From contig FN648651.1 in NCBI GenBank assembly GCA_000310025.1, forward strand, positions 13,541 through 74,356: a stretch of DNA of 60,816 nucleotides, in the 5' to 3' direction. The notes below the pieces were generated by a model that was given only the letters and a program-made list of their open reading frames with translations, was not told where the DNA came from and did not search any database. The stretch is from Ectocarpus siliculosus. Lineage: Eukaryota > Sar > Phaeophyceae > Ectocarpales > Ectocarpaceae. This document shows, piece by piece, positions 1 through 60,816 of this stretch. The first letter of the stretch is position 1. Every line of letters starts with the position of its first letter. Both the position numbers and the translations under genes were made by a program.

Positions 1-48
1 AAGCACAAAGGCTAACCCAGGCCCTCCACGGTCGCGGCCAGCTCATTG
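1..48 (+). repeat. Short direct repeat, left copy
   Basis: This stretch recurs almost exactly at 689-738 (shared block begins AAGCACAAAGGCTAA). The pair brackets the R1 repeat at 125-655. This looks like duplicated flanking sequence or a subrepeat. The left copy starts at the window edge, so its full extent is unknown. Confidence 0.6.
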
Positions 49-124
49 CCGGTCGAGTCCAGTCCGCACAGCCCCTTCCCCATCCTCACGTCCTCCCACA
101 CCCCTTCTCTCCCCCTCCCACCCC

Positions 125-655
125 CCACTCGGTGTTTGCCATCGGGAATGGGTTTTCGTCGATTGGCAACGACGTTGTAAAACAAGCCAATTAACTTCGT
201 GAACTCGGCAACCAGGTTACCGTCTTTTTTTTTACCTCTGTTTTTTTTTTTTGGCGGTAACCATAATGGTAGTCGAGTAGATCATGTTGTGCGGGGTCGA
301 GAAACCTCACTCCGCGCAACGGGGGATGATCGCACCACGTTGTGTTAAAATGGTCAAGCTTCCTCGAGGCAGTTACACAGTGCTTACAACTGTCTCTGGA
401 AGTGAAAGCACCAGAAAATAAATTAAGTCATACGTAGCTGTCATCCGTACGCAAGGTAAGCACAAGATGCCGAACACCCTTAGCAGGATGCAGCTCACCC
501 TTCATGCGACTCGCCAAATACCTCACGGCGCTTCGCGCTTGGTGATGTGAGAGCCTGGTCCGGTGAGAACCCGGCGTGCTCCGTCCCGGCTTTGTAGGGA
601 TGCGAGGTCAATGGGTCAAACGACTACGGCATGCACGACTATGAGTACACCCCCC
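125..655 (+). repeat. R1 dispersed repeat, copy 1
   Basis: A roughly 530-bp non-coding repeat with C-rich ends. It is found again in inverted orientation at 12,766-13,280 and, more diverged, at 15,014-15,525. Shared landmarks are the block ending GCATGCACGACTATGAGTAC at the right end, a poly-T stretch, a GGTAACC block in the middle and a GGTGTTTGCCATCGGGA-like left end. No clear terminal inverted repeat or coding content is visible. It is probably a non-autonomous mobile repeat of unknown class. Confidence 0.7.
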
Positions 656-688
656 CCCCACCCCTGCGAGCTCCAAACCCTCCACGCT

Positions 689-738
689 CCAAGCACAAAG
701 GCTAAGCCAGGCCCTCCACGGTCGCGGCCAGCCCATTG
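689..738 (+). repeat. Short direct repeat, right copy
   Basis: Second copy of the 48-bp block at the window start, with a few substitutions. It lies directly downstream of R1 copy 1. Confidence 0.6.
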
Positions 739-760
739 TCGATCGCTTTCCAGCCCTTTA

Positions 761-3700
761 TCAAGCCTGTCCCTTGTTCTGCCCCGTGTTCCGCTCCAGG
801 TTGGACAGCGGGCGGTACTGTCGCTTGTTGTCCAGCATCATTCGCAGCGCCATACGGGTGGCGGCGTCGCCCGACCTCGTCGGCGCGGCCTTGGAGGTCG
901 TCCGGAACCCTGCCGGGAGCGTGCCCTTTTCCGTCAGCTGGGGCCGGTCACGTCCGGATTCCCCGTCCTCCTCTGACGGGTTGACAGGCTTCACTTTCTC
1001 GTCGCACAGGAAGTTGTCAGACGGAAAAGTGCAGTGATGAGGGTACTGCGCCCAGGGAACTGGACCCGCAACGGCCTCCACAAAATACCCCACTGTCCAA
1101 CGAGGATGCCGAAAGCTTGCTCTATCTTCACCCTCAGTTGACTGAGGTAGAAGTTGAAAGCGTCCTGGTCTGGAGTAGTAGCTTCCCGGGGTACGGCGTG
1201 AGGAGTTGGTTGTTGAGGGGGTACGCCGCATCTCCTAGCATATAGAAGCCAGGCGGCAGGCGCGCCACGGTGTGTGATAGCTCCGAGCGATTCCACGCAG
1301 TCCAGTCATCGGTCGAACCGGCTGCGATGGTCGACATGCTGTAGAAGCGGTAGTTGGCATCACAGGTCGCCTGCACATTCAACCCATACGCGTTCTTGCT
1401 ACCCGAATAATAGGAGAGCACATTCGGGGTTTGCGTGGGAGGTGGAGCTTGCATCTTGACCAAAAGGCCATCTCCAGCAGCCACACAACCAGCGAACGCG
1501 CCACCAGTGCTTTTGGCCTGGCGATTTCGGAAAGAGCAAGAGTTGGCGAAGCGGTGTAGAACACGCATGCATTGGGGGGGGGGGGGGGGGGGGGGGGGTA
1601 GAGAACAGACGGAGCCACAGTTAGAGAGCTATGTACTGCTTGAGCTTTTTGCTGTTGTTATAGCATTTTTGATGAAGAGCGGCCCGATTGTTTGTTTTTT
1701 TTGCAAGAAAAAGCTGTTTAGAGGGATCGTGATGTGCATGTACGTACGTACGTGAAAAAACAAAAAATCGTGCACAGGGGGGCCATTTCGTAGCGAGTGT
1801 GCCCGGCCGTGTCTGTTTGCCGATAAATACACAGACAGGAGACTCGAGTCCATTTCGCCATCTAGGCACAAAATTGCAATTCAAGATTGGTGCACAAAAA
1901 GTAGAATTTTGCCCGAGCTGTCACAACTGCTTCCAGCTCAATCCGTGCTCGTTTCATCGAGCTAGCACAGCATCTGCGGCGAAATTGAAGTAAAGAACCA
2001 AGCGTCCTCGCCCAAAATCACAGGCAGGCGTGATTTGTTTTTTGTTCCGCCGGTCGGTGTGCCCAGCAGCAGCTGCTGCTCCTGTGCCCAAACACACACG
2101 CTACAGAGAGACAGGGCTGATGGACATGGGGGGCGGGAGACACACACACACCACCGGAAGAGCAAGACGGGAGGGTGTGCCCTGTACTCTACAGCTGTTT
2201 GCTATCGGCGGAGGAAGCGAGAGGAGACGAGAAGAAGCGTTGGTTGTTGTGTTGTGCGTTTCGCGAGCGGCAGCGTTTTCGTCATAAGCGGGAGAGGACA
2301 AGATGCACACCAACACGCGGCTAGACACCACTATTGATGATCAATGTGTAAACCTCTCCATACTTTTGTGCGAGGGCCTGGGGTGCCGCCTGTCCCTTGC
2401 GTGTGCTTGTCTGACCACAAATCACACGCTTTGGAGTTGTCTACAGTGCATAGATCAAAGCTCCAACCAGAGAGAAGAACAAACAGAGAAAGTTTTTTCT
2501 TGGGCTGCGATGTATGTAGCTGATGATCACACACACACCCCTTCTCTGGAAATCACACTGGCGCTTCTCTGGTTGGTGTGGTATAAACGAGCATTTTGTA
2601 GCAACGCACGAGCCTACTTACAGGTACGTTTTCCAACAACAAAGCTATTCCACATTACCCTCTTGTATGACCCGAGTCGACATACACACGTGACAATCTT
2701 TTCGTAGGAGTGTGAGGACAAACGCCCTTAAACACACAACAGTACATCAGAGCGTGGCCGACGGTTCGTACAGCCGTGGTATAGCTTACTACCTTATCGG
2801 CGGGCGAAATGAAGGTTCGGGGGCGATAGCGCCTCCCGCATGCAACAAAATGTTGCTGACCTTCCCAACGTAAGGGTGGACGCGCGCGTTTTGACCACGT
2901 TTATGGGTCTGATGTCAACCTATTGGGAGGGTGAAAAAAATCTACAGCACTAGTCTACCGCCGTACGGGGCCGGAGGTAGGCAGTAGTAACCTGTTGAAT
3001 TTTGCGTGCTGTTGTCCGGAATTTTGAGTGTAGGACTGGGTATTTACGAAATGTCATGCAACACACAGGCGCCCACTCTGTAAGAGTCGTTCTTGGACTC
3101 CACAACACGTTCGCTTCCATGTTGCTGAGTGAGGGGATGCAGGGGAAAATGCCAGAGATCCCCTTCCGCGCAATAGTAGAAGTGCATGGGAGACCACATA
3201 CGATGTTCGACTAAAGTAGAACACCTATGATACAAACAAACATGCACCGACCTCCCACTCCTTCGCTTACCGGGAGCACTCCTCTGGTGTCTGGGGAAAA
3301 AAGAACGGCCCCACCGTCGGCGTGTTGTTGATGGCGTCCACCACTTGCCACATGATGTGGAAGACGGACTCCTTCGAAATGCCGAACAGCAAGCCGACAT
3401 CGATGTATGACGCCCCTGAGAACATGCACAGCGCAACTGCCAGCCGAATTTTCACCGGCACAGCTCCACTGCTCGCGCGCAACCCTGCACCGCGCGACCA
3501 ACAAGAATACAAGCATGGATGTACCGGTAAATTCGAAGCCCAAGCACTTGTCAGGCGCATCGCCGGACGGACATCAGCGCACATGCCATCTCCAAGGCGT
3601 CTCCTGCGCTGCTGATGTCCCTGGCGGTGCCAATTCATCTTTCGGACATCAGCGGTGAGCAGGAAATACAAGTGCAAACCGGCGGCTGCGTTCGCGACGG

Positions 3701-4121
3701 CAAGACAACCCTGACGAAACCTAACCCTACTCGCTCTTCCTCACGCGCGGACGCACCCTGTGTGGGTATGTCTCTTACTTGCGTAGAAGTCGTTGCGCTC
3801 GAGGATGGGTCGTAAAAGTTCCGCGAGCTTGTCGAAGCTGTGCTCCTCCATCCTGTACATGCGTCGGAACAGCTTCCTGCGCCTCACATCTTCTAAGTGC
3901 TCGTCTCAAACCAGCCGTCACGGCTCGTGGATACGTTGCCGCGTCTTGGGTGTTAGGCGCTGAACGACAGTCGATGTGGCGACAGTCAGCACCAGCACAA
4001 TCGCCGCTATTGCTTTGAGCTTGTCGAGGACATCCCGGGTGTGTGTTGGCCGAGCGCGTGCCCGTGGGCGAAGGGAGCCACTACATTCTGTAGCCGCGCC
4101 GCGCTTTCTACGGTCGCCCAT
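761..4121 (-). pseudogene. PIF/Harbinger-type transposase (DDE_Tnp_4-like), decayed
   Basis: Read on the minus strand, the N-terminal part (4,121 to about 3,780) includes RMYRMEEHSFDKLAELL, typical of the region before the helix-turn-helix in this family. A donor GTAAGAG follows. The next exon (ending about 3,267) holds VPVKIRLAVAL and GISKESVFHIMWQ, the predicted helix-turn-helix. It ends at a clean donor GTAAGC. The catalytic part (about 1,520 to 761) shows GCVAAGDGL, GDAAYPLN and KIEQAFGIL, the D-D-E positions of the family. Breaks: two in-frame TGA codons at 3,918-3,920 and 3,906-3,908, where related proteins would have Arg and Trp, and frameshifts near 1,180 and 1,015. An AG at about 1,520 joins in phase to the 3,267 donor, giving a roughly 1.75-kb intron. 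An inserted element is the alternative. It is not functional as it stands. Confidence 0.8.
1520..3266 (-). other. Long intron or insertion inside the decayed Harbinger transposase
   Basis: About 1.75 kb without recognisable coding sequence separates the helix-turn-helix exon from the catalytic exon. It contains an uninterrupted G run at about 1,576-1,598 and a CA/GA-rich stretch near 2,130-2,300. Borders GT (minus strand, 3,266) and AG (about 1,520) are phase-compatible. It could be a true intron or an insertion. Confidence 0.45.
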
Positions 4122-4191
4122 GCCCCAAACACAACCCTAGCTGGCTTCCTATGGTAAGGGGCACTCGTGTTGTAGACGTCGCTGGTGAGGG

Positions 4192-4395
4192 GTGTTGCAG
4201 CCGTCGCAGCCCGCTCGTGCGTCTGTAAGGGTGATTTGGAAAGTGCTCCAAAAAGGCTTCCAAAATTTGGAAGCTAGTGCCTCCAAATTTTCGGGCCCGA
4301 CGTCGTTCCAAATTTATGTCAAAAATTTGGAACGGTGGGTTCCAAATATTTGGAGCTTTTTTGGAGATTTGTACAAAATTTGGATTTTTGGACAT
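4192..4395. repeat. Iterated TTTGGA/TCCAAA palindromic tract
   Basis: The motif CCAAATTT and its complement occur about ten times in 200 bp, often as local palindromes such as CTTCCAAAATTTGGAAG and the GTTCCAAATTT/AAATTTGGAAC pair. It resembles subterminal repeat clusters of DNA transposons. No partner cluster was found at the other side of the nearby transposase pseudogene, so the assignment is open. Confidence 0.5.
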
Positions 4396-4433
4396 CGATT
4401 AAAACGGCCCAAACTCGAAGGAGCAGTCCGTCC

Positions 4434-4580
4434 CCGATAGATGTGCACCGCTGCACAGAGCAGCAGACTGTTGGTTGTCATACCTCACTTTCTGTTGTAA
4501 ATAAGATTGTGCTGCCATCTACCTTATCGCTAAAGTGACGACTGACTACGCAGCAGACTCAAAAAGCATCAACACCCTTA
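4434..4580 (+). repeat. R2 dispersed repeat, left segment (split copy)
   Basis: Matches the reverse complement of about 60,495-60,655 at roughly 93 percent by eye. The match stops exactly at CCCTTA (4,575-4,580). It resumes at 16,744-16,767 and again at 18,098, so this is the left piece of one R2 copy interrupted by two insertions. Confidence 0.75.
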
Positions 4581-4604
4581 AGCCGCATTTTCGTTTTTTT
4601 TTCA

Positions 4605-4645
4605 GGTTCTCAAAAAACCAAAAATCCAAAAACTCCAACCGGAAC
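4605..4645 (+). repeat. T1 left terminal inverted repeat
   Basis: The core CTCAAAAAACCAAAAA followed by a CCAAAAACTCC block (4,609-4,636) is the inverse of 16,688-16,715 with one mismatch. It lies 28 bases inside the left end of T1. Confidence 0.65.
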
Positions 4646-6810
4646 ATATACTTGAGTAGAGAGTGTAATCCCGCCGCACAGGAGAGTTGTACCTAGTCAT
4701 ACTGCGTGTACAGCAGTACACTGCTGCTACTCTTGTAGCGCCATGGACAACTCCGTCGTAGTGGAGCTCTTGGCTGCTGCTGTATTGGCAGCCGTCCAGT
4801 AGCTATCCCTCATGCTGCTTATGGAAGAAGCCCGAGAAGAAGAGGTCATGTCACACCTGAGTGTGTTCGACCGAAACGATGTCCAAGACTACCTCGACGG
4901 TGTCGGCGCAGGAAGCGGTGGGCAAGCGATACCGTTCATGGATCGCTTCTGGATGCGAGTCGGGAGGTGGTTACCATCCAGGACCTTTATTTGCCTCTTC
5001 CGCTGCTCGTGAGTGTTCAAAGATCATCGTGAAGCTAGGCGATTCGCACGAAAGTATACTGACCCAACCCAAGTTGCAGCATGCTGACTCTCATACTTGA
5101 ACATCACAACAGCAGTAGACCGAGCAAGAACTGCGATGTGCACCTCCGTCTGGGGTTGGACTCGCGCGGTGTCACCATGAGAAAGGCTGTCTAACTGCAG
5201 GGTGTCTACAGCCGTTCATGGTGGACAGGGTTGGGTCCCAAGGGGGGGACGAGACTCCAGAACAGAGGGATATAATTGAAGTTGAAGTTCTTTTATCAGC
5301 ACACTTGCAGCACATCAAAACCCAAAGTACTGCTGTAATAGGTTAGCTGATGATGACGACCTCACGACGTTGCCAAAGAGTACATGTGCTGAGAAGAGGC
5401 CAAGAGTCCTCCCGGAGTGTACCGCGAAGAGTGCAGTGTCCTGGAGCAGTCATGCCATGTGTACTAAGGGCAGTATGAGCAGCCCCCCATCAGCGGTACA
5501 CACACTACGCTTCATACAGAGTAGTTTGACTCGAAGAACTCTACAAAACACCTCGACGGTCAACGAACCGATCAGGCCGGGCTTCTCCCCACTCACAGCG
5601 TAAAGACTTTGCGCATCACCTGCTACTACTGTGATTATACCTTAACCTGATATACCTTTTCTTAAACCTACTCGGATAAAGTACAAATCTATCCGAGTAC
5701 AAACGCTCAGCAAGAACGGATTTTCCTGCTACTCTAATAAATGTATGGAATATATATCTGCTACAACTTGTAGCATTGATCAATTTGGTTTCTTGTTTTG
5801 GTTCGGGTAGACTAGATTGGTACGTTGCGCCATTAGTTCATCATCCTACAGGAGACCGGTCTCTTGGGTGTCGGCGCGTGAACTACGTTATAACGCTCGC
5901 CGGATCTTGTCGAGGGCGTTTCTGCACAAAGGTCTCAGTTCCTTGATTATTGGAGAGAGTAACAGAGGTGAGAAAGAAGAGGCAAAGCCTGATGCACCAA
6001 GTCTGTATATTTTAAACCCAGATATATATATCACCTGCGTACCCCCACGGAGATCTCGGAGATTTATATCCTACCGAGTACACACAACCAACCGGAATAA
6101 TTCTTGTCCTTTATCAAGACCTACTATCGAGGCCCGCGTGTACATGCAAGTGCTCTGCTTCCTCGCTAGTTCAACAACAGCAGTAGGTGCCGAAGGAAGG
6201 TTTTGCTCAGTTTTTCCGTAAGCCCACGCAAAAACGAACGTTGCATATCTCAATGTAGACACGGAACCACCAGAAGCGAAAGTAACCCCATATAAAACCG
6301 CATATTGGCGTAGGGTTGTTTGGGAGTGGTGATGCACACCAAACGTCGCGTGATAGACCGCGGCTGCTTCTCGCTCACAGTGCTGAGAATTTGCGCAAGC
6401 CGTGCATCCAAGTGCGTCCAAGTATTTTGGGCGGAATGCCAAAAAATAGTATAGTAAGAGGGATATTATTTACAAAGTTTCAAAAAATGTCATCCTCTGA
6501 CAACACTTAGGACTACCCCATTTAGTATCCACCCTCACCCTACTGTTGCCACGGGAGGTCACCTTCTTAGCAACGCAAAGCCCTTCGGACCTGCCTTAAT
6601 TTGGTAGTGTGTTATCTGAAGATTCGGGTGTAAGTAAGCGGAGCGTCCATCTGTTGCAACATTCTTCCGTTCGTCTTTCCGACGAAGCGCGGTGCGCATC
6701 CGTAAAAGGTGTATTGAAACAACTGCCGTTTCGTCGATAAATGTTCGTCTGGGCTAATTATGGGTAAACCCTAAGCCATCAACAACGCGGCCGAATCATC
6801 CTCGACGACA
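4646..6810. other. No gene recognised
   Basis: Inside T1. Several short open frames occur, for example at 4,812-5,012, but none shows a known domain or a convincing start. The palindromic motif TACTGCTG/CAGCAGTA appears repeatedly (about 4,708, 5,110, 5,328 and 6,174). The upstream exon(s) of the 6,811-8,506 transposase may lie here but could not be fixed. Confidence 0.5.
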
Positions 6811-8506
6811 GGAGACCTACCTTTGCCAAGCTCGTCACTGTGCTTTATGGCACGACGGACGTTCGCCCAGCCGACGGCGGCCGTGGACCTCCGTTCTGCC
6901 CCTGTGAACGAACCTCCATGGTTCTATATCGTCTTGGCCACGGGGCGGGTGTACGTCCGACGGCCGCGCTATTCGGGGTATCTGATGGGTGGGTATCCAG
7001 CTGTACGAAAGAATTCATCAAAAGGGTTTGCGCCACTCTTACTCCGAAGTTCTTGCGGTGGCCAACCAGGAACGAGCAAGACAGCATCTCGGACGCTTTC
7101 GAGAGAAGGACAGGCTTCAGGTAATGACCTGTGGCCTCGAAAAGTTAGGTTTGCGACGTTGCGCCTCTGATTATTATTATTTATCTAATCTTGTTGTTGA
7201 CATGAACAGACCGGCGCGACGAAGCCCTCGTGCTACATGCCAAGACTCCTTATCGCAGCACGAGATAATAAAGTAAACACAAACAGGTAAGAGAATGATT
7301 TGATATCCGCCATATTCCCCCACATTCTGTCCCTCACATGTGTCCCAAAATTTGCTGGAAGTCATACCCGGTTCATGACAACGCACCCAAGTGACCCACA
7401 AAGCTGTCTCCGTGTTGTTCGGTCATCTCCCAAATCTGAACTTTGGTCTGTCTAGGGATGCCATGGCCGCGATTGATGGCAGTCATATCCCCATACCGTC
7501 ACCGTCAGAACGTGACAGGGGTGCCTACTACAATTTCAAGGGTTTTTACTCCGTCATCCTATTAGCTATCGTCGACAACGCGGGCATGTTCCGCTGGATA
7601 AACTGCGGTTCTCCCGGTTCGGCTGGCGACGCTGGGGTTTGGCGTTGGTGTAAACAGAGCAAGCGCATCGCTGTTGAGCAGCTCAAGCCTGAATCCCAGA
7701 GAACCCAAGTGTGTAGTGAGCGCTGTATTCTCGGAGACTCGGCGTTCGGGAACCTCCCTTGGCTGCGTATCCCTTGGGTCTCACCGTCTTCACGGGCCCA
7801 GAGGTTCTTCAACTACGTACACTCCCAGACACGCTTCGTCGTCGAACACGCCTTTGGCCGCCTGAAGGTGAAAATGTTTTCACGTGTACGCTTTGTACCA
7901 AACCAGAATTTGCAACCGGAGTGTAGCTTAGAAAATCCTTTGCACCCGTCGTGTAGCGTCGGGATACATCTCAGCAGGCTACCGGCGGATATTTTAACCC
8001 CAGACTTTTGTGTCGCCAACGCCAGGCGGTGCCCCTCGCCTTACCGCAATATCTCCCAAATACCCTTGTCCGATATTGAATCAACGCAGTGGAAGTTCAT
8101 GTGCCTGAAGAACCGCATGTACTTCGACATTGCGGCTGTGCCGGCGGTCGTCCAAGCATGTGTGACCCTGTACAACTTCATCCTCACAGAGGACGGGGCC
8201 GCCAAAGACGAGATCTTCCACGACGACATGCCAACACGTAGGGCGAGGGCATCTCGGCGGCCTGCGCGGGGTACTCAAGCGGCAGACGGTGCAGGGTCTT
8301 CCGGTGCCGGGGCGGCGGCGGATATGTCAGCAAGGCAACGCGAGACAGACTACCTCGCAACCCACTTCATGGTACAGACATGGGGAGAGGAAGGTTCCGC
8401 TGCGGACCGCGCGCGCCTGCAGGCCGAGGCAAGCTACCGCACCCCGGGTGCTGGAGTTAACGATTCAGGGGGGGAGGAAGCTGCCGTCATGCTCCCTAAC
8501 CCTTGA
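6811..8506 (+). CDS. PIF/Harbinger-type transposase (DDE_Tnp_4-like), multi-exon, 5' end unresolved
   Basis: Predicted exons are up to 7,120, then 7,456-7,867, then 8,090-8,506. The donor at 7,121 (GTAATG) and acceptor at 7,454-7,455 join in phase and give ERRTGFRDAMAAIDGSHIPI, the first catalytic Asp region of the family. The second Asp is in ILGDSAFGN and the Glu in VVEHAFGRLK. A second intron (7,868-8,089; donor GTGAAA, acceptor GCAG) is 222 nt with no in-frame stop. Its removal joins GRLK to WKFMCLKNRM, as in intact relatives. The helix-turn-helix region VRPTAALFGVSDGWVSS is in exon 1. The tail (about 100 aa) is Ala/Gly/Arg-rich. An in-frame stop at 6,765-6,767 and no early Met imply an upstream exon. 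It probably mobilises T1. No inactivating break is visible. Confidence 0.8.
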
Positions 8507-10671
8507 TGCAACCCTACCCTCCCCTGTATCGGAACAATATCTTGCGATCATCTCGACCTGCGGCCACGTATCTCGTTGTACTAAGTAACCCCATCTGGAT
8601 TTGCGCCATAGACTTTGATATGCGAACCCTATAATTCAGAGTCGCGTTATTAGTCGAGGATGGTTCTACCTGTGTGTTAGCCGCATGGACGTGTGGGCAC
8701 TATATTTTATTCCTAACGCGTCAGGTATGAATCTGTGACACGTGTACCAGATTAGGTCTTCGTATGTAGAGTCTCGTAGAGGATTTCGACGTCTTGGGGG
8801 AGGCTACCGTACGTCGGCGTACACTATAACACGTCGCCAACGCCATCCTCAACGAACGAACGAAAGATTGGTTTACATGTATAGCGGGGGGTGCGATACA
8901 TGCCTCCACGTGAACGGTTTACGGTCGCCAGCGAGCATTGTTCCGAGCGTAGTGGAGCGTCCTTCTCTGAATAGGGCTTGTTCCAAGGCAAACGGGTGAC
9001 GGCCGTGAAATTTCCGTAGATTGTTGTGAGCCGGGATACACCGCGATCTATCGTGTAACTGTTGCTAATTAGCACCAATGGCCACACGTTCAATGTTGTA
9101 GGCCTTTTCATCTAGCATTAGTCCTACCCCTTACTGCCGCGTTTCGGGTAGTGTAAGGTGGTATCCAAACGTAGAGACAGTAGGAAACCCTTTGTTCTGG
9201 GTCCGACTTTGTGCCCGAGTTTGCGTGGCCCTTTCTACATAGATAGGTGTTCCCTTTCTGATACGTAGCATGTTGTAACAGAAGTCGTCCGCACCAGTCG
9301 GACCAGTACGAATAATATAAGGTACTGAGGGGAGACATGAAATTATTTTTACGTGAAGACAACTACAATCAAACATGCTATCGTAACGTACGTCACCATA
9401 CAAGCCCGCTGTGTCGGCGCGTGGAGATCAGTGCTGCATTCAATTGCATTCTTTCCCCGGAGATTATTCCTTCACTCGAACAAGCCAGAGAGGCGGCCTA
9501 GCTCTTGTTCGGTAATCATAGTGTATCTAACCCTAGCCGTCACGGAAGCAGTCGTTAGCTATGTAGCTGCATCACCGGCTTGCCCAACTAAGACAAACAA
9601 TCCAACCCAATTCAAATCAACGCCCCACCCCTCATCCCTTACCCACCAATCGATCGTACCCCTTTATCTAAGCAACGCTTGCTGTGTGCATCCTGTATCG
9701 TTTCGAGTACATGAAATCTCGGGCCTCAGAAAATAAAACGGGTCTACACGCTTGTCTGGAAGGGGTCCAGTACAATCAAGATACCCAACGCGAAGGTATC
9801 CTGCCGCTGACGGCATATGCGAAGGTTGACCGATCCTGATAAAAGCCAATCGACAGATACCCTGCGAATCGGGTCCTCCTTAAAACCAATCCCGCTCATG
9901 CTTCCCGCACATCACCCAGCTAACCCTTTCTACAACCCACCGCCTATACCCAACAACCCTAATACCGCGTCCTGGTTCCTAACCCCATACCAGAATAACC
10001 TAACTATAAGGCTTACAACGAGGGCAAACATCATTTGTATATTAAAGAAACGGCCGAATGGACCTTTGACGCGTACCGTTCTACACAACTCCCACCTCTA
10101 ACCATTATCCTTCCCCTTTTGAACAATACATAAATGAGAGCGCGTTCAGCAAGAACCAGCTACGTTGAACATTCCAAACGAGCTGCCGACCCGTGTCGTC
10201 ACGGAAGCCATGCAACTTTCGAGACAGAGACACAGGACCAGCTAGATACACACCTCATGGCGAAGCACTTAAATCAAGACTCACTCAAATTCCCCTCCCC
10301 CCGCCGGACAACGGCTTTGCTACAAATTGCGGCAGGAAGATAACTACCCCAGTCGAAAACGATCCGACGCTAACTCGTCAAAAACAACATCATAAATCTT
10401 GTACCCGCTAGACGGAGACGGGCGGGCAACACTGCTGAAAAGATTTGCTATCGTGAAAGCTGAAAACCTAGAAAAAAAAACACACACACACACCCGAAAT
10501 TTCACCGGGAACGCCATCTATCGACCTCTAAATATCTTCCCCCCACACCCCCCTGCCCCCCACACAAACCCCCTAAAAAAAAAAGGCTCCGGCGCGCTAT
10601 ACCTTATGGACAACAAGACAACAATACTACTGCAAAACGAGAGACAGAGGGTATTTCTATCCCACACGACA
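8507..10671. other. No gene recognised; strand-asymmetric A/C-rich tract
   Basis: The separator between the convergent transposase and AT-hook gene of T1. From about 9,590 to 10,660 the plus strand is strikingly poor in G and rich in A and C, with many CCCTAA-like and CCAACC words. No open frame shows a known domain. Confidence 0.5.
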
Positions 10672-12486
10672 TCAACCAGGATCAACACGGCAATTAGCCA
10701 TGGTTTCCTTGAACTCTTCCTCGGAAACGCCTACACCTAACCCGCTCTCGCTGTTCATCCGCGCCATCTCCATCTGGAGCTTCAAGAAGTTCTGGTTGGT
10801 CATCGCCGCCTCGGTTTTTTCTTTCAAGGTTGGCTCCTGTTTTGGCGCGCTCCCGCTACCACCTCCGCCCCCGCTAGCACTTCCGGCTACACTCTCACTA
10901 CTGCCCCCGCCTGCCCGAGCCTGGATTTGCTGGACCGATTTCACGATGTGGCTCAGGCCACCTACGATGCTTTTGCCCACTTCCTGCACACTGTCCTTGC
11001 CGCTTCGAAGCAAGTCGGACGCAGACTCTGAATTGAAGGCTGGAGTCTTCGGCTTGCGACCGCGCCCTTTCCTCTCCGCCTGCTTCGCCGTGGTGGCTTT
11101 CACGACATGGGCTGGTGAGGCCGAACGGTGGCTCTTCTCGGGTGTGTTCTGAGACATGCGGACCTCCGCATCGTCGTCGTCCAAGTTGAAAGGCTCACCG
11201 TCTCCGGTATCCATCACCACGCCGTCTTCGCCGCAGTCTTCTTCGTCGCTGCTAGGAAGTGGCGACGGCATCGGCTGAAGGTCTCTCACACGCTGCACAA
11301 ACATGCACTTGTCGTCTTGACCGCATCGATAGAAGCGTTTGCCCGCTTCCACTCCCTGCCACTCGTCGTACAATATCGATAGGCAGGGCGGGGGTGGGGG
11401 GCAGTTCTTAGCGTGGTCTCCCCCCTGAGTATGTATGGTCCACGCGGTAACATGGCAGTCGAGACTAACCTCGTCCGAGCCGGTGCACACAGAATTTCGA
11501 CCATATCGCACGGGCACCCTGAGCGGGGTAGATACCCCACTAGGTGATAAACGATCTGCACAGCTACCGGTGGCGAATGGGTAGAGAGGGGGGTGGAGTG
11601 CATATGGTATACCCCGGTTGTGGTGACCATGTGTGCTGATTCGACAAATGCCACGACGTGTTTCAACGCGAAGACGACATACACCAAGCGTAGTCGTAAA
11701 TTCCAGCGTAGAGACATCATATGTGCTTAGGTATCGTCCCAACGCACCGTAAATACAACCCTAACAAGCACGCAACCGTCGATAGCATCTAACCTCAATA
11801 CTATGTCCCCGCCCCGCCCCCCGCCCCCACCCTAGTGATGCCCAAACCCTAACCTGTCCTTCGACGATGACGCTAGGCTCGTCGTGGCTACACTTGGGGA
11901 AGTCGCGGCCCGCCCGTTCACCCCGGTCGTCACCCCCAGAGAGGGCTGACCCGTTGCCCCTGCGCTGCCCGGTAGCCCGGTCTGCGCCCGAAGCCTGGCG
12001 CCGTTGCCCCGAGCTGCCGCCACCCTGCAAACGATCCTCTTCACCAGGATCGCCCTCGGGCGTAACGGGTGATTCGTAGTTGTTTATCCCCATCGTGGAG
12101 GTTGCGCTCGTCGCGAATGCGTCGTCACGAGCCACTTGCTGCGGCGTCGGGTCTTTGTCCTCCCGCTCGTCCGCCGCAGCCCCGGACTTCTTGTTAGCGG
12201 TGTTCCTCGCCGCCACCTCTTTCCCGTACTCTCTTTTTTGCCCGAAGACCCAATTTTTGATGTGGCAGTAGTTTCCGGCGTGCATGAACTTCCTCTCGGT
12301 GTACTCTGGGGGCAAAAGGTACTTGTCATTGTTGTTGAGCCTCGCGACCACGTCCGGGAGGATGAACTTCTTCCACAATTCGAAAGCTCTCTCGTTGTTT
12401 TTCTTCAGGTCCAGGTTCTGCTCATTAGCAAAGAGAGCAGAGAGTAGGGGGGGGGGGGGCGTCGTCGTTTGTAAAGACTGAGACAT
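10672..12486 (-). CDS. AT-hook protein, two predicted exons; candidate transposon accessory gene
   Basis: Exon 1 runs from ATG at 12,486 to 11,854 (211 codons) and ends at CAG/GTTAGG. Exon 2 starts most plausibly at 11,355 after a CAG acceptor and ends with the stop at 10,672. Both are phase 0, for a 438-aa product. The N-terminal half has a charged, helical-looking region with FELWKKFILPDVVARLN and NYCHIKNWVFGQKREYGKE, which I do not recognise. The C-terminal half has acidic clusters (SSDEED, LDDDDAE), an AT-hook core KGRGRKPKTP, a Gly/Ser linker and a predicted helix (about 40 aa) at the end. AT-hooks bind the minor groove of AT-rich DNA. It is convergent with the transposase inside T1. PIF/Harbinger elements usually encode a second DNA-binding protein, so an accessory role is inferred. 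It is not a recognisable Myb domain. Confidence 0.55.
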
Positions 12487-12765
12487 GATCCCGCGTGCTT
12501 ATTCTGCTGTCTACACGGGGTGAAGCGGCGACTCATGTAACCCTAGCTCTGCTGCCACTTGAACCTCGGTAAACGAAGAAAGCCCAACTCAAACCGTCCT
12601 AAGAACACACACATATTAATCGGCCGCTAAGGCCCTCTCAAGGGCTAGGGGTTTAACTATCAACACGAAAAGTCTGCAGTGCGTACGAACCTGGGTCTAT
12701 GGTTGGTCTTAAAAACATCACTACAAGATTTTGCGCGCATAAAAAGGCGCGCAGATTTGGCCGGG

Positions 12766-13280
12766 AGGGGGCGGGTGTACTCATAGTCGTGCATGCCGTA
12801 GTCGTTAGACCATTGACCTCGCATCCCTACAAAGCCACGCCTGAGCACGCCGGGTAGTCTCCGGATCAGGCCCTCACATCACTGAGTGCGAAGCGCCGTC
12901 AGGTATTCGCCGAGTCACATGAAGGGTGCGCTGCATCCTGCCAAGGGTGTTTGGCATCTTGTGCCTACTTCCTTACGTATGGATGACAGTTTTTTTTTTT
13001 TATCCGGTGCCTTCACTTCGATGACAGTTGTTAGCACTGTGTAACTGCCTCGAGAGTGCTTGGCCAAATGAACACAACGTGGTGCAATTATCCCCATTGC
13101 GCGGAGTGAGGGTACTCGAGGCCGCACAACAAATCTACTCTACAACCATTCATGTTACCGCACAAAAAACAAAACAAAGCGGTATCCTGGTCGACGACCT
13201 CAAGAATGGATCGGCTTGTTTTACAATATCGCCGCCAGTACACGAAAACCCAATCCCGATGGCAATCACCGGGGGGGGCG
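12766..13280 (-). repeat. R1 dispersed repeat, copy 2 (inverted)
   Basis: Full-length inverted counterpart of 125-655, sharing both ends and the internal poly-T and AC-rich blocks. It lies within T1, so it inserted into T1 or was carried by it. Confidence 0.7.
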
Positions 13281-13862
13281 GTCACCGAGGAGGGGGGGGG
13301 GGGGTAAACAGCTTGCTTGCTTGTGAAACAAAGACCACGGGAAGGTCTGGTGTTTGCGGGTCCCACAAAATCTCAATATGACAAAACAAAACCATACAAC
13401 GGGGGAATGTAGATGGTCCTGTCAACCACCGCGATATCGTATTTATCGTTCGACCGCAACAAGTACGAGGAAAAATTGAACATTACCGTATTGCGGTGCC
13501 CTAACCTTACCCCCCGTTCGCGCTACACGCAAAAGCAGTGTGCCCGCACAGTCGAGGTCCACCCGACACACACACAAGGTCTTAGGGATAACTACCCTTC
13601 CGAGTCCAACTCACTTCCGGGCCGAGGTGCATTCCACGTTGCTCGCACGAAGCAAACGCCCGAAGGAGCTCATACTTCTCTTCATCATGCCAGTTCCATT
13701 TGTCTCTCCCGCCGTGCGCCTGTGAGCGATAATAACAAGTGGGTGAGGCGGAGCTGAGAAAGTATCCGGGGCGGCTACTGCTACGAGCGGGCGTTAGACA
13801 GGATGTGGATAAAGTAGTGTAAATCGGGGGTCATGATCACGCCAACTGGCGCGGTAACTCAC

Positions 13863-14159
13863 CGCTTCCCAAGCTGCTACGGTGGCGCCCGCCTTTGCAT
13901 GGCAACTGGGGCTTGGTGGTTTGGTGGCGGATCCTGAACTCGTTATCTCCTTGGCCTTCCCCTTCCCCTTCGCCTTCGATTTCCCTCCCCTGGAGCTTCC
14001 CTTTCCCTTCGCACTCCCTCCCTTAGGCGCCCCCTTGCCCTTCCTCTTGCTGCTCCCTGCATCGGTCGCTGACGACCCCCCACCCCCTGCCTCCTGATCT
14101 CCCGATCCAGACGGATGCTCGTTGACGCGGCGACCGGGAATTGTCGGGGGTCGAAGCAT
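13863..14159 (-). CDS. Lys/Gly/Ser-rich basic exon, function unknown
   Basis: From ATG at 14,159 the frame encodes 99 residues and ends in phase 0 at a consensus donor GTGAGT. The middle is a low-complexity basic stretch of GKG, KGGS and KAKGKGK units flanked by Gly/Ser. No domain is recognised. It could be the first exon of a nucleic-acid-binding gene of T1, or a chance frame in G/C-rich DNA. The good donor is the main support. Confidence 0.35.
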
Positions 14160-14462
14160 GTTACCCTTCAGCAGACAAACACGTGGACAACGAGAAGACA
14201 TACACAGATACCAGAAGGAAAAAGGAGGCCAATGAGGTGACGTCAACACTGCAGCCCTCTTCAATACTAACCCTAAGCTGGGGAGCCTCACGCTCAGCAA
14301 AGGCGTTTCACAAAGTTCTCAATTTGCCACGATTCCAAACAAGGGCGTGTGTACAGACATTCCCGGGGTTGATACCTGGGGATAGGACGATCGGGTTAGA
14401 TACTGAGTAGATAAGCAATGAATGCAGGCACAAACCGGTACACATGGTAACATCAAGGACAA

Positions 14463-14592
14463 GGAGGGGGAGGGGGGGGGGGGCGTACTCTTATGTTTTG
14501 CATGTCTTAGCGGTTAGACCATTGACCACGCGTCCTCGAGAGCACGGAGCATTGTTCCCACAGGACCGATCACTGATGGCCAATCGTTCCTT
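14463..14592 (+). repeat. Direct repeat D1, copy 1
   Basis: About 125 bp beginning with a G run and GTACTCTT. It matches 14,889-15,009 at roughly 80 percent by eye and is also similar to the outer end of R1. The two copies lie about 425 bp apart. Confidence 0.6.
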
Positions 14593-14888
14593 CGCACCTT
14601 GCCAAAGGTGGCTCAAAAATGTCTTCTCTTGTCTGTCTATCCCAACGATATCCCTTCCCGCCTTTTCAAACCACTTACTTCTCCCCAGTACATCTACCGT
14701 CCTCTCCTCTCTATTCCATGCCTCGAACATCTTCCTGTACGCCCCCTGTATTTTTCCCAGCTCAGTCATGTACACTGCCCTCTCCTCTTCGTACCACGGA
14801 CATTTCCGCGACTACATGAACACGGTCTTCGCCTTCTAAGCCGCAATCACATTTGAACTTGTCGTCTTCGTCGTCTACCGTCCTATGT

Positions 14889-15009
14889 GGGGGTGGGAGG
14901 GGGGGCATACTCTTGTGGTTTGCATGCCTTTGCGGTTGGACCGTTGACGGTCCGTCCTCGATAGGACTGACCATTGTTCCCACTGGACCGATAACCGATG
15001 ACCAATCGG
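14889..15009 (+). repeat. Direct repeat D1, copy 2
   Basis: Second copy of the 14,463 repeat. It abuts R1 copy 3 on its right. Confidence 0.6.
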
Positions 15010-15013
15010 GAGT

Positions 15014-15525
15014 GGGGGGAGTTACCATGGTCGTGCATGCCGTAACCCTAACCCATTGACCTCGCATCCCACTAGGCCGGGGCGGAGCACGCCGGGTTCT
15101 CACTGGACCAGGTTCAACCCTAACCAAGCGCCAACCCTAGTGTGGTATTCGGCGAGTCGCGTGGAGGGTGCGTGTTCGGCATTTTGTCCATATTTCCTTG
15201 CAACGGGTGGCAGCTGGGAAGGACTCACTAAATCTTATGGTCCTTTCAATTTTATAAATATATGAGCTGTGGTTGCGTCGAGGGTGATTGACCAATACAA
15301 CACAACATGGTGCGACCATTTCCTTAGCGCGGAGTGAAGGTTAAATGACCCGCACAACATTATTTGCTCGACCACCATTATGGTTACCGCAATAGAGCAC
15401 AACAGAGGCTAAGGACAAATGCGGTAATAACTTGGTTGACGAGCTCATGAGGCGAACGGCTTCTTTTACACCGTCGTCGGCAAGCGACGGAAACCCTAAC
15501 CCGATGGCAACGGCAGGGGGAAGCG
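15014..15525 (-). repeat. R1 dispersed repeat, copy 3 (inverted, diverged)
   Basis: Same orientation as copy 2 with many differences. It contains several extra CCCTAA words, for example near 15,045, 15,115 and 15,495. The poly-T block is replaced by other sequence. Confidence 0.6.
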
Positions 15526-16017
15526 GGGGGCGGGGGGGGGGCGATGCTGTCGTCGCCGGCCTACCGCCGTCGGAACCGCCTACTGCTTCAATTGCAGCAG
15601 TAGGCTTGTACGCAGGGAAAGGACCTGGTCAACACACTCCGACTGCGTACTTGAGTAAGTACTGGTATTGTAGCATACACTACACATAATGACTACTTTA
15701 AGCCTAACCCATCACACGCAAACGCAAAAAAAAAGGCGTATTGGGGAAGAGCGGGTACAAAATGCCGAAAATATTCCGTCGATTTCACGTACATCGCATG
15801 TCCAAACCCAATATGCTTAAATTGTACAGGTGCAGATCTAACATGCATGATAGCTGGTGTTGTACGTCGGGATGCCGAGATGCCTCTCCCTCAACACGGT
15901 CGTTGTTGTGTCGTTTCTTCGTGCACGCTGGCACGCCGGAGTTTGCTCACAGCAGTAGATATTTAAAGTATTTTACGGGCATCGGCGGGGAGTCTCGCAA
16001 GTTGCGGGTTTCCTCAC

Positions 16018-16560
16018 CTGCGGTAGCTGTCCTGCCAGGTGGTTCGTACGGGCAGAACTCGTCTTCTCACGCCCTGGCTCAGGCGTACATACAGACGATC
16101 CCGCCGTACCGGTCAGTGTACTCGTGTCCCCGGTCGCCGCAGTCGCTGTACCTCCGTCTTCCATGAGCGCGTTCTGTATTCCCCCGGGCGTGCGCGGAGC
16201 CTTGCTTTGGGGACTCCAGTGTCCTGGTCGGGGCGAACATCCTCTCCTCTTTCGTCCGGACTCCTGCTGTGATTCTGGCTGCTTCGTACCGACACTAGCG
16301 TCACCCTGCAGCTGCATCAGTCCCCGGGTCGCTTCCACCTCCTCCTGTGTCTCAGCCCCGCCGTGCAAAGTGCGGCGGCTGGAGGCCCGGTGCTCACCGG
16401 GTTTACCCGCTTCCTGAGAGCTGTCGTGGTCACCGCTGCTGTTCTTGTTGTGCCTCGTACTTCGCCGCGGAGCAACCGCGCGTGGGTCGTACACACCAAC
16501 GGAATCACCCGAAATCTTCGACGCTCTACCACGCATCTTCGGTGTCTTGCGTGTCGACAT
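16018..16560 (-). CDS. Basic Ser/Thr/Arg-rich first exon, function unknown
   Basis: ATG at 16,560 opens 181 codons ending in phase 0 at a strong donor, CAG/GTGAGG (exon end 16,018). The product is hydrophilic, rich in Ser, Thr, Arg and Gly, with a short basic stretch APRRSTRHNKN and a second, GRKRRG. No domain is recognised. The upstream region (16,684-16,749) holds the right T1 terminus and telomere-type units, so the gene would start just inside the transposon end. It may be an accessory or regulatory gene of T1. Downstream exons could not be fixed. Confidence 0.4.
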
Positions 16561-16676
16561 GGCAGCAGTACCAAATGAAGCACGACAGAGAGGAGCTGCC
16601 CGCGGAGTGTGCTGAGAACTTTTTTTTGTGTGTACACGTGGCGCTTACTATACTGGTTCTAGAACGGTCCTAGGCA

Positions 16677-16715
16677 CCGGTTCGCTTGGAGTTTTTGGCT
16701 TTTTGGTTTTTTGAG
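16677..16715 (-). repeat. T1 right terminal inverted repeat
   Basis: The core at 16,688-16,715 (GGAGTTTTTGGCTTTTTGG and on to TTGAG) is the inverse of 4,609-4,636 with a single mismatch. It lies 31 bases inside the right end. Confidence 0.65.
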
Positions 16716-16725
16716 TTTTTGAAAA

Positions 16726-16749
16726 CCCTAACCCTAACCCTAACCCTTA
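16726..16749 (+). repeat. Interstitial telomere-type repeat
   Basis: Three perfect CCCTAA units followed by CCCTTA. This equals TTAGGG on the other strand, the telomere unit reported for brown algae and many other eukaryotes. It forms the outermost right end of T1. Confidence 0.85.
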
Positions 16750-16767
16750 TTCGATGTATGCCACTCT
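16744..16767 (+). repeat. R2 dispersed repeat, middle fragment
   Basis: CCCTTATTCGATGTATG matches the intact R2 copy (complement of about 60,485-60,505) immediately after the point where the left segment stops. Similarity ends at about 16,767, where the next insertion begins. Confidence 0.6.
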
Positions 16768-18067
16768 CCCTTCTTCCCCTCGCTGCCTCGGCAAGGTTTT
16801 GCTTAGGCATGACCCAAAGCGAGGGGGGGGGTCTTTCTAGCGAGCAGGGCTAGACTCACCCTCAAGGGACCGATACCTTCTTGCTACGGCGCACCCGCCG
16901 CAAGGCGTGCGTAGTGGTGGAGTTGGGTCGGCACTGGTGCGTCAGGTACAAAGGTGCAGATGCGCGGGCCTCGAGGCCGTCGGTGCAGGCAGCAATGCCC
17001 ATCTCATCTTTGTGCGCGGAGGCAGACGCCATCAGAAAGGTGGACGGGCACTATGCACACGGCCCTATGTTTGCTAGAGGGAGCTGTACTGTCTCAGTAA
17101 CCTGGTTTTGCCATCAAATGAGGAGGGGACAGGTGGTGACGAGCTGACTGGGCTGGTTGACCCTTCGGCGCGAGAATTTTCAGACCAAGAACCCTAAGTG
17201 CAACGAGGGAGAAAGCGAGGAACCGACTGGGAAGGACAGCAACGAGAGCGTGTACGAAGCGGAGCGGGTCGAATTTGGTCGTGCTAGGACTGGCCACCGC
17301 GACACTGGAGAAGCGGCACCGGAGCAGCGGAGCCGGAGCAGCAGCGGAACCGGAGCGTGCGGACGGCATCGAACCGTGTCGTACGGACAAACATCTCTTG
17401 TGTTGTCAATTATTTTCCGTTTTTTTTCCTGAATATAGGTGTTAGGTGTGTGTAATGACGTCACTGGTTTTGTAGAGAGACGCGGCAGAGATGGCGCGGA
17501 TAACCCGGGTGCCTTAATTGTGTACCTGCGTCGTGGAAGACCCCTTCAATGTGGAACGATTCCTAGTCAGTGCCGATGTTTACACTGCTGTGTCTAACAC
17601 AGATGATCTGGATAGATTCGGGCGATTGTCAATTGCAATGATGGCTTTGGTTGGTTGTTCTTCTTCATTGTATGTCCACGGGACCATTGTGACAGCACTT
17701 CAGACAGCAGCTGCATGCCCCGAGCTTGTTGTTGTGCACCATACACCATGGTGTTATTTTGTACAGACAGCACTTCAGACAGCAGTACGCTGTAGTCGAC
17801 AAACATTCATTTTGGTGAAGTGCGGGACAAGGGGGGTGATGCCGCCTGCTGTAGTCGAATTGTAGTGTGTGGGCATGTAGGTCAGTTGTGAGCACGCAAA
17901 CGTCCTGCAGGGATTGTAGGTGTACCTCCTCGGGCTTGTGTACCATTTTCTTGCTAATAGTGTGCGTGTTCTTTAGATCTTCTGATGGCTTTAGCATTTT
18001 TGTGACCACGGGCCGAGTCTTTGCTAGATTTTGGGATTAGCAACTGACACGAGTTTAATGTGAAGAA

Positions 18068-18097
<30 letters not shown>
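16768..18097 (+). mobile_element. Retroposon-like unit with (CAA)n tail, copy A
   Basis: This segment separates two adjacent pieces of R2 and ends in a CAA microsatellite (18,066-18,097), as non-LTR retroposons often end. Its last roughly 750 bp (from about 17,345) recur at 18,674-19,449 with the same tail. Shared landmarks are GTAGAGAGA, GGAAGACCCCTTCAATGTGG, and the doubled block ACAGCACTTCAGACAGCAG. No reverse transcriptase was found, so it would be a non-autonomous or 5'-truncated retroposon. Clear target duplications are absent. Confidence 0.5.
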
Positions 18098-18098
<1 letters not shown>

Positions 18099-18627
18099 CC
18101 ATGCGTATGCTGCTTAGACTATTACGATGCATACCACCCATGCATATGCAGCAAGAGAGAAAAAAGGCCTGTTGTTGTCTGTCTCAACTGTTGTGCTGCT
18201 GTTGCTTTTCATGTATAACGACACAACAGGCGCAAAGTTAGCGACGCGCATCGCCTACTACGCGACGCGTGCACCCCAAAGCGACAGACACGATAGCCTT
18301 ACCCCTTGTCTGGAGCAATTCAGCAACAGCGACATGGTCACTCAGGAAGAAAAAAAAACAAATTGTGGCGCGCAGCACGCAGGACCCTCTTTCGCTGTTC
18401 AACCGGCCGTTTCCATGGCGAAACAGTCAAGGAACAGTCAAGGCCGAGTCGTGTCGGCCACAGGAAGTGGAAGCTGCTGAAACTCGGAGAGGGGTCATGG
18501 TTTGCGATTGCCTACCGAACCATACTTGGGGCGCCACGACATTAGGACTGTAGCTCGAGATCAGCGTTTGAGACCGGGTCGGGCAAGGTGTGGGGTATGC
18601 GACTGAAAGTCCCACCCACCCACGGAT
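18098..18627 (+). repeat. R2 dispersed repeat, right segment (split copy)
   Basis: Continues R2 from CCCATGCGTATGCTGC and matches the reverse complement of about 59,955-60,480 at high identity, ending near the CACCCACCCACGGA block. With 4,434-4,580 and 16,744-16,767 it reconstitutes one complete R2 copy. Confidence 0.75.
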
Positions 18628-18673
18628 GCAGATCGAGTGGCGTTCTGCTCGGGCTGACTACAGCGGCGCCGGA

Positions 18674-19449
18674 TGGAGCAGCGGCACCGGAGCATGCGGA
18701 CGACATCGACCCGTGGGGCACGGAGAAACATTTCTATTCTGTCTGTCTGTGTTGTCATTTTTTTCGTTTTTTTTTCTGACTTTCGGCGTTGGTTTTGTGT
18801 GATGACGTCGTCACTGGTTTTGTAGAGAGAACCGTCAGAGATGGCGTGGCTAACCCGGGTGCCTTGGTTTTGTGCCTGATCGTGGAAGACCCCTTCAATG
18901 TGGAACGATTCTTAGCTAGTGTCGATATTTTCACTGCAGTGCCTAAACACAGACGATCGGGAGAGATTCGGGTGATTGTCAATTACTATTTATCATGGCC
19001 TGGTTTGTTGTTCTTTTTCACTGTACGTCCGCAGACACATTCTGACAGCACTTCAGACAGCAGCTTTGTGCCCCGCCAGCTTCTTGTTCCATGCCTACCA
19101 TGGTGTTTTTGTACAGACAGCACTTCAGACAGCAGTATGCTGTAGTCGGCAATGTCGTTTTGGTACAGAGTGTGACAGGCAGGGGGTGATGCTACTGTAG
19201 TCGAACGGTGGGACGGACGTGCAGTTCAGTTTTTTTTAGGCACGCATATGCGGTGCTCCAGGGATTTTAGGTGTACCCCTTCGGGCTCTTGTATACCTTG
19301 TTCTTTTACGTGTGTGTGCGTGTTCTTTACATCCTCAGATGGCTCTAGCACTCTCGTGACCACGGGCTCAGAGTCTTTGCTAGATTTTGGCATTTAGCAA
19401 TTGGCATACGGTTTAATGTGAAGACAACAACAACAACAACAACAACAAT
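18674..19449 (+). mobile_element. Retroposon-like unit with (CAA)n tail, copy B
   Basis: About 775 bp homologous to the 3' part of copy A, in the same orientation, with its own CAA tail at about 19,424-19,449. It is 5'-truncated relative to copy A. Both contain the doubled ACAGCACTTCAGACAGCAG block. Confidence 0.5.
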
Positions 19450-19519
19450 TGGAATATGAGACTGAAGCTAAAGCTTCAGAAAAGAGAAAAAAAGAAAGAT
19501 GGCTCGATTTTTGTATTTC

Positions 19520-20110
19520 TACAGCAGTATGGACCAGATGCCGACTGTACATAGAAGTCGTACGAGTGTCGACTTAGTGGTGCTGTCACAGCATCTTCCA
19601 CGCACTTCTGCCAGGGCTAGTTTGTTGATTGGAGTCTTGTAGGTCGAGATACAGCAGTCGGATTCTCAGGGTGTGGAGGAAAATGTGAACCAGAGCAAAA
19701 AATTGCATGCATAGCTCGATTACTGCGGTGTTTTTGCTACAGCAGTATGGACTAGACGCCGAACGACGTTCGCGTACTACGGCAACGACCTAACTTGATG
19801 GGATACTTCCTGCCACGGCGAACCATAGTACAATGCGATGCAAACATCCGTTCGCGTGTCGTGCGGCTGCCACATGTGTCGGCGACAGGTACACGTAGAG
19901 CTCTCGCCATGCTGTCGTTACCGCGCAGAAGGACCCCTCGCAGATCTTCCACATGGTGCTACAACATCATGTACATAAATGTCGTAGGAGAGTGGAGTTG
20001 TGCTGCCACGGCATCTCCCACGCACTCTCCTACCGGTGCTTGCGTCGATTGGAGTCTTGTAGGCCGAAATACAAGAGTGGGTTGGGCTCCCGGGTTGTGG
20101 AAGCAAACCT
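19520..20110 (+). repeat. R3 dispersed repeat, copy 1
   Basis: Matches 26,460-27,060 in the same order and orientation. Landmarks are CGACTGTACATAG-type, ATTGGAGTCTTGTA, CAGCAGTATGGAC, GATGCAAACATCCGTTCGCG and GATCTTCCACAT. It is itself internally dimeric: the block around 19,560-19,650 resembles 19,980-20,065. No coding content. Confidence 0.65.
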
Positions 20111-20205
20111 GCCTGCAACAACAAAGAAGGCGGTGTTCTATTTACTACAGTATCCCGCTCAACGTTTTTTTGTTTTCTTAATGTGACACAACGAATCCAT
20201 CTCTA

Positions 20206-20208
20206 TAA
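20206..20208 (+). other. Target-site duplication TAA, left of T2
   Basis: TAA precedes the GACCCATG terminus. The same triplet follows the right terminus at 24,356-24,358. TWA duplications are characteristic of PIF/Harbinger insertion. Confidence 0.6.
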
Positions 20209-20370
20209 GACCCATGTTTATGGTCGCCAAATCTTTGCGAAAATGTTTATATTTTCAAACATTTGCGGACAAAGATTTTGTTTCACTGTTTATGGGAGAA
20301 AATCTTCGGCAAAATATTCTCAAACATTTTGAAATGGGGCAAAAGTCGCTCGTTTGACAAAATATTCTCA

Positions 20371-20551
20371 AACATTTTGAAATGGGGCAGGTCGCGAAAA
20401 TGTTTCCCAAGAGCGGCGAGATTAGTAGCCGACCGCCCCTTCCGTCCTAAACACCAACCACTGCGTAGCGCACACTCAACGTAGTAAGCTCATAGAGGGA
20501 TCCGGGCAACCCTAGAGTCACCGTGTCAATGTTTTGCCGGCTGATACATGG
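20371..20551 (+). repeat. 181-bp direct repeat, left copy
   Basis: Identical by eye to 23,257-23,437 over 181 bases, starting AACATTTTGAAATGGGG and ending CTGATACATGG. It forms the left border of the truncated Ngaro-like insertion. Confidence 0.85.
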
Positions 20552-21835
20552 TTAACTCTACTCGCCAACAGCACGAGTGCTTCCACTCGTTGGCGCGTCC
20601 CGTGCTGAGGCTGACATCACATATGCAGCACGGGTGCTTCCACTCATTGGCGCGTCCCGTACTGATGCGTGATTTGTGGTATTTTTGTACCGCTGCGTTG
20701 AATTCGGTTAACTCTACTCGCCAACAGCACGGGTGCTTCCACTCATTGGCGCGTCCCGTGCTGATACGTGTACGGCGTTTTGTTCTTTCTTTTTGAGATC
20801 GGTTAACTCTACTCGCCAACAGCACTCATTGGCGCGTCCCGTGCTGAGGCTGACATCACATATGCAGCACGGGTGCTTCCACTCATTGGCGCGTCCCGTA
20901 CTGATGCGTGATTTGTGGTATTTTTGTACCGCTGCGTTGAATTCGGTTAACTCTACTCGCCAACAGCACGGGTGCTTCCACTCATTGGCGCGTCCCGTGC
21001 TGATACGTGTACGGCGTTTTGTTCTTTCTTTTTGAGATCGGTTAACTCTACTCGCCAACAGCACTCATTGGCGCGTCCCTTGCTGAGGCTGACATCACAT
21101 ATGCAGCACGGGTACTTCCACTCATTGGCGCGTCCCGTACTGATGCGTGATTTGTGGTATTTTTGTACCGCTGCGTTGAATTCGGTTAACTCTACTCGCC
21201 AACAGCACGGGTGCTTCCACTCATTGGCGCATCCCGTGCTGATACGTGTACGGCGTTTTGTTCTTTCTTTTTGAGATCGGTTAACTCTACTCGCCAATAG
21301 CACTCATTGGCGCGTCCCTTGCTGAAACTGACAACACATATGCAGCACGGGTGCTTCCACTCATTGGCGCGTCCCGTACTGATACGTCAACGACTTCGTT
21401 TTCGATGCGTGGAGATCGGTTAACTCTACTCGCCAACAGCACGGGTGTGTCCACTCATTGGCGCGTCCCGTGCTGATACGTGTACGGCGTTTCGTTCTTT
21501 CTTTTTGAGATCGGTTAACTCTACTCGCCAACAGCACGAGTGCTTCCACTCATTGGCGCGTCCCGTGCTGAGGCTGACATCACATATGCAGCACGGGTGC
21601 TTCCACTCATTGGCGCGTCCCGTACTGATGCATGATTTGTGGTATTTTTGTACCGCTGCGTTGAATTCGGTTAACTCTACTCGCCGACAGCGCGGGTGCT
21701 TCCACTCATTGGCGCATCCCGTGCTGATACATGTATGACTTCGTGTTTCGTTGCGTTGAGATCGGTTAACTTCCACTCGCGAACAGCACGGACGAGTGCT
21801 TCCACTATTGGCGCGTCCCGTGCTGGTGCGTGTCC
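20552..21835 (-). repeat. Hairpin array, copy 1 (about 16 units)
   Basis: Units contain CAGCACGGG, a conserved roughly 21-base spacer (TGCTTCCACTCATTGGCGCG-like) and CCCGTGCTG, so each can fold into a 9-bp stem. Units are separated by two alternating spacers. A 239-bp higher-order unit repeats three times (starts near 20,580, 20,819 and 21,058). Three shortened units lack the left part of the loop, apparently deleted between CAC microhomologies. Confidence 0.85.
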
Positions 21836-22931
21836 TTGTTTTTTTTTTCCATTGAGATCACTTCCGCATAGACAATCCTACGGCAGGTTGACGAGTTTTT
21901 GGCATGCATCAATTGCTGTCCGGGCGTTTTTGGAACGGTCGCTTAATCGTCGATGGACGTGACGTATTCTTATAGAAGGTTTGTGTCACATTGGCAATAA
22001 CTTTGACGTGATGCCCCTCGAGACCGTGATGCACTCGCACGGACGGTTACCTGGCGATCTTCGCGAGGTCGAACCTCGCGTGTGACTTTCACCTTCCCCC
22101 CCTTTTTTTTTCTCATCTTCTTTTTCCTTATGCATACAGCACGTAGTTCGCTGTCTCGTTTTTTTTTCTCGTCTTCTTTGTTTTTCAGTCTTTTTCTTTG
22201 AGTCTTTCTCTCGCATGCATGTGGTTTTGCTTTTATCCGTTCCCGTGAATGCTGTTGAATGCACTTTCCGATTACGCATGCGGCCGCTTTGTATGCCGTG
22301 GGACTTGTCGATACCATCAGTGGGGACTTGTCAATACCATCCGTGGAGACGATTGCTTACGTGAGTGAGCATATTATCGTCGATTCCTTCAGCTATATGC
22401 CCCTATGTGCGCGGCACAGACAAGATTGTACCGGCAAGTAGTCCCTAGTAAGCCGGGGGAAACAGAAAACAAGGCACCTGCCTCATGTGCATACTCGTGA
22501 CAGCATCATGCCCTACTGCCGCGGGTCGATTGGTTATGTCCGATGCCGCAGGGTTCCTCCACCCCGCGCAGTACAATGGCTGCTATCGACCGCGACAAGT
22601 CAGCGTGCGACCATACAACAGGCCCCGCTCTTTCTTTTTGCCGTTGAATTTTTTTTTTCTTCAGCGAGAGTACGTCTCGGTTGGGACGAACCGCATTTTT
22701 TTTTTTCTTCAGCGAGAGTACGTCTTGGTTGGGATGAACCGCATCTCATGTTTGGGAAGGGACCTATCTGAGCGGCGCGGAGAGCGAGACTGCGGTGGCT
22801 TGCCGCCGCTTATCTTACTGCACCCTCCCCCCTCGTGCTAAATGCACGCAGCGGTGAGGTCACAAGAGTAGCGGGACGCGAATACGTAGGAACACGGCCG
22901 ACACGATGGATGTTGGACACGAGTACACACC

Positions 22932-22937
22932 TTTATA
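22932..22937 (-). promoter_or_regulatory. TATA-like box downstream of A repeat
   Basis: Minus-strand CCATATAAAGG lies about 60 bp inside the A repeat. It is conserved at the same place (50,161-50,166) in the full element. A promoter role is inferred from position only. Confidence 0.4.
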
Positions 22938-22993
22938 TGGAGAGTCGCGTGCTGGTCGCTTCCCCAATGCTTGCGCCGTGTCCCGTCCCGCCC

Positions 22994-23256
22994 TTTTCTA
23001 AACTGCCGCCGCTACTGCGTTAGGCGGCTGCTGCTGTCCTTCCGTTGCTTCACGCGCTCTGTAGCTGTCACACGTTACCCGACTTTGCTACAGCCCCTGC
23101 ATGGACTCGATCACGGAATGACACCCCCAACTATAGACTAATAATTCCAAACACCGTGACCCTGGGTTTCCGGTAGAAAATGAAGCCAAATTCTAATTCG
23201 ACTGTTACAAAATAAACACCAGTTTATTCTATCTGCTTCGACGAACAAACCTTCCT
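22994..23256 (-). repeat. Ngaro-like A repeat of the truncated copy
   Basis: 263 bp, the same length as the A repeats at 42,552-42,814 and 50,223-50,485 and nearly identical to them. It ends GAACAAACCTTCCT on the plus strand. Confidence 0.85.
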
Positions 23257-23437
23257 AACATTTTGAAATGGGGCAGGTCGCGAAAATGTTTCCCAAGAGC
23301 GGCGAGATTAGTAGCCGACCGCCCCTTCCGTCCTAAACACCAACCACTGCGTAGCGCACACTCAACGTAGTAAGCTCATAGAGGGATCCGGGCAACCCTA
23401 GAGTCACCGTGTCAATGTTTTGCCGGCTGATACATGG
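23257..23437 (+). repeat. 181-bp direct repeat, right copy
   Basis: Exact counterpart of 20,371-20,551, directly joined to the outer end of the A repeat. Confidence 0.85.
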
Positions 23438-23514
23438 CGGGAGCTCGTCAAGCGTGCACAAAAAAACAAACAGACAGGGGTGGTTTGGAGGGCACGGAGA
23501 AAGCGTGGTTTGTG

Positions 23515-23990
23515 TCTCCGAACGGCAAAAAGTCGGCTGCTTGAGAGGAGATGTGAGCACAAAACTGTCCAGCTCTCGTCCTCTAGACCATCGATTCATG
23601 TTTTGTTTTCTTGGGTGTCTTCTCCATCAACGGCTCTCATCCGGGTGTGCGTGGTTCAGCAGTGGACGTACTCAACAGGCAGGGAGGCGCGTCGCTGTGA
23701 ACTCGATGTGTTGAAAAAGTCTTTTTTGGGACGGAGGAACAAGCCCTCTACATTCAAGTGAAAAAATAGACCGAAAAAAACGTTGTGTCCACAACGTTGC
23801 GCGCACAACGATGTGCCTCCCTGCCGGCTGAGCGCGGCCACTGCTAACCCACGCACAACCGGATGAGAGTCGTTGATGGAGAAGACACCCAAGAAGACAA
23901 AACATGAATCGATGGTAATAGAGGACGAGAGCTGGATAGTTTTGTACTCACATGTCCTCTCAAGCGGCCGACTTTTTGCCGTTGGGAAGC
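23515..23990. repeat. Foldback (inverted repeat) inside T2
   Basis: Arms of about 180 bp (23,515-23,697 and 23,808-23,990), imperfectly complementary, around a roughly 110-bp centre. Landmarks are CGGCAAAAAGTCGGC on the left and GCCGACTTTTTGCCG on the right. A strong cruciform or hairpin candidate. Confidence 0.75.
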
Positions 23991-24450
23991 GCTGACGCAC
24001 GTTTTGGTCTCTTTTTGACACCGAGAACATTTTTTCTCGCACGCACGGAGCGCTATCGCCACATATTGGCGGGCACAGCATCAGCTCAGTGCATCAAGGG
24101 TTGTGGGGAGCCCTTTGCGAGCTCGTTACATTCAGTTTCCATGACGCATTTGTGGTTTGTCTGTCACAAATCGTTTGGTAGCAGTAGACCACGATTCCCG
24201 CCGCACGTGCGATGCATTTCGAGAAAACCACACGATAAAGATTTTTTTGCCCATAAAAACGGTACTCAAATGTTCCTCTGGCAGATATTCGCGCGCAAAT
24301 GTTTGACAACATTTGAACATTTTTTTCAAAGATTTGGCGACCATAAACATGGGTCTAATAGAAAAGAGTCTGAGACAGATTTGCAATTAATTCATAGCGT
24401 CAGAAAGTACCGGTATGTCTACGGTTTCTTTTGTTTTTTTTCGCGACTTA

Positions 24451-25504
24451 GACCCTTCTTTATGGAAACATAATCTTGCAAGTATATCTTGGCATTTTGA
24501 CGCAAGATTTGCTCACAATATATCTCCGCGAAGATTTGCAGTATCGCGATTTATGGGGGAAATATGTTGAATGTTGAAAATGCGGCGTGTTGTTCCTCTC
24601 TTCTGCTTGAAGTTGAAAAAGGCACAAGGGCCACTTGGTCCACAGAAAATGCCAAGGTGTGGCGAAAAGGGAGCATGACGCAGTTGTAGAAGGGGCATCC
24701 CTCCCCCAGCTGTATTGCCTCAACACTGTGGGTGGATACCAGCGATGGGCGCCTACCTGGGGTGCAAAATTGAATCCGTTGCCCACGAGCCCATGTCAAG
24801 CGGGGAAACAAAACTGCTCCATTGCTGTCCAACTGACAAGAAAGTGCATCAACCCGAGGCCGATGACACCCATGCACGTATCTCATGATGTAGCAGGCGT
24901 ACCGAGGTCAAACCTCCGGCGCTGTCATCTGCACCCACGGGTTTGGCTCGGGTGCAAACGGATTGGGTGTGGGGTGATTCGATGAAGAGATAGAAGCGTC
25001 GCACACGACAGAGCAGTGTTGGCAAAACGTTCCTCCTGCTCTATTGTTCTACTTCAAAATAAAGTACTCTTTGAACGGTCCCTCCACAGACTGGTGATGA
25101 CGCACGTGGAACGAGTCACGGCAAATACGCACTTTTTTCGCGCGCCTTGGTTGTTTTCGTTCGCTGTCGGCGCCCGTGGCGCCGACACAGTGACGCCAGG
25201 GTGCGTTAGAGACCCTTGCGAGTGTGCCACGTGCAGATTTAATGGCGTTACGGACGATTAGGTTGACTGACCTTCGGTGATCGCGCCGCACTGTGGCAAG
25301 ATTTGTTACGCCGCCTCAAGATTTGTCGGAAGGCTCGACATGACAAATCTTGGGTCAAGATTTGTTCGAAAGGGCAGATTTCGGGCCTCGAGAAATCTTG
25401 GCCAAGATATATCGGAAGATTTTGTTCCCATAAATCGTGAAACTGACAGATCTTGGCCAAGATCAAGATTTATCGACAAGATTTTGTTCCCATAAATCGG
25501 GGTC
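24451..25504. mobile_element. T3: TIR element of the GACCC family (1,054 bp)
   Basis: Left end GACCCTTCTTTATGGAAACA and right end (complement) GACCCCGATTTATGGGAACA share the T2 terminal pattern. TTA flanks both sides (24,448-24,450 and 25,505-25,507). Both subterminal regions hold many CAAGATTT/AAATCTTG copies, plausible transposase-binding repeats. No recognisable transposase, so a non-autonomous PIF/Harbinger-type element is the best call. Confidence 0.7.
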
Positions 25505-25507
25505 TTA

Positions 25508-26459
25508 GGGTTTCATATTTCTTTGCCACTGCCGAAAAAGACCGGTGGATCTTTACGCAGTCCATCTTTCGCATATACCATTTTACACCGAACGACGTAG
25601 GACGGGTCGACCTTCATCATTGTTGTTGTTGTCGCTGTCTTCACATTAAAAACCGTTCTGATCTTTCTCTACCCAGAACCCCATATATGTCAGTACTGAT
25701 CCAAGACTTCCGGGTCTACGTCTTCCGTTTCCAACTTTCTCACGCCTGAGAAGGGGACAAGAAAGCCGAGCGCGCTCCGACTCCGCGGCCACCTCCGAGT
25801 CAACGGCCACCTCAGAGTCAACGGCGCGGTCGATTCCCGTGGTCACAGGATAACTTACCCTATAAAGGTACGCTAAAACAAACTGGCCCGGTGCGCAAGT
25901 GAACATAAATTTAGGACAGATATTCTGGAGTCCTCCGCTCCCTCTGCGTGGTATGCGAGGTAACAACTGAGACTAGGAGTCAGCATCAGGGGCCAGAGAG
26001 AAAGAGGTACACCCCCTTGGTTCAATCTTGGTGCTTCACACGCAAGCAGAGACAAGACCGTCTGACCCAGAAAAAGAGAGAAGAAAGAGCGACAAAGAGA
26101 AAAAAGAGAAAGAGAGAAAAAGAAATATGGAAACAGGAAGAAAAGAGAAAACGGAAACGACATAGAAAACGAAAAAAAAAGAAAAAGAGAAAGAGCGAGG
26201 ACAAGAAGAGACCAGGCCGAACAAAACAAGAAATATGAGACAGAATAAGGCACACGCACCAACGAACGAACAAGCAAACACGCAAACATGGCCACCAACC
26301 AGCGATACATGGTAGTGGTACGTCATCGCTAGTGGGGGGCTGGTGCAATGGTGCAGCGTTGGGGGGGGGGGAATTGGCAAAAAGAAATTCAATCCGGCAC
26401 GTATCACGGTCCGTCTCTTCTCGTTTACTTCCTTCCCTCGCCGTCTCATCATGCCCACC
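25508..26459. other. No gene; contains homopurine tract
   Basis: A near-continuous purine run (A/G) spans about 26,065-26,225 on the plus strand. Long open frames on the opposite strand here (Phe/Leu/Ser-rich) are by-products of this composition and are not called as genes. Confidence 0.6.
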
Positions 26460-27060
26460 TTCGACTTTCTTATCGACCAGACGCCGACCGTACATAGTTG
26501 TAGGAGTGTGGAATTAGTTGTGCTGTGACGGCATCTTCCACGCACCCACTCGTCCGACCCGTCCGTGCTGGTGTGTCGATGGGAGTCTTGTACGTCGGGA
26601 TATTGCAGTGAAATTCCCGGGTTCTTTATGGAAGCAAGTTGGACTGCAACAGCGAGAGCAAAAAAATGCATGCATGCATGTATGTATGTAGATAGCTCGA
26701 TCACTGTTTGTTTATGCTTCACAGCAGTGTGGACCAGACGCCGGACGACGTCCGCCTACTACGGCAGGCAACGACCATGACTGGATGGGATACCTACTGC
26801 GACGGCGAGCCATACTACTATTATTCCTATGCGATGCAAACATCCGTTCGCGTGTCGTGCGCCTGCCACGTGTCCACCAACAGGTACACGCAGAGCTCCC
26901 GCTCTCTCTGTAGTTGTTGCCGCGCAAAGGCTCTCCTCGGGGATCTTCCACATCGTATATGCCACTGCGATACTACTGTACATATTGGTCGTGATGGGAG
27001 TGTCGAGGTACTTGTGTTGTCACGGCAGCTTCCTGCCGTTGCGATTGCCATGGTCGCATA
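26460..27060 (+). repeat. R3 dispersed repeat, copy 2
   Basis: Counterpart of 19,520-20,110, with an added GCAT/GTAT microsatellite near 26,668-26,690. Confidence 0.65.
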
Positions 27061-27860
27061 AGCGCTTGTGTCTTCAAACCTTCTTAGCCGGCCTTCAAAC
27101 TTCTTCCTGATAAGTCTCCGTGTTAACCTCTACGCGAATGAGTCATGTGCAGTTATGGCCTGCTTTGACTTTCACGATGGGTATTTTACCTCCCCGTCTT
27201 GCATTGGTGAGTACCTGCGTTATAAGAAAGGATTGCATTCAAGTACGATTTTTTTCCCCTTGCGTTTCCTTCCCCTATCCTTCTTTGCGTACCACATGTG
27301 TGTCATTAATCGTCGTCGGCCTCCTCGATACTTGTGGATTACCTGTTGGAAACTGTGGGAATCCCTTCATTCCGAGAGAGCCATAGGTCGGCATCCGGCC
27401 TTTTCTATTTTTGTATGCACTTTTCGTCTTATGAAGTTTTGGCGTTGCGCTTGCCATCGTCGCTTAAGTGTTTGCGTCTTGAAACCTTCTCAGCCAGCCT
27501 TCAAACTTCTTGTCGATAAGTTTCCGTGGTAACTTCTCCGCGAATGAGTCATATGCAGTTATGACGTGCGCTTTGACTTTCACGAAGGGTATTTTACCTC
27601 CCCGTTTTGCATTATTGAGTACCTGCGTTATACGGAAGGATCGTCCCACGACGCAAACATCGACGTCTCCGTTTTTTGTTTTGTTCCCTTCGCACTCCTT
27701 CCTTGCGGCGGTGTTCACACCGACTTCGAACATGGGGTGCAATTTCCTCTCTTCGTACCTTCCTCGTTGTCGGCCGTCTCCATCGTTATGTACACGATGT
27801 ATACCTCGATTTTTCGGCTTTTCGATTCCGATAGACAAGACTACGGACTGATATGTCCCT
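27055..27860 (+). repeat. Tandem dimer of a roughly 405-bp unit
   Basis: The block at 27,055-27,255 (CTTCAAACCTTC, GCGAATGAGTCAT, GTATTTTACCTCCCCG, GAGTACCTGCGTTAT) recurs at 27,460-27,655. The sequence following each copy is weakly similar, so the dimer has a period near 405. Confidence 0.65.
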
Positions 27861-27892
27861 TTCACCCCCGACGGAAATGCGCACTCGTCGAG

Positions 27893-28066
27893 TGCCGAAA
27901 TTCTTCACCCCTTCCTTGCCTCTCCCAACACCGTCCCTTCTTCCCGCCCCTACAAATCTTCTCCCCTTCTTCTTCTTATTTCCTTCCTCCCGGACACTCA
28001 CCACCATCCGTCCTGGATGTTGGTCCCCAGCCCCATTGGGGGACGGGGGGCCAATCCTTAACCCTG
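27893..28066 (+). repeat. CT-rich element ending in GC palindrome, copy 1
   Basis: A C/T-rich stretch (CTTCACCCC, CCGTCCCTTC, TTCTTCTTC) ends in the palindrome CCCCATTGGGG with GC-rich flanks (28,023-28,052), then CCAATCCTTAACCCT. The same order of parts is found at 54,845-55,086. Confidence 0.6.
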
Positions 28067-29151
28067 GTATATATATATATACGAAAACTGAACAGGACCA
28101 CTTTCTAGAGGGGTGTTTTCCTCTTCGACGGTCTGGTTTTTTGTTGGGCGTGTCGTTTCCGTGATACACGATATCGAAAGGCCAGCAGCGCGCTAGAGCT
28201 CACCACACATGGCACATTGTGACTGGAAACGGAGAGCATTGTTTTTTTTCACCCAGCCAATCACCGCACAGTCGTCAACCACATATGCAAACAGCGGTTT
28301 TTCATGACCACGAAGGGGACCAGGCTCTTGTGTTGCTCATGGGAACACACCACGCGAGACAGACTCTTCTCACACAACTCTGGCAACGGTCATGTATGTT
28401 TCAGTTCCGGGCCGTCCATGTCTGTCTGTGACCGTTCCTGGGCACGTCGAGCTTCTCTTTGACCCGTTGTTGGTGTTTGCGCGAAATAGTCCCACAGACC
28501 ATGGGGAAGACGATCCAACAAGAAGAGCGAGTAATCAAACGCAGCGGGTAACAGCAGTATGACCTGCAGCAAAGACCCCACTAGCCATAAAGCACACACT
28601 CGCGCGCACGCGAACCGTCACCGCGAGACAAAATAAGCACCGCGCACATGATGCAGATTCCAGGCAACTTCTGCAGGTTGCACTACCGAACGTCATGACG
28701 TTGAGATGCAATGATGATGCGACCGCGATGATGTTGGCCATGTCACCTTGCGTCGCACCTGGGAGGCAAGTCACCGAACTCCCGAAGGGGAGCCTTGTAC
28801 CTACGTGTACATATCTCAGTTTGGCATGCTCATTTTTTGCATTGCGCCTATATCGAAGTTTGGGGTGCTTCCCGAAACCTATCATGTTAATTATCTAGGG
28901 TAGAGGCGGCCGCCCGTCGATGAGGCGGGACAGCCACCTGGAAGCAAAATCTTTGCCATTGTGTGATATATCGCGCATTGGCCGAGACGAACACGGCGGC
29001 CACGAATTTAGCCCAGAAGGTCGAAATGTTTGTATTTTTGTCCGGAACAATTACTTTGGCGTAATATATTGCGCAACAAATACTTTGGCGTCCGTAAATG
29101 ACGTACGCTTAAAGGAGAAGTCGAAATTAACCCCGAATATCGGAAACGCGC
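28067..29151. other. No gene recognised
   Basis: Contains a TA microsatellite (28,069-28,081). A roughly 45-bp block near 29,215-29,265 recurs at 29,600-29,648 outside this stretch. No domain-bearing frame. Confidence 0.5.
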
Positions 29152-29568
29152 ATGCATGAAAAAAAGACACCGCAGAAGAAACGATTAGTATATGTAAATA
29201 TTATTCCGGTAACAATCGGACCATGGTTCGGCCATGTTTCAGAACACGAGCTAAAAAATGCAACCTCGACACGATTAACACGACGCCAAGCAAGAGGATC
29301 AAAGCTGTGGCAAGGGGGGGCAAGACTAATACCAGAGGAAACCATTACGCTAATAGACTACATACGCGTCGGTTGCTGCTGCCGAACTGCAGAACACCCC
29401 ACATCATATGTCTTCTGTGGCTTGCTGGTACAACACCGATATTTGTGTGATAAGACTAAAAAGTACGTTATTGACGGTCCAACTCCTCATTTTTACCACC
29501 CTGGATGTTTGGTCCCGGTCAACACCAAAGAAATGCTCAAGATTCTTCAAAATGTGGTCTACAGGTAG
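29152..29568 (+). CDS. Hypothetical open frame, 138 aa
   Basis: An ATG-initiated frame with a mixed, protein-like composition (several Cys, Tyr, Ile and His residues, for example GCCCRTAEHPTSYVFCGLLV). No domain is recognised. There is no obvious intron context or neighbour support. It may be a fragment of an old element or a chance frame. Confidence 0.2.
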   Translation: MHEKKTPQKKRLVYVNIIPVTIGPWFGHVSEHELKNATSTRLTRRQARGSKLWQGGARLIPEETITLIDYIRVGCCCRTAEHPTSYVFCGLLVQHRYLCDKTKKYVIDGPTPHFYHPGCLVPVNTKEMLKILQNVVYR

Positions 29569-30202
29569 CAGAAGAAACAAAAATTATCACGTGGTAGTGA
29601 TCTGACCATGGTCCGGCCAGGTTTCAGAACATGAGTTGACCGCAAAATGCAACGCACTGCTAACAACGGCATAATCTTTGTTATTGCAAGCAAGTGTTGT
29701 AGATAATCAAAAACAAAGATTGAAACGTACGTATGTTGGAGGTAGGTCGAACATTCTCCTTATCGCAGAATTGCGTATATTCTCGATGTAAAGAGAGTTC
29801 GCCTTGCGGACGAAGAAGGATCCTTGACCGTTCGTCGTCTACGCGATTATCTGTCCAACTCCTGGTGTATTGATGACCTGAAGGTGCGCGTGATGAAAGC
29901 CAGCATAACATTGTTGGTTTGTCGATTCGGACGAGGTAGTAGGTGTTGCGGGGAAAATATTAACCTTTGGGGCACATGCGCGGAGGGTTGTGCGCGGAAT
30001 AACTGTTGTCGTTTCGGATTTTGTTTTTTGAAAAAATGTGTTTGATGATCTGATTGGATAAATTTGCGGTGAGATTCTAGTTGAAAGGCGATTCCGCTGC
30101 ATGCACGAATCGCCACGATGACATACCGCAGTGTGGATGAATTCTTGTAGGACATCCCGAGGAAATAAAACTTTAAACATCACAACTGGGACACTCGATA
30201 AT

Positions 30203-31443
30203 AGGAAGGTTTGTTCGTCGAAGCAGATAGAATAAACTGGTGTTTATTTTGTAACAGTCGAATTAGAATTTGGCTTCATTTCTACCGGAAACCCAGGGTC
30301 ACGGTGTTTGGAATTATTAGTCTATAGTTGGGGGTGTCATTCCGTGATCGAGTCCACGCAGGGGCTGTAGCAAAGTCGGGTAACGTGTGACAGCTACAGA
30401 GCGCGTGAAGCAACGGAAGGACAGCAGCAGCCGCCTAACGCAGTAGCGGCGGCAGTCTCGAGACGAAGTCACCGGACCGCAGTCAGGTGTGAGAGCACGC
30501 GGCGGCGCGGTGGCTCTTGTGGTGGAGCTGTTATCGTGTCATGCGACGTTGCCTGACTCCGCACCGTTGGCTTCGTACCGTAGTGGAAGAGCAGTGAGAG
30601 TAGTGAGGTATACTGCTGCCCTCCGTGCAGTCAGAGAAGTGGTAACGAAGTCGGGGCGTAACCCCCAGGAGTACGCGTTGCACTCGTTGCGAATTGGAGG
30701 CGCGACGGCTCTTGCATCGGGCGGAGACATCGCAGAACGAGTGATTCAGAGAGAAGGGAAGTGGAGGTCGGATGCATACAAGCCGTACGCGCGAAACAAT
30801 GTAGAGGATTCGCGGCGAGTGTCACGGAAACTTACAGACGGCAGTAGCATCGCATCGAGACAGCCGGGGGAAGGGACCGTCTGGGGGAACGGATAGTTGA
30901 CTTATTCGGTAGTCGTCCAGAAACTGACCTCGATGTGGGTGTTGTAGAATGGTGTGTACCATTTGAGGACTTGGTCAGTTTTGGGACTCCTGCGTTTGCA
31001 GTCGTAGTCCCCCGGCTAGTATTTTTGGGGAGAGAGATGGATTTGTAAGAGTTGACGCCGGCCTTTGCAGCTAACGCGGCCGGAGAGACGATGAGCGTTT
31101 CGTGCGTCTCTCTCCCCAACACGTAGCCTAGAAACCGAAGAAATAATGAAGCAATTCGAAAGAAAACAAAATAAAAGGAAGGTTTGTTCGTCGAAGCAGA
31201 TAGAATAAACTGGTGTTTATTTTGTAACAGTCGAATTAGAATTTGGCTTCATTTCTACCGGAAACCCAGGGTCACGGTGTTTGGAATTATTAGTCTATAG
31301 TTGGGGGTGTCATTCCGTGATCCAGTCCACGCAGGGGCTGTAGCAAAGTCGGGTAACGTGTGACAGCTACAGAGCGCGTGAAGCAACGGAAGGACAGCAG
31401 CAGCCGCCTAACGCAGTAGCGGCGGCAGTCTAGAAAATCCCGC
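30203..31443 (+). mobile_element. Internally deleted Ngaro-like copy (A1, recombinase end, B1, A2)
   Basis: Plus-strand orientation: A repeat 30,203-30,457, then the 3' third of the tyrosine recombinase, then B (about 30,939-31,175), then A (31,176 to about 31,438). About 6.6 kb between A1 and the recombinase end is missing, and the final B2 is absent. The 9-base word CGATAATAG lies on both borders (30,196-30,204 and 31,444-31,452). Confidence 0.8.
30489..30896 (+). pseudogene. Tyrosine recombinase C-terminal fragment
   Basis: 135 residues nearly identical to the C-terminal part of the 43,095-44,177 recombinase. It contains HSLRIGGATALASGG and the WRSDAYKPYARNN active-site region. The N-terminal core-binding part and the first catalytic Arg are gone, so no activity is expected. 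Confidence 0.85.
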
Positions 31444-31452
31444 CGATAATAG

Positions 31453-33977
31453 AGTAATGGATAACACTCGACAATAGAACAATGGATGATGGATAAGAAT
31501 GGCAACGAGTTGCCTAATTTTCCATTAGCAAGGGGGAACACAGTGACCCGTGTCCCTTGCAAAATATCATTGCTGTAACCAAATTCTTCTAATCTCGGAT
31601 CCCAAATGACGTCATATGACCCAGTGAAATTTCTTCTATTTCTTCCAAAACTTAGACCAAATGATGTCACATGACCAGGTGAAAATACAACACCTCGACG
31701 GCCTCCAAATCTGCAGTTGAGCCCATGGTCGGGAAGCCCCTTTTGCACATTCCCAGTTTGATCCCTACCGCAAGCCTCCCATTGTGTTCGGAGCAGCCGG
31801 CATTCGGATCCCTGCCGTGGTACCACATGTATAGCCCCTCCGATAGGACTTGAGGCAAAGCGGGAAGGCTGTATCGGGTTTCGTGCTAAGGTGCTCTCCC
31901 ATATTGATCTCGTGGCTGACACACATCGTCTTCGCTGCTGATCGCTGTACATCCAGGTGGGTAATTTCTACGTGTTGTATCCTTCGCCACTCCGTAACAT
32001 GTCCAGACCACTGCTCCACACGGAGAGACCAACTGCTACTCGCTGCTGCTGCTGACGTTCATGACGGATGCTCTACGACGTGACTACGACATGGTTGCGA
32101 CAAGATATCTCGACAAACAAACCACTTTGAGGAACACCAGGGAAGTTGACAACAACCACCACATTGGATGTAAATCATTTGAAAACTTTCCATGCTCTAC
32201 TGATGATGTTAATCAACACCCAACATAACAAGGAACAAGCTAACATGATACAACCTAAATGGTATGCCCTACCTACCATGGACCAGGTATACCATTCTCA
32301 TCTACTGCTGTATAAACATCACTGATACGTTACCCCAAAGGATCAAAAACAATTTGTAAATTTAAAAAAACGGCGGGAAACACCTACTACTGTCCGTGAA
32401 ATTAAAAAATCTGTAGATTAGAAAAACGAGTGATGTAGGGCTGGTGATGTACTGCTGTAGACTTCGTTCCACCTTCCATGATTTTTGCAATATTATTCCT
32501 AATACGTCTAACAAACCAGCAAGCTGTCAATAGACACTGCGCCGTGTCCCCTGTGAAGGTTACATTTTACAATACACGACACAACGGAGGGATTCTCCCC
32601 GATATTTTGTCGTTGACCCAGTAGAGAACTACAGGGGATGTATTGTAAAATGTAAGTTAACTATACAGATGTTTTTGTACTTAGCACCAGCTGGCATCAC
32701 TGGTATAAATCATCAGTGTATAGACTTAAAAAGACTCGAAATAAGTCCAGTACCCAGCCGTTTTCCCTCCACTCACTGAAAAGACTCCACCACATCCCGT
32801 TCGACTGTGGGTATATCTCGAATGGGTAGTCTTTCTGTGTGTGTTTTTATTATTCCTTAATACCGCTGGCGTGGTATACAGACACGTATCCATACGTGCG
32901 AAGCACGGTTTGTGCTGGAGGTATACAATACAGACACATATCCATAGGTGTAATGAGGGTTTGTGCTGTAGCTAACATACGTAGTAAGTACAGATCCACG
33001 ACGTATGGATGGATGGATGTGATACTTCTGCAGGATGTGATCCTGTCTGCAGGCAGGTTGATGCCGTACGCCACTGTCATCTGTTGAACAAGCGTGTTAA
33101 AAGGTGAACTTTGATGCTGTTGTGCCAATGTTCCCAACATTTGTGGATTTTGACGCGCCGAAATCTTGAAGTATTGAATTCCAATAGAACGGGCAACAAA
33201 ACACAAAAAAATACCGACAAAAAGCCGAAAGCTGACTAAGATTAATGTGACGCGTCATACGCTTTTCTGCTCTATAAGACTATGTATAGATTTGTACACT
33301 TTTCCTTACAGTCTCTAGACTTTTCCTGTGGCTGTAGTCTAAGAAGACCACGCACTGATTCTGTCCATCTGTCGCGTCAGCTGTCGGTTAGAGTCGGGCT
33401 GTCGTGTCGAACAGCCCGGCAGAAGAAGAAGTCGTCAGCTTCAACCAAAAACGTACGCGGTGACAACAAGCTGTTGTTTCTGATCTGATGTTGAACCCTG
33501 TGTCAACACACATGCCAACAACACCAGCCTCAGCGGAGCACGGCAGCTGTCAGAGCGGATGTGGAGCGAGCGTGTACGTGTGGGAAAAAGAGAATACACC
33601 AGCAGTAGCGTTCCCAGCGTACATGCAGAAAGGCGGTACAAACCGAAGCAATTTCAGCTCGTTTTTCCTTTTTTTTCGCTGTTCAGGTCTGGCTGCCTTC
33701 TGTCACATAATATGTGTCATACGGGGGAGATGTTTAGGACTGCTGTCCGTCTCATCTCGCCTCATGCCCACCGGATTCTTAAGACATCACGATGCTACGG
33801 TCACTACCTGATACCGTTCGCACGCTGGAAACGCATATGTATAATACATGGTTTGTTCTTCGTTGCCCTTTCGGGGTGTGTGTGTGTGTGCGTGGAGAAA
33901 AAACAGAAGAACACGGCTTGATGACCCCGCTCAATCAATTTGTGCTTGCTGATGAGGCCATGATTGAGTCCGACTGC
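31453..33977. other. No gene recognised
   Basis: Non-coding by inspection. Holds a 17-bp-arm hairpin (32,560-32,655) and a roughly 60-bp tandem doublet (about 32,872-32,990, GGTATACA and CAGACAC words). Confidence 0.5.
32560..32655. repeat. Inverted repeat with 17-bp perfect arms
   Basis: TTACATTTTACAATACA and its exact complement are separated by about 63 bases. It could be a very small MITE or a hairpin. No clear target duplication. Confidence 0.6.
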
Positions 33978-35030
33978 TGAATGAACTACACACAGAGTCA
34001 GCCCCAAATATGTAGTTTCCAGCAGCAGTCGAGCAATGTATATGTCGTGGCAGTGTCAGCAGAGATGCAGAGCAGCGTGCACACATTTCTGTGCAGACGG
34101 CCGAGCGAGGTCAGGAGGCGGCACGCCGGCACATGCACATACATTCACATCCATTCGATCGGCTGCGGGCTTTCAACCCAAAAAATCCAGAAACTACTTC
34201 TTTTTGCAACCAAAACCCTCCAGAAGGATCTCTTTAGAGTATCGATGAAAAAGCTCGTGGCGGTGTCAACAGAGATGCAGAGCAGTGCACACATCTCCGG
34301 CAGACCGCCGAGCCCGAGGTCGTGAGGTTGGCATGCACATATACACATCCGCGCGGCTGCGGTCTTTGAACCAAACAAAATCCAGAAAATATGTAGCCAA
34401 ATTCCTGCAGGAGGATCTCTTCGACAGCAGGCAGTATCGATGAGAAAGCTCGCGCCGACCTCCCAAAAATGGCGCGAACCTATTTTTTCTTGGTGCACGG
34501 CTGTGGTAGAGCAAGGTTGTAAGTATCTATCTGTTTTTCCTATGTTTGCTTTTTTGCATGTTCTTGCATTACCCCTGCCGCGGTGCCCTCTTTACCCCAC
34601 TCCGGAGGAGGGATGCACACACATACGGCATACATACATACATACACATGCATGCGGCATGTGGGGCTTCAACCAAGAAAAATCCAGAAAAAACGCCGCA
34701 CAATCAATCGTCGTTCGTTCTGCTGGCCATGTCCGACTGACTGCTGAATGAACCACCAGAGTACAATATACGTACAGCAGCAGAGCAGCAGAGAGCAGCC
34801 CCATGTATGTAGTTTCCAGCAGCAGTCGAGCAATGTATGCCGTGGCGGTGTCAGCAGAGATAGATACAGAGCAGTGCACACATCCTCGTGCAGACCGCCG
34901 AGCCCGAGGTCGGGAGGTCGGCATGCATGCACATATATTTACATCGATCGGCGCGGCTGCGGGCTTGCAACCAAGAAAAATCCAGAAAATTGAAATCGTT
35001 TAAAAAAAAGCTCGCGCCGACCTGACGCGA
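33978..35030 (+). repeat. Triplicated direct repeat
   Basis: Three related units (33,978-34,235; about 34,255-34,465; 34,738-35,030). Each contains TCAGCAGAGAT-like, GCAGACCGCCGAGC, GGCATGCA-type, CGGCTGCGGGCTT and AAATCCAGAAA blocks, ending AAGCTCGCGCCGACC in two of them. Confidence 0.65.
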
Positions 35031-35057
35031 ATCCTTATCGAGGTAAGGAAAATTAGC

Positions 35058-35350
35058 TCAAGCCTGAGGGCGCCCCGCAGGCCTCCGTTCGGCGCCGGAG
35101 AGCGAAGCGGCGGGATTGCGCCCACTCTCAACTCGACACGATTAGAGTCGAGTGTTGGCGCGCGACGCCGCGGCCGCCGCTCGCCCTCCCGTTGCGCGGA
35201 GCCCTCCGGGAGCCCCCTCTCAGCGAGACGCCGCCGCTCGGGGCTCCAGGCGTCCAGCGACGGGCGAGCCGCACGCGCCGGCGGCACGGCTCAAAACCAC
35301 GTCGTCGCACTTTTTTTCTCAACCTCGGGCCCCTCCGCTCGGGACTGTCT
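35058..35350 (+). repeat. GC-rich dispersed repeat, copy 1
   Basis: Very GC-rich block with CTCTCAGCGAGACGCCGCCG, GGCTCAAAACCACGTCGTCG and CCGCTCGGGACTGT. It recurs in direct orientation at 37,424-37,615. The inner palindrome ACTCGAC/GTCGAGT lies at about 35,130-35,152. Frames across it are composition artefacts. Confidence 0.65.
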
Positions 35351-37423
35351 TCAATCTAAGAATCAGCGATCCGATTGGTGGCTAACGTCTTTCCGTGTTT
35401 TTGAGAACTTGATGACGTGTGTGTGTGGTTTGTGATTCGTTGCTGTTGTTGTGCATTGTGCACTGCAACACGCATCTGTGCATGTTGTTGTGTGGCCGCT
35501 CTAGGCATGGCGCGTTGAGAGATGCAACTTTGCTGTGAGTGGTGCTGCCGGCATTTTTTCTGCAGCTGCGCGCTGCTGCTGGGATTGCGCGTGCGGCAAG
35601 CTGTTGACCTCAAAGAATACAGGCAGACGTGTGTTATTTGTTCTTTCATTCTTCACCATGCTGCCGGTGATTTTTGATATCTTCAACCTATCTCGGAACA
35701 TGAATTTTGAATTTTGAAGAAGCAATAACAGTTAACAACTGGGTGCACGTGACGCACGTTACTGCATGCATGTATCGCGGATCGTGTACGTATACCTAGC
35801 AGGTAACATACATACACATACATACATACATGCAGTACGTCCCCATGTTCCTACTTTTCGTGCACTTACTTTAACGATGAGGTGCATGAGGAGTGTGTTT
35901 GGTTCCGGAAATAAATGAGAAGACGGAAGCCGGACAACATGCGGCATTCATTGTGACAGAAAAAACTGGCTCTCGGAACTCGGAACACATCACATGCATC
36001 TCGCTCATGTTTGTTTCTCATGATCAGCTCTGTGTGCTGGATCTCTCTGCGGTATGTATGTATGTGGTCCGGAGGAATAAAGACACCGGGTGTGTGTGTA
36101 GTGTGCAAACATTATACTTTACGGAGTCTGATCTTCTAGACTGACTGCTGTATTGTGTGTACAGTAGTCTCACGGCTGAATATAGCTAGGTATGGTACAA
36201 GCCACACTTGCACACACACAGACAGACAGGAGGTCAAAGCGCACGCCACGCGCACCCAAAGTAGTAGCAGCAATAACAAGGCAAACAAGTAAGTTCAGTT
36301 TTCTTCTTCTGTTGCTATTCGGTATCTATCTATCTGTTTTTAATCCGGAGAGTATAGTAGCGTAGACTCCCCCGTGACACTCGGTCACAGGGTGCCAGAT
36401 TGTTTACTGTAGAAAATGCGCATTGTGTGTTTTCCACCGCACATAGATAGACTGACGTCTTCATTGATTGGTCAGCCGGTTAGCGCGGTCAGATGTTTCC
36501 TTACAGTACGGGCCAGTAATTAAGGAATATTCCACGAAGAAAAAAAGGCTCAACTTTTTAGTAAAAATAAGTAAGAAGGACAACAAAGAAACACAGCTCA
36601 ATCTCGGCCACAACATAAGAAATGTCCTAACAAGAAACAAACATGATCGTGCGATACCCCCAATACATGAGAAACAAGGGTTGCTGGGGGAGCGTATCCA
36701 ATATGAAACGTTCCACTGCTGCTGCTCCTTCCGTGCTCCCACTCCCCCCGTACCTAGCTGGACAACATTTTTTTTTCGTAGGGGGGGAAAGTGATTGTTG
36801 GCGCTGTCCCCCCCACCTCCGCGTTATTTAGCTACCGACTCGGCGCCGCCGCGGGCTGCTTTAACCACTGCTGCATGGATGTTTGGTGTTGTTGTATGCA
36901 TCTTCTTAGCCAGAAATTAAATATGAGAAACAACAGAATCAGGATGATGCGACAGTCAAAGGAAGAAAACAAAACAAACAAATGCCTTTCCTTTAAGAAA
37001 ATAAATGGACGACTTGACTTCGGTTTTGGTCCTTCGACGCATGAGTCTCGACCCGATCTTGACGTTTCTTATCTCCGGGCCCGTACTGTATACTAAAGAC
37101 AGACAGGTGCACACACATTACATACATTATATTGTGGCTCTAGCAGGGTGTGCGCCAGAAGCTTCAACGTTTGTTCGACAATTAATTATTTTTGCACTTA
37201 GTTTTGTGTCAGTGAAAGAAAGAAGAAGACGGTAAGTGGATAAGGAGAGCATGATGACGCATAATGCATGCATGCTTCTCTCGACTTGAACCTGCGTCTA
37301 TCTGTCCATCGTTCTTTTCAGCTGTATGTAGCGAACAACCGTCCCACTTGGTGTGTGTTGCAAATGTTACCGTTCGTTCCGTATGCACATACTACATGCG
37401 TCCACCGATAGTAGCGTAAACTG
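35351..37423. other. No gene recognised
   Basis: Contains CATA microsatellites (about 35,808-35,832) and scattered short frames without domains. It lies between the two GC-rich repeat copies. Confidence 0.5.
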
Positions 37424-37615
37424 TTGGCGCGCGACGCAGGGACCTTCGGCCTCCCGCTCCGCGAAGCCCGCCGAGAGCCCTCTCTCAGCGAGACGCCGCC
37501 GCTCGGGGCTCCGAGCGGCCAGCGACGGGCGAGCTGCACGCGCCGGCGGGACGGCTCAAAACCACGTCGTCGCACCTGCGTCTCCACCTCGGACCCCTCC
37601 CTCCGCTCGGGACTG
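37424..37615 (+). repeat. GC-rich dispersed repeat, copy 2
   Basis: Direct counterpart of 35,058-35,350, somewhat shorter. The GGGACTGT end is followed by a second ACTGTCTTCA at about 37,645, suggesting a small insertion. Confidence 0.65.
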
Positions 37616-38224
37616 TAAAGAACAAGCGATCTTACTGGACGGAACTGTCTTCACCATCTCAGGTCTTCTTCCTCCAACGATGCTCCTGCTACCAAGGCAG
37701 GAATTCTCTTTAACAGCGGAAGTAGACCATCAACGCTACGAATGCTGTGTGACAAGCCTGATCTTCGTTTTTCTGTGTCTTTCGGTGTTGCATGTCTCCG
37801 GCTGGCTTCGCAACACGTATTATTTATGAAGCCATGTAAACTCCAGGCACGCCGTGTCACTGCCTGACCTTTCTATTACCATCGTGATTAGTTCTTTGTG
37901 CAAATTAAATGCCTCTCCGTGTCGTTCGGTTTCCCTCTTAGCTTTGCGTACTACCACCTATCTTCTACACGAACGATTTATCCGCGACTTAGACATTCAA
38001 GTAACCACGTAAAAACATCATATTCAGAGTACCTTATGTTGCCACGTACCACATAGACAAGCGGCTTAGACATGTATCTACACATACATGTAGATGCCAC
38101 GTACATTTAGAGTGTCGGCTACCACTTTCAAGTTGAGTGTGTGTGTAAGTGTTGGCTACATTTTGAGTGTACGCTAATGATTGGTTCCCACGGGACCCGT
38201 TTGCCGTTCCCGATTGCGTCTGAA

Positions 38225-38790
38225 ATCGCTCGCTGTCGCTGTATATTGCAAGTTTTACATTTTCAACTTCGCATGAATACATAGCGCCGAAGAATAGTTC
38301 CGGTCTAGATTGCGCCTTAGTCTGGAGTATCACATTAGACTTCATAGAGTATCACATTCGAGTTGGGACTGTGTCGTTTCCTACTTACCATGTAAGAGCC
38401 GTCTTCAGAGCTCTACTTCACGGTAGGTAATGGTTTTAACACCGAACGCCGAGTAATGCTTCCGGTGTACATTGCAAGTCGCATATACATCGAGATTGTA
38501 AGACCGTAGTCTAGAGTATTACATGGAGTATCACAGTAGAGTTGCGACTGTGTCGTTTCCTTTGCAACATATAAGAGCCACCTTCTAAGCTCTACTTTAC
38601 GGCAAAATTGTTTCACACGGTACGCCGCGTAGTGCTTCCGGTGTGCATCGCAAGTCCGAAAATCTCGCATATCGAGATTGTATGTACTTCACGTTGCGCC
38701 GAAGAATAGTTCCGGTCAAATCTTCAGTTTGTGGTGTTTTTTCTTTCGTGGTCCACGAGGTGTCTTCACAACTCCACTTCTTCGGGAAAA
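38225..38790 (+). repeat. Degenerate tandem repeat, period about 180 bp
   Basis: About three units. GACTGTGTCGTTTCCT with AAGAGCC and GCTCTACTT at 38,346-38,422 recurs at 38,525-38,602. GCCGAAGAATAGTTCCGGTC at 38,283 recurs at 38,697. GCTTCCGGTGT at 38,459 recurs at 38,633. Confidence 0.65.
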
Positions 38791-39171
38791 TAATAATCAT
38801 ATCCTGACCATATCAAGCACGTCCCACTTGGTATGTGTTTCAACGCCCCGACGTTTCCCTCTCCGCATAGAGCACCAGCCAAAACGAAGGACGGGGGGGA
38901 CGGTAGCCCCCCGCGTCCGGGGCCCTTGTATATTGGTACTATATCTACAGCAATAATTGCGAAGTGTGCATATTAATGTTGTTTCTCTGTCACCTTTTTG
39001 CGTGTTCTTGCATCACCCCTTGCCCGCGGTGCTCTCTTTACCCCACTCCGGAGGGATGCCTTGTAAGTATGTAATTACTCGCAGAACGTCGTCGACCGTC
39101 GGCCGTCATTTTACTCGAAAAGAGAGTAGGTGAAATATATTTACAAAAAATTACGTTTTATTGTTTTATTT
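38791..39171. other. No gene recognised
   Basis: AT-rich toward its right end. Nothing supportable is seen. Confidence 0.4.
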
Positions 39172-40648
39172 CGAATTAGCCTTGATTAATATTTCTGTGG
39201 CCTACGGAGGGAGACATCCCCCGTACCACACGTTCCGCACGGCACAACGCCTCTGCGGTATCCTAACGTGTCTCTGCTTCTAAACACAAAATCTCCCTCC
39301 GAATACTACCAGACGGGACGAAACTGTTGCACAGTAGCAGTCTCGGACGATTGAGCCTCCCAATGGTACGCACTACCATTCAGAAAACACCCCAATGCTA
39401 CGCCATACTTCTACGTGGCAAACGGTTGCACCAATTCCGAGTCACAGAAATATTTAGATGCCTCTCCTAGGTGAGTCCTCACTCGTAACATCTCCTATCC
39501 CCCACCTTCGAAAGAAAAGGGGTGGGTGGGCGGGAGAAAAGCTACGAATTTCTGCTAGCTACGGGTCCAAACTTCGATGTAGCTAGCTGCTGCCCTCCTT
39601 CCCGCATGACCCTCCGACGCGGGCTGCGTGTTACACACTGTGCATTCCTCAACACGTGGCCCTTGGTCCAGTAGACACGCGTCTATCATACTCTTGATGC
39701 AGGAGCAGCGAGGCAGCAGAATGAGAACTCCGTGAGACCTTTCTTTTTGTAAGACCCCAGGAAACCAAACCAAGACAACCCAACCAACACGCCACAACAA
39801 GAAATCAAATACAACCGTAGATCTGGGAGATGTTCCGAATTCTTCCGTGCACACCAAACTACAGTTTATTCGGTCTTCGACAACAAACTTTCATTTGATT
39901 TTTTTCTTTGGAATTGCCTTGATTAATATTTCTGTGGCCTACGGAGGGAGACATCCCCCGTACCACACGTTCCGCACGGCACAAAGCCTCTGCGGTATCC
40001 TAACGTGTCTCTGCTTCTAAACACAAAATCTCCCTCCCAATACTACCAGACGGGACGAAACTGTTGCACAGGAGCAGTCTCGGACGATTGAGCCTCCCAA
40101 TGGTACGCACTACCCTTCAGAAAACACCCAATTCGAGGTCGTGCGATATCTGCTTCGGGATACAACAGTACAACCCGTCGGGTTGTCCGATGTCGTGCAT
40201 TACGCTTATATTACCAACACAGAACTGTGCGATACGCACCCTGCACGCAATTTGACCGCGAAACGGGACGGCACAGCTCAGCCGTTGGCCTTCGTGACGC
40301 GCCGCCCGCCTAGAAAATCCCCAAATCGGAGGACTCAAAGAGTTCCTCCACCAAGAAGCACAACGGCGAGCGCTACCTCAGAGAGACCCCAGTCTGTCTC
40401 TCGGCGGTGGCGTGCAGTACCGATAGTCAGCTGCGTCTATCATACTCTTGATGCAGGAGCAGCGAGGCAGCAGAATGAGAACTCCGTGAGACCTTTCTTT
40501 TCGTAAGACCCCAGAAAACCAAACCAAGACAACCCAACCAACACGCCACAACAAGAACTCAAATACAACCGTAGATCTGGGAGTTGTTCCGAATTCTTCC
40601 GTGCACAATAAACTACAGTTTATTCGGGCTTCGACAACAAACTTTCAT
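39172..40648 (-). mobile_element. Non-autonomous split-direct-repeat element, second family
   Basis: Plus-strand order: B'2 (39,172-39,393), a spacer with CCCCCACCTTCGAAAGAAAA, A'2 (39,679-39,894), B'1 (39,910-40,130), a roughly 300-bp unique interior, A'1 (40,433-40,648). This is the order of the full Ngaro-like element, including the shared spacer motif at 42,517. Both A' copies are 216 bp. The A' end (AGTTTATTCGGTCTTCGACA and on) resembles the A end of the large family. No gag, RT or recombinase remains, so it would depend on a relative. Confidence 0.75.
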
Positions 40649-40663
40649 ATTTTTTGCTGTTGT

Positions 40664-40962
40664 TGTGTAACTGGGAGGAGTCTTGGCGGATGTGAGTTTG
40701 TTGTTGTGTGACTGGCCTGAGTCTTGGGCGGATACATGAGTACATGAGGACCATGCCAACCATGTATAGACGCCATGCCATGATTCCAGGAGTGCCCTCA
40801 CTGCATACCGCGTCGGAGAGAACGGCAGTCCAGGAGATATACACTGGAGGAAGGTCTGCCAGCAGTAGCTGCGGTCAGGACATACAAAGGCGTATGGTCT
40901 AAGCAAGCAACAGGACTGTACAGCAGTTTTACAGCAATTGCCTACACACAGCACGATACGGC
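40664..40962 (+). repeat. Direct repeat D2, copy 1
   Basis: About 300 bp matching 41,523-41,814 (GACGCCATGCCATGATTCCA, CAGTTGTACAGCAATTGCC-like). The spacing is about 860 bp. It could be LTR-like or a tandem duplication around a fragment. It is non-coding. Confidence 0.65.
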
Positions 40963-41522
40963 ATAGCCGCGCACGCGACTTCATGATCCTACCCCAACCA
41001 TTCCCTCAGCTTTCGCAGCGCCTAGATGACGAACGCGTGTGAGAATGTTGCTGAATACCAAGACGGGGAAGGGCACCCCTTGTACAGACCAGCACACTCC
41101 CCGGCATGCAGGGTACACTGCGTACAGCTTGTGCCCACTACTGTAGGTTCGTAAAGGAGGCCTCACGCGACAATTGACAACGACACGAGTACACAAGGTA
41201 TGTGGTACATTGTACCAAGGACGGGTGAAGATCGTGCCCTCCATGGTACATCCAGCAATCCACTACAACACCACCCGAGAAGTGGAAACTTCGAAAGAAC
41301 GTCAAGATCGTTTTCCGGTCTCCGCATAACGTTCCCGACAGTCTCGCGGGAAGCTATGACAGGTGTACACACATACACACGCCTGCCATAGACCACAATT
41401 AAACGTTTCAACATCACCCTGTGTGATACTATGGTCTACGCCACCGATCGAAGACACCTCACTTTACCGACGAAGACGACCTACGCAGGCGACTACACAT
41501 GCGATATTTTGGCAAAGATGGT

Positions 41523-41814
41523 ATGTTGTGCAACTGGGGGGAGTCTTGGAGGATATGAGTTTGTTGTTGTGTGACTGGCTTGAGTCTTTGGCGGATATAT
41601 GAGTACCATGCCCATCATGTTTAGTCTAGACGCCATGCCATGATTCCAGGAGCACCCTCACTGCACAACGCGTAGGAGACAACGGCGGTCCAGGAAATGT
41701 ACACTGGAGGAGGTCTGTCAGCATCAGTTGCGGTCAGGACATATAAATGCATATGGTCTAAGCAGCAGCAGTGCCGTACAGCAGTTGTACAGCAATTGCC
41801 TAGACACCGTACGA
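41523..41814 (+). repeat. Direct repeat D2, copy 2
   Basis: Second copy of D2, ending directly before the helicase remnant. Confidence 0.65.
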
Positions 41815-41815
41815 T

Positions 41816-42170
41816 CTAACCAATGCTACGAAGGTCGTTGTGTTGGACATAGCCACATGTTCTACAGGGTCAAACCTTGGACGACCACGGAACCATGCAC
41901 TGGCTTCCACGTTTTGGTTTCATTCTCGTCACGTGGCAAGGAGTTGCCGCCAAGAGGATCCAATTCCCCGTGCGCTTATGTTTTAGCGTCACCGTCCACC
42001 GTGCCCAAGGACAAACGCTTGACCGTGCTTGCTTGCACCTTCCGCTGGATCCTTTCGCGCACGGTCATTTGTACGTCGGTCTTTCCCGAGCATGTAGGTC
42101 AGACGACACAATTAATCGTGATGGGTACGCCACCGTGAACAACGTTATTTTAAACTCGCTGCTCACCTGT
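41816..42170 (+). pseudogene. Helitron-type PIF1 helicase, C-terminal remnant
   Basis: One frame gives LTNATKVVVLDIATCSTG. After a frameshift another gives PVRLCFSVTVHRAQGQTLDR and HLYVGLSRAC, matching SF1B helicase motifs V and VI. The tail VNNVILNSLL resembles the C-terminus of Helitron Rep-helicases. The N-terminal Rep domain and motifs I-IV are absent. It was cut off on the right by the Ngaro-like element (starts 42,245). Confidence 0.75.
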
Positions 42171-42244
42171 ACAACTATCCACCCTTCTGCTTCCATTTCC
42201 GTTTCCGTCCTCAACGTCTGCTTCCCATTGGTAAATTATAGTAG

Positions 42245-42483
42245 TTTATTTTGTTTTCTTTCGAATTGCTTCATTATTTCTTCGGTTTCTAGGCTACGTG
42301 TTGGGGAGAGAGACGCACGAAACGCTCATCGTCTCTCCGGCCGCGTTAGCTGCAAAGGCCGGCGTCAACTCTTACAAATCCATCTCTCTCCCCACAAATA
42401 CTAGCCGGGGGACTACGACTGCAAACGCAGGAGTCCCAAAAACTGACCAAGTCCTCAAATGGTAGACACCATTCTACAACACC
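42245..42483 (-). repeat. Ngaro-like B2 repeat
   Basis: 239 bp, nearly identical to B1. Begins TTTATTTTGTTTTCTTTCG on the plus strand. Confidence 0.9.
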
Positions 42484-42551
42484 TGACTAGATACCGAATA
42501 TTCCCGAACTTATGCCCCCACCTTCGAAAGAAAAGGGATGGGAGGGCGGGA

Positions 42552-42814
42552 TTTTCTAAACTGCCGCCGCTACTGCGTAAGGCGGCTGCTGCTGTCCTTC
42601 CGTTGCTTCACGCGCTCTGTAGCTGTCACACGTTACCCGACTTTGCTACAGCCCCTGCGTGGACTCGATCACGGAATGACACCCCCAACTATAGACTAAT
42701 AATTCCCAACGCCGTGACCCTGGGTTTCCGGTAGAAAATGAAGCCAAATTCTAATTCGACTGTTACAAAATAAACACCAGTTTATTCTATCTGCTTCGAC
42801 GAACAAACCTTCCT
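42552..42814 (-). repeat. Ngaro-like A2 repeat
   Basis: 263 bp, nearly identical to A1 at 50,223-50,485. Abuts B1 directly. Confidence 0.9.
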
Positions 42815-43053
42815 TTTATTTTGTTTTCTTTCGAATTGCTTCATTATTTCTTCGGTTTCTAGGCTGCGTGTTGGGGAGAGAGACGCACGAAACGCTCATC
42901 GTCTCTCCGGCCGCGTTAGCTGCAAAGGCCGGCGTCAACTCTTACAAATCCATCTCTCTCCCCACAAATACTAGCCGGGGGACTACGACTGCAAACGCAG
43001 GAGTCCCAAAAACTGACCAAGTCCTCAAATGGTAGACACCATTCTACAACACC
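42815..43053 (-). repeat. Ngaro-like B1 repeat
   Basis: 239 bp counterpart of B2. It lies just downstream of the recombinase stop codon. Confidence 0.9.
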
Positions 43054-43094
43054 CACATCGAGGTCAGTTTCTGGACGACTACCGAATAAGTCAA

Positions 43095-44177
43095 CTATCC
43101 GTTCCCCCAGACGGTCCCCTCCCCCGGCTGTCTCGATACGATCCTACTGCCGTCTGTAAGTTTCCGTGACACTCGCCGCGAATCCTCTACATTGTTTCGC
43201 GCGTACGGCTTGTATGCATCCGACCTCCACTTCCCTTCTCTCTGAATCACTCGTTCTGCGATGTCTCCGCCCGATGCAAGAGCCGTCGCGCCTCCAATTC
43301 GCAACGAGTGCAACGCGTACTCCTGGGGGTTACGCCCCGACTTCGTTACCACTTCTCTGACTGCACGGAGGGCAGCACTATACCTCGCTACTCTCACAGC
43401 TCTTCTACTACGGTACGAAGCTAGCGGTGCGGAGTCAGGCAACGTCGCATGACACGATAACAGCTCCACCACAAGAGCCACCGCGCCGCCGCGTGCTCTC
43501 ACACCTGACTGCGGTCCGGTGACTTCGTCTCGCGTACGAACCCGTATGTTTCCTTTCTGCTCTTGATCGGCCTTGTGCCCTCTAAACCTCATTTCGACAC
43601 GGTCTGCTCGACGATATTGACTAAAGACTAATTGCGTCTCGCCAGCAAACAATGCTACATCCGCCCTCGTAAGACAGTGTGCCTCATGCACCCTGCCCGC
43701 ATCATTCGCGAACACCTCATCAGACCGTGTGATGAAGAGATAGGACAAGCACAGACACAGCCACATCACTCTGCCCCCTTCCCCCCAGTTCTGGCTTGCG
43801 CTTTCCCCGTCCAGCAGCATACGCCAAGACACAGGCAGACGCACACGGCGTACCGTGCCCATAGCCACGTGGTTCCTCGCAATCCCCCTTAGCGCACATT
43901 TCAACATCAGAGACGACAAGTCGAGCTCGACAGAAGCTTCCAGCCTATGAAAATGTTGTACAGCCGTGATTTTTCCGGATATTGTACTCGCTAGATTACC
44001 CTCAGACTCGAAACACCAGGCTACGAAGCCTATCAACTCCCAGACATGAAGGTCCCCGGTACGTTGCCCTAGGAACTTGGGCTTCTCCGTCAGCCTCCGA
44101 AACGTGCACCAAGAGTTGAAGCCTGACGTGTAAGTCCTTCTAGACGAAGACGCAACTGAGTGCTCGACGAGCTGCAT
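43095..44177 (-). CDS. Tyrosine recombinase (DIRS/Ngaro type)
   Basis: 360 residues from ATG at 44,177. The N-terminal part (about 1-110) resembles a SAM-like core-binding domain (SSSRRTYTSGFNSWCTF). The catalytic domain has the first Arg in LFITRSDEVF, HxxR in HSLRIGGATALASGG, and the nucleophile region WRSDAYKPYARNN. The enzyme would join the circular cDNA to the genome by strand exchange, replacing an integrase. The start codon overlaps the end of the RNase H frame by about 87 nt, so it is probably expressed by reinitiation or a separate transcript. No stop or frameshift interrupts it. Near-identity with the fragment at 30,489-30,896 suggests recent activity. Confidence 0.9.
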   Translation of the reverse strand: MQLVEHSVASSSRRTYTSGFNSWCTFRRLTEKPKFLGQRTGDLHVWELIGFVAWCFESEGNLASTISGKITAVQHFHRLEASVELDLSSLMLKCALRGIARNHVAMGTVRRVRLPVSWRMLLDGESASQNWGEGGRVMWLCLCLSYLFITRSDEVFANDAGRVHEAHCLTRADVALFAGETQLVFSQYRRADRVEMRFRGHKADQEQKGNIRVRTRDEVTGPQSGVRARGGAVALVVELLSCHATLPDSAPLASYRSRRAVRVARYSAALRAVREVVTKSGRNPQEYALHSLRIGGATALASGGDIAERVIQREGKWRSDAYKPYARNNVEDSRRVSRKLTDGSRIVSRQPGEGTVWGNG

Positions 44178-46380
44178 GCCAAAACGTCGGTAACAAAGTC
44201 CCGTCCTGCCTGTCCCAGGTCCTGAACCTGCCAGTCGATATCCGGTCGGAACGCGCGCAAGTTTGAGGCAATGCTATCGTGGTTCCACCGAGAGATGCCG
44301 TCTGCCAGTGTATTAGAGATGCCTTTCACGTGACGCGCGCGGAAACACCACCCGCTTCGCATCTCTAAACATCCTAGAATACGCATTAGCGCTCCCGACC
44401 TCGGCTCTCTAGGTCCCCTGCAACGGTTACACCAATGGATGGAGCTCATGTTGTCCCCACGAAGCAAAACGCTTTGACCAGGATACTCGGATGTAGAGTC
44501 TGCGTCTACCGTGAAAGCCCACGCTGTAACGACCATCCCCAACAGCTCGAGGACGTTGATGCTTAAGTCGTCTCTACCGACTGCCTTGCGACGCAGCCGT
44601 TGTCGGACATCATCCGAGAAATCCATTCGCCAGTATTGCCCCGACTCTAAGCAGTATCCTCCCATGGCGTCCCCACTCGCGTCACTCCACAGCGTTCGAG
44701 AGTGAGGTTGCAGATACATGCTGTAAAGCGGCATCTCTAGCCTACCCTCGCCGTGAAGGCCGCTGGCCTCTGCTAGCATCATACGCCAGAACGACGCGTC
44801 GGCGCGGAACTCGGGACCCAGAGAAATGACCCGTCTCGATTGGCCCTGGCGTACTCCCCCCTTCGAGCCGATGTACTTCTCTTCCCACGGTTGGGAGGGG
44901 GGGCATACCCAACTGGTTGAGCATGCGTCGCACAAAGAAACTTTCCAGGGCGAACAACCACACACACGTGCAACAGCTTCCCCATCAGCGACCGCACTTC
45001 GGTCTCCGACGCGCTACGACGAACTACCCATCCTTCAAGCGCCTCACGCAACGTCGCTAACTTTTGTTGAGGAAGAGAAATCGACATAGCCTTCGTGTCT
45101 ATTACCCAACCCAACACTTCCATGCTCGCCTCCCACGACGTAAGTTTGCTAGCTGAAAATAGTGGTGGGAAACCGTGGGGTCTGTCACCGAAGAGTCGAA
45201 AGTGGTCAGAAACGAGAGATTCGGAAATGATCACACAAAGGTCACCGCGGGGGTGGGACCAGTGCACTTCTACCCCTATAACATCGTCCACATACGCCCG
45301 CGCGAAAAACGGGTCGTCTACTCCTCCACCGGAACCGGGTGGGATTGCACACGCCGCTGGCAGCATCGTTTGAACTTCTGCTGATTCCACCACCGAAATA
45401 TGTGCGGTAGCAAGCCGCCCTTGCGGCGTCGGCGTTGCGTTTGCGGCTGATGTTTTGTTGTGGGAGTGCTCAATCGCTGCTGTGCACAGGCAAAAATACG
45501 GGGGGCTGAGGTTCCATCCAAACTGCAGTTGCCTGTCTACAACGAGCGTGCCTCCAAACACGTATCCGAACTTCGGGGAGTGCGCTCGCTCTACGGATAC
45601 TTGCCGAAACGCGTCTTTGGAATCGACTTTAGCAATCAGAATTGTGGGGGTGTCTCCATGGGCGTCACGCACAAACTTTCCATGCAGGTACAGCACGCGC
45701 CAAACCACATCACGCAATACGTGGCCCAGTTTGCAGACCGGTGCCACGGAAGTGTTGGTATCGTCGTTTACACCCGAAAATCGGAGATCGTTGATGATCC
45801 TAGCTTTCTTGGTGTTCACTACTACTCCCAATGGAGACAAGCGTAGGCCGGGAATCTGGTATGCCGCTGACCTGGGAAACACGAATGCACGCCCGTACCG
45901 GACGTCCTCCTTGATTTTTTTCTGAATGAGGTCCGTATGCTGTGAAACAGATGCATGGTTACCGTACGCGAGAGCTTCATCTACGTCACCGCCTGCTGCT
46001 ATCTGCACCGGGACACCTCTAGACACAATCCGCACCAGAAGATCGATGGAGGGGAACTGTTTTACCCCACCAAACCATTGACGCACGCTACGTGGGTCTG
46101 TTTGCGGCACGGGCAGTATTGTTTCGAGTTGCGACATGGAATCGAAGTCCCCTGCATGACTAAGAAGGAAAGCAAGGCTAACGTCCTCTACGCGACTCAA
46201 CGCTTTCCTCGCTGATTCGCCCCCCCTCGCGGCAATTAGTTCGTCCACCGCATGTCCATAAACACACACGTCGGCATCCACACCTGCTGATAGCCCCGGG
46301 GCCAACCTCGTGTAGACCGGCGTGCTGCCGTTCAATTTAGCCGCATGTGCGCTGCCATCCGAGGTAGGCCGCCCCGCCAC
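44090..46380 (-). CDS. Reverse transcriptase-RNase H, frameshifted
   Basis: The RT part (46,380 to about 44,940) holds RIINDLRFSG, KVDSKDAFRQV, FGWNLSPPYFCL and the active-site YVDD (45,294-45,283). The RNase H part (to 44,090) holds LWSDASGDAMGGY, NVLELLGM, VLLRGDNMSSIHW and NTLADGISRW, the D-E-D-D pattern of DIRS-type RNase H. Between them the frame moves twice, near 44,940 and at a G7 run near 44,896-44,902; the linking segment FFVRRMLNQLGMPP is in the third frame. The homopolymer shift could be a sequencing error. The frame opens directly after the gag TAG in the same phase and has no early ATG, so readthrough from gag is plausible. Confidence 0.88.
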
Positions 46381-46398
46381 GCGGGAGAGCCCGCACCC

Positions 46399-47862
46399 CT
46401 ATTTGTCTTTCCCGTGGGTGAGGAAGTCAGCGGCCTTGGGTCTCGCGCCGCCCTCGCCAGCGGCGCGCGCCTCTCCTCCGCGCCCTCCCCCGTTGCCGTG
46501 GCCAACGCTGCGACCGCGGTGCTTGTCGCTCGTGGCGCTCCCGCCGACACCGCCCCGGCCGACACGAAACGTCACGCTGCTGGCTGCCCTCCCGCGCGCG
46601 CCGGTTGCCGGAGTTTCGGACGCTCCGCGCCTAGCGTGGGAAGGGTTCTGGGCATGGATGTACGGGCAGTTACGATCATGGCAACCGGCCGACGAGTTGA
46701 AGGCGAAGCAGTAACCACGCGATCTTCCGGAAGTGGTCCCCCGGGCTCGCTTGGACGGCGATAGGAGCTGTTCTCCTGCCCGTATCTGAGGCTGGTAGAA
46801 GGCGGCGGCGCCGACCCCGCCCATGGCGATGAAGCCAGTAATCCTCTTCCACTCGATGGTTACCACGGGTGGAAAATCCTCGATGACAGTCGGCGGCGCA
46901 GAGTTTGTTGTCTTGAAACTGATGGCGGCGTCAAACCACCGCGATGCGAACAGGATTAGGTCGTCGTTGATGAATCCCGCGAACCGGAGTTTCTTCGCGA
47001 GATTCCGCATCTCGCCGCGGTTTTCACGACAGTGCTCGGTGACCATCTCCAAGCCGACGTTGAGGGACTCCTCGAGGATGCCCACGCGCTGGAGACTCTC
47101 AGAATCGGTAATGCCTGTTTTGAGCAACGCCGATATGGTCGTGATGAGGATCGAGAGCGACTCTTCCAACGGAACGTCGGCGTTAGACGTGTCAGATCCC
47201 GAACGGTAGTCTTCCACCCGGAAGTTTGAGAGCGTGTCGAGCGATGCCGCCACTTTCTCTGTCACCAGAACGCCTTTGCGAAGCAAGGATTGCCACTCCA
47301 TCTGCGACAGTTTTGAAACTGCCGGAGGCCGTCTCAGGATGAGCCACGCTTTTACCCGGCGGAGGTCCCCCCACATCCGCGCTCTATCCTTTGCCGCAGC
47401 TTTAGCCGCCTCGGCGCTGGGTGTAGCGGGGGCCCGAGAGGCCGGTAGTGGGGCGGTTGTGCCCACCAGTTGCACCTCCCCCTGAAGGCCAGGTCCTGCT
47501 GCTTGGGTGGCGATCAGGTCGTCGATCGTTGCTTGAAGCTGCTGGCGATCGCCGGCGGCCTCATCGCGCTTCCGCTGCAGCTCCTCCCTCAGGCCGTCCA
47601 CCAGCCCGCGGAGAGAAGCGAGCTCAGTCTCATCAGCGGGGGGGTCGCCGCGGGTGCCTGTCCCTCGCGCTCGCGAGGAGGATACCGCTCGACGCCTCGC
47701 GGGAGTACGTGATCCGCTGCGCGTCGAGGGGCGAGCCGTCGAGCTCGCCACCGATCGCGTGGTAGACCTCCTCGTGCGTGGTGTCGAGGGTGTCGCCGCC
47801 CGACCTCGCCCTGCTTGCCCAGCCGCTGCCCTGCCGCTCCGCGTGGAGGCCCGTGTCGGCAT
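46399..47862 (-). CDS. Gag-like protein with CCCH zinc finger
   Basis: From the first ATG at 47,862 the product is 487 aa. The N-terminus (about 80 aa) is Arg/Ser/Thr/Ala-rich. A predicted coiled coil follows (ELASLRGLVDGLREELQRKR). The central part is the likely capsid-like region (MEWQSLLRKGVLV and on). Near the C-terminus is a CX8CX4CX3H finger, CFAFNSSAGCHDRNCPYIH, common in gag of Ngaro/DIRS elements of algae and protists. A Gly/Arg/Ala-rich tail ends at TAG (46,401-46,399). It would package element RNA. Confidence 0.8.
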   Translation of the reverse strand: MPTRASTRSGRAAAGQAGRGRAATPSTPRTRRSTTRSVASSTARPSTRSGSRTPARRRAVSSSRARGTGTRGDPPADETELASLRGLVDGLREELQRKRDEAAGDRQQLQATIDDLIATQAAGPGLQGEVQLVGTTAPLPASRAPATPSAEAAKAAAKDRARMWGDLRRVKAWLILRRPPAVSKLSQMEWQSLLRKGVLVTEKVAASLDTLSNFRVEDYRSGSDTSNADVPLEESLSILITTISALLKTGITDSESLQRVGILEESLNVGLEMVTEHCRENRGEMRNLAKKLRFAGFINDDLILFASRWFDAAISFKTTNSAPPTVIEDFPPVVTIEWKRITGFIAMGGVGAAAFYQPQIRAGEQLLSPSKRARGTTSGRSRGYCFAFNSSAGCHDRNCPYIHAQNPSHARRGASETPATGARGRAASSVTFRVGRGGVGGSATSDKHRGRSVGHGNGGGRGGEARAAGEGGARPKAADFLTHGKDK

Positions 47863-48267
47863 CTGGTCGCGGTTGGAGTCGTATAAGCAGCGAACCGGCG
47901 GCAGGCGGCGGGCCAACGTCAGGGCGGCGTTTCGGGAACACTTCTTTTCCTCTTCATCGTGGGCGTAGTCGATCGCGCGCCTGGATCTGCAGTTAGAATG
48001 GTCTACAAATCCAATCTTCGGGCGAAACTATCTGACGAGGCTTTTCGTCGGGCCCAGAACGACGCGTTGTTATATCGCGAGCTTGCGTTAGTTCGTTCTC
48101 GACGCTTGTGGATTGAGTGGAGTGATTATTGCTGCTGACGCTACGGTCACCGTACGTCGACCAATCCCGAATATTTCTCTCGTTGGAACACTAGCGATGT
48201 TTTTATTTTATTTTATTTTTTTATATATATATATTTTCTTGGATTCGGTGAACCCCGGTTCGCCATC

Positions 48268-49110
48268 GACACGGGTGCTTCCACTCATTGGCGCGTCCCG
48301 TGCTAATACGTGTTTTTATTCTTTTCTTCGATGCGTTGGATACGGTAAACTCCACTTGCCAACAGCGCGGGTGCTTCCACTCATTGGCGCGTCCCTCGCT
48401 AAAACTGACAACACATATGCAGCACGGGTGCTTCCACTCATTGGCGCGTCCCGTACTGATACTTATACGCAGCGCGGGTGCTTCCACTCATTGGCGCGTC
48501 CCTTGCTGAAACTGACAACGCATATGCAGCACGGGTGCTTCCACTCATTGGCGCGTCCCGTACTGATACGTGTACGACTTCGTTTTCGATGCGTGGAAAT
48601 CGGTTAATTCTACTCGCCAACAGCACGGGTGCGTCCACTCCTTGGCGCGTCCCGTGCTGATACGTGTACGGCTTTTTTTTTTTTCTTTCTTGTTGAGATC
48701 GGTTAACTCTACTCGCCAACAGCACGAGTGCTTCCACTCGTTGGCGCGTCCCATGCTGAGGCTGACATCACATATGCAGCACGGGTGCTTCCACTCATTG
48801 GCGCGTCCCGTACTGATGCGTGATTTGTGGTATTTTTCTACCGCTGCGTTGAATTCGGTTAACTCTATTCGCCAACAGCGCGGATGCTTCCATTCGTTGG
48901 CACGTCCCGTGCTGAGGCTGCCAGCACACATGCAACGCCATGCGGTCAGCTCTACTCGCCAACAGCGCGGGTGCTTCCACTCATTGGCGCGTCCCGCGCT
49001 GATACATGTATAACTTCGTGTTTCGGTGCGTTGAGATCGGTTAACTTCCACTCGCCAACAACACGGACGAGTGCTTCCACTATTGGCGCGTCCGTGCTGG
49101 TGCGTGTCCG
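48268..49110 (-). repeat. Hairpin array in the leader, copy 2 (about 11 units)
   Basis: Same units as 20,552-21,835, between the promoter-like box and gag. Stem halves mostly read CAGCACGGG and CCCGTGCTG. At 48,962 both halves changed together (CAGCGCGGG with CCCGCGCTG). Some units have a single mismatch (CCCGTACTG). The loop TGCTTCCACTCATTGGCGCG is more conserved than needed for pairing. Confidence 0.85.
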
Positions 49111-50160
49111 TATATTTTTTTTCATTGAGATCACTTCCGCATGGACAATCCTACGGCAGGTTGACGAGTTCTGGCATGCATCAATTGCTGTCCGGGCGTT
49201 TTTGGAACGGTCGCTCAATCGTCGTTGGATGTGACGTATTGTTATAGAAGGTTTGTGTCACGGTGTGTGCGCGCACGACTTGATGCCCCTCGAGACCTTG
49301 GTACACCCAGATTGACCTTTGAATGACGGCCTTCGCAGGTTCGAACGTCGCGGTCATTTTCTTCTCCCCCTTTTTTTTTTCTCATCTTCTTTTTCCTCAT
49401 GCATACAAGACGTAGTTCGCTGTCTCGTTTTTTTTTCCTCGTCTTCTTTGTTTTTCAGTATTTTTCTTTGAGTCTTTCTCTCGCATGCATGTGATTTTTG
49501 CTTTTATCCGTTCCCGTGAGTGCTGTTGAATGCACTTTCCGATTACGTATGCGGCCGCTTTGTATACCGTGGGACTTGTCAATACCATCAGTGGGGACTT
49601 GTCAATACCATCCGTTGAGACGATTGCTTACGTGAGTGAGCATATTATCGTGGATTCCTTCAGCTATATGCCCCTCTGTGCGTGGCACCGATAAGGTTGT
49701 ACCGGCAAGTAGTCCCTAGTAAGCCGGGGAAAACAGAAAACAAGGCACCTGCCTCATGTGCATACTCTTGACAGCATCATGCCCTACTGCCGCGGGTCGA
49801 TTGGTTATGTCCGAAGCCGCAAGGTTCCTCCACCCCGTGCAGTACAATGGCTGCTATCGTGGCACGTACAGCAACCGCGACAAGTCAGCGTGCGACCATA
49901 CAACAGGCCCCGCGCTTTCTTTTTTCCGTTGAATTTTTTCTTCAGCGAGAGTACATCTCGATTGGGATGAACCGCATCCCATGTTTGGGGAGGTACCTAT
50001 CTGAGCGGCGTGGCGAGCGAGACTGCGGTGGCTTGCCGCCGCTTATCTTACTGCACCCTCCCCCCTCGTGCTAAATGCACGCAGCGGTGATGTCACAAGA
50101 GTAGCGGGACGCGAATAGGAACACGGCCGACACGATGGATGTTGGACACGCGTACACACC
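49111..50160 (-). other. Ngaro-like leader between promoter-like box and hairpin array
   Basis: Co-linear with 21,836-22,931. Non-coding. Contains T/C-rich blocks near 49,368-49,470 and a doubled CTTGTCAATACCATC near 49,576-49,610. In the other copy a roughly 56-bp block (CTTCAGCGAGAGTACGTCT) is tandemly duplicated (22,660-22,745); here it is single. Confidence 0.7.
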
Positions 50161-50166
50161 TTTATA
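50161..50166 (-). promoter_or_regulatory. TATA-like box of the Ngaro-like element
   Basis: CCATATAAAGG on the minus strand, about 57 bp inside A1 and conserved in the truncated copy. A role as core promoter is inferred. Confidence 0.4.
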
Positions 50167-50222
50167 TGGAGAGTCGCGTGCTGGTCGCTTCCCCAATGCT
50201 TGCGCCGTGTCCCGTCCCGCCC

Positions 50223-50485
50223 TTTTCTAAACTGCCGCCGCTACTGCGTAAGGCGGCTGCTGCTGTCCTTCCGTTGCTTCACGCGCTCTGTAGCTGTCAC
50301 ACGTTACCCGACTTTGCTACAGCCCCTGCGTGGACTCGATCACGGAATGACACCCCCAACTATAGACTAATAATTCCCAACGCCGTGGCCCTGGGTTTCC
50401 GGTAGAAAATGAAGCCAAATTCTAATTCGACTGTTACAAAATAAACACCAGTTTATTCTATCTGCTTCGACGAACAAACCTTCCT
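50223..50485 (-). repeat. Ngaro-like A1 repeat
   Basis: 263 bp. The 5' end of the element on the minus strand, nearly identical to A2. Confidence 0.9.
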
Positions 50486-50639
50486 GTTTTTTCATGTTTT
50501 GGTCTCTACATTGCGTGTGCGTATTCGTTGCCTGGCTGCTTTCCTGTTCTTTCCGTTTCCTCCGTGGAGCTCGTCACCTGCTTCCACCCTTCTTGATTTC
50601 TTCTGTAGGGGTGACAGCAACGGGGGCTTATTTTCTATC

Positions 50640-51300
50640 GTCTCGCCGGCAACAACCACGCCATTTCTCAAACGCGTGCAGCTTCGCCTTCGTCCTACGG
50701 CACTGTCTTTGCGACTAACCTTTCGGTATGCCATGTTGAGCATAGGTTGGACCCTTCGCGCTTACGGAATGCTCGATTCGTGCTCACCGAGTATTCCATA
50801 TGCATGTTTAGTATTTTCCAACGTCTCTTCGGCAACAGCCACGCCAATCCGTCCTCGGACACTGTCTTCGACTAAGTTTAGCCTTTCGGTATGCCTTCCT
50901 CAGTGTACGTTGGACCCTTTGTGCTTTCGGAATGCTCGGTTCGTCCTGGCCGAGAATTCCATGTTCATCGTTTCTATATTCTATGGTCTCTTTGGCAACA
51001 GTCACGCCACTTCCATGCGCGTCGTGTTCCTCCTCGGACGCTGTCTTTGAGAGCTTTCGGTGTACCTTCCTGAGTATACGTTGGGCCCGTCGTGCTCTCG
51101 CACTGCTCGGTTCGTGCTCACCGAGTACTCCGCGTTCATCCTATGTATTTTCTTCGTCTCTTCGGCAACAGATACGCGAATTCTTCGCCTTCTTCCTCGG
51201 ACACTTTCTGCGATCATGCTTTCGGTATGCCTTCCCGAGTATAGGTTGGAACCTTTGCGCTTAAGGAATTCTCCGTTCGTGCTTGATGACTATGCCATAA
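50640..51300 (+). repeat. Tandem repeat, period about 167 bp
   Basis: Units start with TTTCGGTATGCC-type words near 50,720, 50,885, 51,055 and 51,220. Each has GTTGGACC, TGCTCG, CCGAGTATTCC-like and TCTTCGGCAACAG blocks, with a partial unit before. About 3.5 to 4 diverged copies. The long open frames across it follow the repeat and are not called. Confidence 0.7.
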
Positions 51301-52870
51301 TTTCGTGTGAAATCTGGATTTCTATTTTGTATAATCACGGCAAGAGAGAACGAGAACGATACACGGAAAAAACCGACGGCACTTTACATCACGAGAAGGC
51401 CCACACACGAACATCTTCGGCGCCCAGCACATACGGCGGCACAGGCCGGATACCCAAAAGTGTACTCAGGCCAGATACCCAAACACATTTAAGAACGGAG
51501 CCTGAAGATGCTAAACAACAACCCGGGAGAAGAACGAGCCCAAAAAAATGTGAAGATAATACTCAAGTGCACACGCAACTATTCGGGATAGCTGGTGATA
51601 GACCGCAATCGCGGTTGTAGTACCAACAGCTCCTTCCCCCAGAATCCGTGACCGATCGTTCTCGATGAAGCTAAGACGGTAGAGTGCTACGCCGCTCTTA
51701 GCGGAACCGAATAGTCGGGAGCTGAACAATATGGAGAACCGGCTTGGTGGGCGGTATTTGCATAGTCATTTGCATAGCCACTTTTCGCGGACAAAAAATC
51801 TTATCTCGCTCTTCTTATGCGATGATTCCCCCGAGCCCAGGCGAGCTCGCCATGTGCCTCACGAGTCAAAACGACGCGTAAGAGTACTTTACATGTCTGA
51901 TTTGGCAGATGTCAATACCCCAGCACATAAGAATGTGACGACGAAACCGATCCACATGGCCGATCGCGCCCCGAACACGGAATGAGGAGACTCGTCTGGA
52001 ACAGGTCAGCTAAACATGGTATGCGACTCCACACAAGTTGGTATCCCGAAATGGAACGCATGTTACGGCAACCCGGCGGTGCCGACACCTCATCACCGGT
52101 GACATGAAAAGGTGAACACAGGATGTCGCCAAGGCATCGTAGAGGGAAAACGCTGAGTGGGACACCGCTCACGAACAACAGCTGAAACAACATCGAATAC
52201 ATGCGAAGCTACAGGACCCATCAGCAAGTGGTTAAAGAATCCAACAACGTCAGCATCCCCGCCCCAGTCTTGCGGCACATCACCTCGTCGGATTGATTGT
52301 GTCGTGTATGTGTGATGCCATAACACTACAGCAGCAGTAGCCGTGAGTGCGATTTCGTGCGTTAGTCTGATAGACTACTGCAATAGTGATCCAATTCGTA
52401 TCGAGTGTTTTCTCCCCAACGTTTCTGTACCATTTTTTGGCTTTTCCCGCGCATAAATGTTCCCACACACGATGTAATTCACAGCTTCGTATATATCTTG
52501 ATTGTTTTGCTCAACGGGTTGGCTTTTCGTCGGGACCTTTGTCTGGTTTGTGCTGTGTTTTCCCGAGGACTTAATGTTTGTTTGTTACGTACTAAAACTG
52601 ATATCTCGAACTGTCATTAACGTTTCTGGGCGCGAGAGTCATGATGAGTATGCATGTTTTGCCATATGTTGCCTTCGAAAGGTTGTTACGTTTTCCACCT
52701 TTCCTGTCTGTGGACCTTTTCCTCTGCGGTTTAGGCTTCCTATCTTCCGAATTCATGGGAAGACGCTGTCGTTCTAAGTGCCTTGCCCGCCACGTAGTTG
52801 CTGGGGTGCTAACCTCCAATGACTCACGCCTCAACCCTACTTACTTCTCGTCTGCACGTCCGCCCGTCAA
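51301..52870. other. No gene recognised
   Basis: Several open frames under 100 codons without domains. A TTTGCATAGTCATTTGCATAG doublet lies near 51,758-51,778. Nothing else supportable. Confidence 0.45.
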
Positions 52871-52875
52871 GTTCT

Positions 52876-52904
52876 GGCCGCCCGTCCTATTGGGGGGCGG
52901 GGGG
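52876..52904. repeat. GC-rich palindrome, copy 2
   Basis: GGCCGCCCGTCCTATTGGGG and onward, an imperfect version of the 55,042-55,072 palindrome, followed by a TA-rich stretch as in copy 1. Confidence 0.6.
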
Positions 52905-54844
52905 GAAGTCCTTCATATAAAAATAGGTTATATATATACAAGGTCTCCGTTAGCAACGTGGGTGTCAAGCCTCCCTCGGGCGACGCAAGACCGCGGCGTA
53001 TTGCCCGAAATAGGCTGTTTTTATTTTGAATTGACATGTACATCACGTTAGCATGCCGGCACGTGTTCTACATTGGAGTCAGCTCGAGCGGACAAAAACT
53101 TGCCATGGAAAAATCATTCCCCCACAACTGATTTTTGTTATAGGCAGTTTTTCAATGAGAACATTTGAATCAGAAACAACACCACAAATGAACACCAACC
53201 GATCAACATTGTGGGTGCATGCGCTCAGCCTTGTCTGCAGCAGCGAGCGGTGTTGCGCTGGGCCCGCTGCGAAGTGTAGAAGAGCAGAGATAGGTGATTT
53301 TATGCATTGCGTGCGATAACACGAAGAATCACAGCGAGGTGTAATCAGCGAATGATATATGATGCAGGTGGGCATCAGCCAAGAGACACATATCATGCTA
53401 TCACACTATATATATACTTGCAGGATGGTCAACGTGTCGTTGGTGACACATTTTTTACTCTGAGTATGGGAAACAAAACATCTTGTAGCTCGAAATATTT
53501 ATTTCGGCTACACCAGTATGGACCAGACACCGGAGGAGGTTCACGTTCAGTCACGCGCAATCGCATGATAAAAGGCCGACACGCGTCGCATATGATTGAC
53601 AGCACGGAGCACAGGCGTGCAGCACGCGTCGGCCGTAGTTGTAGACCTACCGCAGGCCAATTAGCGGTAGCGCTGCTTTGCTATTGTAGCACGCATGTAT
53701 GCACACCACGCTGTTTTACGCAGCAGCAGCACGCACAGCAACAGATACACACGTTGAATCACGCGCGCGCATGATAAAGGCCGACACACGTCGCAACTGA
53801 TTGACAGCATAGAATAGACGTGCAGCACGGGTCGGCCGTACTTCCAGACCTACCGCGAGCCAAGTAAGGCTTTATGCACAGCTTTGGACGCGCGTTTATG
53901 AATGTCGGCAGCAGCAGCACCACGCTTGATGCAGCATACAACGGACGCGACAGCAACGTTTTCCTTTTCGCGTAATAACTCTCCGCATGCCACGAGACAA
54001 AGCACTCTACTGCTGTAATCTGGTGCATGTCCCTATTCATCACAACGAAAGCAGAGGGAGTTGCGGCCGCTGTCGTGCGGCCCGACACACCAATATGTGG
54101 AAACTACTGCTGCGCACTCGCCCTTCCTTACAGTCTTCCTCAGTGTATTATCACTTTGTATACATACGCGATTTTTCCATTTCAGTAGATTCCTCACTAT
54201 GGAGTAGGTGTTGGGACGGCATGCGCAACTGTCATCCGCCCCGAGCTTAAGGTCGGGCTGGTTGCTTTTTCTTCCCCCTATTTTTCCGCAGGCCCATGCC
54301 CATAGCATCAAGAGCGCCCTGTGCATGCGTTGTTCGTTTGTATCCATCACACAAAATACTTAAGCTTCTTTCGGTTCCTTACCATGGGGGCTACGGTGTT
54401 ATGTGCTCGAAGTATATTGTATTCGCTCTATGTACTGTATGTAGTATATATTTTTTCCTTCTCCAAACAGCAGTATGTACTTCATCAAGTTGCAATTGTT
54501 GCTATCGTCAATGGTTTGGAACAAATAAGTAGACGGATCGACTATTGCCGCACGAAATGAAGGATATGGATTGATTCATCACGCGAATCGTGTCGCGCGT
54601 CTTGGTCGTATAGGACAACAAATGCTTTGAACACGAAGTTTTTGCATGATTGAGGCTCGACCCGATTTTGACGTTTCGTAACTGCGGACGCTATCTGTAT
54701 TAGTCTGCCCACGAAATCAAATGGTCGAGAGGTGGTCTCGAACTACTGTACTGCAGGACAACATATTTAAAGCATCGGCCATAGCCGCGCAGCACACGTC
54801 CGCCGTTCTCGCAGTAGACCTACTCGGCATCTGTCGCACCTGAT
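52905..54844. other. No gene; contains a roughly 110-bp direct repeat
   Basis: The block 53,556-53,670 (GCATGATAAAAGGCCGACAC, GATTGACAGCA, GTCGGCCGTA, AGACCTACCGC) recurs at 53,758-53,870, with a shorter echo near 54,785-54,825. No coding evidence. Confidence 0.55.
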
Positions 54845-55086
54845 GCCCCCCCCCGCCCATTGGGGGCGCGGGGGCCGATGCTTCACCCTCTTGTGCCCTC
54901 TCGCTCTTCGCGAACGTCTTCACCTCTTTACGCCTTCGTTTCGTCTCCACACACCGTCCCTTCCTTCTTCTTCTAACGTGTCGTCTTCTTCTTTGCACTC
55001 CCAACTTCCCCCCAAACCCTCCCCGTCATCCATCCCGGTGTGGCCGCCCGCCCCATTGGGGGGCGGGCGGCCAATCCTTAACCCTA
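54845..55086 (+). repeat. CT-rich element bracketed by GC palindromes, copy 2
   Basis: First palindrome 54,845-54,876 (GCCCATTGGGGGCG). A C/T-rich middle follows with CTTCACCC, CCGTCCCTTCCTTC and TTCTTC, as in 27,893-28,022. A second, 31-nt palindrome (55,042-55,072) has 13-bp perfect arms GGCCGCCCGCCCC around ATTGG. CCAATCCTTAACCCT follows, as in copy 1. A small mobile or regulatory element is likely. Open frames through it are composition artefacts. Confidence 0.65.
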
Positions 55087-56037
55087 GTTTCAAATACATG
55101 CACATCTTTGCTCGCGACATAAGGCGGCAAACTGGACCTGATGTTCAGCCCGAAGTACCACAACCAAACCGAGGTGGTGACGACAGCTTGAAGAATAAAC
55201 ATGGGTTGGGATTCATTGTGGGGACATATGGTCAGGTTCGTCCGCCTAGTTGTTGTTTGCAGCGAGACACCTGTTTGAATTGTACGTGCGGGCCATTTCC
55301 TTCCTGTCGTGTTTTATGGGTTTCAGAATTGGCTCGCCAGGCCTTGTCTGCGCGGAACCCGTCCCGGGGGTATAGAGCCAGTTTTTGCGACATTGACCGT
55401 CAGCCACACGTCCCACGTAGGCCTGTCGAGCTCTGCTCACGAGTGGAAGTGTGCCGACGAGCCTCCTGCGTGTCCCTGAGAGCAAGCGCGAGAAAAGACT
55501 CACTGCCGCGAGAGAAAGAAATGCCTAAGGCTAATAATGACCGAATGTTAGATGTACATATTAGGGTATGGTGGCCGTCCCGCCCAAGATCGGCACGGCC
55601 ACCGGAATATCACTGCGTATGGTAGGAACTTCGTCGGGTTTCGCTTCGAGGTTCCGAGTCATCTAGGTTAAGTTAAGGCCATCTTGAATATGAAGCCCTA
55701 GTTGGTGCATGCATTGATTTTGCGACCTTCTGCATGAAGATGTTGTGGCTGAAGATCTTACCGTATTATTTAACCTGGCGGTTTCGCATACTTTCTTTTC
55801 GATTTTTTCCCGCACGCCTGTGTCCACTGGGTTCGGAGCATCACGAGTGGCACCAGATTTCGGAGACCTCTGGCATAACACCGAGAATCTCCGTGTACCA
55901 AATCGATGCGGCCATTCGACCGATACCACAGATAGTTGACCCACCCCCCATCACCCCAAACGCTTTCGTCAGAACAGTCCAGGATGTCTGCAACCTATTG
56001 ATACCCCCTCGTTTTGCGCACCAGGGACACCCCAAAC
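55087..56037. other. Upstream region of the sulfotransferase-like gene, no gene recognised
   Basis: No domain-bearing frame. The promoter of the 56,038 gene should lie here, but no TATA box at a persuasive distance was identified. Confidence 0.4.
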
Positions 56038-58596
56038 ATGCGTGGTGCACTTGGCCTCGCTGGTTCCCTCCTGGTCGGGTCACTCCTGCGGCTCCTGGCT
56101 GTTCATCCTATAGGAGGCGTGGCATCGGCTGCTAACCTCCAACTTGGTCTTGCCGACGATCGCCCACCACCTGGTGCGGTAGTCAACAAGGCCGTGATCA
56201 GCAACAACATGCGTGTAGTTTTCCAGCTAGGGCTTGAGGGAGCGGGACATCACTACATAATAGGTATGTGATCTAGGCAAGCGTTTCATTCATCGAACAT
56301 CTCGCCTTCTCCTCCACCTTTTTTGACATCGCTCTCGCGACTTGAACGAGCCGGACCGGCACTACTATCAGATGCTCTGAGCGTTTGTCCGCGGGTTAAT
56401 GTTGTTGCTTTCAACACGGTTTACACAAATTGCAATACCTCGCACAGCTGTGTATTGTTCCGTACAACTGTCCTCAGCAGTGCATGAATACCTTGGCACT
56501 TCGCTCGGTACGAAAAAATCACCACTTGTGCTTCAGGAGCATTCGAAGACATGTTTAAGGCACACCCAGACCTGGTTCGTTTCGACGAGAAATTGCCAAA
56601 CTTCTGGAAGTTCTTCATCTCTACTACCATGAGAACAAGCTCAACGGCGTTCACGGCATCCTGGCAGCAAGGCCGGGACCAAATGAGAGATTTAGCGCAG
56701 CGTGCCCAGACACTGCCAACCCCAGGGACTGTTCAGCTCATCACCGGAGGAATTTCCTACCCTTGCGGCAATGGTCCTCAAAAAGTTCAACAGTACGTGG
56801 ATCTGCGATTGTTGGCCGAGGCGGCAGAGGCGGAAGGAGTTGACCTTCGCGTTCTGTACATGAAACGATCAGCGAAGGAGCTCTTGTTGGCCGACACCGT
56901 CCATCGGGGGTTTCAAAAGTGAGACTTTTCGTAGTACTGACGTTGGTGCGAGCTTTACCTTTGTACCTATTTCCTCTGTTCACGACATCCATGAATCGAT
57001 TGGTGATCCTCAAACACCGTTAGAAACCTTGTGCCGTCACAAACTGTTGCAATGGTAGATTGCTCCCCCGACAGATCAAAAACACTTCCCAGTCGGATCT
57101 AATTCCGTGTGCCTTGCAAAGACAGTTACAACTCTACACTTTTTTTGGAAGAACGACGACATGGAACCCTCTCCTTTGTGTGTTTCAATAACGGTACCAC
57201 CCTGGACACCGTGGCAACTTTCCGTGTCGACATCTGATTCAACGAAACGGCATATCTTTCCCTTTTCCTGGCTTTTCCTGAACGACTGCATATTATTCGT
57301 GCGGCCGCCGTCAAACACGCACGCTTTCCTTCACTCCAACCGGATTGGCAGCTTTCTGGGCGATATCGACTCTTCGGCGGAAAAGCGGTTCATGACGTAA
57401 GTTCTTCGTAGCGGAAAACAGCGTAACCCTCATCAGCAGAACATCGTTGATTGGTGGAGTACGTAGTCGTCAAATTCTGAACCGTCAACGTCTTAGCGCG
57501 GTACCTTCTACCATCCGTATGGGTCCAACTGACGCGGGCGTCTTTGGCCGTCTATGTCCAATTACCCACTATTTGATGCATTGTTTCATCCGTCGAAGTG
57601 CATAATATTGCAGCTGTATTTCTGTAGTTCATGTGGCATAGCAGAAGTCCCAATGAGAAACACGTATTTCTTGCTGGCATGGATATGCCCTTTTTTTGGC
57701 TCAAATTTCAATGTTTTTGGACGTTTTTTCGCTCGAACTCGTCCAACACGCCAATCGGCCGACGAAACTTTACGAATGCTAGATGGTATGCATAGGACCG
57801 TTTCCCGTACAAGATTATGCGCAAGCTACATTTTTTGTGGCGCTCATTTTCGAGATGGTGGTGGTGCACATCGGTCAAGTTAGCAAACCGTGCCATTTTC
57901 TGCTTGCGTGACTCGTAGAAGTACGTAGGACTATTTGTTTTTGATCGCGTGTTAGTTTCGGTCGAAGATATTTATAACACTAACACGCGATCCACACACT
58001 TTTCGCAAATCGGCCACAGGTCAACCGTAGGCACCTATGTTTAACCTCTGCTTCCTCAACGCCACCCACTCCCTTGTACAAGTTGGCCTATGACGGTTGA
58101 TCATGAAGGTGTGGGGCGTTGGCGTCGATCTTCGATCGTGTTGAAGCATATTTACTGAAATTCAACCCCCGTCAGCGGGGCAACGACAGGCCCTCGATGT
58201 TAAACACGTTACTTCCATCCGCTCGTCCTAGCCTTGAGAGCTGCTCTCGAGGTGCTCACCGACGTCTTTCGCCCAATACCCAGGTATGTACGGGTGTTGT
58301 TCACGGAAATTGCAGTTGTCCACTCCCTCCTTGGTGAGCTGGACCCGAAATTCGTGGCATGTCACGACTGGGTCTACTTTGGGGGCATCGAACAGGCTCA
58401 GAGAGTTGCAGAGTTCATCGCCCCGAACCAAGAGGTAGCGTCAATGGTCAGAGAGGCGATGCTGGGATCTGCAGCAGCACCTCGTCACAAACCTAACGAG
58501 ACACTGCCCTTCGACGCCGGAGACGAACTCTCGTCACGCCTCCAGCGAAAGCTAGACGCTTTCGAATATCAATACTGCGGCAGCCACACCACGTAG
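56038..58596 (+). CDS. Sulfotransferase-like protein, three exons, 306 aa
   Basis: Exons 56,038-56,263, 56,537-56,918 and 58,284-58,596. Donors are GTATGT and GTGAGA, acceptors TTCAG and CCCAG. All phases fit and the sum is 921 nt with a final TAG. The N-terminus (about 1-31, MRGALGLAGSLLVGSLLRLL and on) is a signal peptide or Golgi-type membrane anchor. VVFQLGLEGAGHHYIIG is a likely phosphosulfate-binding loop (GLEGxGHH type). LYMKRSAKELLLADTVHRGF fits the 3'-phosphate-binding region. The C-terminal part has ELDPKFVACHDWVYFGG and EQAQRVAEFIAPN. The predicted role is transfer of sulfate from PAPS to a glycan or other acceptor in the secretory pathway. Such families are abundant in brown algae, which make sulfated polysaccharides. 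Intron 2 (1,365 nt) is long. Family call is by motif only, without a database search. Confidence 0.65.
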
Positions 58597-59954
58597 ATCG
58601 AGGCCTGCGGCATCGTGTAATTTGATCGTCCGAGATACATCAGTGATTCCGTCTGGGATTTAGGATGTCGTTTCGACCATGACACGACCTTGGACGTGAG
58701 GGATGCTCCAAAGGGTATTTTAGCTTGTGGTACACGAGTAAATGACATTCTATACCCGTATGCAGGTGACATGATTCGAGCATTGAGCGTGAGGCCGAAC
58801 CACCTCCGTGACTCGCTTACGGTTCATCGAGAACACCACACCAGATGATTCCGGGGTGAAATTCGTCGGTATAGACCCTCGCGTGAACGAGCAAGAAGCA
58901 TCTGGCCACGTGCGAATTTTACGGTAGGGTGCGGCTTAGTACCGTTTCGGACTACCAAGGAAACTAGGGGGGAACGATTGCCCCCCCGCTCCCCAATGGG
59001 GCGAGCGGCCAGAATGCGTAGGATTGCTGCTGGGCTTGACGGGGCAGAGCTAGCAGAAACGCTGACGGAATTGTTGCGAAAACAATAGTGGAAGCCAAGT
59101 TGGGGTTCAAGAAGTCACGTATACACAGAAGCGGGACTGTTCCCCGATGCTCTCCACGGGTGCACACGGTGATTAAAAAGGGTAACCACGGCGGTAATGA
59201 TTCTCGCGTGTGCCCATGGACAACAACTCCCAGGGAATTCCCGACGCTGGTCACCATGGGTAAGCCCTACAGTGCGTACTATGAGTCGGTGGGGGCTATG
59301 AGTGATGGTTCGATCCGTGGTTTACCACGGTGAGCACGATTAAGCGTCACAGGTAACAAATGGCATGAACGTCGTCAACGAATGTGCGCCGCGCAGAGGC
59401 TCAGACATCCAAGATTCGTGCCGTGGTGTCTAAATACGTGGGCGAGTCCAACATGCCAGCACGGTAAAACAAGAAAAAACATACCTCGAGTATACCTTTG
59501 CAACAGGGGTATTGTTAACTCAACAGAAAATTCACGCATTTTTTCATGGAACGATGAAAAGAAGATCCGAGTATTTTCGCTTGTTCTATTCGTGATGCCA
59601 TCGCGAAAAGTACGTTTCCTTCCCTGAATACATGCTTTGCTCGGCACACAACAGGTTGACATGGTATTGCTCACCATAGAGCAGCGGTTACAGCGCAATG
59701 AGCAGCACCCGACACAGAGGACAGCACATTTAAAAAGATCGCGTCCACCTGGCCTGCTGTTTTCAGTTTTCAGCAACGACAGGCGCAGGGCAGAGTGTCG
59801 CAACCTGGGTGTTGCTTGCGATTTCTTCAGTTCGCCAGCTCATTTTTCACGGTTGCGACTCCCATCATTGACCACCACCTGCCCAAAGGTAGACGAGCTC
59901 ATCAATCATTGGGCGGCAACCGCGCTGACGGCCAGCATCATTCTGATGTCAATA
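58597..59954. other. No gene recognised; one GC palindrome
   Basis: Contains the palindrome CCGCTCCCCAATGGGGCGAGCGG (58,986-59,008), akin to the copies at 28, 52.9 and 55 kb. Short frames at 59,017-59,088 and 59,088-59,333 have no recognised domain. Confidence 0.5.
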
Positions 59955-60655
59955 TCCGTGGGTGGGTGGAACTTTTGTTCGCATGCCCCGCCCCTTGCAC
60001 GACCCGGTCTCAAATGCTGATCTCGAGCTACAGTGCAAATGTCGTGGCGCCCCAAGTATGGTTCGGTAGGCAATCGCAAACCATGACCCCTCCCCGAGTT
60101 TCAGCAGCTTCCACTTCCTGTGGCCGACACGACTCGGCCTTGACTGTTCCTTGTCTGTTTCGCCATCGAAACGGCCGGTTAAACAGCGAAAGAGGGTCCG
60201 GCGTGCTGCGCGCCACAATCATTTTTTTTTTTTCACCGAGTGACCATGCTGCTGTTTCTGAATTGCTTCAGACAAGGTTGTAGGCTATCGTGTCTGTCGC
60301 TTTGGGGTGCACGCGTCGCGTAGTAGGCGATGCGCGTCGTTTACATTGTCGCCTGTTGTGTCGTTATACTTGAAAAGCAACAGCAGCACAACAGTTGAGA
60401 CAAACAACAGGCCTTTTTTCTCTCTTGCTGCACATGCATGGATGGGTGGTATGCATCGTAATAGTCCAAGCGGCATATGCATGGGTGACATACATCGAAT
60501 AAGGGTGTTGATGCTTTTTGAGTCTGCTGCGTAGTCAGTCGTAACTTGAGCGATAAGGTAGATGGCAGCACAATCTTTTTGACAACAGAAAGTGAAGAAT
60601 GACAACCAACAGTCTGCTGCTCTGTGTAGCGGTGCACAATTAAATCGCGGACAGA
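59955..60655 (-). repeat. R2 dispersed repeat, uninterrupted copy (inverted)
   Basis: About 700 bp, continuous here, that aligns in pieces to 4,434-4,580, 16,744-16,767 and 18,098-18,627. It serves as the empty-site reference for the T1 insertion. Non-coding. Confidence 0.8.
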
Positions 60656-60689
60656 CTAGTTTGCACAAAAAAAAATTTTTTCCGACACC

Positions 60690-60816
60690 TAACCCTACCC
60701 CCCCCCCCCCCCCCGGGGGGGGGGAAAAAAAATTTTTTTTTTTTTAAAATTTTTTTACAAAACTTTTTTTTGGTTTTTCCCTTTCCCTTGGGGGGGCCTG
60801 CGTGGGGGGGGGTTCC
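60690..60816. other. Probable low-quality contig end
   Basis: Runs of C, G, A and T alternate in blocks (C run followed by G run at about 60,699-60,724, then A and T runs), unlike anything else in the window. This looks like degraded read-end sequence rather than biology. Confidence 0.7.

Follow-up and report, generated by a model that had tools for sequence, protein, structure and literature searches.

A tandem array of quasi-palindromic units in the leader of an Ngaro-like retrotransposon of Ectocarpus siliculosus: a candidate cluster of regulatory binding sites

The Ngaro-like element and its coding regions

The window, that is, the whole stretch of 60,816 nucleotides of Ectocarpus siliculosus DNA analysed here, carries on its minus strand an Ngaro-like element, as the first-pass annotation had supposed. 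Self-comparison gives the order A1-ORFs-B1-A2-B2, the split direct repeats of Ngaro elements, a layout described as A1-ORFs-B1A2B2 in the excerpted text of PMC8547959. A1, the 5′ end of the element, lies at 50223-50500 (278 bp, 98% identical to 42552-42827) and B1 at 42815-43053 (239 bp, 99.6% identical to 42245-42483); the same comparison places A2 at 42552-42827 and B2 at 42245-42483. Near the inner edge of A1 there is a TATA-like box (sense CCATATAAAGG, 50160-50170), which is a consensus match only. An exact match to it occurs in 9 of the 19 loci L001-L019, the window copy being one of the nine, and also in a truncated copy elsewhere in the window. Reading on towards gag, the array of palindromic units occupies 48267-49099, and a TATA-like tract (48222-48234) stands between it and gag. 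In the part of the leader that separates A1 from the array there is a 23-nt tandem motif (GGGACTTGTCAATACCATC...) at 49568-49611, found again at 22300-22350. Just outside the A1 end, at 50629-51283, are diverged direct repeats of ~160 bp that are ~71% identical.

Four open reading frames follow. The gag-like ORF extends over 46399-47862 if the first in-frame ATG is assumed to be the start (the open frame begins at 48027); by eye it contains a CCCH-like motif, C-x8-C-x4-C-x3-H, and no relative in public sequences was found at E 0.001 among 7990 candidates scored. The sole Pfam match of the four is that of the reverse transcriptase ORF (44779-46398) to RVT_1; it is weak, with E 0.012, and falls short of the curated cut-off. 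This ORF has 26 relatives in public sequences (E 0.001 or better), the best at 63% identity, and the same query gave no confirmed relative among viral contigs. The next ORF, 44090-45013, is probably the RNase H region, judging from its position. The last, at 43095-44273, has by eye an HSLR...KW...Y motif, which we take to be the signature of a tyrosine recombinase. Of the combination expected in an Ngaro element, a reverse transcriptase of DIRS type with a tyrosine recombinase in place of an integrase, what is seen here is a weak Pfam match and a motif recognised by eye.

The truncated second copy, at 20550-23256 and likewise on the minus strand, consists of A1, leader and array only. It is flanked by a direct duplication of 181 bp (20371-20551 and 23257-23437), 100% identical, which far exceeds a normal target-site duplication. 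A further piece, on the opposite strand at 30198-31444, comprises the 3′ end of the recombinase with B and A repeats and is ~98% identical over its longest match.

The array and its palindromic units

Units were scored with the form CAGCACGGG-21-CCCGTGCTG, in which 9-bp arms flank a 21-base core, at a threshold of 28 of 39 consensus matches. About 11 palindromic units had been expected, and 10 regular ones of 39 nt were found, starting at 48267, 48363, 48420, 48470, 48527, 48621, 48720, 48777, 48876 and 48963 and together spanning 48267-49001, with an irregular eleventh at 49062-49099. Within the unit, a core of ~20 bp is nearly invariant (sense GCGCCAATGAGTGGAnGCA; plus strand TGCnTCCACTC[A/G]TTGGCGC). 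The arms are perfect or near-perfect in many units, and the higher-order periods of the array include 107, 156 and 239 bp. A scan of the window at 28/39 confines units to two arrays. The estimate of ~16 units for the second copy agrees with 12 regular units there plus, by eye, three that are internally deleted and one that is irregular.

Measured against shuffles, the 11 units have fold z-scores of -1.07 to -4.95 when read on the sense (minus) strand and of -1.29 to -6.07 when read on the plus strand. The palindrome is above chance but uneven among units, and units 48720 and 49062 have a best fold other than a simple 9-bp stem. Folding above the level of shuffles on either strand is a point in favour of an element acting at the level of RNA, in which hairpins of the genomic RNA would present a loop to a binding partner such as the gag zinc finger, serving packaging or dimerisation, or would control translation. 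The CCCH-like motif in gag also suits such an element, which we nevertheless regard as unlikely, largely on account of the covariation results given below. A search of Rfam over 47800-50600 found no described RNA family (the best match scored 16.2 bits, where the gathering score is 210), and the 20-base core has 0 exact matches among viral contigs.

The well-matched arms of many units would also suit hairpins that are processed into small RNAs, which would silence or mark the element, and the palindromes in Sirevirus LTRs are reportedly linked to small RNAs. We consider this very improbable. The arms are short and often mismatched, and, in the available part of PMC12477816, the 15 Ngaro families of Ectocarpus, amounting to 2.45% of the genome, have lower small-RNA levels than PAT-like DIRS elements, which counts here if the genome studied is comparable.

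The TATA-like tract and the possible start of gag transcription

The first-pass annotation placed the array between a promoter-like box and gag. This position stands, but the description misses the TATA-like tract on the gag side, which lies at a nearly fixed distance from the array. TATAWA occurs within 40 nt at 53 of the 54 unique array/gag junctions matched by a pattern that misses diverged junctions; in the one exception, the stretch ends 8 bases past the pattern. L032, a more diverged copy, has a T-run and no TATA at the site of the tract, a site that the truncated copy in the window does not reach.

From the A1-edge TATA to the assumed gag ATG (47862) there are 39 ATGs. The array has 17, against 17.7 in shuffles, and the upstream leader 21, against 19.9; only 1 follows the array-adjacent tract, against 3.5 in shuffles, with 37 of 500 as low. 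The shortage past the tract is weak and fits a short gag leader that starts beyond the array. A glance by eye found no pyrimidine tract, of the kind a leader intron would have, beside gag.

For full new copies to be made, we infer that an RNA starting in A1 is needed; therefore, the array is probably also transcribed in the genomic RNA, which is a further point for an RNA-level element. Roles of the array in both DNA and RNA are possible.

Copies in the genome and unit number

The assembly searched comprises 189 Mb in 492 contigs. Genome-wide, the 26-base core with up to 3 mismatches gave 798 + 963 (1761) matches, and the reversed control pattern gave 0. Units adjoin every one of the 40 gag-end matches scored out of 141 candidates; 28 of these gag ends are within a set of 61 arrays, and 12 are in separately fetched stretches. 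From the other side, a search with the leader gave 49 matches from 40 scored of 341 candidates, and the 35 that come within 4 bases of the array side all have units within 400 bp. Five leader copies, L040, L049, L051, L052 and L054, have no units in the fetched stretch; their matches start no earlier than query position 165 and therefore stop short of the array. For one of them, C147 (L049), an array is present beside the gag end (L076). Among the scored copies, then, units are not absent from most full-length elements, an absence that would have spoken against the first-pass reading.

The number of regular units ranges from 2 to 26 among the 61 arrays, a few of which are cut by the end of a stretch or contig, and the claim that unit number varies is borne out. 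Such variation is also what a selfish minisatellite would display, that is, repeats without function that persist by duplication and by copying of the element, the conservation of the core being due to chance and homogenisation. The higher-order periods of the array point the same way, as does the close relationship among copies, which leaves little time for divergence. We find this explanation doubtful, given the presence of arrays at all of the scored gag ends and, at collinear positions, a core that is less variable than the arms and spacers.

A large part of the copies is incomplete. Matches to gag begin at query position 231 in 29 of 40, matches to the recombinase region end at 1137 in 32 of 40, and 29 of the 40 array-bearing gag ends are without part of gag. 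In C24 the gag and recombinase matches are ~350 bp apart, so that the reverse transcriptase is missing there. The 29 partial-gag copies are probably RT-less deletion derivatives. Many near-identical copies, such as C24:2219396-2221895, resemble derivatives that have lost RT but still possess the recombinase region and the start of gag, together with leader and array. Retention of the array beside the gag ends of derivatives is as expected for a cis-acting element, and equally for any part that is not deleted.

Tyrosine recombinases of this class bind inverted repeats, and the recombinase region is retained in the probable derivatives. Both facts would suit units that serve as accessory binding sites for the element's own recombinase. 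This too is most improbable: the units are in the leader, away from the termini where recombination is expected, and the window scan places them in the two arrays only.

Covariation between the arms

If the pairing of the arms were selected, as the first-pass annotation suggested, the two halves of the stem should change together. The covariation set consisted of 920 units of at least 28/39, without N, from 64 loci and the window; 102 of these are distinct. The remainder of the 1534 unit matches are nearly all antisense matches at 25-26/39, since the unit is palindromic. One-sided departures are common (pair 4 C/A in 346 units, pair 5 G/T in 202, pair 8 A/C in 146 and pair 6 C/T in 131), whereas double Watson-Crick changes are found in 67 units at pair 5, 4 at pair 4 and 2 at pair 8. 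In 62 of the 67 doubles at pair 5, a T at position 34 disrupts pair 6; the fully restored form is present in 5. At pairs 4 and 8 there are changes that are GU-compatible on the sense strand, which can be counted in favour of an RNA element.

With APC-corrected G computed on the distinct units, the nine stem pairs rank 45, 464, 518, 539, 551, 596, 598, 606 and 609 of 630; on all units, they rank 419 to 597 of 630. On average, the stem pairs covary less than the pairs of any register tabulated. In the RNAalifold consensus, 5 pairs remain and the covariation term is -0.09.

A shuffle test was made with the 98 distinct sense-strand units of at least 32/39 (4 of the 102 being dropped) and 500 shuffles. 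Three measures are in weak excess: pairing cells (89.3% vs 88.7% in shuffles; 6 of 500 as high), cells changed on both sides (11 vs 5.0; 2 of 500 as high) and the covariation score (0.136 vs 0.125; 3 of 500 as high). These would favour an RNA element, with the caveat that related sequences often beat such shuffles without any structure. The two less error-prone measures, the number of pairs with a double change (232 of 500) and the number of further pair types (231 of 500), show no excess over shuffles, and adding inner pairs leaves the picture unchanged. There is, in short, a weak excess of double changes, and nothing singles out the stem. Compensatory changes specific to the stem, as a conserved RNA hairpin family would have, were not found: three shuffle measures are in weak excess and two are not. 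Selection on pairing as the main signal is rejected by the pair counts, mutual information with register controls, the shuffles, RNAalifold and the counterpart units described next; the proposed co-change of the stem halves gives way to changes that are mostly uncompensated, with stem pairs ranking 45th of 630 at best.

The flagged unit at 48,963

The case for compensation had been made from a single unit, at 48963-49001 on the minus strand (48,962 in the first-pass annotation), both of whose arms (CAGCGCGGG / CCCGCGCTG) differ from the commonest form. The change in its 5′ arm recurs in units 48363, 48470 and 48876, where the partner is unchanged or otherwise changed. Counterparts of the flagged unit were sought in the 51 arrays whose last regular unit shares its 3′ flank. 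Of these, 42 have the 5′-arm G with an unchanged T partner (37 plain and 5 with further changes), 5 have both changes, and 4 have the 5′-arm A. On the sense strand, the arm change most often seen in this unit results in an A.C mismatch, which weighs against an RNA element. The copies with both changes, C156 (window), C74, C27, C14 and C273, are five of the six best matches to the window array, and the sixth, C79, has the uncompensated form.

The best reading of these sequences is that the double change arose stepwise, the second change being a single event, rather than by both halves changing together. An apparent compensatory change in one copy can thus prove to be stepwise and rare after comparison with its counterparts.

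A more permissive form of the RNA explanation would not call for strict covariation. In this form, up to ~26 hairpins of the genomic RNA would show one and the same loop to the gag zinc finger, as a polyvalent packaging or dimerisation signal for which approximate pairing is sufficient. We think this quite unlikely.

Sequence constraint within the unit

What is most constant in the unit was examined in the first six units, which are collinear in 55 copies (the window copy plus 54 that align over 85% of the length with an identity of 90% or more). In these, 12 of 126 core sites (10%) are variable, as are 31 of 108 arm sites (29%) and 76 of 192 spacer sites (40%); for any variation, the contrast of arms with core has p = 0.00018 and that of spacers with arms p = 0.061. 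With at least 3 minor alleles, the counts are 4 of 126, 12 of 108 and 37 of 192, respectively (arms vs core, p = 0.020; spacers vs arms, p = 0.075). Measured from the window copy and pooled over 56 arrays, selected with looser limits, divergence is 2.1% for the core, 4.9% for the arms and 5.1% for the spacers. Neither set of counts represents independent events, because the copies are related, and the pattern could owe something to homogenisation of units within an array.

The conserved centre of ~21 bases noted in the first pass is, therefore, the least variable part of the unit at collinear positions. The arms, to judge from these alignments, may be somewhat constrained; that they vary about as much as the spacers, or only somewhat less, is a further argument against hairpins. 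Since the core and not the pairing of the arms is most constant, the array resembles a series of sites for protein binding more than a set of selected RNA hairpins.

The array as a proposed cluster of binding sites

We propose, with moderate confidence, that the units are DNA-binding sites which together form a cis-regulatory cluster in an internal promoter region of the Ngaro retrotransposon. Each unit would offer its core of ~20 bp, set within quasi-palindromic arms, to a sequence-specific factor of the host. Being directly upstream of the TATA-like tract, the array would act on a promoter at which this tract starts a gag mRNA with a short leader. Tandem duplication and loss of units, by altering their number, would tune the strength of the promoter or its chromatin state. 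What is observed in favour of this proposal is the array itself, its position, the conserved core, the conserved TATA-like tract and the want of clear compensatory evolution. Against it can be set the weakness of the ATG shortage, the T-run that the diverged L032 has in place of a TATA, the probable transcription of the array in RNA from A1, and the motif comparisons given next, which point to no bound factor. The motif is real and widespread, and from the sequence comparisons a regulatory binding-site array is its most likely identity.

The core resembles the E2F (WTTSSCGS) and CCAAT motifs, but neither identity found support. The main PCNA locus (L077, 3.3 kb) has neither E2F pattern, and TTGGCGC is present in 0 of 8 MCM loci, which partly overlap and are not anchored on promoters; scattered WTTSSCGS matches occur in some of them. 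The CCAAT motif is broken in ~9% of units, which have another base at position 21. Near 1411 of L078, a second PCNA-like open frame holds ATTGGCGCGTC in frame on the reverse strand; this 11-base match to the core is judged to be chance.

Comparison with known systems

The first-pass annotation knew of no described equivalent of the array. This is too strong, as leader arrays of gypsy and copia and Sirevirus palindromes upstream of the TATA box are in print. According to PMC7168160, the UTRs of retrotransposons frequently contain minisatellites whose repeats are clustered binding sites for proteins and function as enhancers or insulators; its examples are copia and the 12-site gypsy insulator. 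The gypsy insulator, like the present array, is a tandem array in a 5′UTR, that of Drosophila gypsy, with 12 Su(Hw) sites and an activity that depends on site number (excerpts of PMC7168160 and PMC2374998). Unlike it, gypsy is an LTR element with another site and a known bound protein, and the likeness carries no claim of homology. The copia leader enhancer is likewise a regulatory tandem repeat in a retrotransposon 5′UTR (PMC7168160), again of an LTR element and of other sequence, and the copia leader is bound by chromatin proteins (PMC2443393, as excerpted).

Sirevirus boxes, as presented in the accessible text of PMC2829016, number 8-32 palindromic units per element, and those in the LTR are clustered upstream of the TATA box. 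They are, however, palindromes of 10-20 bp with little or no spacer, located in the LTRs and upstream of env, whereas the Ngaro units have 9-bp arms around a nearly invariant, asymmetric core of 21 bp. The array does not, then, belong with the Sirevirus RM-boxes, compact palindromes with a mostly CGG-CCG core in Ty1/copia Sireviruses, given the other class of element and the 21-bp spacer. It has what characterises leader enhancer and insulator arrays, namely, short conserved motifs in tandem between a terminal repeat and gag.

Known Ngaro retrotransposons have the same layout as the present element, and a leader array is unmentioned in the available portions of PMC8547959 and PMC12477816. Titles and abstract openings of the Ngaro/DIRS literature describe no such array, a coverage that is partial and does not establish its absence in print. 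By analogy, the array appears to be of the same general kind as those of gypsy, copia and the Sireviruses, in another class of element, its conserved core being longer and asymmetric. Repeated regulatory motifs, a theme of other retrotransposon leaders, would thus extend to a tyrosine-recombinase element, and the natural variants, with their 2 to 26 units, form a set in which site number can be tested against activity.
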